Translations under genes and position numbers: made by a program
Source: Limimaricola cinnabarinus LL-001
GTDB lineage: Bacteria > Pseudomonadota > Alphaproteobacteria > Rhodobacterales > Rhodobacteraceae
Direction of reading: 5' to 3'
DNA length: 52,066 bases
NCBI RefSeq assembly: GCF_000466965.1
Contig: NZ_BATB01000017.1
Coordinates: forward strand, 1-52,066
The notes under the pieces: generated by a model
What the model was told of the DNA's origin: nothing
The model's input: only the letters and a program-made list of their open reading frames with translations
Databases searched by the model: none
Shown here: in pieces, positions 1 through 52,066 of the stretch
Layout of the letters: every line of letters begins with the position of its first letter
How positions within the stretch are numbered: the first letter of the stretch is position 1

Positions 1-30
1 GCGCCCTTTTCTGAAGATTTCGAAAGCGGA

Positions 31-1149
<1,119 letters not shown>

Positions 1150-2190
1150 TTACTGCGCGGCGGGCACAGTTTCAGTCTCGGTTTCCATCTCGACGGCGTT
1201 GGCGTCCATCTCCTCGGCCGGTGCTTCGTATTCCGGCAGCGCCTTCAGCTCGTCTTCGGTCGCGCTGATATAGACGCGGATGTCCGAGCCGTCTTCGTTG
1301 GACAGGATCTGCAGATCCTCGAAGTTCACGGCAACCTTCTTTTCGCCGATTCCGAGGAAGCCGCCGACGCCGATCACGGCCTCGGTGATTTCGCCGCTGT
1401 CGGAAGCCACAAGGTCTTCGATGTCGCCGATATTCTCGTCATTGGCGCCATAGACGGTGGCGCCGTTGATCTCTTCGGTGCTCAGGTCGGTGACGGGGGT
1501 GGTGGTGTAGCCCTCGCGCTCGATCATGCCAGCGGTGGTCGCTGCTGGAGCGGTGGTTTCCAGCTCGGCTTCGCCCTCGGCCATCTCGGTCTCGACCTCG
1601 GTGGTCGTGGTCTCGCCGGCGGCCGGGACCGTGGCGGTATCGGTCGCCATTTCGGTCTCTTCACCCTCGGCCATGGTCGCGGTGGCAGCCGCGGTGGCGG
1701 CGGCACCGGTCTGCTCGACCATGCCTGGCTCGGCGGCTTCGCCATTGGTCATGGCGGTGTCTTCGACGGAGGCGCGCTCAAAGGCCGGAGCCGCTTCGAG
1801 AGCTTCCTGGCTGGAGTTGATCACGAGGAACCGCTCGCCGTTCTCGTCGTCATAGGTGCGGATCTGATCCATCGTGACGGCGACGTCCTTTTCGCCGATC
1901 CCAAGGAAGCCGCCAACGCCGACGATTACGGCCTGAACCGCGCCATCTTCGGAGATCACGAGGTCGTTAATCTCGCCGATATCATCCCATTCCTGTTCGG
2001 CGAAGTTGATCATATCGCCGTTGGAGCCCAGTTCCTGCTCGGAGGAATAAAGGCGCATGCCCATCAGGTTGGAGGCATAGAAGTCGTCAGCGGTGACTTC
2101 GTAGGCGCCCATGCCCATGCTATGGGATTCGGCGTAAGCGGTCGTGCCCATGACGAGCGCGGTCGCGGCTGAGGTGAGAAGAAGTTTCAT
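1150..2190 (-). CDS. Secreted protein with two PRC-barrel domains
   Basis: A 346-residue exported protein with a signal peptide (about 1-20, cleavage after AYA). PRC-barrel domains lie at about 30-125 and 230-312, each containing the same segment GVGGFLGIGEK. They are joined by an acidic Thr/Ala/Glu-rich linker (about 140-225), and the C-terminus is also rich in Glu and Thr. PRC-barrel domains form small beta-barrels in proteins such as RimM and the photosynthetic reaction centre H subunit. Secreted versions in this family have no established role. The ATG at 2190 was chosen because it starts the signal peptide; the frame is open further upstream. A hairpin follows the stop codon. A single-domain relative lies at 48332-48793. 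Confidence 0.85.
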   Translation of the reverse strand: MKLLLTSAATALVMGTTAYAESHSMGMGAYEVTADDFYASNLMGMRLYSSEQELGSNGDMINFAEQEWDDIGEINDLVISEDGAVQAVIVGVGGFLGIGEKDVAVTMDQIRTYDDENGERFLVINSSQEALEAAPAFERASVEDTAMTNGEAAEPGMVEQTGAAATAAATATMAEGEETEMATDTATVPAAGETTTTEVETEMAEGEAELETTAPAATTAGMIEREGYTTTPVTDLSTEEINGATVYGANDENIGDIEDLVASDSGEITEAVIGVGGFLGIGEKKVAVNFEDLQILSNEDGSDIRVYISATEDELKALPEYEAPAEEMDANAVEMETETETVPAAQ

Positions 2191-2385
2191 TGTTCCAGAC
2201 CTTTCGTCCTTCAACGGGCCCCGCATCCCCTGGCGGAGATCACCGGCCCGTGTCTGAAGGAAGAACACCCGGTCTCGGCGCCGGTTGCATGGTCCGAAGG
2301 ATTTTTTTCTGCAACCGGAAGGGATGGCTGAATCTGGCGCAGTCGCCGAAGCGAAACAGGCCGAAAAAGGCCGAAATCATGGGAC

Positions 2386-2691
2386 TCACGCCTCCGGATC
2401 GCCCGATGGCAGGGCCTCACTCAGCATCTCGAAGGCCTGTCCCGCCGCCAACAGGCAGCTTTGCCCGTCGGCACGGGTCACGAGCAGGGTCCAGCTGCCT
2501 GTGGCGTCCGAGGCGAAGACCTCGATCACCTGATTGGCCCCGTCGAGTGCGATGGCCTGACGGCTTTCGCCATAGCGTTCGGCCAGCTGCGTGACGATCA
2601 TCTCATGCGTGCCGCAGCGCGGGGACGAGGCGGCGGGCAGGGCCAGCGCGCAAAGCGGCAGCGCCAGCAACATCAGTCGGGTCGGGGTCAT
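2386..2691 (-). CDS. Small secreted protein of unknown function
   Basis: 101 residues with an N-terminal signal peptide (about 1-22, LPLCALALPAASS). The mature part is short, with two cysteines (about 26 and 79) that could form a disulfide. I do not recognise a domain. It lies between mdh/PRC and the malyl-CoA thioesterase gene and is divergent from the latter, with a 143-base shared upstream region. The signal peptide and codon usage support a real gene. The function is unknown. Confidence 0.6.
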   Translation of the reverse strand: MTPTRLMLLALPLCALALPAASSPRCGTHEMIVTQLAERYGESRQAIALDGANQVIEVFASDATGSWTLLVTRADGQSCLLAAGQAFEMLSEALPSGDPEA

Positions 2692-2834
2692 CGCGGTCTC
2701 CTTCGGAGGGATCGGCTTGGGGCCTTGTTTCCAGACTGCCGCAGCGGCGCGAAGATGCGGTTAACGGGGCCGCCGTTGCGTCCATGCGTCCGGCGAGGCA
2801 CTGTCGCGGGCATCCCCTTGTCGAAGGTCCGCCC

Positions 2835-3671
2835 ATGCCATTCCGCTCCCTGCTTTATGTTCCGGCCTCGAACCCCCGCGCCCTGGAAAAGGCGCGCGAT
2901 CTGCCTTGCGACGCGTTGATTTTCGATCTTGAGGACGCCGTCGCCCCCGCCGCCAAGGAGACGGCGCGAGAACGCCTCGGGGCTGCGCTGGCACAGGCCG
3001 GATCGCGCGGCGGGACGCGGCTGGTGCGGATCAACGCCCTCGGCTCGCCTTGGGGCGAAGCGGATCTCGCGGCGCTGGCGGCATGGGACTGTGATGGGGT
3101 GGTGGTGCCCAAGGTCGATGGTTTGGCGGATCTCGATGCGGTGGCGGCGCGCACCACGAGGCCGCTTTGGGCGATGATCGAGACTGCGCGCGGCGTTCTG
3201 GGGGCCGAGACCTGCGCGCATCCCCGGCTTGCCGGCATCATCATGGGCACCAACGATCTCGCCCGCGACCTCGGCCTGCGCGCCCGTCCCGACCGGATGC
3301 CGCTCTGGGCGGCTCTGCAGGGCACGCTGCTTGCGGCGCGGGCGCGGCAGGTGCTGGCGATCGACGGGGTATGCAACGCGCTAGACGACCCTGCGCGGCT
3401 CGGGGCCGAATGCGAACAGGGCCGCGACATGGGCTTTGACGGCAAGAGCCTGATCCACCCTGCGCAGATCGCGGCGGCCAACGCGGCCTTCGCACCGAGC
3501 GCCGAGGAGGTCGACCTCGCTCGCCGCCGCATCGCCGCCCACGAGGCGGTGATGGCGCAAGGGCAGGGGGTGGCGGTGGTCGATGGCGAGATCGTCGAGG
3601 CGCTGCATGTGCAGAGCGCCCGAGCGACGCTTGAACTGGCGCGCATCGTCGGCGAGGGAGAAACCTCATGA
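2835..3671 (+). CDS. mcl2: HpcH/HpaI aldolase family, probable (3S)-malyl-CoA thioesterase
   Basis: 278 residues of the CitE/malyl-CoA lyase family: RSLLYVPAS at the N-terminus, the FDLEDAV metal-binding motif (about 47-53), a VPKVDG strand, the MIETARGV glutamate motif and GFDGKSLIHPAQ near the C-terminus. Family members cleave or hydrolyse malyl-CoA-type esters using Mg2+. In Rhodobacter the paralogue encoded near mdh and sdh is the (3S)-malyl-CoA thioesterase, which completes glyoxylate to malate conversion in the ethylmalonyl-CoA pathway. The same neighbourhood is seen here. The choice of thioesterase over lyase rests on that synteny and the short length, not on residues. The ATG at 2835 was chosen because it begins at the conserved N-terminus. 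The stop overlaps the next start. Confidence 0.82.
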   Translation: MPFRSLLYVPASNPRALEKARDLPCDALIFDLEDAVAPAAKETARERLGAALAQAGSRGGTRLVRINALGSPWGEADLAALAAWDCDGVVVPKVDGLADLDAVAARTTRPLWAMIETARGVLGAETCAHPRLAGIIMGTNDLARDLGLRARPDRMPLWAALQGTLLAARARQVLAIDGVCNALDDPARLGAECEQGRDMGFDGKSLIHPAQIAAANAAFAPSAEEVDLARRRIAAHEAVMAQGQGVAVVDGEIVEALHVQSARATLELARIVGEGETS

Positions 3672-4222
3672 TTCTCGTGGTGTTGGGCTTGGGTCTGTGG
3701 AGCGCGGCGCATCTGATGCCGCAACTCGCCCCGGCGCTGCATGCCCGGCTCGGACGCCGCGCGCGGCCCGTCGTGGCGATGACGGTGCTGCTCGGCCTGC
3801 TGCTGATGATTCTCGGCTATATCGGCTGGGATTCGGCGTATCACCGGACGCCTGCGGCGTGGACGCGGCATCTCAACAACCTGATGATGCTCGTCGCGGT
3901 CTATCTCTTTGCCGCCTCGGGGGCCAAGACCCGTATCGCCGTGGCACTGCGCCATCCGCAACTTCTGGCGGTGTCGCTGTGGTCGGGGGCGCATCTTTTG
4001 GCCAATGGCACATGGTCGGCATTGGTGCTGTTCGGGGGTCTCGGGCTTTGGGCGGTGATTGAGATGGCGCTGCTCGACGCGCGCATGCCGCTTACCGTGC
4101 GTCCGGCCCCCGTGACGATGGCGCGCGAACTGCGCACCGCGATCATCGCAGTGGTGGTTTTCATCCTGATCGGGCTGGTGCATGGCTGGGTCGGACCCAA
4201 CCCTTTCGGAGCCATCTCATGA
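3668..4222 (+). CDS. NnrU family membrane protein
   Basis: 184 residues with about five hydrophobic segments spread over the whole length. It starts with MILVVLGLGLWSAAHLMP and has conserved His residues in HLMPQLAP and GAHLLANGTWS. This is the NnrU family, first named from denitrification gene clusters in Rhodobacter. Its biochemical role is not established. It overlaps the preceding thioesterase gene by 4 bases (ATGA) and the following DUF1737 gene by 4 bases, so the three are probably co-transcribed. No denitrification genes are nearby, so a nitrate-specific role is not supported here. Confidence 0.85.
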   Translation: MILVVLGLGLWSAAHLMPQLAPALHARLGRRARPVVAMTVLLGLLLMILGYIGWDSAYHRTPAAWTRHLNNLMMLVAVYLFAASGAKTRIAVALRHPQLLAVSLWSGAHLLANGTWSALVLFGGLGLWAVIEMALLDARMPLTVRPAPVTMARELRTAIIAVVVFILIGLVHGWVGPNPFGAIS

Positions 4223-4422
4223 AGATCTACCGTTTTCTCACCGGGGACGACACTTCGGCCTTCTGTCACAAGGTCACCGAGGCGCTGTCCAAGGGCTGGG
4301 ATCTCTATGGAGAGCCCAGCTATGCCTACGACTCGGCCAATGGCGTCATGCGCTGCGGGCAGGCCGTCACTAAGGAAGCGGATGTTGCCTATTCCGCCGA
4401 TCTCAAGTTGGGTCAGCTCTGA
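4219..4422 (+). CDS. DUF1737 small protein
   Basis: 67 residues matching the DUF1737 family, with the segment KVTEALSKGWDLYGEPSYAYD and a C-terminal VAYSADLKLGQL. These are short soluble proteins of unknown function in proteobacteria. The start overlaps the NnrU stop (ATGA), so translation is probably coupled. Confidence 0.8.
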   Translation: MKIYRFLTGDDTSAFCHKVTEALSKGWDLYGEPSYAYDSANGVMRCGQAVTKEADVAYSADLKLGQL

Positions 4423-4519
4423 GCAGGGGCGGATCGTCGCAGGATCTGGGCAGACGCGTGCGTCTGCCTAGATCAGGGACATGCCCGGGCCCCAAACATC
4501 GCCATTCCGATCTTCTTGC

Positions 4520-4550
4520 GTGATCACAGTTTCTAAGACTGTGATCACAG
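4520..4550. promoter_or_regulatory. Two copies of GTGATCACAG upstream of sdhC
   Basis: GTGATCACAG occurs at 4520-4529 and again at 4541-4550, 21 bases apart (two helical turns). Each copy contains the palindrome GTGATCAC, and the second sits in the 12-base palindrome CTGTGATCACAG. The pair also forms a 10-base inverted repeat (4521-4530 with 4538-4547). The block is 140-170 bases upstream of the sdhC start, in a gene-free region of 267 bases (4423-4689). It looks like a paired operator for a dimeric regulator of the sdh operon. The regulator is unknown. Confidence 0.45.
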
Positions 4551-4689
4551 CTGGCGGATTCTCGCCCTCCGTAACGATTTTTCCACGGTTTTGGCAGTCG
4601 TCCCGGGTGACAGGCCGCCCAAAATCGCTAGGGATAAGCCAGCCGGGGCCGCCCATGCGCAGGCCCGCACGCCAGATAAGGACGACGCC

Positions 4690-5073
4690 ATGGCCGACGT
4701 GAACCGGGGCAACCGCCCGCTTTCGCCCCATATGACGATCTACAGATGGCCGATCACCGCGATCACCTCGATCCTCACGCGGATCACCGGCAATGCCATG
4801 GTCGTGTCGGCCGCGCTGATCGTCTGGTGGTTCGCCGCCGCCGCCGCCGGGCCCGAGAGCTTTGCCACCGCCGACGGGTTCCTGCGCAGCTGGTTCGGCG
4901 ATCTGGTAATGTTCTTCTCGGTGCTGGGCCTGTGGTATCACACCCTCGCGGGCATCCGGCACCTGATCTGGGACGAGGTGAAGCTTCTGGAGATCGACAA
5001 GGCCGAACTGCTCAGCCAGATCATCCTGATCGTCTCGGTCCTGCTGACCATCTTCACCGTCGTCGTACTCTGA
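4690..5073 (+). CDS. sdhC: Succinate dehydrogenase cytochrome b556 subunit
   Basis: 127 residues forming the larger membrane anchor of respiratory complex II, which holds haem b and the quinone site together with SdhD. The N-terminus NRGNRPLSPHMTIYRW is the SdhC signature. Three transmembrane helices follow, with the haem/quinone region HTLAGIRHLIWD after the second. The start is the ATG at 4690, directly before MADVNRGNRPLSPH. It is the first gene of sdhCDA-sdhB. A long upstream region with paired palindromes suggests operon-level control. Confidence 0.95.
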   Translation: MADVNRGNRPLSPHMTIYRWPITAITSILTRITGNAMVVSAALIVWWFAAAAAGPESFATADGFLRSWFGDLVMFFSVLGLWYHTLAGIRHLIWDEVKLLEIDKAELLSQIILIVSVLLTIFTVVVL

Positions 5074-5084
5074 GGGGCACCCGC

Positions 5085-5455
5085 ATGGCTTACCTGACCG
5101 ACCGCAAGCGTGCCCACGGCCTCGGGGCCTCGCACTCCGGCACCCGCCAGCACTGGCGCATGAGCATTTCCTCGGTGGCGCTCGCGATCCTGATCCCGCT
5201 CTTCGTCTTTACCTTCGGCGCCATTCTGGGCGGCACCTACGAAGAGGTGGTGATCTATTACCAGCGTCCAATCCCGGCGGCGATCGCGGTGCTGACCTTC
5301 ATCGTCGGCTTCTGGCACTTCCGCGCCGGCGCGCAGATCATGATCGAGGATTACGCCCAGGCTTCACCCGCAAGGCGCTGATCATCGGTGTGACCTGTCT
5401 TTCCTATGCTCTGGCCGCGATCGGCGTTCTCGCCCTGATCCGCCTCGCCCTCTGA
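5085..5455 (+). CDS. sdhD: Succinate dehydrogenase membrane anchor, frameshifted in this sequence
   Basis: Second membrane anchor of complex II. The in-frame part begins [14 protein letters not shown] and includes [15 protein letters not shown], the anchor-subunit motif near the quinone site. It then runs out of frame at about 5360, where CCCAGGCTTC is read and CCCAGGGCTTC is expected. Adding one G continues the protein as [10 protein letters not shown] and a third hydrophobic helix to a stop at 5453-5455, giving 123 residues. That is a normal length and agrees with the sdhA start 15 bases later. As read, the protein would lose its last helix. The flanking sdh genes are intact, so a sequence error is likely. 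Confidence 0.92.
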
Positions 5456-5469
5456 TCGGAGACCCCTCA

Positions 5470-7275
5470 ATGGCAGCCTACGAATACGAGACCCACGAAT
5501 TCGACGTGGTGGTGGTCGGCGCCGGTGGTGCCGGTCTGCGTGCGACCCTCGGCATGGCCGAGCAGGGTCTGCGCACCGCCTGCATCTCCAAGGTCTTTCC
5601 GACCCGCAGCCACACCGTGGCCGCACAGGGTGGCATCGCCGCCTCGCTTGGCAACATGGGCCCCGACAGCTGGCAATGGCACATGTATGACACGGTGAAG
5701 GGCTCCGACTGGCTCGGCGACACCGACGCCATGGAGTACCTCGCCCGCGAGGCCCCGAAGGCGGTCTACGAGTTGGAGCATTACGGCGTGCCCTTCTCGC
5801 GCACCGAAGAGGGCAAGATCTACCAACGCCCCTTCGGCGGCCACACCACCGAATACGGCGAAGGCCCGCCGGTGCAGCGCACCTGCGCCGCCGCCGACCG
5901 GACTGGCCACGCGATCCTGCACACGCTCTACGGCCAGTCGCTCAAGCAGAAGGCCGAGTTCTACATCGAGTATTTTGCCATCGACCTGCTGATGGATGAT
6001 GACGGCACCTGCCGCGGCGTCCTGGCGTGGAAGCTCGATGACGGCACGATGCATGTCTTTGCTGCCAAGACCGTGGTGCTGGCGACGGGTGGTTATGGCC
6101 GTGCCTATTTCTCCGCCACCTCGGCGCACACCTGCACCGGCGACGGCGGCGGCATGGTGGCGCGGGCAGGCCTGCCGCTACAGGACATGGAATTCGTGCA
6201 GTTCCACCCGACCGGCATCTACGGCGCGGGCTGCCTGATCACCGAAGGCGCGCGCGGTGAGGGGGGCTACCTCACCAACTCCGAGGGGGAGCGCTTCATG
6301 GAGCGCTATGCGCCGACCTACAAGGATCTCGCCTCGCGTGACGTGGTCTCGCGCTGCATGACCATGGAGATCCGCGAGGGCCGCGGCGTCGGCAAGGATG
6401 GCGACCACATCCACCTGCACCTCAACCACCTGCCGCCCGAGACCTTGGCCGAGCGTCTGCCCGGCATCTCGGAATCGGCGCGCATCTTCGCGGGCGTGGA
6501 CCTCACCAAGGAGCCGATCCCGGTGCTGCCGACCGTGCATTACAACATGGGTGGCATCCCCACGAACTACTGGGGCGAGGTGCTCAACCCCACGGCCGAG
6601 AACCCCGACGCGGTGACGCCGGGCCTGATGGCGGTGGGCGAGGCGGGCTGCGCATCCGTCCATGGCGCTAACCGTCTCGGCTCCAACTCGCTGATCGACC
6701 TCGTGGTCTTCGGTCGCGCCGCGGCGATCCGGGCGCGCGAGGTGGTCGATCCCTCGACCACCGTGAAGGCCCCGGCCAAGGCGGCGATCGAAAAGGCGTT
6801 CGACCGCTTCGATGGGCTGCGCCATGCCAAGGGCGGCACCCCCACCGCCGAGCTGCGGCTCGAGATGCAGCGCAACATGCAGGCCGACGCGGCGGTGTTC
6901 CGCACCGACAAGACCCTCGCCGAGGGCATGAAGAAGATGGAGGCCACGGCGGCGAAGATGGACGACATCCATGTCACCGACCGCAGCCTCGTGTGGAACT
7001 CGGACCTGATGGAAACGCTGGAACTGGCCAACCTGATGCCCAACGCGCTGGCTACCATCACCGCCGCCGAGGCGCGCAAGGAAAGCCGTGGCGCCCATGC
7101 GCATGAGGATCATCCCGATCGCGACGACGAGATCTGGCGCAAGCATTCCCTTGCCTGGATCGACGGCAACACCGCGCGGCTCGACTATCGCCCGGTGCAT
7201 CTCGACCCGCTGACCACGGCCGATGAAGGCGGCATCGATCTCAAGAAGATCGCGCCCAAGGCGCGGGTCTACTGA
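5470..7275 (+). CDS. sdhA: Succinate dehydrogenase flavoprotein subunit
   Basis: 601 residues, the full length for SdhA. It oxidises succinate to fumarate and passes electrons through FAD to SdhB on the inner face of the membrane. It has the FAD-binding GAGGAG (17-22) and the histidine in [10 protein letters not shown] (His48) that carries the covalent FAD. Further along are the active-site segments [14 protein letters not shown] and [10 protein letters not shown] and the C-terminal [10 protein letters not shown]. The ATG at 5470 is preceded by a GGAG ribosome-binding site. The stop overlaps the following lipoprotein start (ATGA). Confidence 0.97.
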
Positions 7276-7562
7276 TGCGCGCGGCGCTGCTTCTGGCGCT
7301 GCCGCTGATGGCCGGGGCCTGCACGCAGGCCCCGCTGTCGCCGCTCGACGCGGCGCGGGTTTGCGAGGAGCGGGCTCGTGCGGCCCAAGGCCCGACGGGC
7401 AATGTCAGCGTCGGCGCCAGCTCGCGCGGTGGGCTGTCATCGGGCATCTCGATCGGGGTGACCGACGACTATCTACGCGGCCGCGACCCTTTCGAGGTCT
7501 ATGAGAACTGCGTCGTGGCCCGCAGCGGCCAGATGCCAGTGCGCCCGCCGAGGCTCAGGTGA
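7275..7562 (+). CDS. Small putative lipoprotein within the sdh operon
   Basis: 95 residues with a short hydrophobic N-terminus ending in MAGAC (Cys16). This is a lipobox-like site, though A-G-A before Cys is not the best consensus. The mature part includes a Gly/Ser-rich stretch (NVSVGASSRGGLSSGIS) and ends RPPRLR. I do not recognise a family. Its start overlaps the sdhA stop and its stop overlaps the next gene's GTG start, so it is translated as part of the operon. A role in complex II is possible from position only. Confidence 0.7.
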   Translation: MRAALLLALPLMAGACTQAPLSPLDAARVCEERARAAQGPTGNVSVGASSRGGLSSGISIGVTDDYLRGRDPFEVYENCVVARSGQMPVRPPRLR

Positions 7563-8626
7563 ACGCGGCGGCGCGGACCGATCGGGAGGCATGGCACGAT
7601 GCGGGCAACGCTTCGCATCTGCGCCATGCTCACCTGATCGACACGGCTTGCGCCTCCGACAATCTCGGCGACGAGATCATCATGGACCGGTGCCGCGCCG
7701 AAATCGCGCCGCTGCTGCGCGACGCCTATGTCACGACCTCGGCCGGGCATGACGGTCTCGGACCCTCGGGCCGCCGCGCCGCTGCCGCCGCCGACATCGT
7801 ACTGATGCTCGGCACCAACGCGCTCTCTGCACGGTTCCGGCTCGGCTCGGACTACATGTGGCGGATCATGCCGCGCGACCTTTCCGCGCTGCGCGGCAAA
7901 GTCGTGCTGGTGGGAGTCGGCGGCAACCGCGACTTCGACCGCGTGCACCCGCTGCAGCGCCGCCTGTTGAGGCACGTCCTTTCGGCAAGGCACCTGCATT
8001 CGGTGCGCGATCACGTGGCGCTGCGCCTGCTTGAGGAGATCGGCCTCAAAGGCGTCATGACCTCCTGTCCGACCCTGTGGTCGGCGCCGCGTGAGATCGG
8101 CGGCGAGGGGCCGGCGCGGCGCGCGGTGTTCACGCTGACCCGCCATCTCGCGCATGACACCGACGCGGATTTGCTGGCGGGACTTCGCGAGGTCTATGAC
8201 GAGGTCTGGTTCTGGCCGCAGCAGCCGCGCGATCTCGCGCATTTGCGACGCCTGCCCGGTCATGAAGCAGTGCGCCTGCTGCCGCCCAACCTTGCGGCCT
8301 ATGACGCCTTTCTCGCCGCCGGAGCGGTCGACGTGGTCGGCACACGGCTGCACGGCACGATCCGCGGCCTGCATCATGGTCAACGCGTCCTCGTGGTCGA
8401 GGTCGATCACCGGGCGCGCGAGATCGCCGGTCACTCGGGGCTCGCCTCCATCCGGCGCGACGAGATCGCGGCAGGCCTGCTGCCCGAGCGTCTGAACAGC
8501 GCTTGGCAGCAGACTCTGACCCTGCCTTCGGAGGCCATCTCGGCCTTCTTTGGCCAATTCGACCCAGCGTGGAGCCAGAGCCGGAAAACGGCCGCGGTTC
8601 CGACCCCCCATTTCGACAAGAGGTGA
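7559..8626 (+). CDS. Polysaccharide pyruvyl transferase family protein between sdhA and sdhB
   Basis: 355 residues. The N-terminal part has SDNLGDEIIMD, resembling the start motif of the PF04230 fold, and the C-terminal part has VGTRLHGTIRGLHHG, its hallmark GTR(L/I)HG loop. Family members transfer ketal pyruvate from phosphoenolpyruvate to sugars of exopolysaccharide or cell wall, with a GT-B-like fold. The GTG start at 7559 overlaps the lipoprotein stop (GTGA) and the stop is 3 bases before sdhB, so the gene sits inside the sdh transcript. No other polysaccharide genes are nearby, so the acceptor sugar cannot be inferred. The family call is good; the substrate is open. Confidence 0.75.
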   Translation: MNAAARTDREAWHDAGNASHLRHAHLIDTACASDNLGDEIIMDRCRAEIAPLLRDAYVTTSAGHDGLGPSGRRAAAAADIVLMLGTNALSARFRLGSDYMWRIMPRDLSALRGKVVLVGVGGNRDFDRVHPLQRRLLRHVLSARHLHSVRDHVALRLLEEIGLKGVMTSCPTLWSAPREIGGEGPARRAVFTLTRHLAHDTDADLLAGLREVYDEVWFWPQQPRDLAHLRRLPGHEAVRLLPPNLAAYDAFLAAGAVDVVGTRLHGTIRGLHHGQRVLVVEVDHRAREIAGHSGLASIRRDEIAAGLLPERLNSAWQQTLTLPSEAISAFFGQFDPAWSQSRKTAAVPTPHFDKR

Positions 8627-8629
8627 CCC

Positions 8630-9409
8630 ATGGTCCAACTGACGCTTCCCAAGAACAGCCGGATCACCCATGGCAAGACCTGGCCCAAGCCTGAGGGCGC
8701 GACCAATCTGCGCAAGGTCCAGATCTACCGTTGGAACCCCGATGACGGAAAGAACCCGCGCGTCGACACCTATTTCGTCGATGTGGACAATTGCGGGCCG
8801 ATGATTCTCGACGCGCTGATCAAGATCAAGAGCGAGATCGATCCGACACTCACCTTCCGCCGGTCCTGCCGCGAAGGGATCTGCGGCTCCTGCGCGATGA
8901 GCATTGATGGCATCAACACACTGGCCTGCACCTACGGCATCGACGAGGTGAAAGGCGACATCAAGATCTACCCGCTGCCGCACATGCCGGTGGTCAAGGA
9001 CCTGATCCCCGACCTGACCCATTTCTATGCCCAGCACGCGAGCATCAAGCCGTGGCTGGAGACCGAGACCAACACGCCGGCTAAGGAATGGCGCCAGTCG
9101 ATCGAGGATCGGCGCAAGCTCGATGGCCTTTACGAGTGCATCATGTGCGCTTCGTGTTCGACAGCCTGCCCATCTTACTGGTGGAACGGCGATCGCTATC
9201 TCGGGCCGGCCGCGCTCCTGCATGCCTATCGCTGGATCGTCGACAGCCGCGACGAGGCCACGGGCGAGCGGCTCGATGATCTCGAGGACGAGTTCAAGCT
9301 CTACCGCTGCCACACGATCATGAACTGCGCCAAGACCTGCCCCAAGGGTCTGAACCCCGCGAAAGCGATCCAGTCGATCAAGCACATGATGGTCGAGCGG
9401 GCCGTCTGA
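8630..9409 (+). CDS. sdhB: Succinate dehydrogenase iron-sulfur subunit
   Basis: 259 residues, full length. It carries electrons from SdhA to the membrane quinone. The N-terminal ferredoxin domain has the 2Fe-2S cysteines in CREGICGSC (80, 85, 88) and Cys100. The C-terminal domain has [12 protein letters not shown] and [14 protein letters not shown] for the 4Fe-4S and 3Fe-4S clusters. All cluster ligands are present. The ATG at 8630 follows the pyruvyl-transferase-like stop by 3 bases. The stop overlaps the DUF1989 start (ATGA). Confidence 0.97.
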
Positions 9410-10251
9410 TGACACAGCCGTCCGACGCCGATGCGCGCCGGGCGGCTCCCCCGGTTCTCGTCTATCCCGACACGAGCCTGACGCCGCCGCCGATGGATCT
9501 CTACCGCCGGGCGGCGCAGAGCGCGCGGGAGGTGGCCCGGGTTACCGTGCCCCTGCGCGATGCCACCGCGATCGAGGTGCCCGCAGGCCATATCCTGCGG
9601 CTCGGCTGTCCCGAGGGGCCTCAGGTCGGCGATCTCAATCTCTTTGCCCGGGGCGATCTTTCCGAGCGCTTCTTCTCCGGCAAGACCCGCGCCCTGCACG
9701 GCACGCATGTAAGCGTGGGCGACCGCCTGTGGTCCTGTTTCCCGCATTTTCGCCCGATGGCCACGATCATCGCCGACAGCCTCGACTGGTACGGCATCGA
9801 TGCCGACGGGGGATCGGTCCATGACGTGATCGGCACGCGCTGCGACCCCTATACGCATCGCCTGCTCTCGGGCGAGGATTACGACCGCTGCTGTCATTCC
9901 AACCTCACCCGCGCGCTGGCGGCGCATGAGGGGCTGTCGCTGGCCGAGGCCGAAGCGCATGTACATGACGTGCTCAATGTCTTCATGTGCACGGGCTTCA
10001 CCTGGGACAGCGGGCGTTACTTCATGAAGGCGAGTCCCGTGCGGGCGGGGGACCATCTCGATCTTTTCGCCGAGATCGACCTGCTGGCGGTAATGAGCGC
10101 CTGTCCGGGCGGCGACTGCGGAGCCGGGCATTCGAGCGATCATGCCGCCTGCCATCCGCTCTCCATGACGGTGCTGCGCCTGGAGCCGCAGGCGTTGAAG
10201 GGCTGGGACAGCCCGCAGCGCAACGGCTATGCAAGCGGGCACGGCGCCTAG
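9409..10251 (+). CDS. DUF1989 (urea carboxylase-associated) family protein
   Basis: 280 residues of the DUF1989 family, which includes the urea carboxylase-associated proteins. The signs are VPAGHILRL early in the domain, [16 protein letters not shown] in the middle and SACPGGDCG near the end. In other bacteria members are encoded near urea carboxylase or guanidine-degradation genes, and some are guanidine carboxylase partners. No such genes are visible here, so that role is not supported. The start overlaps the sdhB stop, making it the last gene of the sdh transcript. Its stop codon overlaps the opposing deoD stop in CCTAGG. Confidence 0.75.
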
Positions 10252-10952
10252 GCGAAGGCCGCTTCGAGGGCGATCTCGACCATGTCGCCGAAGCTGCGCT
10301 CGCGCTCCATCGCCGGCAGGTCTTCTCCGGTGACGAGGTGGTCCGATACGGTCAGCACGGCCAGAGCGCGCCGGCCGTGGCGGGCGGCCAGCGTATAGAG
10401 TTCCGCCGCCTCCATTTCCACGGCAAGGATGCCATGGCGCACCATTTGATCGTGCAGATCGGGGCGTTCGTCGTAAAACGTATCCGAGGAATAAATTCCT
10501 CCGACATGCACGGCAGTTCCCCGGCGCATGGCGGCGTCGTGAGCCGCGCGCAAAAGCCCGTAATCGGCGTGGGGCGCGTAATGGATTTCGCGCAGCATCG
10601 CGCGCGACGGGTTTCCGACGCTGGATGCCGTCACGGCGAGAATCACGTCGCGTACCACGATATCGGCCTGCATCGCGCCGCAGGAGCCGACGCGGATCAG
10701 GGTCCGCGCGTCATAGTCGCGGATCAACTCGTTGACGTAGATCGACAGCGATGGCATTCCCATGCCCGACCCTTGAATGGTCACCTCGTGACCACGCCAT
10801 TTCCCGGTAAAGTCGAACATGCCGCGCACTTCGTTGATGCAGCGCGGCGCATCGAGAAAGGTCTCCGCGGCCCATTTCGCCCGAAGCGGGTCGCCGGGAA
10901 GAAGTACGGTCTGCGCGATTTCACCGGGGGCCGCGCCGATATGAGTGCTCAT
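10248..10952 (-). CDS. deoD: Purine nucleoside phosphorylase, DeoD type
   Basis: 234 residues of the hexameric (class I) purine nucleoside phosphorylase family. It splits purine (deoxy)nucleosides with phosphate into base and (deoxy)ribose 1-phosphate in the cytoplasm. It has the N-terminal HIGA and [10 protein letters not shown] phosphate-binding segments, [18 protein letters not shown] for ribose binding and VSDH with the catalytic aspartate. The start is set at 10952 (MSTHIGA) because the 12 upstream codons are not family-like. A second phosphorylase of the other fold class lies at 18289-19092. Confidence 0.93.
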
Positions 10953-10976
10953 GCGTTGTTCGCCTGAAAAGGGTAA

Positions 10977-11002
10977 TTGGCCGGGCAAAGTCGCCCGGCC
11001 AA
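10977..11002. terminator. Hairpin between the H-NS-like gene and deoD
   Basis: TTGGCCGGGC (10977-10986) pairs perfectly with GCCCGGCCAA (10993-11002) around a 6-base loop. It lies just after the H-NS-like stop codon on the minus strand and about 25 bases before the deoD start. The T run lies on the wrong side for a classical minus-strand terminator (six Ts before the stem), so it may be a weak terminator or an mRNA 3' end stabiliser. Confidence 0.5.
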
Positions 11003-11009
11003 AAAAGAT

Positions 11010-11330
11010 TCAGATCTCGAAATCGGAAAGAGGACGGCCGGCGGCCTCCGCCTCGTTGATCCAGCGCGGTTTTCTGCCGCGTCCGGACCAGGTCTGGTTC
11101 GGGTCTTCGGGGTTGCGATATTTTGCGGGGTTCTTGGTCTTGGTTTTCCGGCCCTTGCTTGCGGACTCCGCAAGTTCGGCAAGAGAGAACCCGTGTTCTG
11201 CAGCGGCACGCTCGGCGGCGTCCAATGCCGCTTTACGCTCGCGCTGGGAAACGGTCGACAACGCCTCGTCGATATCCTTGCGAAGCTTTTCGAGTTCCTT
11301 GCGAGACAACTCGTGGAGATTGGTGTTCAT
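11010..11330 (-). CDS. H-NS/HvrA family nucleoid protein
   Basis: 106 residues. Residues 1-47 are charged and likely form the coiled coil for dimerisation. The C-terminal DNA-binding segment has PEDPNQTWSGRGRKPRW (about 74-90), the H-NS-family core motif with an AT-hook-like loop. In Rhodobacter the homologue HvrA is a trans-acting regulator of photosynthesis and nitrogen genes; whether this copy has such targets is unknown. An AT-rich inverted repeat lies 33-59 bases upstream of the start and could be an autoregulatory site. Confidence 0.92.
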   Translation of the reverse strand: MNTNLHELSRKELEKLRKDIDEALSTVSQRERKAALDAAERAAAEHGFSLAELAESASKGRKTKTKNPAKYRNPEDPNQTWSGRGRKPRWINEAEAAGRPLSDFEI

Positions 11331-11362
11331 GTAGATGTTCTTCCTGCTGAATGATCCCAGTA

Positions 11363-11389
11363 TTGATCATTGTTCATTGCAATGATCAA
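11363..11389. promoter_or_regulatory. AT-rich inverted repeat upstream of the H-NS-like gene
   Basis: TTGATCATTG (11363-11372) and CAATGATCAA (11380-11389) form a perfect 10-base inverted repeat around a 7-base spacer. It stands out from the GC-rich surroundings. It lies between the mutase homologue's stop and the H-NS-like start on the minus strand. There is no following T run, so an operator or leader structure is more likely than a terminator. Confidence 0.45.
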
Positions 11390-11425
11390 CAAGAAGCTGT
11401 GACCTGTCTAAAAGGGTAGGGTGGC

Positions 11426-12970
11426 TTAATTCGACGCGGATCTTCTTGAAATGATCAAGTTTGCCAAATCGTCAAGTAGGGCAGGGGCAGTTGTTTCGCC
11501 AATATTTCGTAGCGTCATCGAACCCGCGAATTCCTCGAAGCCAAGCCACTCCTCTCCCGATGCGATAAAGCCCAACACCGGGATCGATCCAAAGCCGGCC
11601 TTTTGCAGGTCAACCAGAATGCTCGTGGTCATTTGCGCCGATTGCGTGGAGGCCAAGCAAAAGATCAGGACATGGGGCCGTTCGCGCGAGACCGCTTGGG
11701 TTATTGTGGCAGGTGACAGGCGCGCGCCGGGATCGCGGATATCGACACCGCAATCCTTTGCCGCGCGAAAGACGGGGTGCTCGATCCAAGGGCGACCATC
11801 GAGGCCCGGGCGCACCAGCAACAGCGTGACGGGACGTGCGAGTCCCTGCGCCGCTTGTTGCAGGCGCGCCTGCGCCGGGGCCAGATCGGCTGGCGGAATC
11901 GGCTGAGCGTGGGAGACGGGCCGCGACCGGGCCGGAAGCGCGGCGGCCAGCACCGCGGCCCATTCGCCGGTCGTTACCCCCGCCTTGGCGCAGGCGACCG
12001 AAGGACCCATGACGTTGATGCCGCGTTTCGCGGCCTCGCGCAGCGCCAGCAGCGATTTCTGAACGGCGTTGCCGTCCCGCTCCTGACGCCACCGCGCAAG
12101 CGCGGCGTTCCGTTCGGGACCGGCCTCGCCAGCGGTGTCGGTGGCCGGCGAAGGGGGCGCGATTTGCAAAGGACCGTGGTCACAGGTGAACGTGCCTTCT
12201 GCCTCGCGCCACGCGAGAGCCGCGCGCAGGACATCGATTTCGGGCGGCGATATGCGGGCAAAGCCCGGACCCTTCTCGTCGGAATAGAGCACCAGATCCT
12301 CGCGCGGGGCAAACCCCGCCCCGTACCGTTCCGTGAGCAGTGCGTGCCACAGCTGCGCCAAATACGCGCCAGCTGCGCGGTGGCCGGGCGTATCGCCGGG
12401 CATGACGAACTCGATGCCTCCAGCGGCTGCAAAAAGATGCTGTGGCCTCTCCCGCCGCGACGTCGCGGCCAGCAGTGCCAGCCCCGATTGCAATGCCATC
12501 GCGAGCGGCGGCACCGGATCACCGTCCATCGGGGCCGCGACCGGCAGCCGTGCCCCGCGCATCTGCGGCAGGGCGCGCCGGCTCCATGACAGCGTGTCAG
12601 CGGCAAGATCGAGGGCCGCCTCGGCCGACCAGGCCGGGGACGCTGGGCCTTGGCAGATCCGGATTGCATCGTTGCACAGCGCACCTTGCAGCGCCGACGC
12701 CCCTTCCGGGCGCCGCTCGGCCCAAGCCGCAAGCATGGCCAGGATCCACGGGCCCGTCGCGTCCGAGGCGATCACCACCGGAACGGAAGCCTCCTTTGGC
12801 AGCAAGGCCGCGAGGTCGCCCAGATGGCTGATGGCGGGTCCGTCCCGACCCACCGCCCCCATGGCCAGCGGATGATCGGAATCGAACCCCGCGCGCGTCG
12901 GCAGATCGGGACGCAGCACGAGGGGCGTGGCATCTTCGGGTCGCCGGGGCGGGGAAGGAGGAACGGTCAT
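11426..12970 (-). CDS. Methylmalonyl-CoA mutase homologue lacking catalytic and cobalamin-binding residues
   Basis: 514 residues with the architecture of a B12-dependent acyl-CoA mutase. It has FDSDHP (29-34, mutase GYDSDHP) and LQGALCND (94-101, mutase TIQND). The helical linker (about 286-345) has WRQERDGNAVQKSLLALREAA. A flavodoxin-like cobalamin-binding-type domain follows (about 379-510). The key residues are missing: the mutase GYHMQEAG tyrosine-histidine segment reads APMDGDPVPP (146-155), and the cobalamin-ligand motif DxHxxG reads DGRPWI (391-396), with Arg for His. True subunits are usually 600-700 residues. It is therefore probably not an active mutase. It could be a MutA-like non-catalytic partner or a repurposed protein. 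The 287 bases upstream (12971-13257) hold no gene. Confidence 0.75.
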   Translation of the reverse strand: MTVPPSPPRRPEDATPLVLRPDLPTRAGFDSDHPLAMGAVGRDGPAISHLGDLAALLPKEASVPVVIASDATGPWILAMLAAWAERRPEGASALQGALCNDAIRICQGPASPAWSAEAALDLAADTLSWSRRALPQMRGARLPVAAPMDGDPVPPLAMALQSGLALLAATSRRERPQHLFAAAGGIEFVMPGDTPGHRAAGAYLAQLWHALLTERYGAGFAPREDLVLYSDEKGPGFARISPPEIDVLRAALAWREAEGTFTCDHGPLQIAPPSPATDTAGEAGPERNAALARWRQERDGNAVQKSLLALREAAKRGINVMGPSVACAKAGVTTGEWAAVLAAALPARSRPVSHAQPIPPADLAPAQARLQQAAQGLARPVTLLLVRPGLDGRPWIEHPVFRAAKDCGVDIRDPGARLSPATITQAVSRERPHVLIFCLASTQSAQMTTSILVDLQKAGFGSIPVLGFIASGEEWLGFEEFAGSMTLRNIGETTAPALLDDLANLIISRRSASN

Positions 12971-13257
12971 GGCATCGTCCGGTTCGCATGGGCGGGCAGG
13001 CGCCTGATCCCGCAGCGCAGGTTCGGGTCGCCTTTACACGATTGTCTCTCGCATTCTGCGGTCCTTCATGATGGGCACTCGGTCCCGAGGCGTCCAGCCC
13101 GGTCGCCCCATCACGGCGCCGGGAGCACCGGCAGGGCCATCCGAAGACCCCAGGTGTGTTCCAAACGCATCGTTCCGGCGCGTGAAAGCAGGGCAAGTGC
13201 GGGGGAGGGGCCTCTCGGACGCTACCCTCGGGCGCCGGATTGCGTCAGGGTCGGCCC

Positions 13258-14676
13258 ATGTTCCGCCCTGTCGAAATCCCGCTCTGGCTGCTCGTGCTGA
13301 TCGTGCTGTTCGCGGCGGTCACCTTCGCATCGCATTTCCTGTTTCCCTCGGTACGCTGGTTCTTTCGCAAGCGCATGGAGCGTGCCGTGGCGCGGCTCAA
13401 CACGAGGCTGGCGCGCCCGATCGAGCCGTTCAAGCTGGCGCGGCGTCACGACATGATTCAGCGGCTCATCTACGATCCCGCCGTCGCACAAGCCATCGTC
13501 GAACATGCACAGAGCCACGGCGTTCCCGAGAACGTGGCCTTCGAGCAGGCCCGCGACTATGCGCGCGAAATCGTGCCGTCCTTTTCGGCGACCGCCTATT
13601 TCACCTTCGGCATCCGGCTTGCCAAATGGCTCAGCCGGGCGCTCTACCGGATCCGTCTCGGGGCTTTCGACCGGGACGAACTGGATGCGATCGACGCGAA
13701 CGCGGCGGTGATCTTCGTGATGAACCACCGCTCCAACATGGATTACGTGCTGGTGACATGGCTTGCCGCGCGGACCTCGGCGCTGTCCTACGCGGTGGGC
13801 GAATGGGCGCGGGTCTGGCCGCTGTCGCCGGTGATCCGGGCGATGGGGGCCTATTTCATCCGCAGACGCGACCGCGGCGTGCTCTATCGCCGGGTGTTGC
13901 AACGCTATGTTCAGATGGCGACGGCGGGGGGCGTGACGCAGGCGATCTTTCCCGAGGGCGGGCTGAGTCTCACGGGGCGCGTGGCCGCTCCCAAGACCGG
14001 GCTTTTGGGGCATATCGTCGAAGATTTCGCGAACCACCGCCGCGACGTGATCTTCGTGCCGGTGGCGCTCAATTACGACCGCGTGCTCGAGGACCGGGTG
14101 CTGATCGGCGCCGCCGAGGCAGGCGGCCGGCGGTTCCGCGTTCCGGCTTCGCGGCTGGCGGGGGCCGTTATGGGGCATCTGGGGCAACGGCTCACGGGAA
14201 GGTTTCGCGGCTATGGCACCGCCTCGGTCGGTTTCGGGCAGCCGCTGTCGCTGGCCGAGTTCTTGGGAGACGAGGCTCCGGGCCCGCAGGATACGGCGCG
14301 GCTGTCGAAGGAAATGATGCGCCGGATCGAGGCGGTGATGCCGGTGCTGCCGGTGCCGCTTGTCGCGGGGATCCTGCTCGACGCCTCGCCCTTGCCGTCC
14401 GCGCGGATCGAGATCCGCGTCGCGGCCCGTCTGGGCATGCTACATGCGCGCGGCGTGGCGCTGCCGCGCCGCGATGCCGCGCGGATCACGGCGGATGCGT
14501 TGAACAACCTCAAGCAGCGCGGGCTGGTGATCGAAGGCGGCGAGGGGCTGGCGCCCGCTGCAGGGGCTGAGCCGGTGCTGCGGTTTTACGCAGCCTCGGT
14601 CGCGCATCACTTCGAGCCTGTGCGACTCGCGGCCCCGGCCGCGGAACTCAGCCCTCCTGCGCCGTCGGTGCGCTGA
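13258..14676 (+). CDS. PlsB-like glycerol-3-phosphate acyltransferase
   Basis: 472 residues with an N-terminal membrane segment (about 8-27). A PlsC-type acyltransferase domain has the HX4D motif NHRSNMD (His157, Asp162) and FPEGG (231-235). This makes it a likely sn-1 acyltransferase for phospholipid synthesis at the inner membrane. It is much shorter than E. coli PlsB (about 800 residues) but similar to the short PlsB-type proteins of alphaproteobacteria. The ATG at 13258 was chosen because it starts the membrane segment. The 3' end overlaps the opposing helicase gene by 29 bases. Confidence 0.82.
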   Translation: MFRPVEIPLWLLVLIVLFAAVTFASHFLFPSVRWFFRKRMERAVARLNTRLARPIEPFKLARRHDMIQRLIYDPAVAQAIVEHAQSHGVPENVAFEQARDYAREIVPSFSATAYFTFGIRLAKWLSRALYRIRLGAFDRDELDAIDANAAVIFVMNHRSNMDYVLVTWLAARTSALSYAVGEWARVWPLSPVIRAMGAYFIRRRDRGVLYRRVLQRYVQMATAGGVTQAIFPEGGLSLTGRVAAPKTGLLGHIVEDFANHRRDVIFVPVALNYDRVLEDRVLIGAAEAGGRRFRVPASRLAGAVMGHLGQRLTGRFRGYGTASVGFGQPLSLAEFLGDEAPGPQDTARLSKEMMRRIEAVMPVLPVPLVAGILLDASPLPSARIEIRVAARLGMLHARGVALPRRDAARITADALNNLKQRGLVIEGGEGLAPAAGAEPVLRFYAASVAHHFEPVRLAAPAAELSPPAPSVR

Positions 14677-16183
14677 GTTCGAAGGGGGCAGCGGGGGCTA
14701 CGAGGTCGTCGGTGTTCAGGCTGTCGCTCGGCTTGGCCAGCATCGAGCGCACCACCCAGCGCAGCTCGCGCTCGGCGCGGGTGATCGCGACATAGGTCAG
14801 CCGTTTCCATAGGGGTTGTCCGGCCTCGACCCGGCCCATGCGCGCCGCGATCTCGATGTCGGGGGCAAAGACCTGCACCGTGTCCCATTGTGAACCTTGG
14901 GCCTTGTGGATCGTGACGGCCGCGCCATGCAGGAAGGTGGCGCCCATCCGCGCCGCATAAGGGATGAAGGGCTCGGCGTCTCCCTCCTGCTCGATCCGCA
15001 CGATCGAGGCTGCCGAAAGCTGCGGCTCGGGCGCGCCCATCACGTGCAGCCGCGAAAACCCCGGCTTGCGCCCGGGGCCCATATAGACCACCTGCGCGCC
15101 CTTGATCAGGCCGCGCGCCTCCAGATCGAGCCGCTTCTTGCGATGCTTCAGCGGCAGTTCGATCCCGTCGCAGATCAGCGGCTCGCCCGGCAGCAGGTCG
15201 CCCTCTGGCGCGCCGTAAGCGGCGCGGAAGGCGTGGATCAGACGGATGCGCGTGGCGTTGCGCCACACGAGAACCGGCGAGCGGGCCATCAGCTCGGCCT
15301 CGACCCGCCGCGCCATGACGACGCGTTCGTCGCGGTTCGCGGCCTCCTGCACCAGTCGCTCGAAGGCGTAGAAATCGACCTGCGGATCGGCCAGCGCATG
15401 GGCGAGATCGAGGATCGGATTGTCAGCGTCCTGCCGGTGGATGCGATGCAGGACATGCTTGTCGGCGTCTTTCATGGTGTCGAACACCATGCCGCCCAAG
15501 GATTGCACCGGGGACAGCTGCGCCGGGTCGCCGAACAGCACCAGCGTCGGGAAGATCTCCTTGAGATCCTCGACCTGTTTCTCGTCGAGCATCGAAGATT
15601 CGTCGATGAATCCGATGTCGAGCGGCTCCTCGCGGCGCTTCCAGCCGGTAATGAAGTCCGATCCCCTGAGACCGGCGGCGGCCAGTGCGGCGGGCACCGA
15701 GCCATGGGTGGCGAAGGCGCTGGCGGCGCGGGCCAGGGCCTCTTCGGTGAGGCCCTCGATGTTTGGCTTTTCGCCGTCACCGCCGAGCCATTCGGCGATC
15801 TTCTCGTATTCGGGGTCGTAGACCGGTGTATAGAGAATGCGGTGGATCGTCGTCGCAGGGACGCCGCGATTGCGCAGCACGCTCGCCGCCTTGTTGGTCG
15901 GCGCGAGAACGGCCAGCGTGCGCCGGTCTTTCTTGCGGCGCCCCTCCCAATCGCCCGAGACGATGTCGACGCCCGCTTTCTTGAGCGCGGCGGTCAGCTC
16001 CGCGAGCAGCAGCGTCTTGCCGGAGCCTGCCTTGCCGATGACGGCGATGGTGCGCTGCGCGTCCGAGGCGGGCGCGCTCAGCAATTCGTCGTCGAGATCG
16101 ATGCCGCTGAGCCGCAGAAGCTGCGTCACGGCATCCCAGGCTTCGGCCTGGTCGGAGGAGTACGTCACGGCGGGAAGTGTCAT
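14648..16183 (-). CDS. RecD-like ATP-dependent DNA helicase
   Basis: 511 residues of superfamily 1B. It has Walker A GKAGSGKT (50-57), motif Ia APTNKAAS, Walker B/motif II DESS (194-197) and motif III LFGDPAQLSPV. The C-terminal UvrD-like fold has TIHKAQGSQW and YVAITRAEREL. It resembles stand-alone RecD2/Dda-type helicases, which unwind DNA 5' to 3', rather than RecD of RecBCD, since recB and recC are absent here. The specific repair role is not known. Confidence 0.85.
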   Translation of the reverse strand: MTLPAVTYSSDQAEAWDAVTQLLRLSGIDLDDELLSAPASDAQRTIAVIGKAGSGKTLLLAELTAALKKAGVDIVSGDWEGRRKKDRRTLAVLAPTNKAASVLRNRGVPATTIHRILYTPVYDPEYEKIAEWLGGDGEKPNIEGLTEEALARAASAFATHGSVPAALAAAGLRGSDFITGWKRREEPLDIGFIDESSMLDEKQVEDLKEIFPTLVLFGDPAQLSPVQSLGGMVFDTMKDADKHVLHRIHRQDADNPILDLAHALADPQVDFYAFERLVQEAANRDERVVMARRVEAELMARSPVLVWRNATRIRLIHAFRAAYGAPEGDLLPGEPLICDGIELPLKHRKKRLDLEARGLIKGAQVVYMGPGRKPGFSRLHVMGAPEPQLSAASIVRIEQEGDAEPFIPYAARMGATFLHGAAVTIHKAQGSQWDTVQVFAPDIEIAARMGRVEAGQPLWKRLTYVAITRAERELRWVVRSMLAKPSDSLNTDDLVAPAAPFELSAPTAQEG

Positions 16184-16233
16184 GGCGCGACCCTACCCGC
16201 GCGCCGCGACAGGGGCCAGAGGGGGCGCTGCGC

Positions 16234-16425
16234 CTAATCGGCGCGGTGGCGCGCGGATGTCGGGGCTTCGGCGCGCTCGCCCGGCCGGCCTGACGGGATG
16301 ATCGCCAGTTCATGCGCGGCCTGACCGGCCACCTCCGACAGCCGACGCGCCAGCTGGGGCAGGCCGTTGCGGCTGGCATAGGATCCGAGATCGACCAACA
16401 CGTCGAACATCCATCGATGTGACAT
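16234..16425 (-). CDS. Small protein of unknown function
   Basis: 63 residues with the segment RWMFDVLVDLGSYASRNGLPQLARRL, an amphipathic helix pair resembling short conserved proteins of Rhodobacteraceae. The C-terminus is charged. It has no signal peptide or membrane segment. It lies 50 bases upstream of the helicase gene on the same strand. The call rests on the plausible N-terminal sequence only. Confidence 0.55.
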   Translation of the reverse strand: MSHRWMFDVLVDLGSYASRNGLPQLARRLSEVAGQAAHELAIIPSGRPGERAEAPTSARHRAD

Positions 16426-16524
16426 CGGTGCTCCTTTTAGGCTGTAACAGGCCCCCCCTGACCGAAGCTAGCATGCCAAAGCGCCCCTGCGGGAGCCTTG
16501 GAATAGGGGGGATTTTAGCGGCTC

Positions 16525-17286
16525 TCAGCGACGCCAGCCCGTAAAGGCCGCCGAAGCCGCCCAGCCCGCCGCGATCGCCAACGCCAGCGACAAGAGCCCA
16601 TAGAGCGCGGCCTGCTCCCGCGAGAAGTCGTAGAGCCAGCGTTCGACGCCGACCTTGCGCACGCCGATCACCGTCTCGTAGCTGTCGATCACCTTGCCGC
16701 CCCGTGTCAGGAAGATCCGCGTGGTGTAGTTGCCCGCGACGAGATCGGCGGGCAGGGCGAGCGATGTGCGAAACAGCGTTTCGCGGTCGAGATCGACGCC
16801 CCCCTCCTGCAGCCGGTAGACGTCCTGCGCCTTGCGGATCCGCACCAGCGCCGCGACGTGGTTCGCCGTCTCGAAGGCGCGATTGCCCGCCGCGCGGATC
16901 GCGCGCGAGATCGACACAGCCAGCCGCAGATCTTCGGTGATGCTGAGAACCTCGCCCAGCGGCGCGGTGGTGGCGACGGCGTAGAAGGAGGGGGCGCCCT
17001 CGATCCGCACGGCGTCGGCGTTGATCCAGATCCCGGCGCGGCGCTCCTTGTGGCGCACGATGGCGGTCTCGGGGGGGCCGGCGACGGTGACGATCACCTC
17101 AAGCGGGTCCGCGTTCACCGGGGGCGGCGCTTCTCGGTGCACCGCACCGAAGATCAGGATGTCGGAGCCGTCGAAGGTGGCGGTGATCGCGACCTGATCG
17201 CGGCTCAGCCCGAGCACGATCTCCTCGGCGCGCGCCATATGGCCGGGCAGGGCGATCGCGACGAGTAGCAGCGCCAGCCGGATCAT
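16525..17286 (-). CDS. TIGR02186 family membrane-anchored protein
   Basis: 253 residues with a signal peptide (about 1-20, ending ARAEE), a periplasmic beta-rich region and a C-terminal transmembrane helix (about 228-248) before GWRR. This matches TIGR02186, proteins typically encoded directly after TauE/SafE exporters in Rhodobacteraceae. The role is unknown but is presumably linked to the partner transporter. The start overlaps the TauE stop by 4 bases. Confidence 0.8.
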   Translation of the reverse strand: MIRLALLLVAIALPGHMARAEEIVLGLSRDQVAITATFDGSDILIFGAVHREAPPPVNADPLEVIVTVAGPPETAIVRHKERRAGIWINADAVRIEGAPSFYAVATTAPLGEVLSITEDLRLAVSISRAIRAAGNRAFETANHVAALVRIRKAQDVYRLQEGGVDLDRETLFRTSLALPADLVAGNYTTRIFLTRGGKVIDSYETVIGVRKVGVERWLYDFSREQAALYGLLSLALAIAAGWAASAAFTGWRR

Positions 17287-18200
17287 GACGGGGCCACCGA
17301 TTGGATCTCGTAAAGTTCGGCGGGCCGCAGCACGAGACCCAGGGCCAGCTGCCCGCAGACCGCCAGCACGAGGAGCGCAAGCAGGATGCGCAGCTGCTCG
17401 GCCTTCATTCGCGCGCCTATCCTTGTGCCGAGCTGCGCGCCTATCACCCCGCCCGCGATGAGCAGAAGCGCCAGCGCGATATCGACCGTCTGGTTGGTCA
17501 CGGCGTGCAGCATTGTGGTGAAGGCGGTAACGAAGATGATCTGGAACAGCGACGTGCCGATCACCACCTTGGTCGGCATGCCGAGCAGGTAGATCATCGC
17601 GGGCACCATGACGAAGCCGCCGCCGACCCCCATGATCGCCGCCAGCACACCCACAGACAGCCCCACCAGCAATGGCGGGATCGCCGAGATGTAGAGCCCC
17701 GAGACTCGGAACTTCATCTTGAGCGGCAGCGCATGGACCCAGTAGTGCTTGCGCCGCTTGGGCCGCGCGCCGGGGCGGCGCGACTTCAGCAGCGCGTTCA
17801 GGCTCTCGACTAGCATCATCGCGCCGACCGTGCCGAGAAAGATCACGTAGCTCAGCTCGACCAGCAGGTCGACCTGGCCGCGCGCGCGCAGCCAGTTGAA
17901 CACCGCCATGCCGAGGCCCGAGCCCACGAGGCCACCCGCGAGCAGCACCGCGCCCATTGTCATGTCAACGGTGCGGCGCCTCAGATGTCCCAGAAGGGCC
18001 GAGAAGGACGAGGCGACGATCTGGTTGGTCGAGGTGGCGACGGCCACGGCGGGCGGAATGCCCGCGAGGAACAGGAGCGGCGTGATCAGGAACCCGCCGC
18101 CGACGCCGAACATGCCCGACAACACCCCCACCAGCCCACCGAGGCCGAGGATTAGGAAAATGTTGACCGACACCTCGGCAATGGGGAGGTAGAGCTGCAT
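17283..18200 (-). CDS. TauE/SafE (TSUP) family sulfite/organosulfonate exporter
   Basis: 305 residues with about eight membrane helices and the two-fold repeat of the TSUP family: GMFGVGGGFLITPLL in the first half and AIMGVGGGFVMVPAM in the second. Members move sulfite, sulfonates or related anions across the inner membrane. The substrate cannot be assigned here. The ATG at 18200 was chosen because upstream codons are not hydrophobic or family-like. It is the first gene of a two-gene unit with the TIGR02186 gene. Confidence 0.87.
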   Translation of the reverse strand: MQLYLPIAEVSVNIFLILGLGGLVGVLSGMFGVGGGFLITPLLFLAGIPPAVAVATSTNQIVASSFSALLGHLRRRTVDMTMGAVLLAGGLVGSGLGMAVFNWLRARGQVDLLVELSYVIFLGTVGAMMLVESLNALLKSRRPGARPKRRKHYWVHALPLKMKFRVSGLYISAIPPLLVGLSVGVLAAIMGVGGGFVMVPAMIYLLGMPTKVVIGTSLFQIIFVTAFTTMLHAVTNQTVDIALALLLIAGGVIGAQLGTRIGARMKAEQLRILLALLVLAVCGQLALGLVLRPAELYEIQSVAPS

Positions 18201-18288
18201 GCGAAGCCTTTTGCGCTGGGGCCGATTAAGGCAGCCGCGGCAGGCTTTTCCAAGCCCCCGGCGCAAAGAATGCCGCGTTGCGGCGCGA

Positions 18289-19092
18289 TCAGCCCATGTC
18301 GCGCAGCATCCGGCGCAGCACCTGTTCCAGCTTGGCCGCACCCAAGGGCGCCATCGCCTTGGTGTGCTCGTGGCCGATGTTCTCGTCGGACATGCCGGCG
18401 GCCATGTTGGTGATCGCCGAGATGGCCAGCGCCTTCATACCCATGAAGCGCGCGAGGATCACCTCGGGCACCGTCGACATGCCGACCGCGTCGGCACCGA
18501 GGGTTCGGATCGCGCGAATCTCGGCCGGGGTCTCGAAGGAGGGGCCGGAATACCAGGCATAGACGCCCTCATGCATCTCGACCCCCTCGGCCCGCGCCGC
18601 CGCGTGCAGCTTGGCTCGCAGCTCCGGGTCGTGCGCGTCGCCCATCGGCACAAAGCGCGCATCGGTCGTCTCTCCGATCAGCGGGTTCAGCCCCGAGAAG
18701 TTGATGTGGTCCGAGAGCGCCATGATCGAGCCGGTGGGCATCTCGGCGCGCAGCGACCCCGCGGCGTTGGTGAGGATCACCGCCTCGGCGCCAAGTTCCT
18801 TGAGCACCTCGAGCGGCAGTCGCATCTCGCCGGGATTGCCGCGCTCGTAGTAATGCGCGCGCCCGCCGAAGACGGCGACGCGCTGGCCTTCCAGATCGCC
18901 CACGGCGAGTACCGGGTTGTGGCCCGACACACCCGCATGCGGAAAGCCCGAAAGCTTGTCATAGGGGATGGTGACGCCATCGACGGCACCTGCGATGTGG
19001 CCGAGGCCGGAGCCGAGGATCAGCCCGTATCTGACAGGATCGGCCCCGGCCTGGGCCTTGATCAGGCCCGCGAGTTCAACGCTCTTTGACAT
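18289..19092 (-). CDS. Purine-nucleoside phosphorylase, class II (trimeric type)
   Basis: 267 residues. It has GSGLGHIAG for phosphate binding, FGGRAHYYE, LTNAAGSLR, YSGPSFETPAEI and the purine-site segment ITNMAAGMSDENIGHEH. This is the class II (XapA/PunA-type) fold, which is unrelated in quaternary structure to the DeoD protein in this window. It splits guanosine/inosine-type nucleosides to base and ribose 1-phosphate. The start at 19092 overlaps the end of the upstream permease gene by 17 bases, so it is the last gene of the nucleoside uptake cluster and probably acts on the imported substrate. Confidence 0.92.
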   Translation of the reverse strand: MSKSVELAGLIKAQAGADPVRYGLILGSGLGHIAGAVDGVTIPYDKLSGFPHAGVSGHNPVLAVGDLEGQRVAVFGGRAHYYERGNPGEMRLPLEVLKELGAEAVILTNAAGSLRAEMPTGSIMALSDHINFSGLNPLIGETTDARFVPMGDAHDPELRAKLHAAARAEGVEMHEGVYAWYSGPSFETPAEIRAIRTLGADAVGMSTVPEVILARFMGMKALAISAITNMAAGMSDENIGHEHTKAMAPLGAAKLEQVLRRMLRDMG

Positions 19093-20044
19093 AGGGTTCG
19101 CCTCCGGCGCGGGGCGGGATCGCGCGGCCGACAAAGCCTGCGAGGATCACCACCGTGAGAATATAGGGAAGGGCGTCGAGAAGCTGCACGCCCACTTCGA
19201 AGCCGAGCGTGCCCTCGATCACGTCGGGGCGCAGGGCGATCGCCTGCAGGAAGCCGAACAGCAGGCAGGCGCCAAGCGCGTACCATGGCCGCCACTTGGC
19301 GAAGATCAGCGCGGCGAGCGCGATATAGCCGCGCCCCGCCGTCATGTCCTTGACGAAGCCCGCCTGAAGACCGGTCGAGAGATAGGCTCCGGCAAGGCCG
19401 GTGAGCAGGCCACAGATCGCCACGGCCGCAAAGCGCAGCCCGACGACCGAGATGCCGGCGGTATCGACGGCGGCGGGGTTCTCGCCCACTGCGCGCAGCC
19501 GCAGGCCGAAGCGGGTGCGAAACAGCACCCACCAAGTCAGCGGCACCATCAGCAGGCCCACATAGACCAGCAGCGTGTGCCCCGAGATCAGCTCGGCATA
19601 GATCGGGCCGAGGACGGGGATGTCGCGGATTTCGGACACGAAGGGCAGGTCGATGCTCTCGAACCGCGCATTGCCCGAAAGCTGCGGCGTGCGTCCGCCC
19701 TGTCCGAACCAGCTCTGCGCGATGACGACCGTGATGCCCGCGGCGAGGAAGTTGATCGCGACGCCGGAAATCAGCTGGTTGCCCCTGAAGGTGATCGAGG
19801 CGAGGCCGTGAATGCCCGAGAGCATCAAGGCCGCGCCGATCCCCGCCAGCGTGCCGATCAGCACCGAGCCGGTAACGGCCGCGACGGCGGCGGTGAGGAA
19901 AGCCGAGGCCAGCATCTTGCCTTCGAGACCGATGTCGAAAATACCCGCGCGCTCGGAAAAGAGCCCGGCGAGACAGGCAAGCAGCAGCGGCGTGGCAAGC
20001 CGGATGGTGGTGTCGAGCACCTGCAGAAGGGTCAGGAAATCCAT
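19076..20044 (-). CDS. ABC transporter permease for nucleosides (BMP-type system)
   Basis: 322 residues with about eight to nine membrane helices and the BPD_transp_2 segment FSERAGIFDIGLEGKM and RAVGENPAAVDTAGI. It matches the second permease of BMP-family nucleoside importers (NupQ/YufQ type). It is encoded directly after its partner permease (4-base gap) and before the phosphorylase. Confidence 0.9.
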   Translation of the reverse strand: MDFLTLLQVLDTTIRLATPLLLACLAGLFSERAGIFDIGLEGKMLASAFLTAAVAAVTGSVLIGTLAGIGAALMLSGIHGLASITFRGNQLISGVAINFLAAGITVVIAQSWFGQGGRTPQLSGNARFESIDLPFVSEIRDIPVLGPIYAELISGHTLLVYVGLLMVPLTWWVLFRTRFGLRLRAVGENPAAVDTAGISVVGLRFAAVAICGLLTGLAGAYLSTGLQAGFVKDMTAGRGYIALAALIFAKWRPWYALGACLLFGFLQAIALRPDVIEGTLGFEVGVQLLDALPYILTVVILAGFVGRAIPPRAGGEPYVKER

Positions 20045-20048
20045 GGGC

Positions 20049-21170
20049 TCACTCCGCCGGTTCGGTCTTGCGGGCGGGCTTCGGCGCGGGCCGCAGCCTC
20101 AGGAACATCGCCTCGAGCGGCATTCGCACCATGTTGTCGAGCGCGCCGGTAAACAGGATCACGAGGGCCTGGATCACCACGATCAGTTCGCGCGGGATCG
20201 AGGTCCACAGCGCCAGCTCGGCGCCGCCCTGATAGAGAAAGCCGAAGAGCAGCGCTGCGAGCAGCACGCCGAAGGGATGGCTGCGCCCCATCAGCGCCAC
20301 CGCGATGCCGATGAAACCGGCGCCCTCGACGGCGTTGAGCACGAGGCGCTCGGCCTCGCCCATGACGTTGTTGATCGCCATCATGCCCGCGAGACCGCCG
20401 GAGATCAGCATGGTCACGACGATGATCCGGGTGGGCGAGATGCCGGCATATTTCGCCGCCGATTCCGATTGGCCGAAGGCGCGGATCTCATAGCCCAGAC
20501 GGGTGCGCCAGATCAGCGCCCAGACGGCGACGCAGGCCAGCAGCGCCACGAAGAACGACACGTTCACCGGCGCGCCCCGGAACAGCGCGGTCTCGGCGGT
20601 CGAGAACATGTCTTGGAAGGTCGGCAGATGCGTGGCCTCTGGGAAGCGGCCCGTGGCGGGCTCCATCGAGCCCGAGGGTTTGAGCGCGCCGATCAGCAGG
20701 TAGTTCAGCAGCGCCGCGGCGATGAAGTTGAACATGATCGTGGTGATCACGATGTGGCTGCCGCGCTTGGCCTGAAGCCAGGCCGGGATCAGAGCCCAGG
20801 CCGCGCCGAAGAGTGCCGCGCCCACCGCGCCGCCCAGAAGCGCGATGCTCCAATGCGGCCAAGGTATATAGAGCGCGATCAGCGCCACGCCGAGGCCGCC
20901 CAGCATCGCCTGGCCCTCGCCGCCGATGTTGAACAGGCGCGCATGGATGGCGATCGCCACGGCGAGGCCGGTAAAGATGAAATTGGTCGCGTAGTAGAGC
21001 GTGTAGCCCCAGGCGTAGGTCGAGCCCATCGAGCCGTCGACCATCAGCTTGAGGGCCGACCACGGGTTTTCGCCGATGGCGAGGATGACCAGGGCCGAGA
21101 GCAGGGCGGCGAGAAGCAGGCTGATCAGCGGGATCAGCACCACATCCGCCCATTGCGGCATCTTCTGCAT
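20049..21170 (-). CDS. ABC transporter permease for nucleosides (first permease)
   Basis: 373 residues, multi-spanning, with FNIGGEGQAMLGGLGVALIA and EIRAFGQSESAAKYAGI. It matches the first permease of BMP-type nucleoside importers (NupP/YufP type). The ATG at 21170 (MQKMPQW) is 1 base after the ATPase stop codon, so expression is coupled. Upstream in-frame codons are proline/arginine-rich and were excluded. Confidence 0.9.
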   Translation of the reverse strand: MQKMPQWADVVLIPLISLLLAALLSALVILAIGENPWSALKLMVDGSMGSTYAWGYTLYYATNFIFTGLAVAIAIHARLFNIGGEGQAMLGGLGVALIALYIPWPHWSIALLGGAVGAALFGAAWALIPAWLQAKRGSHIVITTIMFNFIAAALLNYLLIGALKPSGSMEPATGRFPEATHLPTFQDMFSTAETALFRGAPVNVSFFVALLACVAVWALIWRTRLGYEIRAFGQSESAAKYAGISPTRIIVVTMLISGGLAGMMAINNVMGEAERLVLNAVEGAGFIGIAVALMGRSHPFGVLLAALLFGFLYQGGAELALWTSIPRELIVVIQALVILFTGALDNMVRMPLEAMFLRLRPAPKPARKTEPAE

Positions 21171-21171
21171 C

Positions 21172-22773
21172 TCAGGCCTCCTTCGCGGCGCTGGCGCGCT
21201 TCTTGGCAAGGTTGGCCTCGATCTCGGCCTCGCTATGCGGTTTGTCCGTATCGGTGATGCCCGCCATCAGAAGACCAAGCTCGCGCTCGTCGGTCTCGGA
21301 GGGCAGGCGCTCGCCCATGATCTGGCCGTCGAACATCACCGCGATGCGATCCGACAGCGACAGGATCTCGTCAAGCTCGACCGACACCAGCAGCACCGCC
21401 TTGCCCATGTCGCGCAGCGCCACGATCTGCTCGTGGATGAACTCGATCGCGCCGATGTCGACACCGCGCGTCGGCTGACCGATCAGCAGCAGGTCGGGAT
21501 TGCGCTCGATCTCGCGCGCCACGACGATCTTCTGCTGGTTGCCGCCCGAAAAGTTCTTGGCGGCGAGGTTCGGGTTCGGCGGGCGCACGTCGAAGCGCTC
21601 CATCTTCGCGGCGGCGTCGGCCTTGATGGCCGCGTTGTCCATGAAGACGCCTTTGTTGAATTCGGGCTTGTCGTGATAGCCGAAGGCCACGTTTTCCCAG
21701 GCCGTGAAGTCGAGGATCAACCCCTCGTGGTGCCGGTCCTCGGGGACGTGGGCGATGCCGCGCGCGCGCCGGGTGCGAGCGTCGGACTTGGATCCGGTGA
21801 GGTCGATCTCCTCGCCATTGAGCCGCACCTTGCCCTTGGCCTTGCGGTAGCCGCCCAGCACCTCGAGCAATTCGGACTGGCCGTTGCCCGCGACACCGGC
21901 AAGGCCGAGGATCTCGCCCGCGCGGATCTCGATCCCGATGCCGCGCAATCGCTCGACGCCCTTGCTGTCGATCACGCGCAGGTTCTCGACCTCGAGGATC
22001 GTCTTGCCCGGCGTGGCGGGGGCCTTCTCGACCTGCAGCAGCACCTTGCGGCCGACCATCAGCTCGGCCAGTTCGGGCGGCGAGGTTTCGGCGGTCTGCA
22101 CCGTCGCGGTCATCTCGCCGCGCCGCATCACGCTCACCGTGTCGGTGATCTCCATGATCTCGCGCAGCTTGTGGGTGATCAGGATGATCGTCTTGCCCTG
22201 ATCGCGCAGCCCCTTGAGGATGCGGAACAGGTGGTCGGCCTCGGCCGGGGTCAGCACGCCGGTGGGCTCGTCGAGGATCAGGATGTCGGCCTGCCGGTAG
22301 AGCGCCTTGAGGATCTCGACCCGCTGCTGCATGCCGACGCCGATATCCTCGATCCGCGCATCGGGGTCGATGTTGAGCTCGTATTCCGCGGCCAGCTGCT
22401 TGAGTTGGCGGCGCGCCTTGGCGAGCGACGGGCGCAGCATCGCGCCTTCCTCGGCGCCGAGCACGACGTTTTCGAGCACGGTAAAGTTCTGCACCAGCTT
22501 GAAATGCTGAAACACCATGCCGATCCCGGCGCGGATCGCGGCCTGGCTGTCGGGGATCTGGGTCAGGCGGCCATTGATGAAGATCTCGCCCGCATCGGCC
22601 TTGTAGAAACCATAGAGGATCGACATCAGTGTCGATTTGCCGGCGCCGTTCTCGCCGATGATGCCGTGGATCGTGCCGGGCATCACCCGGATCGAGATGT
22701 CCTTGTTGGCCTGCACGGGGCCAAAGGCCTTGGAGATGCCCTTGAGCTCGATCGCGGGGGTGTGGTCGGTCAT
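21172..22773 (-). CDS. ABC transporter ATP-binding protein with two ATPase domains
   Basis: 533 residues with two fused ABC cassettes, as in sugar and nucleoside importers. The first has Walker A GENGAGKST (40-48), the signature-like GVGMQQRVEI and ILDEPTGVLTP. The second has the degenerate Walker A GVAGNGQSE and the signature SGGNQQKIVVAREI. It energises the two permeases encoded next. A strong hairpin separates it from the upstream binding-protein gene. Confidence 0.93.
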   Translation of the reverse strand: MTDHTPAIELKGISKAFGPVQANKDISIRVMPGTIHGIIGENGAGKSTLMSILYGFYKADAGEIFINGRLTQIPDSQAAIRAGIGMVFQHFKLVQNFTVLENVVLGAEEGAMLRPSLAKARRQLKQLAAEYELNIDPDARIEDIGVGMQQRVEILKALYRQADILILDEPTGVLTPAEADHLFRILKGLRDQGKTIILITHKLREIMEITDTVSVMRRGEMTATVQTAETSPPELAELMVGRKVLLQVEKAPATPGKTILEVENLRVIDSKGVERLRGIGIEIRAGEILGLAGVAGNGQSELLEVLGGYRKAKGKVRLNGEEIDLTGSKSDARTRRARGIAHVPEDRHHEGLILDFTAWENVAFGYHDKPEFNKGVFMDNAAIKADAAAKMERFDVRPPNPNLAAKNFSGGNQQKIVVAREIERNPDLLLIGQPTRGVDIGAIEFIHEQIVALRDMGKAVLLVSVELDEILSLSDRIAVMFDGQIMGERLPSETDERELGLLMAGITDTDKPHSEAEIEANLAKKRASAAKEA

Positions 22774-22800
22774 GTGATGTCCGGTCCTCGGGTGCGAAAC

Positions 22801-22826
22801 GGGGCCGCGCTTTGCGGCGCGGCCCC
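22801..22826 (-). terminator. Strong hairpin between binding-protein and ATPase genes
   Basis: GGGGCCGCGC (22801-22810) pairs perfectly with GCGCGGCCCC (22817-22826) around a 6-base loop. It lies 24 bases after the BMP stop codon and 28 bases before the ATPase start. Such hairpins act as partial terminators or 3' stabilisers and raise binding-protein mRNA over transporter mRNA. Confidence 0.65.
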
Positions 22827-22849
22827 TCGTGTCATGCCCTGGGGGGCGA

Positions 22850-23844
<995 letters not shown>

Positions 23845-23979
23845 CAATAGCTCCCTGTCAGGTCTCGGCACGGCCCCTGAGGGGCGACACGCGCCTGCCG
23901 GTCATGCGCCGGCTCATGGCAGGATAAGGCAATGCGCAGCCCTCGGGGGTCAACTGATTTTTCCCTGATTTGCGCCAAG

Positions 23980-24474
23980 TCATCGGGGCTTTGAGGTGGC
24001 TTCGGGTGGCTTCGGGACGGCTTTGCCCACGCAAAAGGCGACTGACGCCGGGGCATCCTGACGCAGGGGGAGGGTGAGGATCAGCGCCGTCACCGGCGGC
24101 CGGTCGGGCCGGGAATAGTAGCCCCGTCTGCGGCCCGCCCGGACATAGCCCGCCGCCGCGTAGAGCGCACAGGCCGCCACGTTGTCCTCGGCCACCTCGA
24201 GAAAGGCCGTATCGGCCCCGGCAGCACGCGCCGCGTCGTGGAACGCCTCCAACGCGGCGCGGGCGCGGCCCTGCCGGCGATGCCCGGGATGTGTGGCAAG
24301 CGTCACGATCTCGGCCTCGTCGAGCGTCACCCGCCCCAGAACGAAGCTTGCTGCGTCGCCCGACAGGATCGCGCCGGGGGCGGCGAGCAGCTCGACGAAC
24401 TCGGCCGCGCCCCAGTGACGCTCATCCGGAAAGGCCGCCGCATAGGTCTCGGCGAGGGCCCGCGGCTCGGTCAT
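23980..24474 (-). CDS. rimI: GNAT acetyltransferase, RimI-type
   Basis: 164 residues of the GNAT fold. The acetyl-CoA loop is HPGHRRQGRARAAL and is followed by LEVAEDNVAACALYAAAGY, typical of RimI, which acetylates the N-terminus of ribosomal protein S18. The gene follows tsaB with an ATGA overlap, the usual tsaB-rimI arrangement. The C-terminal 25 residues are poorly conserved in type. The symbol is by similarity and context. Confidence 0.8.
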   Translation of the reverse strand: MTEPRALAETYAAAFPDERHWGAAEFVELLAAPGAILSGDAASFVLGRVTLDEAEIVTLATHPGHRRQGRARAALEAFHDAARAAGADTAFLEVAEDNVAACALYAAAGYVRAGRRRGYYSRPDRPPVTALILTLPLRQDAPASVAFCVGKAVPKPPEATSKPR

Positions 24475-25049
24475 CCGATCAGCACGGGCGCGGGGTCGCG
24501 CGGCGGCGCGGCGTCGGCGGGGCGAACATAGAGCGGCGCCGGGCGCGGCTGGGGCGTCGCGGCGCGGCCGCACGCGATTTCGGCGATGGCGCGGACCAGC
24601 GGGTCCGCCTCGGGGGCGTGCAGCACCTCGCCCGCCTGCGCGGCGGGCGCGAGGGTGGGGGCTTCGGCCCCGTTCTCGGTCAGGCGCTGCAGCCACAGGT
24701 GGTCGCGCGGCGCGGGCAGGGCGACGGTGACCGGGCGCGGATGACCCAGTCCCGCCGCCTCGAAGCCCGACACGCCGATCGCCGGGATGCCCAGACCCAG
24801 CGCGAGGCCGCGCGCTGCAGAGACGCCGATCCGGAGCCCGGTGAAGTTGCCCGGCCCGCAGCCTACGCCGAGGGCTGCGAGATCGCTCCAGCCGAGGCCT
24901 TCGGCGGCGAGGACCTCCTCAAGGAAACCCATCAGCCGCTCGGCCTGTCCTTTGGCCATCGGCTCGACCCGGGCGACCACGCGGTCCCCCAGATGCAGCG
25001 CGGCCGCGCAATGCGCGGCCGAGGTGTCGAAGGCGAGAAGCGGTGTCAT
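24471..25049 (-). CDS. tsaB: tRNA threonylcarbamoyladenosine biosynthesis protein TsaB
   Basis: 192 residues of the ASKHA-fold TsaB family. It starts LLAFDTSAAHCAAAL, followed by GVGCGPGNFTGLRIGVSAARGLA. It supports TsaD in making the t6A modification next to the anticodon. It overlaps the nifU-like gene upstream and rimI downstream by 3-4 bases each, so the three are co-translated. Confidence 0.92.
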   Translation of the reverse strand: MTPLLAFDTSAAHCAAALHLGDRVVARVEPMAKGQAERLMGFLEEVLAAEGLGWSDLAALGVGCGPGNFTGLRIGVSAARGLALGLGIPAIGVSGFEAAGLGHPRPVTVALPAPRDHLWLQRLTENGAEAPTLAPAAQAGEVLHAPEADPLVRAIAEIACGRAATPQPRPAPLYVRPADAAPPRDPAPVLIG

Positions 25050-25617
25050 CAGGCGGCGACGGGCCGGACCTCGACCACTTCGGGGATGTAGTGGCGCAGC
25101 AGGTTCTCGATGCCCATCTTGAGCGTCAGCGTCGAGGAGGGGCAGCCCGCGCAGGCGCCTTGCATGTGCAGGTAGACGATGCCGCGATCAAAGCCGTGGA
25201 AGGTGATGTCGCCACCATCCTGCGCCACGGCGGGCCGCACGCGGGTGTCGAGCAATTCCTTGATCTGCTCGACGATGGCGCCGTCCTCGCCCGTATGCTC
25301 GGCATGACCGCCCGAGGCGCTGTTCGAGGTGCCGTCGTCGATCGCCGCGCGCCGGACTGGAAATGCTCCATCACCGCGCCGAGCACGGCGGGCTTGATGT
25401 GATCCCACTCGACCGCGTCGGTCTTGGTCACGGTCACGAAGTCCGAGCCGAGGAACACGCCCGCCACGCCGCCGGTCGCGAAGATGCGCTTGGCAAGCGG
25501 GCTCGACTGCGCGGCCTCCTCGGAGGGGAAGTCGGCCGTGCCCATCTCGAGCACGGTCTGCCCCGGCAGGAACTTCAGTGTCGCGGGGTTCGGCGTGGAT
25601 TCGGTCTGGATGAACAT
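25049..25617 (-). CDS. NifU-like iron-sulfur scaffold protein, frameshifted in this sequence
   Basis: The N-terminal half is the Scaffold/Nfu_N domain (MFIQTESTPNPATLKFLPG). The C-terminal half is the NifU domain, with the cluster-binding CAGC in HMQGACAGCPSST. They lie in different frames. Near 25350 the coding strand reads GGCGCGCGGCG where GGCGCGCCGGCG is expected. Adding the base joins SGAP to AIDDG and gives 189 residues, the usual length for this Fe-S carrier, which hands clusters to target enzymes. It is probably a sequence error. The stop overlaps the tsaB start. Confidence 0.9.
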
Positions 25618-25709
25618 CGGACCACCTTTCGTTTCAGGCTCCCGATATGCGCCTCGCAGGGCCCGAAGTCAAGATTTGGAACGGTTCTAAAAACCATTCG
25701 TCAGAGCTT

Positions 25710-26165
25710 TCAGGTGATCGCCTCCAGCCGCTCCTTGGAGATGTCGCCCGGCACGATGGTGATCGGCACCGGCAGGCTGCCGGCCTCGCGGGTGAGTTGG
25801 CTCACCAGCGGTCCCGGCCCCTTGCGGTCGTCCCCCGCGCCGAGCACCAGCACGCCGATCTCCGGGTCCTCGCGGATCTGGGCGAGGATCTCAGGCACCG
25901 CCTCGCCTTCGCGGATCACGAGGTCGGGATGCACGTTCTGGCGGTCGCGCATCCATTTCGCGAAGACCTCGAAATGGACTTCGATGCGCTCGCGCGCCTC
26001 GGCGCGCATGATCTCGCCCACGCCTACCCAATGGTTGAACTCGTCGGGGGGGATCACCGACAGGATTGTGACGCCGCCGCCGGTTTTGCCCGCGCGCATC
26101 GCGGCAAAGCGCATCGCGTTGAGGCATTCGCGGGTGTCGTCGAGGATCACGAGAAACTTGCGCAT
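25710..26165 (-). CDS. Universal stress protein UspA family
   Basis: 151 residues with the Usp fold: FLVILDDTRECLNAMRFAA at the N-terminus and VLVLGAGDDRKGPGP then PVPITIVPGD at the C-terminus. The ATP-binding Gly-rich loop (G-2X-G-9X-G-S/T) is only partly matched, so nucleotide binding is uncertain. It starts 10 bases after the preceding membrane-protein stop codon. Confidence 0.85.
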   Translation of the reverse strand: MRKFLVILDDTRECLNAMRFAAMRAGKTGGGVTILSVIPPDEFNHWVGVGEIMRAEARERIEVHFEVFAKWMRDRQNVHPDLVIREGEAVPEILAQIREDPEIGVLVLGAGDDRKGPGPLVSQLTREAGSLPVPITIVPGDISKERLEAIT

Positions 26166-26175
26166 GGGCTCTCCG

Positions 26176-27405
26176 TCATTCCGCCGGAGTGTGGCCCAAC
26201 GAGGGGCGCGGCACAACGGGGCGGTGCACGACCGGGCGGCGCAGGGGCGGATCGGGGCGCAGGCGCGGCTGCGGCCGGGTCAAGGGAGGCTCGGCGCGCG
26301 GACGCGGCATGTCGGTGCGGGCATCGGCCCCGCGCGCCTGCGCCCGCACCGGCATGCGCAAGAGTGCCAGCACGAGGCGACCAAAGCGTTCCCCCAAGAA
26401 GATCAGCACCTGGCCCGCGACCAGCCACAAGAGCGCCGCCGCCCCGATGGCGAGGTCCGACAGCCGCACCAGCGCACGAAAGGCGCGGCCCTTGCCGAGA
26501 ATGTCGAGCGTGGCGCGGGTGTCGGGTCCGGCGGCGTCCGACAGCCGCGCCAGCCGCCGCGCATCGGCGGCGTCGTCGACATGGCGCAGCATCAGCACCG
26601 CGTCGGTGAGCGAGGCATTCGCGGCAACGCGCCCCAGATCCGAGGCCAATTCACCCACCCGGGCGAGCTTCACCGGGTCGGCCACTTCGTCGAGGCCCGC
26701 CCTGCCCAAGGTGAGATTGTCGAGCCGATCCGGGCGGAAACCGACATCGGAGAGCAGCCGAAGTTCATCCGCGAAACGCGGGCTGACGGTGCCGAGCCGC
26801 CGTGCCAGCCGCAGCGAGGTCGCCCCCACCTTGACCGTGGCGCTGGTGCCGCCTGAGGCCAGCACCAGACCGGTGGCCCCGAGGCCCACACCCGCCAGCG
26901 CCACCTCGATCCGGTCGATCTCCTCGCCCGCGATCCCGGCCTGTGCCGCGCGGCGCAGCGCGTTGAGATCGCCAAGCGGCGTCATCTCGACCGTGACGCC
27001 GCACATCGCCAGTAGCGTCACGCGCGGGCAGGCGGTGATGTCGGCGGCGCAGACCGCGCAGTCGCGCACCGCCGCCAGCGCCCCGGTCTCTTGCGCCTCG
27101 AGCGCCTGCATCCGGCCCAAAAGGGCGGGCGAGGGCGCGATGCCGTGTCGTCCGCCCACCGCCGAGACCATGCGCATCGCGTCGAGATCCTCGGCCAGAA
27201 GCGCGCGGTCCATCTCGGCCATGTACCATTCCGGCGTCACCTCGCGCGCCAAGGCCGCACGCAGCTCCAGCGCCACCGCCTCGGTGGTGCGCTCCAGATA
27301 GGGCGCGGCGAAGGGGTTTTGCGACAGCAAGAGCGCCAGCGCCACAGCGCTCAGCGCGAAGGGCAAGAACGCCAGCAGCCGGTCGATGGCGCGCCAGAGC
27401 CGCAT
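26176..27405 (-). CDS. Conserved membrane protein of unknown function with four clustered cysteines
   Basis: 409 residues. It has a transmembrane helix at about 11-29, then a long region predicted outside the membrane with Cys116, 119, 126 and 135 (DCAVC...ACP...MCG), which could form disulfides or bind metal. A hydrophobic glycine-rich stretch lies near 175-200. One or two more helices occur near 325-365, followed by a long Pro/Arg-rich tail. I recognise no domain. It starts 1 base after the aminotransferase stop and precedes the UspA gene, so it belongs to that transcript. Confidence 0.7.
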   Translation of the reverse strand: MRLWRAIDRLLAFLPFALSAVALALLLSQNPFAAPYLERTTEAVALELRAALAREVTPEWYMAEMDRALLAEDLDAMRMVSAVGGRHGIAPSPALLGRMQALEAQETGALAAVRDCAVCAADITACPRVTLLAMCGVTVEMTPLGDLNALRRAAQAGIAGEEIDRIEVALAGVGLGATGLVLASGGTSATVKVGATSLRLARRLGTVSPRFADELRLLSDVGFRPDRLDNLTLGRAGLDEVADPVKLARVGELASDLGRVAANASLTDAVLMLRHVDDAADARRLARLSDAAGPDTRATLDILGKGRAFRALVRLSDLAIGAAALLWLVAGQVLIFLGERFGRLVLALLRMPVRAQARGADARTDMPRPRAEPPLTRPQPRLRPDPPLRRPVVHRPVVPRPSLGHTPAE

Positions 27406-27406
27406 C

Positions 27407-28270
27407 TCAGCCAGCCGTCGCCGCCCAGTCCCAGTACATCTCGCGCACCCGCTTCGTGACCGGGCCGATGGGATAGGCCGTGTCGTCGAAGGTGGTGACA
27501 GGCGTGACCTTGTGCATGTTGCCCGACAAGAACACCTCGTCGGCGGCATGCACGTCGGCGAAGGACATCGTGACCTCGTGCACCTTCACCCCGTCGGCGC
27601 ACAGGTTGGCGATGTGGCGCGCGCGGGTGATGCCCGCGAGAAAGGTGCCGTTGGGGATCGGCGTGAACACCTCGCCATCCTTGACGACAAAGACGTTGGA
27701 GCTGGCGCTTTCGGCGACGTTGCCCAGCGCGTCGGCCGCCAGAGCGTTGCCAAAGCCCTTGACGCGCGCCTCGGCGATCATCCGGGCGTTGTTGGGGTAG
27801 AGGCAGCCCGCCTTGGCGTTGACCACCGCGTCCTCCATCACTGGGCGGCGAAAGCGCGTGGTGGTGAGCGTCGTCGCGGCATCGGGCGGCGCCATCGGGA
27901 TCGCCTCGAGCGCCACGGCAAAGCCGGTCGCGCCCTCCTTGGGGAGGATGCCCAAAGGGCCGCCATCGAGTGCCCAGTACATCGGGCGGATGTAGATCGC
28001 GGCATCCTTGGGGCAGGCGGCCAGCCCCTCGCGGACGATGCCGACCATCTCCTGTGTCGAGACGGTGGGGGTGATCATCAGCGCCTCGGCCGAGGCATTG
28101 GCCCGCGCGCAATGCTTGTCGAGGTCGGGCGCGAGCCCGTGCGCGTAACGCGCGCCATCGAACACGGTCGTGCCGAGCCACGCCCCGTGGTCGGAGGCGC
28201 GGATCACCGCGATGTCGCCTTCGTGCCAGCGCCCCTCGTGATAGGTCCGGATATCGGTGCCCGTGGCCAT
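27407..28270 (-). CDS. ilvE: Class IV aminotransferase, branched-chain amino acid type
   Basis: 287 residues of the PLP fold-type IV family: DHGAWLGTTVFDGAR near the N-terminus, YIRPMYW, NAKAGCLYPNN with the PLP lysine, and the phosphate-binding AESASSNVFVV followed by TFLAGITR. It most resembles branched-chain amino acid aminotransferases, which interconvert Leu, Ile and Val with their 2-oxo acids. A related D-amino acid or omega-type activity cannot be excluded from sequence alone. The ATG at 28270 starts the conserved region. Confidence 0.82.
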   Translation of the reverse strand: MATGTDIRTYHEGRWHEGDIAVIRASDHGAWLGTTVFDGARYAHGLAPDLDKHCARANASAEALMITPTVSTQEMVGIVREGLAACPKDAAIYIRPMYWALDGGPLGILPKEGATGFAVALEAIPMAPPDAATTLTTTRFRRPVMEDAVVNAKAGCLYPNNARMIAEARVKGFGNALAADALGNVAESASSNVFVVKDGEVFTPIPNGTFLAGITRARHIANLCADGVKVHEVTMSFADVHAADEVFLSGNMHKVTPVTTFDDTAYPIGPVTKRVREMYWDWAATAG

Positions 28271-28367
28271 GCCTGTCCTCCACTTTGGGGCACAGGCTAG
28301 GCCGATGGCGCAGGGCGGTCGAGAGGCGGCGGCGCTCCGGCACGCCGCAACGGTCGGGGCGTTGCGC

Positions 28368-28850
28368 TCAAGCCTCGGCCAGCAGCGCGCCCAGATCGAG
28401 CCGGGCATTGGTCATCGAAAGCCCGCCCTCGGCGTCGCGCGGCCAATCGGCTTCGGCGCGGTCGCGGTAGATTTCGACCCCGTTGCCGTCGGGATCGCGG
28501 AAATAGATCGCCTCGCTCACCCCGTGATCGGCCGCGCCGTCGATCTCGACTCCGGCCTCGATCGCTCGCCTCAGCGCCCGCGCCAGCGACCTGCGGTCGG
28601 GGTAGAGGACCGCGGTGTGGTAGAGGCCGGTATGGCCCGGCGGCGGCGGCGCGGCGCCAAGGCTCTCCCAGGTGTTGAGACCGATATGATGGTGATAGCC
28701 CCCCGCGGAAAGGAAAGCCGCGCCGGGGCCGTAGCGCTGCATCACCTCGAAGCCCAGCACGCCGCCATAAAAGGCGATGGCGCGGTCGAGATCGGCGACC
28801 CGCAGGTGCACGTGGCCGATACGGGTGGCGGCGGGGGCGATCTGGGTCAT
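28368..28850 (-). CDS. VOC family (glyoxalase/dioxygenase-fold) protein
   Basis: 160 residues with the paired beta-alpha-beta units of the vicinal oxygen chelate fold. GHVHLRVADLDRAIAFYGGVLGF opens the first, then HHHIGLNTW, and YFRDPDGNGVEIY closes with the conserved Glu. It resembles catechol-2,3-dioxygenase-like and ring-cleavage VOC proteins. The metal ligands His and Glu are present. The substrate is unknown. Confidence 0.82.
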   Translation of the reverse strand: MTQIAPAATRIGHVHLRVADLDRAIAFYGGVLGFEVMQRYGPGAAFLSAGGYHHHIGLNTWESLGAAPPPPGHTGLYHTAVLYPDRRSLARALRRAIEAGVEIDGAADHGVSEAIYFRDPDGNGVEIYRDRAEADWPRDAEGGLSMTNARLDLGALLAEA

Positions 28851-29038
28851 GGCGGCGGCTCTCCGGGTAGGGGCGGTACATCACCAAGATAGGGACCGGC
28901 AGGCCTCGGCGTCAGTCACCAGTTTCGCACGGCATCGGTGCAACAACGCGAAACCCCGATGCGGCACCTCGCGCCGTCGTGAGTTGATCCTCCCGCGCGG
29001 GAAGGGGGAAGGGAGGGCAAAACAGATCAGGAGACCTC

Positions 29039-29593
29039 ATGACCCAGACCCGACGCAGCTTTCTTGCGACCGGCACCGCCGCCGGCCTCGTCACGCTCGC
29101 CGCTCCCGCCATCGCGGCCCAAGGCGCGGTGCAGCGCAACGTCTCGGCGCTTCAGAGGATCGACTGGCGCGATCATTTCGACGCGCTGGGCAGGGGTGTC
29201 ATCGTCGCCGACACCAAGGCCCGTGCCGTGCATTTCTGGGGCGGTGACGGAGAGACCTACCGGCTCTATCCTTCTTCGGTTCCCGTGAGCGAAGAACTCA
29301 CCCGGCTCGGCTATACCGAGGTAGTGCGCAAGGTGGAGGGCCCGACATGGACCCCGACGCCCTCGATGCGCGAGCGCGACCCTTCGCTTCCGGCGGTGGT
29401 GCCCGCGGGCCCCGGCAACCCGCTGGGCACCCATGCGCTCTACCTGTCGTGGCAATATTATCGGATTCACGGCACCCATGACACGCGCAAGATCGGCCGA
29501 CCTTCCTCGGATGGCTGCATCGGTCTTTACAACGAACACATCGCCAAGCTCTTCGCGCTGGTCGAGACCGGCACGCAGGTGCGGCTGATCTGA
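29039..29593 (+). CDS. L,D-transpeptidase family protein (Tat-exported)
   Basis: 184 residues with a Tat-like signal (TRRSFL, 4-9; hydrophobic to about 27). The YkuD catalytic region has IHGTHD (His144) and SSDGCI (Cys160). Such enzymes make 3-3 peptidoglycan cross-links or attach lipoproteins to the wall in the periplasm. The residue after CI is Gly where the family usually has Arg (SxGCIR), which may alter activity. A GC-rich hairpin follows at 29604-29629. Confidence 0.82.
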   Translation: MTQTRRSFLATGTAAGLVTLAAPAIAAQGAVQRNVSALQRIDWRDHFDALGRGVIVADTKARAVHFWGGDGETYRLYPSSVPVSEELTRLGYTEVVRKVEGPTWTPTPSMRERDPSLPAVVPAGPGNPLGTHALYLSWQYYRIHGTHDTRKIGRPSSDGCIGLYNEHIAKLFALVETGTQVRLI

Positions 29594-29603
29594 GCCGATG
29601 CGA

Positions 29604-29629
29604 CGGAAGGGGACTGCGCTCCCCTTCCG
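29604..29629 (+). terminator. Terminator hairpin after the L,D-transpeptidase gene
   Basis: CGGAAGGGGA (29604-29613) pairs perfectly with TCCCCTTCCG (29620-29629) around a 6-base loop, 11 bases after the stop codon. No T run follows. Confidence 0.6.
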
Positions 29630-29731
29630 CCCCTGTCCGGGACGCAAGCGCCGAGGCGGCCCGTTTCCGCCCCGGTGCCCTGTCGCCTTGAGAAAACGGT
29701 GATGGGAGCCGTGCTGTAGCCTAGCCGGAGT

Positions 29732-29756
29732 GGGCAGGGCGCGTAGCGCCCCGCCC
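29732..29756 (-). terminator. Terminator hairpin after trpS
   Basis: GGGCAGGGCGC (29732-29742) pairs with GCGCCCCGCCC (29746-29756) with one mismatch and a 3-base loop. It lies just after the trpS stop codon on the minus strand. Only a weak T content follows. Confidence 0.5.
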
Positions 29757-29761
29757 GTGGC

Positions 29762-30778
29762 TCAGCGGACGAGGCCCATGATCTCGGAGGTCTTGGCGAC
29801 GATCGGATCGGCGATGGCGCGGGCGCGATCGGCGCCGCGGGCCATGATCCGGTCGATCTCGGCCGGGTCGTCCATTAGCCGCGCCATCTCCGACGAGATC
29901 GGGGCGAGCTTCTCGACTGCCAGATCGGCGAGGGCGGGTTTGAACTGGCCCCAGCCCGCGCCGCCATGCTCGGCGATCACCGCTTCGGCCGTCACCCCCG
30001 ACAGGCCCGCGTAGATATCCACGAGGTTCTTGGCCTCGGCGCGATCCTTCAACTCGTCGAGATTGTCGGGCAGGGGCGCGGGGTCGGTGCGGGCCTTCTT
30101 GAACTTCTTGGCGATGGTGTCGGCGTCATCGGTCATGTTGATCCGCTCCATGTCGCTCTCGCCCGACTTCGACATCTTCTTGGTGCCGTCGCGCAGGTTC
30201 ATCACCCGCATCGCCGGCCCCTCGATCACCGGAGTGGTGAGCGGGAAGAAGTCGGTCTTGTAGTCGTGGTTGAACTTGGCCGCGATGTCGCGGGTCAGCT
30301 CGACATGCTGCTTCTGGTCGTCGCCCACCGGCACGTGGGTGGCGTGATAGGCGAGGATGTCGGCGGCCATCAGCGACGGATAGGCATAAAGCCCGAGGCT
30401 CTGCTTCTCGGCGTTCTTGCCCGCCTTTTCCTTGAACTGGGTCATCCGGTTCATCCAGCCCATCCGCGCGACGCAGTTGAACAGCCAGCCCAGTTCGGCA
30501 TGGGCCGAGACGCGGGACTGGTTGAACAGGATGGATTTCTCCGAATCGATCCCCGAGGCGAGGTAGCCCGCCGCCACTTCGCGGGTGGCACGGCGCAGCT
30601 CCTCCGGCTCCTGCCAGACGGTGATGGCATGCAGGTCCACGACGCAGAAAATCGTCTCGAATTCACCGCCCTGCATCTCGACAAAGCGCTTGATCGCGCC
30701 GAGATAGTTGCCGAGCGTGAGGCCGCCCGAAGGCTTGATGCCCGAAAAGACGCGGGGGGCGAACTTGGTGTCGGTCAT
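29762..30778 (-). CDS. trpS: Tryptophanyl-tRNA synthetase
   Basis: 338 residues, the normal length for the bacterial class I enzyme that charges tRNA-Trp. The HIGH-type loop is [12 protein letters not shown] (16-27), the KMSKS loop is present exactly (201-205), and [11 protein letters not shown] forms the tryptophan/ATP pocket. It stands alone, with a hairpin downstream. Confidence 0.97.
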
Positions 30779-30855
30779 GGCGCGTGTCCTGCTGGAAACC
30801 GGGTGGCATTCCGATTAGCCATGCCCCCTGTCGAGGTCAACCGAAGGGGACGAAC

Positions 30856-31569
30856 ATGCGACCGCAGGGATACTACCCGAGACCCGATCCGAACCACTCC
30901 CCGATCGAGGGCCCCTTCGGCACGCTGCCGCCGCTGATCGTGGTGCTGGCGCTGGTCATGGCTGGCATCGAGGCGGTGCTGTCGCTCGGGGCCACCGGGC
31001 TCGTTGGCGGGCCACAGGCCGTGGGCTGGCGCATCGGCGCGATCAAGGGCTACGGGTTTTCCGCCGCCGTGCTCGACCGGCTGGCGCTGCGCTGGGACTG
31101 GGGCCTCGCCTCGCGTTTGCTGAGCTACCCTTTCGTGCATCTCAGCCTGACCCACGCGCTCTTTGCGGTGGCGCTGCTTCTGGCGCTCGGCAAGTTCGTG
31201 GGCGAGGTGCTGCACCCGGTCGCGCTGGGCCTGCTGCTGGCGGCCACGACCATTACGGGGGCCATCGCCTTCGGGGTCTTCACCTCGACCAACTACCCGC
31301 TGGCCGGGGCCTACCCGGCGGTCTACGGGCTGATCGGCGGCTTCACCTATCTGATGTGGCTGCAACTCGGGCGCGCCGGGTCGAACCGGCTGGCGGCGTT
31401 CCGGCTGATCGGCGTGCTCCTGGCGCTGCAGCTGGTGTTCGGGCTGATGTTCGGCGCCGACCCCGCATGGGTGGCCGACGCCGCAGGCTTCGTGACGGGG
31501 CTGGTGTTGTCGCCGCTTTTGGCACCGGGCGGCGCGCGCGGGTTCCTCGCGCGGATGCGGACGCGTTAG
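30856..31569 (+). CDS. Rhomboid-fold membrane protein lacking the catalytic Ser and His
   Basis: 237 residues with six or so membrane helices. The rhomboid TM2 element YPFVHLSLTHALFAV (91-105) keeps its two histidines. The catalytic motif GxSG of TM4 reads GAYPAVYG (151-158), so Tyr replaces the serine nucleophile. The TM6 His motif AHxxG reads ADAAG (207-211), with Asp for His. It is therefore probably a pseudoprotease. The ATG at 30856 has GGGGA upstream. Its stop codon overlaps that of the opposing murJ. Confidence 0.8.
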   Translation: MRPQGYYPRPDPNHSPIEGPFGTLPPLIVVLALVMAGIEAVLSLGATGLVGGPQAVGWRIGAIKGYGFSAAVLDRLALRWDWGLASRLLSYPFVHLSLTHALFAVALLLALGKFVGEVLHPVALGLLLAATTITGAIAFGVFTSTNYPLAGAYPAVYGLIGGFTYLMWLQLGRAGSNRLAAFRLIGVLLALQLVFGLMFGADPAWVADAAGFVTGLVLSPLLAPGGARGFLARMRTR

Positions 31570-33152
31570 CGCCGCACCGCGCGGCGGAACTCGGCGAGGC
31601 GGAACGCCCCCAGAAGCTGGCCGAAGCCGAAATAGCCCAGCATCCCGATCGCCACGAGGACGGCCAGCGCGAGGTAGCGCACCGTCGGCGTGGCGAGGAA
31701 CGGGCCCAGGAGCGCCGCGCAGCCCAGGAGCAGCACCCCCATCAGCGCCGATGCGCCGCAGATCCGCCACAGCCGGTGACGGAAGCGGTCGTCCCATTGC
31801 GAGGCCACCCCCATCCCGCGCGAGCCGCGCCACAGCAGCCAGACCATGGCCCAGCCCGCCAGCGTCGTGCCGAGAGCGGCGGCGATGAAGCCGATCACCG
31901 GAGCGAGGCCCACGGCCACCACCACGTTCACCACCATCGCCACGAGCGCGTAGCGGAACGGGCTCTTGGTGTCCTCGCGCGCGAAGAACAGCGGTTGCAG
32001 CGATTTTTGCAGCACGAAGGCGGGCAGGCCCACGCCATAGACCGCGACGGTAAGCGCGGTCGCCATGGTGTCGTCGGTGGTGAAGGCGCCGCGCTCGAAC
32101 AGCACCGAGACCAGCGGGACGGGGATCACCACCAGCGCCACGGCAGCGGGGATGGTGAGCGCGAGGCTCATCTCGGCGGCGCGGTTGAAGGCGTCGCGGC
32201 CGCCGGTCTCGTCGCCCGCCCGCAGCCGGCGCGACAGATCGGGCAGCAACACCACGCCCACGGCGATACCGACCACGCCCAAGGGCAGCTGGTAAAGGCG
32301 GTCGGCATAGTTGAGCCAGGCAACCGCGCCTTCGAAGAAGCTGGCCACCTGCCGACCGACCAACAGGTTGATCTGCACCACACCGCCCGCCAGCGCCGCA
32401 GGGGCCGCGATGGCGGCAAGCTTCCACAGGTCGGGCGACATGCGCGGCCAGCCCCAGCGCAGGTGGAAGCCCGCGCGCTTGGCAGCCCACCACACGAGGA
32501 AGAGCTGCACCAGACCCGCGAAGGGCACCGACAGCGCCAGCGTGTCGCCCACCCGGAGCCCGAGCGCCCGGTCGATGCCGAGCCCGAGGCTCTCGGAGGG
32601 ATCGCGACCCAGCGCCGCGCCCACCAGTACCGCGAGGATGAACACGATGTTCAAGAGCACCGGCGCCGCGGCGGCGGCGACGAAGCGGCCGGTGGCGTTG
32701 AGCACGCCGGAGGCCAGCGCGGCGAGCGAGATGAACAGGATGTAGGGAAAGGCGAGGCGGCCGTATTCGACCGCAAGGTCGAACCGCTCGTCGCCCGCAA
32801 AGCCCGACGCCATGAGCAGCACCAGCCCCGGCATTGCCACCACGCCGATCACCGTGAACACGGTGAGGATGAAGGCCATGCCGACCCACGCCTCCTGCGC
32901 GAAGCCCGCCGCGTCCTCCTCGCCCTCGAGCTTTTTTGAGAACATCGGCACGAAGGCCATGTTGAATGCGCCCTCGGCGAAGAAGCGGCGGAACATGTTG
33001 GGCAGCGAGAAGGCGACGAGGAAGGCCTCGGCCACCGGGCCCGCGCCGAGATAGCCCGCGATCATGATGTCGCGCGCGAATCCGAAGACGCGGGACAGCA
33101 GGGTCCAGATGCCGACGGTGAGAAAGCCCTGCACCAAGCGGATGGGCTTCAA
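31566..33152 (-). CDS. murJ: Lipid II flippase MurJ
   Basis: 528 residues of the MurJ/MviN branch of the MOP exporter superfamily, with about 14 membrane helices. Recognisable segments include LSRVFGFARDIMIAGYLGAG at the N-terminus and RRFFAEGAFNMAFVPMFSK. It moves lipid II to the periplasmic face for peptidoglycan synthesis. The start overlaps the glnD stop by 4 bases (ATGA), and the order glnD-murJ is typical of Rhodobacterales. trpS lies on the same strand further downstream, beyond the intervening plus-strand rhomboid gene. Confidence 0.95.
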   Translation of the reverse strand: MKPIRLVQGFLTVGIWTLLSRVFGFARDIMIAGYLGAGPVAEAFLVAFSLPNMFRRFFAEGAFNMAFVPMFSKKLEGEEDAAGFAQEAWVGMAFILTVFTVIGVVAMPGLVLLMASGFAGDERFDLAVEYGRLAFPYILFISLAALASGVLNATGRFVAAAAAPVLLNIVFILAVLVGAALGRDPSESLGLGIDRALGLRVGDTLALSVPFAGLVQLFLVWWAAKRAGFHLRWGWPRMSPDLWKLAAIAAPAALAGGVVQINLLVGRQVASFFEGAVAWLNYADRLYQLPLGVVGIAVGVVLLPDLSRRLRAGDETGGRDAFNRAAEMSLALTIPAAVALVVIPVPLVSVLFERGAFTTDDTMATALTVAVYGVGLPAFVLQKSLQPLFFAREDTKSPFRYALVAMVVNVVVAVGLAPVIGFIAAALGTTLAGWAMVWLLWRGSRGMGVASQWDDRFRHRLWRICGASALMGVLLLGCAALLGPFLATPTVRYLALAVLVAIGMLGYFGFGQLLGAFRLAEFRRAVRR

Positions 33153-35968
33153 GACACGGCCCTCCGCGCGCCCGCTTCGATGGCCTCGCGCAGCCGTCGT
33201 TCGAGCGCGCGCTGCTTCGACTCAGAATGGTATTTCAATCCGAACATGTCCTTGACGTAGAAGGTATCGACCGCCTGCTCCCCATAGGTCGCGATGACGG
33301 CGGAGGAAATATAGACATTCGCGGCGGCCAGCGTCCGGGTCAGGTCATAGAGCAGGCCGGGCCGGTCACGGGTGTCGACCTCGATGATGGTGAAGATCTC
33401 CGAGCCGTCATTGTCGAAGGCGATCGAGGTGGGCACGCGGAAGGCGCGCTCGCGCTTGCGGATCTTGTCGCGGTCCTTGATCGCGTCGCGCGTCACGACC
33501 TCGCCGCGCAGCGTCTTGCCGATCATCTGCTCAAGCCGGGGCAGGCGGGCCTGCTCGTAGGGATGCCCCTCGGCGTCCTGTATCCAGAACACGGCCGTGC
33601 ACAGCCCGTCCTTGGCGGTATAGGTGCGCGCGTCGACGATATTGGCGCCCACAAGCGCCAGCGCGCCCGTGAGCCGCGAGAACAGCCCCGGATGGTCGGT
33701 GGTGGCAAAGCTCACCCGCGTGGCGTCGCGATCGGCATCGAGCATGAGGTCGGTGCGGATCTCGTTGGTGCCGAGCCCGCGCAGCAGATGCGCGAAGCGG
33801 ACATGCTCGTCGAGCGGCAGGCCTTGCCAGTAGGGGCCGTAATGACGGCTGGTCTCCGCGCGCAGCTCGGCCTGCGGCCAGTCCGACAGGGCCTCGCGCA
33901 GCGCTTTCTTGGCCTCGGTTTCGCGGGCGCCGCGGCTCAGATCCTCGAGCCCGGTGGCGAGCGCCTCCTCGGTGGCGGTGTAGAGGCTGCGCAGCAGCAT
34001 CGCCTTCCAGTTGTTCCACGTGCCGGGGCCGACGCCGCGGATGTCGCAGACGGTCAGCACGCACAAAAGGTCGAGCCGCTCCTTGGTTTTCACCGCGCGG
34101 GCGAAATCGCGCACCGTGCGCGGCTCGGAGATGTCGCGCTTCTGCGCCATGTCCGACATCAGAAGGTGATGGCGCACCAGCCATTCGACCGTCTCGCTTT
34201 CCTTGCGATTGAGCCCCAGCCTCGGCGCCACCCGCCGGACGATCTGTGCGCCGAGCACCGAATGGTCCTCGTCGCGGCCCTTGCCGATGTCGTGCAGCAG
34301 CAGCGCCACGTAGAGCACCTTGCGGTTCACCCCGGCTTTCAGGATCGAGGAGGCCACGGGGAGCTCCTCGACGAGCTCCTCGCGCTCGATCTGCGCCAAG
34401 GTCGAGATGCATTGGATCGTGTGCTCGTCGACCGTGTAGTGGTGATACATGTTGAACTGCATCATCGCGACGATCGGCGCGAATTCAGGCAGGAAGGCCG
34501 CGAGAAGGCCCAGCTCGTTCATCCGGCGCAGCGCCCGCTCCGGGTTGCCGCGCCGGATCATCAGGTCGAGGAAGATCCGGTTGGCCTCCCGGTCCTCGCG
34601 CAGCTTCGCGTCGATCAGATGCAGGTTGGCCGAGATCAGCCGCATCGCGTCGGGATGCAGCAGGTGGCCGGTGCGCAGGCTTTCGTCGAAGATCCGGAGC
34701 AGGTTCACCGGATCAGCAAGAAACGCCGTCTCGTCCGCCACGTCGAGCCGGTTGTGCACGATGCGGTAGGGCGGGCGAGCGCGCTTGCGCCGCGCCAGAA
34801 GCCGGGTCAGCATCGGCTCGGACTTCAGATGCGTGGCCTCCTGTGCGGTTAGGAAGATGCGGGTCAGCTCGCCCACGCGGGTGGCATGGCGAAAGTAGTC
34901 CTGCATGAAATGCTCGACCGCGCGGCGGCCACCGCCATCGACATAGCGCATCCGCTCGGCCACCTCGACCTGCATGTCGAAGGTGAGCTGGTCCATCGCC
35001 CGGTTGGTGACCAGATGCAGGTGGCAGCGCACCGCCCAGAGAAAATCCTCTGCGCGCACGAACTCGGCGTATTCCTCATCGGTGAAGACGCCTTGCCCCA
35101 CGAGCTCGGCCGCGTCCTGCACGCCGTAGACGTATTTGCCGATCCAGTAGAGCGATTGCAGGTCGCGCAAGCCGCCCTTGCCCTCCTTGACGTTGGGCTC
35201 GACCACATATCTCTGGCCGCCCTGCTTGAGGTGGCGCGTGTCGCGCTCGGCAAGCTTGGCGGTGATGAATTCGGGCGCGGTGGCGCGGAACAGCTCGGTC
35301 CAGAGCCGCTCGCGCAGGGAAGCGGCGAGCGCGGGATCGCCCGCGAGGCGGCGGCATTCGATGAGCGAGGTGCGGATCGTGAAATCCTCCTTCGCCAGCC
35401 GCAGGCAGTCCTTCACGGTGCGGCTCGCATGGCCGACCTTCAGCTTGAGATCCCACAGCATGTAGAGCATTGATTCGATGACGCTCTCGGCCCATGGGGT
35501 GATCTTCCACGGCGTCAGGAAAAGCAGGTCGACGTCCGAATGCGGCGCCATCTCGCCGCGCCCGTAGCCTCCGACGCCAAGGAGCGACAGCCGCTCGCCC
35601 TCGGTCGGGTTGTGGAGCGGGTGCAGCTCGCGCGCCACGTCGAAGCAGGCCGTAACGATGCGGTCGGTCAGCCAAGCATAGGCACGGGTCGCGGGGCGCG
35701 CGGCGAAGGGGCGCGTGGCAAAGGCCTTCGCGATCGCGTCGCGCCCCTCGCGGCGGGCTTCGGACAACACCATGACGGCCGCGCGGCGCATGGCCATGGG
35801 GTCATCCAGCCCGGCCATCGCCTCGCCGAGCATTCGCGACACCTTTTCGGGGTCGAATATGTCGCGCGCCGGAAGGATCAGATCCTCCGGCGCGTCGGTC
35901 GTGTCGGGCTTCGCGTAGGGCGGGGTCTTAGAGACCGGCGCCGCGGAAGCTTGTGGGAGCAGGGTCAA
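33149..35968 (-). CDS. glnD: PII uridylyltransferase/uridylyl-removing enzyme GlnD
   Basis: About 939 residues, the nitrogen sensor that uridylylates PII when glutamine is low and reverses this when it is high. Domains in order are: nucleotidyltransferase with GGYGRGEMAPHSDVD (133-147), a GlnE-like linker, an HD hydrolase with LLHDIGKGRDEDHS, and two C-terminal ACT glutamine-sensing domains (DHPGLFSRLTGALA and DRPGLLYDLTRTLA). No ATG fits. The TTG at 35968 is chosen because AGGTGG lies about 7 bases before it and the length matches the family. This start overlaps the end of the upstream LpoA-like gene by 41 bases. Confidence 0.93.
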   Translation of the reverse strand: MTLLPQASAAPVSKTPPYAKPDTTDAPEDLILPARDIFDPEKVSRMLGEAMAGLDDPMAMRRAAVMVLSEARREGRDAIAKAFATRPFAARPATRAYAWLTDRIVTACFDVARELHPLHNPTEGERLSLLGVGGYGRGEMAPHSDVDLLFLTPWKITPWAESVIESMLYMLWDLKLKVGHASRTVKDCLRLAKEDFTIRTSLIECRRLAGDPALAASLRERLWTELFRATAPEFITAKLAERDTRHLKQGGQRYVVEPNVKEGKGGLRDLQSLYWIGKYVYGVQDAAELVGQGVFTDEEYAEFVRAEDFLWAVRCHLHLVTNRAMDQLTFDMQVEVAERMRYVDGGGRRAVEHFMQDYFRHATRVGELTRIFLTAQEATHLKSEPMLTRLLARRKRARPPYRIVHNRLDVADETAFLADPVNLLRIFDESLRTGHLLHPDAMRLISANLHLIDAKLREDREANRIFLDLMIRRGNPERALRRMNELGLLAAFLPEFAPIVAMMQFNMYHHYTVDEHTIQCISTLAQIEREELVEELPVASSILKAGVNRKVLYVALLLHDIGKGRDEDHSVLGAQIVRRVAPRLGLNRKESETVEWLVRHHLLMSDMAQKRDISEPRTVRDFARAVKTKERLDLLCVLTVCDIRGVGPGTWNNWKAMLLRSLYTATEEALATGLEDLSRGARETEAKKALREALSDWPQAELRAETSRHYGPYWQGLPLDEHVRFAHLLRGLGTNEIRTDLMLDADRDATRVSFATTDHPGLFSRLTGALALVGANIVDARTYTAKDGLCTAVFWIQDAEGHPYEQARLPRLEQMIGKTLRGEVVTRDAIKDRDKIRKRERAFRVPTSIAFDNDGSEIFTIIEVDTRDRPGLLYDLTRTLAAANVYISSAVIATYGEQAVDTFYVKDMFGLKYHSESKQRALERRLREAIEAGARRAVS

Positions 35969-37118
35969 GGATAACCACCTGGTTGTTGCGGATCGTGGCG
36001 ACGGCAAGGCCACGCTGGTTGGTGCCGTTGGACAGCAGCCGGAAGATCCCCGAGGTGCCCTTGAAGCCCTGGCTGGTGACGAGGGCATTGCGGGTCAGCG
36101 CGTCGGCCCGGCCGGTGGCGGCCAGCGCACCGATGGCGGCGATGCCGTCATAGGCGAGACCAGCGAGAGGATGCGGCTGCGCGCCATAGGTCGACGAATA
36201 GCGCTGTTCGAAGGCGCGGGTGCGGGCGGTGTCGGGCACGGCGAAGAGACCGTTCTGCAGCCCCGGCAGCGTCAGCGCCTGCGGCGCCGCGTCCCATCGG
36301 GTGAGACCCAGCATCCGCGCCTGCTGCGGCGTGACGCCCGCCTTGTTGAGCGCGTTGGCGAGAATCGGCAGGTCGGCATTGACGCCGGCGGTGGTGAAGA
36401 CGCCGGTGGCACCGGTGCCGCGCACCGTCTCGGCAACGCGGGGGGCGGCGGATTGCACGCCGGCCTGGCTCAGCTCGTAGGCTTGGGTGCCCGCGACGGC
36501 GCCGCCGGAGCTTTTGACAGCGTTGACGATGCTGTCGCGGCCGATCACGCCCTGAAGGTCGTTGCCATAGGCGACGACATAGCGGTCGATGCCGTTGGCA
36601 CGGCCATATTGCACCAAACGCGTGGCGGCGCTGGAGAAGGTCGGCCCGAGGATGAAGACGTTGCCGCCTGCGATGGTCGGGTTGTTCGAGAAGGCCAGGA
36701 CGTTCACGCCCTGATCGGCCACCGCGACGCCTACCGCGTTGGCGGCCTCGGCATAGAGCGGCCCGAGGATGATCTGCGCGCCTTCGGCCACGGCGGTGGT
36801 CGCGGCCCGCGCGGCGCGGGCGGGGTCGCCGGCGGTCGGATAGACCTTCATGTCGATTTCGACATTGCCGAGATCGGCGATGGCGAGGCGGGCAGCGTTC
36901 TCGAGGTTGGAGGCGAGCAGCGCGTCGCTCTGCGAGGAGGAGCCCGCGGGCACCAGAAGCGCCACCTTCACCGGCGCGCCGGGGGTGACGCGCTGGGCGT
37001 CCGAAACGGGGCCGGTCGCCACGATCGGCTGACATGCGGCAAGCCAGAGGATGGAGAACAGGGCGAGAAGTCGGGCCGCGGCCTTGCGGGGCTGCGTCAA
37101 ACGGGCGAACATGGGCAT
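35928..37118 (-). CDS. Penicillin-binding protein activator (LpoA-like lipoprotein)
   Basis: 396 residues. A lipoprotein signal ends at LWLAAC (Cys29). The mature part has the type I periplasmic-binding fold: VKVALLVPAGSSSQSDALLASNLENAARLAI, a middle AQIILGPLYAEAA and AYDGIAAIGAL. It corresponds to the LpoA-like "penicillin-binding protein activator" group, outer-membrane lipoproteins thought to stimulate PBPs. The ATG at 37118 has GGAG about 8 bases upstream. It is divergent from rsmI, as in many proteobacteria. An amino-acid-binding role is the main alternative. Confidence 0.82.
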   Translation of the reverse strand: MPMFARLTQPRKAAARLLALFSILWLAACQPIVATGPVSDAQRVTPGAPVKVALLVPAGSSSQSDALLASNLENAARLAIADLGNVEIDMKVYPTAGDPARAARAATTAVAEGAQIILGPLYAEAANAVGVAVADQGVNVLAFSNNPTIAGGNVFILGPTFSSAATRLVQYGRANGIDRYVVAYGNDLQGVIGRDSIVNAVKSSGGAVAGTQAYELSQAGVQSAAPRVAETVRGTGATGVFTTAGVNADLPILANALNKAGVTPQQARMLGLTRWDAAPQALTLPGLQNGLFAVPDTARTRAFEQRYSSTYGAQPHPLAGLAYDGIAAIGALAATGRADALTRNALVTSQGFKGTSGIFRLLSNGTNQRGLAVATIRNNQVVILDPAPTSFRGAGL

Positions 37119-37185
37119 CACTTTCTCCGGCACAGGCGCGGGGCAGGTTCGCGACCAATCATAAACCGGGGCGGGCAAGGGTCCA

Positions 37186-38073
37186 GTGACGAATTTCGAA
37201 ACCAGGCCGGTTGCACCGGGGCTGCACTTCGTGGCGACCCCGATCGGGACCGCCCGCGATATCACGCTGCGTGCGCTCGACCTTCTCGCCAGTGCCGACG
37301 CGCTGGCGGCCGAGGACACGCGCACGCTTCGCAAGCTCATGGAAATCCACGGCGTTCCGCTCAATGGTCGGCCTCTACTCGCCTATCACGATCACTCCGG
37401 CGCGCAGGACCGGGCGCGCATCCTTGCGGTGCTCGAACGCGGCGGATCGGTCGCCTATGTTTCCGAGGCCGGTACGCCGCTTGTCGCCGATCCGGGCTAT
37501 GCGCTGGGCCGCGCCGCAATCGCGGGGGGGCACAAGGTGCTGGCCGCCCCCGGTGCCTCGGCCGTGCTGGCGGCGCTCGCCGTCTCGGGTCTGCCGAGCG
37601 ACCGCTTCGCCTTCGCGGGCTTCCTGCCGCCCGCCAAGACCCAACGCGAAACCGAAATCGCGTCGCTGAGATCACTGCCCTTCACGCTGGTGCTCTACGA
37701 AAGCCCTAAGCGCGTTCACGAATTGTTAGCCTCCTTGCGCGATGTTCTGGGTGGGGAACGACCCGTGGCGCTGTGCAGGGAACTGACCAAGCGGTTCGAG
37801 GAGGTGATCCGCGGCACCGCGGCAGAGGTCTGTGACGCGATCGAAGGGCGCACGCTCAAGGGCGAGGTGGTCGTTCTCGTGGGGCGGGCCGAGACCGAGG
37901 AGGTCACGGGTGCCGATCTGGAAACCGCCTTGCGCGAGGCGATGCGCAACATGCGTGTGAAAGACGCGGCAACTGTTGTGGCTGGCGCACTGGGCTTGCC
38001 GCGGCGCGAGGTCTATCAGGCGGCACTGGCGCTGGAAAAAGGGCCGGATGATGCAGATGGAGATGCGGTTTGA
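37186..38073 (+). CDS. rsmI: 16S rRNA 2'-O-ribose C1402 methyltransferase RsmI
   Basis: 295 residues of the tetrapyrrole-methylase fold: LHFVATPIGTARDITLRAL at the N-terminus, AEDTRTLRKL, SEAGTPLVADPGY and LYESPKRVHELL. It methylates the 2'-OH of C1402 in 16S rRNA. The start is the GTG at 37186; no earlier ATG fits. It is divergent from the LpoA-like gene across 67 bases and is followed by the YraN gene. Confidence 0.95.
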   Translation: MTNFETRPVAPGLHFVATPIGTARDITLRALDLLASADALAAEDTRTLRKLMEIHGVPLNGRPLLAYHDHSGAQDRARILAVLERGGSVAYVSEAGTPLVADPGYALGRAAIAGGHKVLAAPGASAVLAALAVSGLPSDRFAFAGFLPPAKTQRETEIASLRSLPFTLVLYESPKRVHELLASLRDVLGGERPVALCRELTKRFEEVIRGTAAEVCDAIEGRTLKGEVVVLVGRAETEEVTGADLETALREAMRNMRVKDAATVVAGALGLPRREVYQAALALEKGPDDADGDAV

Positions 38074-38254
38074 TGGCGGCCGACCGCTAACCGCGAAACC
38101 GACCTGCCGAATGGCAGCCAATCCGAAACCCCCATCACCAGTCGGTGAGGGGACGCTTCAGCCTGAGTTGGGCTTCGACGTCGATCCGCCGGATTCGCGG
38201 AGTTTCTCTGGCGGGGTACGCGGCACGGTGACGCTCCGAGGCGAGGAGCATGGA

Positions 38255-38671
38255 ATGCAAGTACGGCCAAGCACCACGTGCAAGACGCCCCCAAAGGCGA
38301 CGTCGCTTCGCGCCGAACGGGGCAGGCGCGGGTACCACACGGGCCTTGCCGCCGAAGACATCGTCGCACGCCATTATGCGCAGGACGGACATGTCATCGA
38401 GGCGCGGCGCTGGCGCGGCCCGGGCGGCGAGGTCGACATGATCATCCGCGAAGGCGCGCGGCTTGTCTTCGTCGAGGTCAAGGCGAGCCGCAGCTTTGAC
38501 GCCGCAATCGCCCATCTCACCCGTCGGCAGATGGATCGCATCTGCCGCTCCGCCGAAGCCTATTGTGGCGAGGCCCCCGACGGGCTGATGACCGAGATGC
38601 GCTTCGATCTGGCGCTGGTGGACGGGCGCGGTGCGGTGCGCGTCATCGAAAACGCCTTCGACGGCGGGTGA
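38255..38671 (+). CDS. YraN/UPF0102 family endonuclease-like protein
   Basis: About 138 residues. The UPF0102 core has GLAAEDIVARHY, RRWRGPGGEVDMIIREGARLVFVEVK (the E-V-D and E-V-K pattern of the restriction-endonuclease fold) and RRQMDRICRSAEAY. The enzymatic function is unproven; the family sits next to rsmI in many genomes, as here. The ATG at 38255 has AGGAG about 6 bases upstream. The 181 bases between it and rsmI hold no gene, although the frame stays open. Confidence 0.85.
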   Translation: MQVRPSTTCKTPPKATSLRAERGRRGYHTGLAAEDIVARHYAQDGHVIEARRWRGPGGEVDMIIREGARLVFVEVKASRSFDAAIAHLTRRQMDRICRSAEAYCGEAPDGLMTEMRFDLALVDGRGAVRVIENAFDGG

Positions 38672-38776
38672 TTTCGCCAGAGGGCCTGTGCGCCGGGGCG
38701 CAGGTCCCGCGCATTGCGAAGACCGCGCGCATCGGGCATGGATCGGGAACCGCGTCCCCAGCGAAAGATCGCCGCC

Positions 38777-39721
38777 ATGCCGAAAGCCCTCAAGGTCGCC
38801 CTCCAGATGGACCCGATCGCAAGCGTCAACATCGACGCCGACACCACCTTTCGCATCGGCGAGGAGGCGCAGGCGCGCGGTCACGAGCTGTTCTACTACA
38901 CCCCCGACCGCCTCGCCTTTCAGGAAGGGCGGGTGACGGCGCGCGGCTGGCCGCTGGAGCTGCGCCGCGAGAAGGGCAATCATTACAGCCTTGGCGCGGA
39001 ACAGGAGGTCGATCTCTCGACCTTCGACGTGGTCTGGCTGCGCCAGGACCCGCCCTTCGACATGGGCTACATCACCACCACGCATCTGCTGGACATGATC
39101 CATCCGAAAACGCTGGTGGTGAACGACCCCTTCTGGGTCCGCAACTACCCCGAAAAGCTGCTGGTCCTGACCTTCCCTGACCTGACGCCGCCGACCGCCA
39201 TCGCCCGCGATCTGACGACGCTGCGGGCCTTCCGCGACAGGCATGGCGACATCATCCTCAAGCCGCTCTACGGCAATGGCGGAGCAGGGGTGTTCAAGCT
39301 GCATAGTCAGGACGGCAACCTCGCCTCGCTGCACGAGATGTTCTCGGGCATCAACCGCGAGCCTTTGATCGTGCAGAAGTTCCTGCCCGACGTGACCCGT
39401 GGCGACAAGCGTGTGCTGCTCGTTGATGGCGAGCCGGTCGGCGCGATCAACCGGGTGCCCGCCAAGGGCGAGACCCGTTCGAACATGCATGTCGGCGGCC
39501 GTCCCGAAAAGGTCGAGCTGACAGCGCGCGACCGCGAGATCTGCACGAAGATTGGCCCGCTTCTCAGGGATAAGGGCCAGATCCTCGTCGGCATCGACGT
39601 GATCGGCGACTGGCTCACCGAGATCAACGTCACCTCGCCCACCGGCATCCAGGAGCTCGAACGCTTCGACGGCATCAACGTCGCGGCCAGGATATGGGAA
39701 GCGATCGAGGCGAAGCTCTAG
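38777..39721 (+). CDS. gshB: Glutathione synthetase
   Basis: 314 residues, standard length for the bacterial ATP-grasp enzyme that joins gamma-glutamylcysteine and glycine. It has [19 protein letters not shown] at the N-terminus, [33 protein letters not shown] for ATP binding and [13 protein letters not shown] at the end. The ATG at 38777 begins the conserved part. The stop codon overlaps the opposing comM stop in CTAG. Confidence 0.96.
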
Positions 39722-41228
39722 GCTTCCCGCCCCAGCGCAAGGCGGTAACCTACCGCTTCGGCCACGTGACCGCGGCGGACCGATCCCGATCCATCGAGAT
39801 CGGCGATGGTCCGCGCCACCCGCAGCACGCGGTGGTAGCCGCGCGCCGACAGGCCGAACCGCTCGGCCACGCGCAGCAGCAATGCGCGCCCCTCCGCGTC
39901 GGGGGCCGCCACCTCCTCCAGAAGCCGCCCCTCGGCATCGGCGTTGACCCGCGCGTCGGTCTCGGCAAAGCGCGCCGTCTGGATCTCGCGCGCCGCGGCG
40001 ACGCGCAGCGCCACCTCCCTCGATCCCTCTGGCGGCTCGGGCAGGTCGAGATCGGTGAAGGCGACGGGCGGCACTTCGACCCGCAAATCGATGCGGTCCA
40101 TCAACGGACCCGAGATGCGCCCGAGATAGTCTTCGCCGCAGCCGGGCGCGCGGGCGCAGGCGCGAGCAGGGTCCGAAAGATAGCCGCAGCGGCAGGGGTT
40201 GGCGGCGGCGATCAGCAGGAACCGGCAGGGATAGCGCAGATGCGCATTGGCGCGGGCGACCACTACCTCGCCGGTCTCGATCGGCTGGCGCAGGGTTTCC
40301 AGCACGGTGCGCGGAAACTCGGGCAGCTCGTCCATGAACAGCACGCCGTTATGCGCGAGGCTGATCTCGCCCGGCTTGGCGCCGCGGCCGCCGCCCGCGA
40401 TGGCGGCGATCGACGCAGTGTGGTGCGGCTCGCGAAAGGGCCGCGCGCGGCTGATGCCCCCCTCCGTGAGAAGCCCCGAGACCGAATGGATCATCGATGT
40501 TTCCAGCGCCTCGACCGGCGAGAGCGGCGGCAGGAGGCCGGGAAGGCGCGCGGCCAGCATCGATTTGCCCGAACCGGGCGTGCCGACCAGCAGCAGGTGG
40601 TGCCGCCCCGCCGCGGCGATCTCGAGCGCCCGCTTGGCGCGCTCCTGTCCCTTGACGTCTCGCAGGTCGCGCGGTGCGGGGCCCGAGGCGGTCAGCCCCG
40701 CCTGCGCGGGCTCGATGATCTGTTGCCCGGTGAAGTGCCGGATCGCGCGGGCGAGCGACGGGGCCGCGATCACCTCCACCGCTTCGACCCAAGCGGCCTC
40801 GGCGCCGCAGGTGGCGGGGCAGAGCAGGCGGCGTCCTTCCTCGGCGGCGGCCATGGCGGCGGGCAGCGCGCCGATGACCGGCACCAGATCACCCGAGAGC
40901 GACAGTTCGCCCAAGGCGACGGTGGCGGCGATGTCTTCCTCGGGCAGCACCTCGATCGCGGCGAGCAGCGCCAGCGCGATCGGCAAGTCGAAATGCGAGC
41001 CCTCCTTCGGCAGGTCGGCGGGCGACAGGTTCACCGTCACCTTCTTGGACGGCAGCGCGATGGAAAGGGCCGAGAGCGCCGCGCGCACCCTCTCTCGCGC
41101 CTCGCTCACCGCCTTGTCGGGCAGGCCGACGATGGTGAAGCCCGGCATCCCGGCCGTCACGGCACATTGCACCTCGACCAGCCGGGCCTCCACGCCTTCG
41201 AAGCGACCGTGTAGGCCCGCGCCACCAT
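39718..41228 (-). CDS. comM: YifB/ComM family Mg-chelatase-like ATPase, frameshifted near the start
   Basis: 503 residues once repaired. It has a Lon-protease-like N-terminal domain ([40 protein letters not shown]), Walker [26 protein letters not shown] and a C-terminal AAA lid. ComM is a hexameric helicase that promotes branch migration in natural transformation. The conserved start MVARAYTVA begins at 41228. The frame then breaks at about 41203, where the coding strand reads GGTCGCTTCGAAG and GGTCGCCTTCGAAG is expected. Without the repair the frame runs into unrelated upstream codons. A sequence error is likely. Confidence 0.9.
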
Positions 41229-41290
41229 GTCCGTGCTCCCTGTCCTGACCGAAAGGCTGAAGCGCGAATGGTTTAGGATCGGTTAACGGC

Positions 41291-41857
41291 TCAGGGCAGG
41301 CGGTTGATCTCGACGGCGCGCCAACCCTCTGTGCCGGTTTCGATGCGAGTGAGGGACAGCGGCTCGATCCTGTGGGCGAAGACTTCGTGCGCATCGCAGC
41401 CCAAGGCGCGCTGAAGCTGTGTCAGGATCACCCCGAAATGCGCGACCACGATCAGATCGCCCCCGGTCCAAGCATGGTCAATGGCGGCGTCGCAACGGCT
41501 GCGCAGGGCGTTCCAGCTTTCTCCGCCGGGCGGAGCCACGTCGCCGGGGCGGTCCCAGAACGCGCGGATCAAATCGGGGGCTTCGGCCTCGACCTCATCA
41601 TGGCGGCGCAGTTCCCACGCCCCGAAATGGATCTCGCGCAGATCCGGATCATGCGGCAGGCGCGGGCGGTTCCCGGCCACGGCATCCGCCGTCCGCACGG
41701 CGCGATCAAGGTCCGAAGACATCACCGGGGCGGTGGGCAGCGTGGCGGCAAGACGCGCAATGGCAGCGGTGTCGGACAGATCGGCGGGCAGGTCGGACCA
41801 GCCGCACATGCCCTCGGCATGGGTCGGCCCGTGCCGGATGAGCCACAGCGCGCTCAT
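41291..41857 (-). CDS. Histidine phosphatase family protein, probable alpha-ribazole phosphatase
   Basis: 188 residues with the phosphohistidine motif LIRHGPT near the N-terminus, the second Arg in SSDLDRAVRTA, HFGAWE with the acid residue and VVAHFGV with the second His. The fold covers CobC-type alpha-ribazole-5'-phosphate phosphatases and phosphoglycerate-mutase-like enzymes. The 4-base overlap with cobU upstream supports a cobalamin nucleotide-loop role. That assignment is from context. Confidence 0.8.
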   Translation of the reverse strand: MSALWLIRHGPTHAEGMCGWSDLPADLSDTAAIARLAATLPTAPVMSSDLDRAVRTADAVAGNRPRLPHDPDLREIHFGAWELRRHDEVEAEAPDLIRAFWDRPGDVAPPGGESWNALRSRCDAAIDHAWTGGDLIVVAHFGVILTQLQRALGCDAHEVFAHRIEPLSLTRIETGTEGWRAVEINRLP

Positions 41858-42378
41858 GGCATCGCGCCCTTGAGCGCGAAGGGCAGCCCGGCCATCACGC
41901 CGATCACGGTATTGGCACGGGCGGCGAGGCGGCGGTTGAACCCGCCCTGCGCCGCGCGGAACCGCCGCGCCAGGGCGTTGTCGGGCACGATCCCGGCCCC
42001 GACCTCGTTCGAGACCACGACCAGCAGGGCGCGGCAGTCCGAGAAAGCCGCGAACAGCCGCGTCTCCTCAGCCATGAGGTCGGCCTCGGACAGCAGCAGG
42101 TTCGACAGCCACAAGGTCGCGCAATCGAGCAGCGCGATCTCGCCCACCTGAAGGCCGGAAATGGCCGAGGCTGGGTCGAGCGGCGCCTCGACCGTGCGCC
42201 AACCGGGACCGCGCGAGACCCGGTGCCGGTCGATCTTTTCGCGCATCTCTGCGTCGAAGGGCTGTGCCGTGGCTATATAAACCGCCTCTCCGCCCGCCTG
42301 CCGCACAAGGCTTTCGGCAATGTCCGACTTGCCCGAAGCCGCCCCGCCTAGAACCAGTGTCAATTTCTGCAAGGCCAT
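41854..42378 (-). CDS. cobU: Adenosylcobinamide kinase/adenosylcobinamide-phosphate guanylyltransferase
   Basis: 174 residues of the CobU/CobP family. It has the P-loop LVLGGAASGKSDIAE, the His for GMP attachment in RHRVSRGPGW, and LLDCATLWLSNLL and SNEVGAGIVP. It activates adenosylcobinamide for nucleotide-loop assembly of coenzyme B12. The stop overlaps the phosphatase start (ATGA), forming a two-gene cobalamin unit. B12 is needed by the mutases of the ethylmalonyl-CoA pathway implied by the malyl-CoA gene. Confidence 0.94.
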   Translation of the reverse strand: MALQKLTLVLGGAASGKSDIAESLVRQAGGEAVYIATAQPFDAEMREKIDRHRVSRGPGWRTVEAPLDPASAISGLQVGEIALLDCATLWLSNLLLSEADLMAEETRLFAAFSDCRALLVVVSNEVGAGIVPDNALARRFRAAQGGFNRRLAARANTVIGVMAGLPFALKGAMP

Positions 42379-42382
42379 GCGG

Positions 42383-42408
42383 GAAACTTTCTGCGAGGGG
42401 ACCGCGTT
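42383..42408 (+). promoter_or_regulatory. Possible EcfG-type promoter of rpoH, one mismatch
   Basis: GAAAC (42383-42387), 17 bases, then CGTT (42405-42408). This differs by one base from GGAAC-N17-CGTT. It would place the transcript start about 70 bases before the rpoH ATG at 42486. Control of rpoH2 by the general stress sigma factor is known in rhizobia; here it is a hypothesis. Confidence 0.3.
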
Positions 42409-42485
42409 AAGGGTGCAGCAAGGTGACTAGCAGGCCGCCCGGCCATGGCAAGCGCACCGACCCTTAAATGTCCGGGGACGATGAC

Positions 42486-43364
42486 ATGGCTTTTGACGGA
42501 TTTGCGGACCAATCGATGACCCGCAACGCGATGCGGGCGGAGCTCTTGGATGCCGAGACCGAGTTGCGGCTCGCCTATGCTTGGCGCGATCAGCGTTGCG
42601 AGAAATCGCTGCATCGGCTTATCACGGCCTACATGCGGCTCGCGATTTCGATGGCGTCGAAGTTTCGCCGCTACGGTGCGCCGATGAATGATCTCATTCA
42701 GGAAGCCTCCCTCGGTCTCATGAAGGCGGCCGACAAGTTCGACCCGGATCGCGGCGTGCGTTTCTCGACCTATGCGGTCTGGTGGATCAAGGCGTCGATC
42801 CAGGACTACGTGATGCGCAACTGGTCGATGGTGCGCACTGGCTCCACTTCCTCTCAGAAATCGCTGTTCTTCAACATGCGCCGGGTGCAGGCCCGAATCG
42901 AACGCGAGGCCGCTGCCGAAGGCCGCGAGCTTGACGGCGCGACGCTGCGCAAGATGATCGCCAAGGAGGTGGGCGTGCCGCTCGCCGATGTGGAGATGAT
43001 GGAGGGACGGCTCTCGGGGTCGGATTTCTCGCTCAACGCCACCCAGTCGGCGGAGGATGAGGGGCGCGAGTGGATCGAGGCGCTGGTCGATGACGGAGAG
43101 CAGGCTGCCGAACTCGTGCAGAACAGCCATGACACCGACATGCTGCGGCAATGGCTCCTGAGCGCACTTTCGGCGCTTAATGCACGCGAGCAGTTCATCG
43201 TGCGCGAGCGCAAGCTGCGCGACGCGCCGCGCACGCTCGAAAGCCTCGGCGACGAGCTCGGTCTGTCGAAGGAGCGGGTGCGCCAGCTTGAGGCCGCAGC
43301 TTTCGGCAAGATGCGCCGCAGCTTGGAGACCCAATCGCGCGAGGTCCGCGGTTTCTTCGGCTGA
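42486..43364 (+). CDS. rpoH: RNA polymerase sigma-32 type factor, RpoHII-like
   Basis: 292 residues. Sigma region 2 has YAVWWIKASIQDYVMRNWS. The RpoH box SQKSLFFNMR (about 123-132) identifies the heat-shock sigma family. Region 4 has ESLGDELGLSKERVRQLE. The N-terminus MAFDGFADQS resembles RpoHII of Rhodobacter, which directs oxidative and photo-oxidative stress genes. The ATG at 42486 is preferred over 42468 because GGGGA lies 8 bases before it and the family starts there. A weak EcfG-type promoter lies upstream. Confidence 0.92.
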   Translation: MAFDGFADQSMTRNAMRAELLDAETELRLAYAWRDQRCEKSLHRLITAYMRLAISMASKFRRYGAPMNDLIQEASLGLMKAADKFDPDRGVRFSTYAVWWIKASIQDYVMRNWSMVRTGSTSSQKSLFFNMRRVQARIEREAAAEGRELDGATLRKMIAKEVGVPLADVEMMEGRLSGSDFSLNATQSAEDEGREWIEALVDDGEQAAELVQNSHDTDMLRQWLLSALSALNAREQFIVRERKLRDAPRTLESLGDELGLSKERVRQLEAAAFGKMRRSLETQSREVRGFFG

Positions 43365-43429
43365 GCCGCCGATTGCCCCTGACGCGCCAAAGCCCTAGGG
43401 TCGCCCCGCATTGACCGCGGGGCGCAGCC

Positions 43430-44653
43430 ATGTCGCATATCCTCCTGATCATCGGCGGCGGCATCGCGGCCTACAAGTCGCTGGAGTTGATCCGGCAGCT
43501 GTCGAAGGCGGGTCACAAGGTGACACCGGTGATGACCGAAAGCGCGGGGCAGTTCGTGACGCCGCTCTCGGTCTCCGCGCTCGCGGGCAAAAAGGTGCAC
43601 GAGGCGCTGTTCGATCTCACCTCCGAGGCCGAGATGGGCCATATCCGATTGTCGCGCGTGGCCGACCTCGTGGTCGTGGCCCCCGCGACCGCCGATATGA
43701 TGGCCAAGATGGCGCAGGGCCGCGCCTCGGATCTCGCTTCGACGCTGCTTCTGGCCACCGATACGCCGGTGCTCATCGCGCCTGCGATGAACGTGCGCAT
43801 GTGGGACCACCCCGCAACCCGGCGCAATCTCGCCACGCTGAAGGCCGATGGCATCGCCGTGGTCGGGCCGGATGAGGGCGAGATGGCTTGTGGTGAATAC
43901 GGACCCGGACGGATGTCCGAACCCGCCGCGATCCTCGCCGCGATCGAAGCCGCCCTTTTGCCCGCCGATCGGCCTCTTTCGGGGCGGCATGTGCTCGTCA
44001 CCTCCGGGCCCACGCACGAGCCGATCGATCCGGTGCGCTACATCGCCAATCGCTCTTCCGGGGCGCAGGGCGCGGCCATAGCCACGGCCCTGCTGCGATT
44101 GGGCGCGCGGGTAACCTTTGTCACCGGCCCGGCCAGCGCGCCGCCGCCCGAGGGGGCCGAAATCGTCGCGGTCGAGACCGCCGCTGAAATGCTCGCCGCG
44201 GTCAAGGCGGCACTGCCCGCCGACGCCGCGATCTTCGCCGCCGCCGTGGCGGACTGGCGCGTGACGCAGGCGAGCGGTCGCAAGATCAAGAAACAGGCCG
44301 GGGCACTGCCGGGGCTCTCGCTGGCTGAGAACCCCGACATTCTCGCGCGGGTGGCGGGGATGGCCGTGGGACGGCCCGACCTGGTCGTGGGCTTTGCCGC
44401 CGAAACCGACGATGTCGTGGCCCATGCCACGGCCAAGCGTGCGCGCAAGGGCTGTGACTGGATCGTCGCCAATGACGTGTCGCCCGGCACCGGGATCATG
44501 GGTGGCACGGAGAACGCGGTGACGTTGATCACCGAAGAGGGCGCCGAGGATTGGCCGCGCATGGCCAAGCGGGCGGTGGCCGAACGGCTTGCCAAGCGGG
44601 TGGCCGAGGCGTTGGCGGCCGGGGGCAGGACCGCCTCCGGCGGGCGTGTTTGA
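43430..44653 (+). CDS. coaBC: Bifunctional phosphopantothenoylcysteine decarboxylase/phosphopantothenate-cysteine ligase
   Basis: 407 residues, both halves complete. The CoaC flavoprotein part has LLIIGGGIAAYKSLELIRQL, PAMNVRMW (the PxMNxxMW motif) and the catalytic cysteine in MACGEYGPGRM. The CoaB part has VTSGPTHEPIDPVRYIANRSSG and KIKKQAG. It makes 4'-phosphopantetheine for coenzyme A. It starts the coaBC-dut-moeB unit; the dut ATG is 12 bases after the stop. Confidence 0.96.
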   Translation: MSHILLIIGGGIAAYKSLELIRQLSKAGHKVTPVMTESAGQFVTPLSVSALAGKKVHEALFDLTSEAEMGHIRLSRVADLVVVAPATADMMAKMAQGRASDLASTLLLATDTPVLIAPAMNVRMWDHPATRRNLATLKADGIAVVGPDEGEMACGEYGPGRMSEPAAILAAIEAALLPADRPLSGRHVLVTSGPTHEPIDPVRYIANRSSGAQGAAIATALLRLGARVTFVTGPASAPPPEGAEIVAVETAAEMLAAVKAALPADAAIFAAAVADWRVTQASGRKIKKQAGALPGLSLAENPDILARVAGMAVGRPDLVVGFAAETDDVVAHATAKRARKGCDWIVANDVSPGTGIMGGTENAVTLITEEGAEDWPRMAKRAVAERLAKRVAEALAAGGRTASGGRV

Positions 44654-44665
44654 GGATTGGTGACC

Positions 44666-45142
44666 ATGGGATCGCGCATCGGGTTGAAGCTGTGCTGGAC
44701 CGAAACGGCGGATCGCGCCCTGCCGCTGCCGACCTATCAGACGACGGGAGCCGCCGGGGCCGACCTCGTGGCCAATCTCGACCCGAGCGATCGTGAAAGC
44801 GGCCTTCACCTCACGCCCGGAGCGCGGGTGCTGGTCCCCACGGGGTTGCGCATCGCGGTGCCTGACGGGTTTGAGTTGCAGCTTCGCCCGCGCTCGGGGC
44901 TGGCGCTCAGGCATGGGATCACCCTGCCCAACAGCCCCGGCACCATTGACAGCGACTATCGCGGCCCCCTCGGGGTCATCATCCTGAACGCGGGGCAAGA
45001 GGCCTTCACCGTCACCCACGGCATGCGCATCGCACAGGCGGTGTTGGCACCGGTGGTGAGGGCGGATTTCGAGATGGTCGACGATCTCGATGACACGGCG
45101 CGGGGCGCGGGCGGCTTTGGTTCGACCGGGGGCCTCGCGTGA
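44666..45142 (+). CDS. dut: Deoxyuridine 5'-triphosphate nucleotidohydrolase
   Basis: 158 residues of the trimeric dUTPase family. Motif 1 is AAGADLVAN, motif 2 is [12 protein letters not shown], motif 3 is [13 protein letters not shown] and the C-terminal motif 5 is [10 protein letters not shown]. It hydrolyses dUTP to dUMP, keeping uracil out of DNA. The ATG at 44666 is favoured by GAGGA 9 bases upstream. The stop overlaps the moeB GTG start. Confidence 0.96.
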
Positions 45143-46200
45143 TCCTCGTCGGCGTGATGATCGCAACGCTCTGGGGCATCGGCGCGCTTACCGGCGCGCC
45201 CCGGCAGGCGCGGCTCTACATGATCGGGCTGTTGATGACCGGGGTGATCGCCGCGCATCTGCTCCTCCCCGATGGCCATCCGCTGCGCATGGCCACTGGC
45301 GGTGAGGCGGCGTTCTGGCTGCTGATCCTCGCGGGTGGGGCGCTGGTCTGGGGCTATGGGCGGGGGTTGCGCATGCTCAAGGCCCGCGCCGCCCCCGCCG
45401 AAGCGCCAGTGCCGCGCAAGGGGTTCTCCGAGACCGAGCTGACCCGCTATGCCCGCCACATCACCCTGCGCGAGATCGGCGGGCCGGGGCAGGGGGCGCT
45501 CAGGCGCGCACGCGTGCTGGTCGTCGGGGCGGGGGGCTTGGGCTGTCCGGCGCTGACCTATCTCGCGGCCTCGGGCGTCGGCACCATCGGTGTCATCGAC
45601 GATGACGCGGTCGATCTGAGCAATCTCGGGCGGCAGGTGCTGTTCGACGAGGCGCAGATTGGCAGGCCCAAAGTCCACGCCGCCGCCGAAAAGCTACGCG
45701 CCCAGAACCCGCATGTCGAGATCCGGCCCTATGCGCGGCGGCTGACCTCCGAGATCGCCCAAGAGCTGTTCAGCGATTACGACCTGATCCTCGATGGCAC
45801 CGACAACTTCGCCACGCGCGAGGTCGTCAACGCCGCCGCCGTCGCGACCGGCAAGCCGCTTGTCGCCGCGGCCCTGACCCAGTGGGAAGGGCAGATATCG
45901 CTCTATGATCTCGCCCGCGGCACGCCTTGCTGGGCCTGCGTCTTTCCTCAGCGGCCCGATGCGTCGCTCATCCCCTCCTGCGCCGAGGCGGGGGTTGTGT
46001 CGCCATTGCCCGGCATCATTGGCGCGATGATGGCGGCCGAGGCGGTCAAGAGGATCGCCGGCGCGGGCGAAACGCTCGCCGGGCGGCTGATGATCTTCGA
46101 CGTGCTTTATGCCGACAGCCGCACCATCGCGGTCCGGCCCCGCGCGGGTTGTGCGGTCTGCGGCGGTCGGGGGCTGGAAGCGGGGGCCGCGCGCCCATAG
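45139..46200 (+). CDS. moeB: MoeB/ThiF-type adenylyltransferase with N-terminal membrane helices
   Basis: 353 residues. Residues 1-75 contain two to three hydrophobic helices, which are absent from E. coli MoeB. The E1-like domain follows: [24 protein letters not shown] (130-135), [18 protein letters not shown], and zinc cysteine pairs CWAC and CAVCGG. It adenylates the C-terminus of MoaD or ThiS for molybdopterin or thiazole sulfur transfer. The substrate choice is not certain. The GTG start overlaps dut by 4 bases (GTGA). Confidence 0.87.
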
Positions 46201-46223
46201 GTTTCCCTCCAAAGGAGACCCGC

Positions 46224-48238
46224 ATGACCAACCCCTTCTTGGAGACTTGGGACACGCCCTTCGGCCTGCCGCCCTTCGACCGTATCGCGGTTGGCGATTG
46301 GATGCCCGCTACCGAAGCGGCACTGGCCGAGGCCCGCGCCGCCGTCGAGACCATCGCCGCCAACCCCGAGGCGCCGAACTTCGACAACACCGTCGCGGCG
46401 CTCGAGATGTCGGACGAGGCGCTGGGCCGGGTGCTCTCGGCCTTTTATGCCGTGGCGAGCGCCGACAGCACGCCCGCGCTTCAGGCCCTGCAACGCGACT
46501 TCGCGCCGATGCTATCGGCACATATGTCGTGGGTGATCGGCAACCAAGCCCTGTTCGAGCGCATCGATGCGCTCTGGCAGACGCGCGAGACGCTCGATCT
46601 CGGCCCGGAGGAGGCGCGGGTGCTGATGCTGACGCATCGCCGCTTCGTGCGGGCGGGCGCGCAGCTCGAAGGGCAGGCGGCCGTGCGCATGGCCGAGATC
46701 CGCACGCGACTCTCGGTCTTGGGCACGCAATTCTCGCAGAACCTGCTGGCCGACGAATCCGCATGGACCATGCCGCTGTCGGAGGAGGAGCTCGCGAAGC
46801 TGCCCGCCGGGCTGCGCTCGGCCGCCAAGGCGGCGGGTGGGGACAAGGGCGCGGTGATCACCCTCTCGCGGTCGCTCGTGGTGCCGTTCCTGCAGTATTC
46901 GCCGAACCGCGAGCTGCGCAGAAGGGCCTTCGAGGCTTGGGGCGCGCGCGGCATGAATGGCGGCGAGACCGACAACCGGGCCATCGCCGCCGAAACCCTC
47001 AAGCTGCGCGAGGAGCGCGCGAAGCTCCTGGGCCATGATGACTATGCTTCGTGGAAGCTCGAGACCGAGATGGCGGGCAGCCCGCAGGCAGTGCGCGAGC
47101 TGCTGCATGCCGTCTGGACGCCCGCGCGCGCGGCCGCCGAAGCCGATGCCGCGATCTATGCCGACATGCTGCACGCCGATGGGCATGAGGGCCCGCTCGA
47201 GCCTTGGGATTGGCGCTACTATGCCGAGGGACGCCGCCGCGCCGAGCATGAGATCGATGACGGCACGCTCAAGCCCTATCTGCAGCTCGACCGGATGATC
47301 GAGGCGGCCTTTTCGGTGGCGCACCGCCTTTTTGGCATCGAGGCACGCGAGATCGAGGCCCCGGCCTATCACCCGGACGCCCGAACCTTCGAGATCACGC
47401 GGCGCGGCGAACACCTCGCCGTCTTTGTCGGCGACTGGTTCGCCCGGCCCTCCAAACGCTCGGGCGCTTGGTGCACAACGATGCGCGACCAGCATCGAAT
47501 GGCGGGGCGCGACGTGCGGCCCCTCGTGCTCAACGTCTGTAATTTTGCCAAGCCGGACGCAGGCGAGCCCGCGCTCTTGTCCTTCGACGATGCGCGCACG
47601 TTGTTTCACGAGTTCGGCCATGCGCTGCACCAAATGCTCTCGGACGTGACCTATGAGAGCATCTCGGCACCTCGGTCGCGCGCGATTTCGTGGAGCTGCC
47701 GAGCCAGCTCTTCGAACACTGGCTCGAAGTGCCCGAAGTGCTGCGCGAGTTCGCCACCCATGCCGAGACCGGTGAGCCGATGCCCGAGGCGCTGATGGAC
47801 AGGATGCTGGCCGCCGCCAATTTCGATCAGGGCTTCGCCACGGTCGAGCAGACCGCTTCGGCCATCGTCGATCTGGAATTCCACTGCGGCACAGCACCCG
47901 CCGATCCGATGCAGCGGCAGGCCGAGGTGCTGGAAGAGATCGGCATGCCGCGCGCCATCGCCATGCGCCATGCGACACCGCATTTCGCGCATGTCTTCTC
48001 GGGCGACGGCTACGCGGCGGGCTATTACAGCTACCTGTGGTCCGAGATGATGGATGCCGACGCCTTCGAGGCGTTCCGAGAGACCGGCGACGCGTTCGAC
48101 CCCGAGACCGCCGCCCGGTTGGAAGAACATGTGCTGTCGCGGGGCGGCTCGGAAGAGGCGGGCGTGCTCTATGAGCGGTTCCGCGGCTCGACGCCGGATG
48201 TCGCGGCGCTGCTCAGGGGGCGGGGACTCGCCGCCTGA
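46224..48238 (+). CDS. M3 family oligopeptidase, frameshifted in this sequence
   Basis: 671 residues once repaired. It begins MTNPFLETWDTPFGLPPF after the ribosome-binding site AAAGGAG. It has the zinc motif HEFGH (47607-47621, residues 462-466) and the C-terminal region HAETGEPMPEAL and GYYSYLWSEMMDADAF. It is an oligopeptidase A/dipeptidyl carboxypeptidase-type cytoplasmic peptidase. The frame breaks at about 47666, just after the zinc site: ATCTCGGCACC is read where ATCTCGGGCACC is expected. One added G joins SIS-GTS to ARDFVELPSQLFEHW. A sequence error is likely. Confidence 0.9.
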
Positions 48239-48269
48239 GCATCCAGACCGCGCTCGGCAAGGGGATATA

Positions 48270-48294
48270 GGAACTTTGGCTGGACGGGCCCGTT
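48270..48294 (+). promoter_or_regulatory. EcfG-type promoter before the PRC-barrel gene
   Basis: GGAAC (48270-48274), a 16-base spacer, then CGTT (48291-48294). This is an exact match to the alphaproteobacterial general stress sigma (EcfG) consensus GGAAC-N16/17-CGTT, 38 bases upstream of the ATG at 48332. Confidence 0.6.
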
Positions 48295-48331
48295 GGTGAG
48301 GCAACATCGAATGATGAGAAGGAACACGAAG

Positions 48332-48793
48332 ATGAAACTGCTTACTGCAAGCGCTCTCGCTCTCAGCATCGGCGCCACCGGTGCCTTGGCCGAAACCCAT
48401 GCCATGACCGATTTCTCGACCATGACGAGCGCCGACATGGCTGGCATGCAGGGCGAACTCATTCGCACCCGCGACATCACCGGCGGTGCGATCTACACCA
48501 CCAACGAGGCCGACGACGAAGGCTGGGACACGGTCGGCACCTATGACGCGCTTGGTCCGGACTGGAACGAGATCGGCGAGATCGAAGACGTGATCCTGTC
48601 GCGCGACGGCCAGATGATCGGCGTCGTGGCCGAAGTCGGCGGCTTTCTCGACATTGCTGACAAGCATGTGATGCTGGCCACCGGCGACGTGCGGCTCGTT
48701 GCTGTCGATGATCGCAGCTATGCCATCGTCACGCGCATGAACGAAGAGCAGCTCGAACAGCTTGAAGGCGTCGATGAAGGCTTCTGGGACTGA
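48332..48793 (+). CDS. Secreted single PRC-barrel domain protein
   Basis: 153 residues with a signal peptide (KLLTASALALSIGATGALAE). One PRC-barrel domain contains NEIGEIEDVILSRDGQMIGVV and EVGGFLDIADKHVML, related to the two domains of the protein at 1150-2190. The ATG at 48332 begins the signal peptide and has AGAAGGA upstream. A GGAAC-N16-CGTT promoter precedes it and a strong terminator follows. It is probably stress-induced; its molecular role is unknown. Confidence 0.85.
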   Translation: MKLLTASALALSIGATGALAETHAMTDFSTMTSADMAGMQGELIRTRDITGGAIYTTNEADDEGWDTVGTYDALGPDWNEIGEIEDVILSRDGQMIGVVAEVGGFLDIADKHVMLATGDVRLVAVDDRSYAIVTRMNEEQLEQLEGVDEGFWD

Positions 48794-48822
48794 TCTCTTC
48801 ACGGATCGTCTAGTTCATGGAC

Positions 48823-48859
48823 AAGGGGGCGCGGATCACCGCGCCCCCTTGGTTGTTTT
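48823..48859 (+). terminator. Rho-independent terminator after the PRC-barrel gene
   Basis: AAGGGGGCGCGG (48823-48834) pairs perfectly with CCGCGCCCCCTT (48839-48850) around ATCA, followed by GGTTGTTTT. The stem is symmetrical, so it may also serve the opposing 83-residue gene, whose stop is at 48878. Confidence 0.85.
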
Positions 48860-48877
48860 CCGCGAAGCTTATCCTGT

Positions 48878-49129
48878 TCAGGTCGCCTTGCGATGGGCCT
48901 CGGCGGCTTCGGAGATGTGGTGCATCTCGTCGGCGAGAGCGCCCTCGATCGACAGGCCTTCGCCAGGGACGGCTCCGGGGTCTTCCTCGTGGCCGCTCAT
49001 GTGGCTGCGGTCGCGGACATATTCGCGCAGGTCGTCGCCCGCCGGGCCTTCGAGGGTGGCCACCAGACGGGCGAGCACCTTGCGCTGGGCCAGAAGGCGG
49101 CCTTCGAGGGTTTCGATCGTCACGGTCAT
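48878..49129 (-). CDS. Small acidic protein of unknown function
   Basis: 83 residues, charged and probably helical: IETLEGRLLAQRKVLARLVATLEG in the first part, a polar middle with HMSGHEEDPGAVPGEG and ALADEMHHISEAAEAH at the end. No signal peptide or membrane segment. It is preceded on its own strand by GGAAC-N17-CGTT and is divergent from the 95-residue gene, which has the same type of promoter. It is probably a general-stress protein. No family was recognised. Confidence 0.65.
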   Translation of the reverse strand: MTVTIETLEGRLLAQRKVLARLVATLEGPAGDDLREYVRDRSHMSGHEEDPGAVPGEGLSIEGALADEMHHISEAAEAHRKAT

Positions 49130-49179
49130 GGGGCGGCCTCCGGGCGTGGGTCAATGGGCAGGGTTATCTGTGAGGGGCC

Positions 49180-49205
49180 AACGTCGCTTGCCCCCGCGCT
49201 GTTCC
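49180..49205 (-). promoter_or_regulatory. EcfG-type promoter of the 83-residue gene
   Basis: On the minus strand: GGAAC (49205-49201), a 17-base spacer, CGTT (49183-49180), about 50 bases before the ATG at 49129. This is an exact consensus match. Confidence 0.55.
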
Positions 49206-49244
49206 CCCGGCACCGCTGCGCCAGCGTCTGCAAACGCACGGGGC

Positions 49245-49270
49245 GGAACGGAGCCGCCGAGCCGCACGTT
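49245..49270 (+). promoter_or_regulatory. EcfG-type promoter of the 95-residue gene
   Basis: GGAAC (49245-49249), a 17-base spacer, CGTT (49267-49270), 39 bases before the ATG at 49310. This is an exact consensus match. It lies 40 bases from the opposing minus-strand site. Confidence 0.55.
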
Positions 49271-49309
49271 CCGATTTCGAGACCTGAAACACAGCTTGGG
49301 ACCATTATC

Positions 49310-49596
49310 ATGAGACATCGACAGAGCCGCGGGCCGGGTGCCCTGACGACGCTGGCGCTCCTTGGCGGTGCGCTCTGGCTGGCCCGCCGTTATCGCCACG
49401 AGATGCGAGACGCAGTGCAGGCGGGCATGGATCGCATGCAGCCGCAGGCGCGCTCGGGCGCAGCTTCGCGCATGATGACGGCCCGGTGCGGCAGGCCGGA
49501 CGCGAAGAAATGCGGGACCCGCCCCGCCGCTGGGACCTGCAGGACGAGACCGTGGACGAGAGCTTTCCCGCCTCGGACCCGCCTTCGAGCTACTGA
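49310..49596 (+). CDS. Small membrane-associated protein with DESFPASDPPS tail, frameshifted in this sequence
   Basis: 95 residues once repaired. The N-terminal part has a hydrophobic stretch (LTTLALLGGALWLARRY) and an amphipathic region. The C-terminal part, in another frame, ends WDLQDETVDESFPASDPPSSY, a tail motif found in many small proteobacterial proteins. The frames switch at about 49463, where GCGCAGCTTCGC is read and GCGCAGGCTTCGC is expected. A GGAAC-N17-CGTT promoter lies 39 bases upstream of the start. The function is unknown. The 3' end overlaps the opposing CDF gene by 7 bases. Confidence 0.7.
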
Positions 49597-50477
49597 GGCC
49601 GGACCGGGTCCTTGTGGATGATCACGTCGGCGCGAGGGTAATGCTCCAGTATTGCGCGCTTGAGCGCCGCGCCGATGTCATGCGCCTGCGTCAGACTCTG
49701 TGATCCATCGAGCTCGATGTGCAGGTTGATGAAGACGCGCCCCCCCGAGCGGCGGGTGCGCAGGTCATGATGGCCATGCACACCGGGAAAGCCGCGGGCG
49801 ATGGCTTCGATCCCGGCAACGGTCTCGGCATCGACCGCGCGGTCCATCAGGGCGTCCCACGCGTCGCGCCCGATCCGCAAGGCCCCTTGCGCCATGAGGA
49901 GCGCGGCCCCGATGGCCACGGCGGGATCGATCCAAGCAAGGTCGAAGCGGCGCGAGGCCCAGAGCGCGCCGATGGCGCCGATGGCCGGGACCAGATCGCC
50001 GAGGTAATGCAGCGAATCAGCGGCGACGACGCGGTTGCCGGTGGAGCGCGCGACATGGCGCTGCCAACCGACCAGCGCGAGGGTGAGCGCGATCGACAGC
50101 CCCATCACTGCGATGCCCGTGGTTTCGGCGCCGATCGCAGCGGGGGCGGGCGAGGCCAGCCGCTGCGCCGCGGCCCCTGCGATCATCGCCGCCGAGATCA
50201 GGATGAACAGGCATTGCCCCAATGCCGCCAGATCCTCGGCGGCGCTGTGGCCGAAGGCATGGTCGTCATCGGCGGGACGGGCGGCATAGGCGATGGCGGC
50301 CAGCGCGCCCAAGGACATCACCAGATCGAGCGCCGAATCCGCCAAGGTCGCGGCCACCGACAGCGCGCCGGTCTGGAACAGCGCCCAGAGCTTGGCCGCG
50401 ATCAGCACCAGCGCCACGGAAACAGAGGCGATGCCGGCCGAGAGATTCAGCCGGTCGTCGGTGTCGCGCGGTACCAC
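49590..50477 (-). CDS. Cation diffusion facilitator (FieF-like divalent metal exporter)
   Basis: 295 residues with six helices. The two transport-site motifs of the FieF group are present: DSALD (Asp47, Asp51) and HYLGD (His157, Asp161). A cytosolic-site segment is DDHAFGH. The C-terminal metallochaperone-like domain contains GVHGHHDLRTRRSG and FINLHIELD. It likely exports Zn2+ or Fe2+ from the cytoplasm by proton antiport. The GTG at 50477, 6 bases after the upstream stop, is chosen because it gives the family length. Upstream in-frame codons overlap the SH3 gene. Confidence 0.87.
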   Translation of the reverse strand: MVPRDTDDRLNLSAGIASVSVALVLIAAKLWALFQTGALSVAATLADSALDLVMSLGALAAIAYAARPADDDHAFGHSAAEDLAALGQCLFILISAAMIAGAAAQRLASPAPAAIGAETTGIAVMGLSIALTLALVGWQRHVARSTGNRVVAADSLHYLGDLVPAIGAIGALWASRRFDLAWIDPAVAIGAALLMAQGALRIGRDAWDALMDRAVDAETVAGIEAIARGFPGVHGHHDLRTRRSGGRVFINLHIELDGSQSLTQAHDIGAALKRAILEHYPRADVIIHKDPVRPQ

Positions 50478-50482
50478 CGGGA

Positions 50483-51133
50483 TCAGTCCCGGGTCTCGTC
50501 CGGGGCCACGCCCCACGTCAGCGATTTGGGCGCCCAGCCCTTGTAGCCCCCGGCGCTCAGCTCGCACCAATCGGGTTCGCAATCGCCCAGACGCGCCACC
50601 ACCCCGGCTTCGAGTTGGGCGACGATCGTGGCGGTCTCCTGCGGTTTCGCGCGCAGCGGCAGCGCCTCGGCGTCGACGATTACCGTGCGCACGCCCGAGA
50701 GCATCGCGTAATGCATCCAGCCGCCCACGCCCTCACGGTCGGTGACACGGCGCCAGTGGCCGTATTCGGCGGTGACCTGAAGCGGCATGTCCCGGCGCAG
50801 GAACACCCAATCGATACGGTGCGACAGCGACGGTCCGCGCCGCACATTGCCCCGGTCGGTCGACAACGAGACGAATCGCGGCAAGGGCAGGTTGGTCTCG
50901 GGGCCACGCACCGGCCCCTCGGGCAGGGAGACGTCCTGTCGGGGCGCGATCCGGGCAGGGGCGGGGGCCGCAGCTGCCGGGGCGGGTACCACTGCGGGCT
51001 CTGCCGCCGGTGCGGCGGTAGTGCTGCCGAGCCCCACGGGGCGCAGCCTCGGACGTCCCTCGCCGTCCTGCGCCTGCGCAGGCAGCGCCAAGGCCGCCAT
51101 CAAAAGCGCCGCGATTGGTCCGATATTCATCAT
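50483..51133 (-). CDS. Secreted protein with bacterial SH3 domains
   Basis: 216 residues with a signal peptide (ALLMAALALPAQAQ), a Pro/Ala-rich spacer (about 38-65) and two SH3-like modules. The first is near STDRGNVRRGPSLSHRIDWVFLRRDMP, the second near ALPLRAKPQETATIVAQLEAGV followed by CEPDWCELSAGGYKGW. Such SH3_4 proteins act in the periplasm, probably on peptidoglycan. It is translated just ahead of the CDF gene. The start is at 51133 or the next codon, 51130. Confidence 0.82.
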   Translation of the reverse strand: MMNIGPIAALLMAALALPAQAQDGEGRPRLRPVGLGSTTAAPAAEPAVVPAPAAAAPAPARIAPRQDVSLPEGPVRGPETNLPLPRFVSLSTDRGNVRRGPSLSHRIDWVFLRRDMPLQVTAEYGHWRRVTDREGVGGWMHYAMLSGVRTVIVDAEALPLRAKPQETATIVAQLEAGVVARLGDCEPDWCELSAGGYKGWAPKSLTWGVAPDETRD

Positions 51134-51262
51134 CCGAGCTGTGTCCGTCCGGTCTCGATGCCATGCCCATGGGGTACGCGAGGGGCGCGTTCTTGCGTCG
51201 CGCGCCCGGTCCCGGCACTCTGTCACGATGCCATGGCGGGGAAAAGCGCAAGGGAGTGCGGT

Positions 51263-52066
51263 GTGGCGGAGAAACGCCTTCGTGTGATCGCGACGCGACG
51301 CCTGCCCGAGCCGGTGGAGGCGCGGCTGGCGGCGATGTTCGATTTCGTGCCCGGCCCTGCCGAAGCGCCGCTGTCGCGCGAGGCGCTCGATACGGCTCTG
51401 GGTACGGCGGAGGTACTCATCACCACGCTGTCGGACCGGATCGACGCGGACCGGCTCGTCGCCGCCGGGACCGGACTGCGGCTGCTTGCCAATTTCGGCG
51501 CAGGCGTTGACCATCTTGATGTCGCGGCAGCCGCGCGGCGCGGTATCGCGGTGACCAACACGCCTGATGTGGCCACCGAGGACACCGCCGATGTGGCCAT
51601 GGTCCTGATCCTCGCGGTGACACGGCGGCTACCCGAGGCCTTCGCCTTGCTGCAATCGAACCAGTGGGAAGGCTGGTCACCGGATCTTCTGCTCGGCGGA
51701 CGCATCGCAGGGCGCAGGTTGGGGATTCTCGGGATGGGCCGGATCGGGCAGGCGGTGGCGCGGCGCGCGGCGGCCTTCGGCATGGAGATCGGCTACAACA
51801 ACCGAAACCGGCTTCCTGAGGCGGTCGAGACCGCTCTGGGTGCCCGGTGGTGGCCCAGCCTCGACCAGATGATCGCCCAATGCGACGTGTTGTCGATCAA
51901 CTGCCCGCACACGCCCGCGACCTATCACCTTGTCAACGCCCGCCGTATCGCGCTGATGAAGCCCGGGGCCGTGGTGGTGAACACCTCGCGCGGCGAGGTG
52001 ATCGACGAGAACGCGCTGACGCGGGCGTTGCGCGCGGGTGAGATCGGCGGGGCCGGGCTCGACGTT
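51263..52066 (+). CDS. D-isomer specific 2-hydroxyacid dehydrogenase, 3' end cut by window
   Basis: 268 residues are visible. The N-terminal catalytic-domain part has LANFGAGVDHLDV and TNTPDVATEDTADVAM. The NAD-binding Rossmann loop is GMGRIG (157-162) and the catalytic Arg lies in NTSRGEVIDE (Arg243). The Glu and His of the active site lie beyond the window. It most resembles glyoxylate/hydroxypyruvate reductases (D-glycerate dehydrogenase type). The GTG at 51263 is chosen because AGGGAG lies 6 bases before it; the in-frame ATG at 51233 lacks such a site. It is divergent from the SH3 gene. Confidence 0.9.
   Translation, partial: MAEKRLRVIATRRLPEPVEARLAAMFDFVPGPAEAPLSREALDTALGTAEVLITTLSDRIDADRLVAAGTGLRLLANFGAGVDHLDVAAAARRGIAVTNTPDVATEDTADVAMVLILAVTRRLPEAFALLQSNQWEGWSPDLLLGGRIAGRRLGILGMGRIGQAVARRAAAFGMEIGYNNRNRLPEAVETALGARWWPSLDQMIAQCDVLSINCPHTPATYHLVNARRIALMKPGAVVVNTSRGEVIDENALTRALRAGEIGGAGLDV

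Follow-up and report, generated by a model that had tools for sequence, protein, structure and literature searches.

Introduction

The PhyR–NepR–EcfG pathway is established in other alphaproteobacteria, and its operation in the genome studied here is inferred. The closest described systems are EcfG regulons of Sphingomonas and Sphingopyxis, the RpoE2 target SMb20522 of Sinorhizobium meliloti and the PhyR–NepR–EcfG locus of Rhodobacter sphaeroides, and the reports cited below are used as far as their available text extends. In Sphingopyxis granuli, GGAAC-N16-CGTT was given as the conventional EcfG promoter, of which the −35 element was conserved and the −10 element was flexible (PMC7083833). 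In Sphingomonas melonis, a PRC-barrel gene was among the top EcfG-regulated genes and carried GGAAC...GGTT 27 nt upstream (PMC6599016). The PRC-barrel gene SMb20522 of Sinorhizobium meliloti was activated by RpoE2 and, less strongly, by RpoE6, and its GGAAC-N16-CGTT promoter was mapped by 5'-RACE (PMC6180224). PhyR of R. sphaeroides had no major general-stress role; it was important under membrane stress, whereas its effect under oxidative, heat or osmotic stress was not significant, and according to the available text no other member of Rhodobacterales had previously been analyzed for the role of its PhyR (PMC5830050). The phyR gene and an ecfG-like gene of R. capsulatus were tested for gene-transfer-agent production (PMC3999984). 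In the literature searched, which was mostly without subscription papers, none of the papers listed for Rhodobacterales, Rhodobacteraceae, Roseobacter, Rhodobacter (10 of 18) or Limimaricola had a title that dealt with an EcfG regulon of a marine member of the group.

The locus described here lies in the window, i.e., the whole 52,066-base stretch of DNA that was analyzed, which is contig C176 of a 192-contig, 3.9 Mb assembly and stops at the contig end (52,066). Its motifs resemble the promoters of EcfG of S. melonis Fr1 (PMC6599016) and of EcfG1/2 of S. granuli (PMC7083833) in the GGAAC −35 and the CGTT-type −10 elements. The S. melonis Fr1 regulon is also alike in that its motifs lie mostly less than 100 nt from the start and its targets include a PRC-barrel gene and topoisomerase IB (PMC6599016). 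However, the Sphingomonas and Sphingopyxis regulons, as far as they are described in these texts, belong to another order, and the regulon here is a predicted one. SMb20522, activated by the general stress sigma factor, shares with the locus a PRC-barrel domain and a GGAAC-N16-CGTT promoter (PMC6180224). The PhyR–NepR–EcfG locus of R. sphaeroides comes from the same order and is similarly arranged, with the sigma factor and NepR-like genes opposite phyR, but it differs in the lack of a major general-stress role for PhyR, and the available text of that paper gives no GGAAC promoter set (PMC5830050). A described counterpart of the 83- or the 95-residue gene was not found in the available text of the EcfG literature searched.

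Results

Positions of the Promoter Motifs

Both strands of the window were scanned with the pattern GGAACN15-18CGTT. Four matches were found, all inside 48,270–49,272, and no further exact motif was present elsewhere in the 52,066 bases. The original prediction had placed exact motifs 38, about 50 and 39 bases before three neighboring starts; this was borne out, with distances from the CGTT end to the start codon of 37, 50 and 39 nt, respectively. The putative EcfG-type promoter of the PRC-barrel gene (start 48332) is an exact GGAAC-N16-CGTT at 48270..48294 on the plus strand. That of the 83-residue gene (start 49129, minus strand) is an exact GGAAC-N17-CGTT at 49180..49205 on the minus strand, and that of the 95-residue gene (start 49310) is an exact plus-strand match with an N17 spacer at 49245..49270, divergent from the 49180 site. 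The GGAAC boxes of this back-to-back pair are separated by 39 bases, close to the 40 that had been claimed. The fourth match (49247..49272, minus strand, exact, N17) merely repeats the 49245 site on the opposite strand, as an echo that arises from the near-palindromic letters of that site. It is probably not a separate promoter, and no minus-strand echo was present in the three sister loci that carry the plus site. The statement that the window held no other exact match suitably placed before a gene was correct, although it had left the echo unmentioned.

Three such motifs in 1 kb had been judged improbable by chance, and the simulations agreed. When 61 sites were placed at random on 3.9 Mb, three fell within 1,003 bp in 0.75% of 20,000 trials. 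Dinucleotide shuffles of the window gave a mean of 1.01 matches, and at least four matches were reached in 1 of 100 shuffles.

Genome-Wide Placement of the Motif

The genome-wide motif scan proposed with the original prediction gave a divided result, as the total was no higher than that of the control, whereas the excess before starts was strong. The genome held 62 motif sites and 64 sites of the reversed pattern. Without an excess, the total count was dropped as evidence, and position and conservation were used instead. The placement test was run with a home-made gene caller and 63 control sites, since one control sequence was present twice. Forty of the 62 motif sites lay outside called genes versus 13 of the 63 control sites (Fisher P = 7.6e-7); moreover, sites that were intergenic and had a same-strand start within 150 nt numbered 30/62 versus 4/63 (Fisher P = 6.9e-8). 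In place of the PRC gene, the caller picked a false ORF on the minus strand, and the frameshifted gene described below was invisible to it; the 30 sites lack the PRC and 95-residue promoters and wrongly include the echo at 49247, and a count by hand would give 31.

A Pfam scan was made of 30 products downstream of sites, which are not exactly the same 30 as in the placement count, because the site lies inside a called gene for L125 and L143 and the start is 159 nt away for L137. The names obtained were ferritin-like (Dps-type, a name given by us), DJ-1/PfpI (L146 and also L125), pyridoxamine-oxidase-like, short-chain dehydrogenase, CBM48 (the N-terminus of glycogen enzymes), topoisomerase IB, PAP2, BrkB, OmpA with a glycine zipper, DUF998, AI-2E transporter, DUF533 (L143), haloacid dehalogenase, TUDOR-like, DUF3008, MgtC, TerC, DUF302 and CreA. 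In addition, an S30AE ribosome-hibernation domain and a cold-shock domain were combined in one 194-residue protein (L129:386-970), 30 nt after a motif. Four of the 30 products (L138, L156, L157 and L158) had no Pfam match at 0.001. As a separate observation, contig C184 carried six motif sites within 33 kb (G000:C184:43082-76297), five of them before starts (e.g., those of PAP2, short-chain dehydrogenase and CBM48 proteins), which is possibly a larger stress cluster.

Regulator Genes and Sigma Factors

An EcfG-type sigma factor, the absence of which had been named as the observation that would count against the prediction, was found in the genome together with NepR and a PhyR-family protein. 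NepR gave a single match (PF18557, 44.9 bits, above the cut-off), an ECF sigma gene lies directly downstream of nepR, and phyR is divergent. The PhyR-family protein matched NCBIfam NF006623 with 365 bits against a cut-off of 240, with a query translation that carried two codons too many at its start. The sigma factor beside NepR matched an NCBIfam equivalog model (335 against a cut-off of 270) that does not itself name EcfG; the protein was named EcfG because of its place beside NepR and PhyR. Furthermore, a motif ends 37 nt upstream of the likely phyR start (L001:1750).

Ten sigma-region-4 matches were found in the assembly, which is 94.8% complete. One is EcfG, one is PhyR, and one (L006, contig C183) is another ECF sigma factor, with NF009167 above its cut-off. 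The best matches of L004, L007, L009 and L011 were below the cut-off and to non-sigma regulators, and no family was matched by L008 at the threshold applied; L005 and L010 lay outside this family scan. A NepR match was present in 47 of the 48 genomes searched (the genome of L073 was left out), and the co-occurrence of regulator and motif is thus uninformative. The sole genome of the 48 without a NepR match, G174, has a PRC gene (L067) with GGAAC-N16-GGTT, and incompleteness of that genome is a possible cause of the missing match.

PRC-Barrel Gene

The PRC-barrel gene (48332..48793, plus strand) encodes a protein of 153 residues with, as judged by eye, an apparent Sec signal peptide. The protein narrowly passed the cut-off of Pfam PF05239 (22.9 bits, cut-off 21.2), and a profile comparison matched it weakly (E 0.005) to 3htr, a PRC-barrel of solved structure. 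Its structure model was of low confidence (mean pLDDT 63.3), and the top fold matches of the model were PRC-barrel proteins (e.g., 3htr and reaction-centre H subunits), none of them with E <= 0.001. Matches to the protein at E <= 0.001 occurred in 51 of 149 family genomes (own included), many of them weak. Its matches in Limimaricola were those of Limimaricola litoreus (94% identity), L. cinnabarinus (92%), L. hongkongensis and L. soesokkakensis (both 84%) and Limimaricola sp. G21655-S1 (83%). A Limimaricola-like genome of the Rhodobacteraceae is therefore the most likely origin of the window.

The N16 or N17 motif was counted in the 150 nt upstream of 49 PRC relatives; another 30 PRC loci from the family-genome search had been scanned without orientation and were excluded from the promoter counts. 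An exact motif preceded 21 of the 49 genes, and 48 of the 49 had the motif with at most one mismatch, the exception being L068. By comparison, 120 scrambled motifs drawn from 359 gave means of 0.08 exact matches and 1.91 at <=1 mismatch (largest values 1 and 27), and the wrong strand gave 0/49 and 2/49, respectively. After removal of near-identical upstreams, beyond which relatedness is disregarded in all these conservation counts, the values were 18/39 exact and 38/39 at <=1 mismatch. In the 27 one-mismatch promoters, the best-listed site retained GGAAC and the change fell in the −10 element, which agrees with the conserved −35 and flexible −10 elements described for S. granuli in the available text (PMC7083833). 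Loci from Aurantimonas and Devosia are among those with the motif; hence, the promoter is not confined to Rhodobacteraceae. Among the other PRC genes of the genome, one on C153 has GGAAC-N16-GGTT upstream, one on C189 follows a different reading frame, which itself carries an exact motif, and one in the window (1237-2181, minus strand) had no motif in the stretch scanned.

83-Residue Gene

The 83-residue gene (48878..49129, minus strand) encodes a protein that was helical in its structure model and matched no named family in Pfam, NCBIfam or the PDB. The mean pLDDT was 86.8, with helices at residues 5-25, 28-41 and 57-82. The protein had no match in Pfam or NCBIfam, and the best matches in the PDB had E values of 0.42 by sequence and 2.1 by fold. 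It was present in 12 of 149 genomes (own included), and an invariant EGR...QRK stretch ran through 16 aligned copies. The exact motif preceded 10 of 17 copies of the gene, with the copy in the window counted (scramble mean 0.03), and the other seven had no motif even when one mismatch was allowed. The wrong-strand control gave 4/17 exact matches and 6/17 at <=1 mismatch, which are probably the divergent promoter of the neighboring gene.

95-Residue Gene and Its C-Terminal Tail

The gene for the 95-residue protein (49310..49596, plus strand) has one hydrophobic stretch, as seen by eye, and a DESFPASDPP C-terminal tail. The DESFPASDPPS tail that had been assigned to the gene starting at 49310 is there, but in another frame. 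The span from the ATG at 49310 to the TGA that ends the tail is 287 nt, which is not a multiple of three, and the frame read from 49310 does not yield the tail. In L. cinnabarinus (L043), the gene is intact, with 95 codons. Taken together, the span, the out-of-frame tail and the intact copy indicate a frameshift near position 49459 of the gene as assembled here. A gene for an M3-type peptidase (46224-48238) is split over two frames near 47660-47690 and appears to be frameshifted too. The two frameshifts suggest assembly or sequencing errors. A comparison with DUF6890 gave 20.1 bits for the frame in the window and 17.1 for the L043 protein, below the cut-off of 23.6.

A degenerate DNA pattern for ESFPASDPP matched 9 of 149 genomes of the family and 28 of 385 genomes of the class (own included in both), and the reversed tail pattern had no match among the matches listed. 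Many of the tail proteins were small, had a single hydrophobic stretch and followed the order MRDPPR-WD-DE-DESFPASDPP. The FPASDPP tail also occurred on unrelated proteins, namely, OsmC-like (one tested) and respiratory-complex-subunit-like proteins (L277, L278, L266 and L273), the latter named by eye, and tiny soluble proteins. Thirty-eight tail loci were obtained (9 from family genomes and 29 new ones from class genomes), and six further tail matches had no locus. Motifs were counted at 36 of the loci; L252 is the window itself, and the match of L258 lies 182 codons from a stop, and both were left out.

The motif was exact before 4 of 17 membrane-type tail proteins (scramble mean 0.04) and present with at most one mismatch before 14 of 17 (mean 1.4, largest 7), and the wrong strand gave 0/17 and 1/17. 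For the other tail proteins, the exact motif was found in 2/19 (scramble mean 0.08; 1/120 scrambles reached 2) and the motif at <=1 mismatch in 3/19 (mean 1.5; 25/120 reached 3). The division into membrane-type and other proteins was made by eye after the motifs had been seen, and the fair total is 17/36 at <=1 mismatch. In this general form, the idea that the tail by itself marks EcfG control was unsupported and was rejected. The string FPASDPP was found in no paper of the literature searched. We tentatively suggest, as a possibility clearly below an even chance, that the tail marks an undescribed family of small one-helix membrane proteins ending in about MRDPPR-WD-VDE-DESFPASDPP-Y and switched on by EcfG across Alphaproteobacteria, and that FPASDPP, as it also ends unrelated proteins, might serve as a portable docking or sorting tag in stressed cells.

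Sister Limimaricola Loci

Five Limimaricola loci (L042-L046; four named species and one further), all found via the PRC gene, were compared with the window. The PRC promoter and the 83-residue promoter were both exact in all five, while the spacer letters varied and one PRC spacer was 17 instead of 16 bases long. The 95-residue gene and its exact promoter were both present in three of the five (L043, L045 and L046, of which L045 and L046 are close relatives). In L042 and L044, gene and promoter were both gone from the locus, and the 83-residue gene adjoined a cation-efflux gene. This joint presence or absence is expected of a gene with its own promoter.

The three-gene cluster was local, and it was seen only in Limimaricola among the 49 PRC loci. 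In tblastn searches of the flanks of these loci, the 83-residue protein was matched in five and the 95-residue protein in three, all Limimaricola; the fetched flanks of the other 44 contained no match to either. G107 is a further genome of the genus; its best match to the PRC protein was only 40% identical and it lacked the tail pattern, but its 83-residue gene had an exact motif 37 nt upstream.

Beside the cluster, a fourth motif, also exact, was observed in all five sister loci (L042:8619, L043:8921, L044:7607, L045:8843 and L046:8843), where 34-36 nt separate it from a gene that encodes a hydrophobic protein (MRNWAI..., about 67 residues). In four of the loci, it lies about 200 bases beyond the point that matches the end of the window; the alignment of L044 stops earlier, at window position 51254. 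The 67-residue gene was not found in this genome, where the contig ends at 52,066, before the matching position.

Discussion

We regard it as highly likely, on the evidence of the DNA, that the general stress sigma factor EcfG (ECF15) uses the three motifs as its promoters. This reading is favored because the regulators are present, the motif precedes phyR, the sites are enriched before starts, the downstream genes include stress genes, the motifs are conserved, and PRC-barrel genes are known EcfG targets. The motifs, with their placement and conservation, and the PhyR–NepR–EcfG genes were seen directly as sequence features; transcription of the three genes and its dependence on EcfG are what these features would predict. 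Under stress, PhyR would be phosphorylated and would bind NepR, which would then release EcfG. RNA polymerase with EcfG would start transcription a few bases after CGTT. Three transcripts would be switched on at once, for the PRC-barrel protein (plus strand), the 83-residue protein (minus strand) and the 95-residue protein (plus strand), the last two from the back-to-back pair. The predicted products are a PRC-barrel protein in the periplasm, a small cytoplasmic protein of three helices, and a one-helix protein of the inner membrane whose conserved tail is acidic and contains proline. Their role can be guessed at as the protection or remodeling of the envelope under stress.

The idea of a small stress island of uncharacterized proteins is supported as far as EcfG control is concerned; however, PRC-barrel genes were already known as targets of EcfG or RpoE2, and the word uncharacterized applies to the other two proteins alone. 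Several observations temper the EcfG reading: the motif total showed no excess, 7 of the 17 copies of the 83-residue gene had no motif, the cluster was found only in Limimaricola, and G107 has a PRC match of only 40% identity and no tail pattern, although its 83-residue gene has an exact motif. In addition, PhyR had no major general-stress role in R. sphaeroides in the available text, and the output of the pathway may thus differ in Rhodobacterales (PMC5830050).

Some alternatives were weighed. A narrower response, specialized for stress at the membrane or envelope like the one suggested for PhyR of R. sphaeroides, would be compatible with EcfG control. It would fit the importance of R. sphaeroides PhyR for membrane stress in the available text (PMC5830050), and, as judged by eye, two of the three proteins resemble envelope or membrane proteins, as does the product of the fourth gene in the sister species. 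Nevertheless, the predicted regulon also holds ferritin-like (Dps-type), ribosome-hibernation and DJ-1/PfpI genes, and we consider a response restricted in this way unlikely, at roughly one chance in a few.

It is very improbable that, instead of EcfG, a different ECF sigma factor whose −35 box is of the GGAAC type recognizes the motifs. One other ECF sigma factor (L006 on C183) is among the region-4 matches, a further ECF gene may be missing from an assembly of 94.8% completeness, and overlap between ECF groups is documented, as SMb20522 of S. meliloti answers to RpoE2 and, less, to RpoE6 in the available text (PMC6180224). However, the motif also precedes phyR and the ferritin-like (Dps-type), DJ-1/PfpI and topoisomerase IB genes, among others, and its letters fit the EcfG consensus GGAAC-N16-CGTT given for S. 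granuli in the text available (PMC7083833). Moreover, apart from EcfG, L006 is the only one of the ten region-4 matches that could be identified as an ECF sigma factor, in a scan that covered all but L005 and L010. Chance occurrence of nine fixed letters without function in a GC-rich genome would agree with a total no higher than the reversed control, but is scarcely credible in view of the strong positional excess and of boxes that are both conserved while the spacers drift; for the PRC and 83-residue promoters, this conservation is a strong argument against chance.

On the preferred reading, that of EcfG promoters, the three genes are very probably members of a stress regulon of a type already known. 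The mechanism is known and well supported, and the group has been little examined for such a regulon. The locus offers clean tests for the uncharacterized 83- and 95-residue proteins. The tail family is a concrete lead, and the greatest novelty lies with the membrane proteins that end in the DESFPASDPP tail. The PhyR pathway of Rhodobacterales has so far looked atypical in the available texts. With a coherent set of EcfG-type promoters upstream of typical stress genes, and a PRC promoter that is conserved in many relatives, it becomes directly testable whether marine Rhodobacteraceae have a general stress response of the classical kind.
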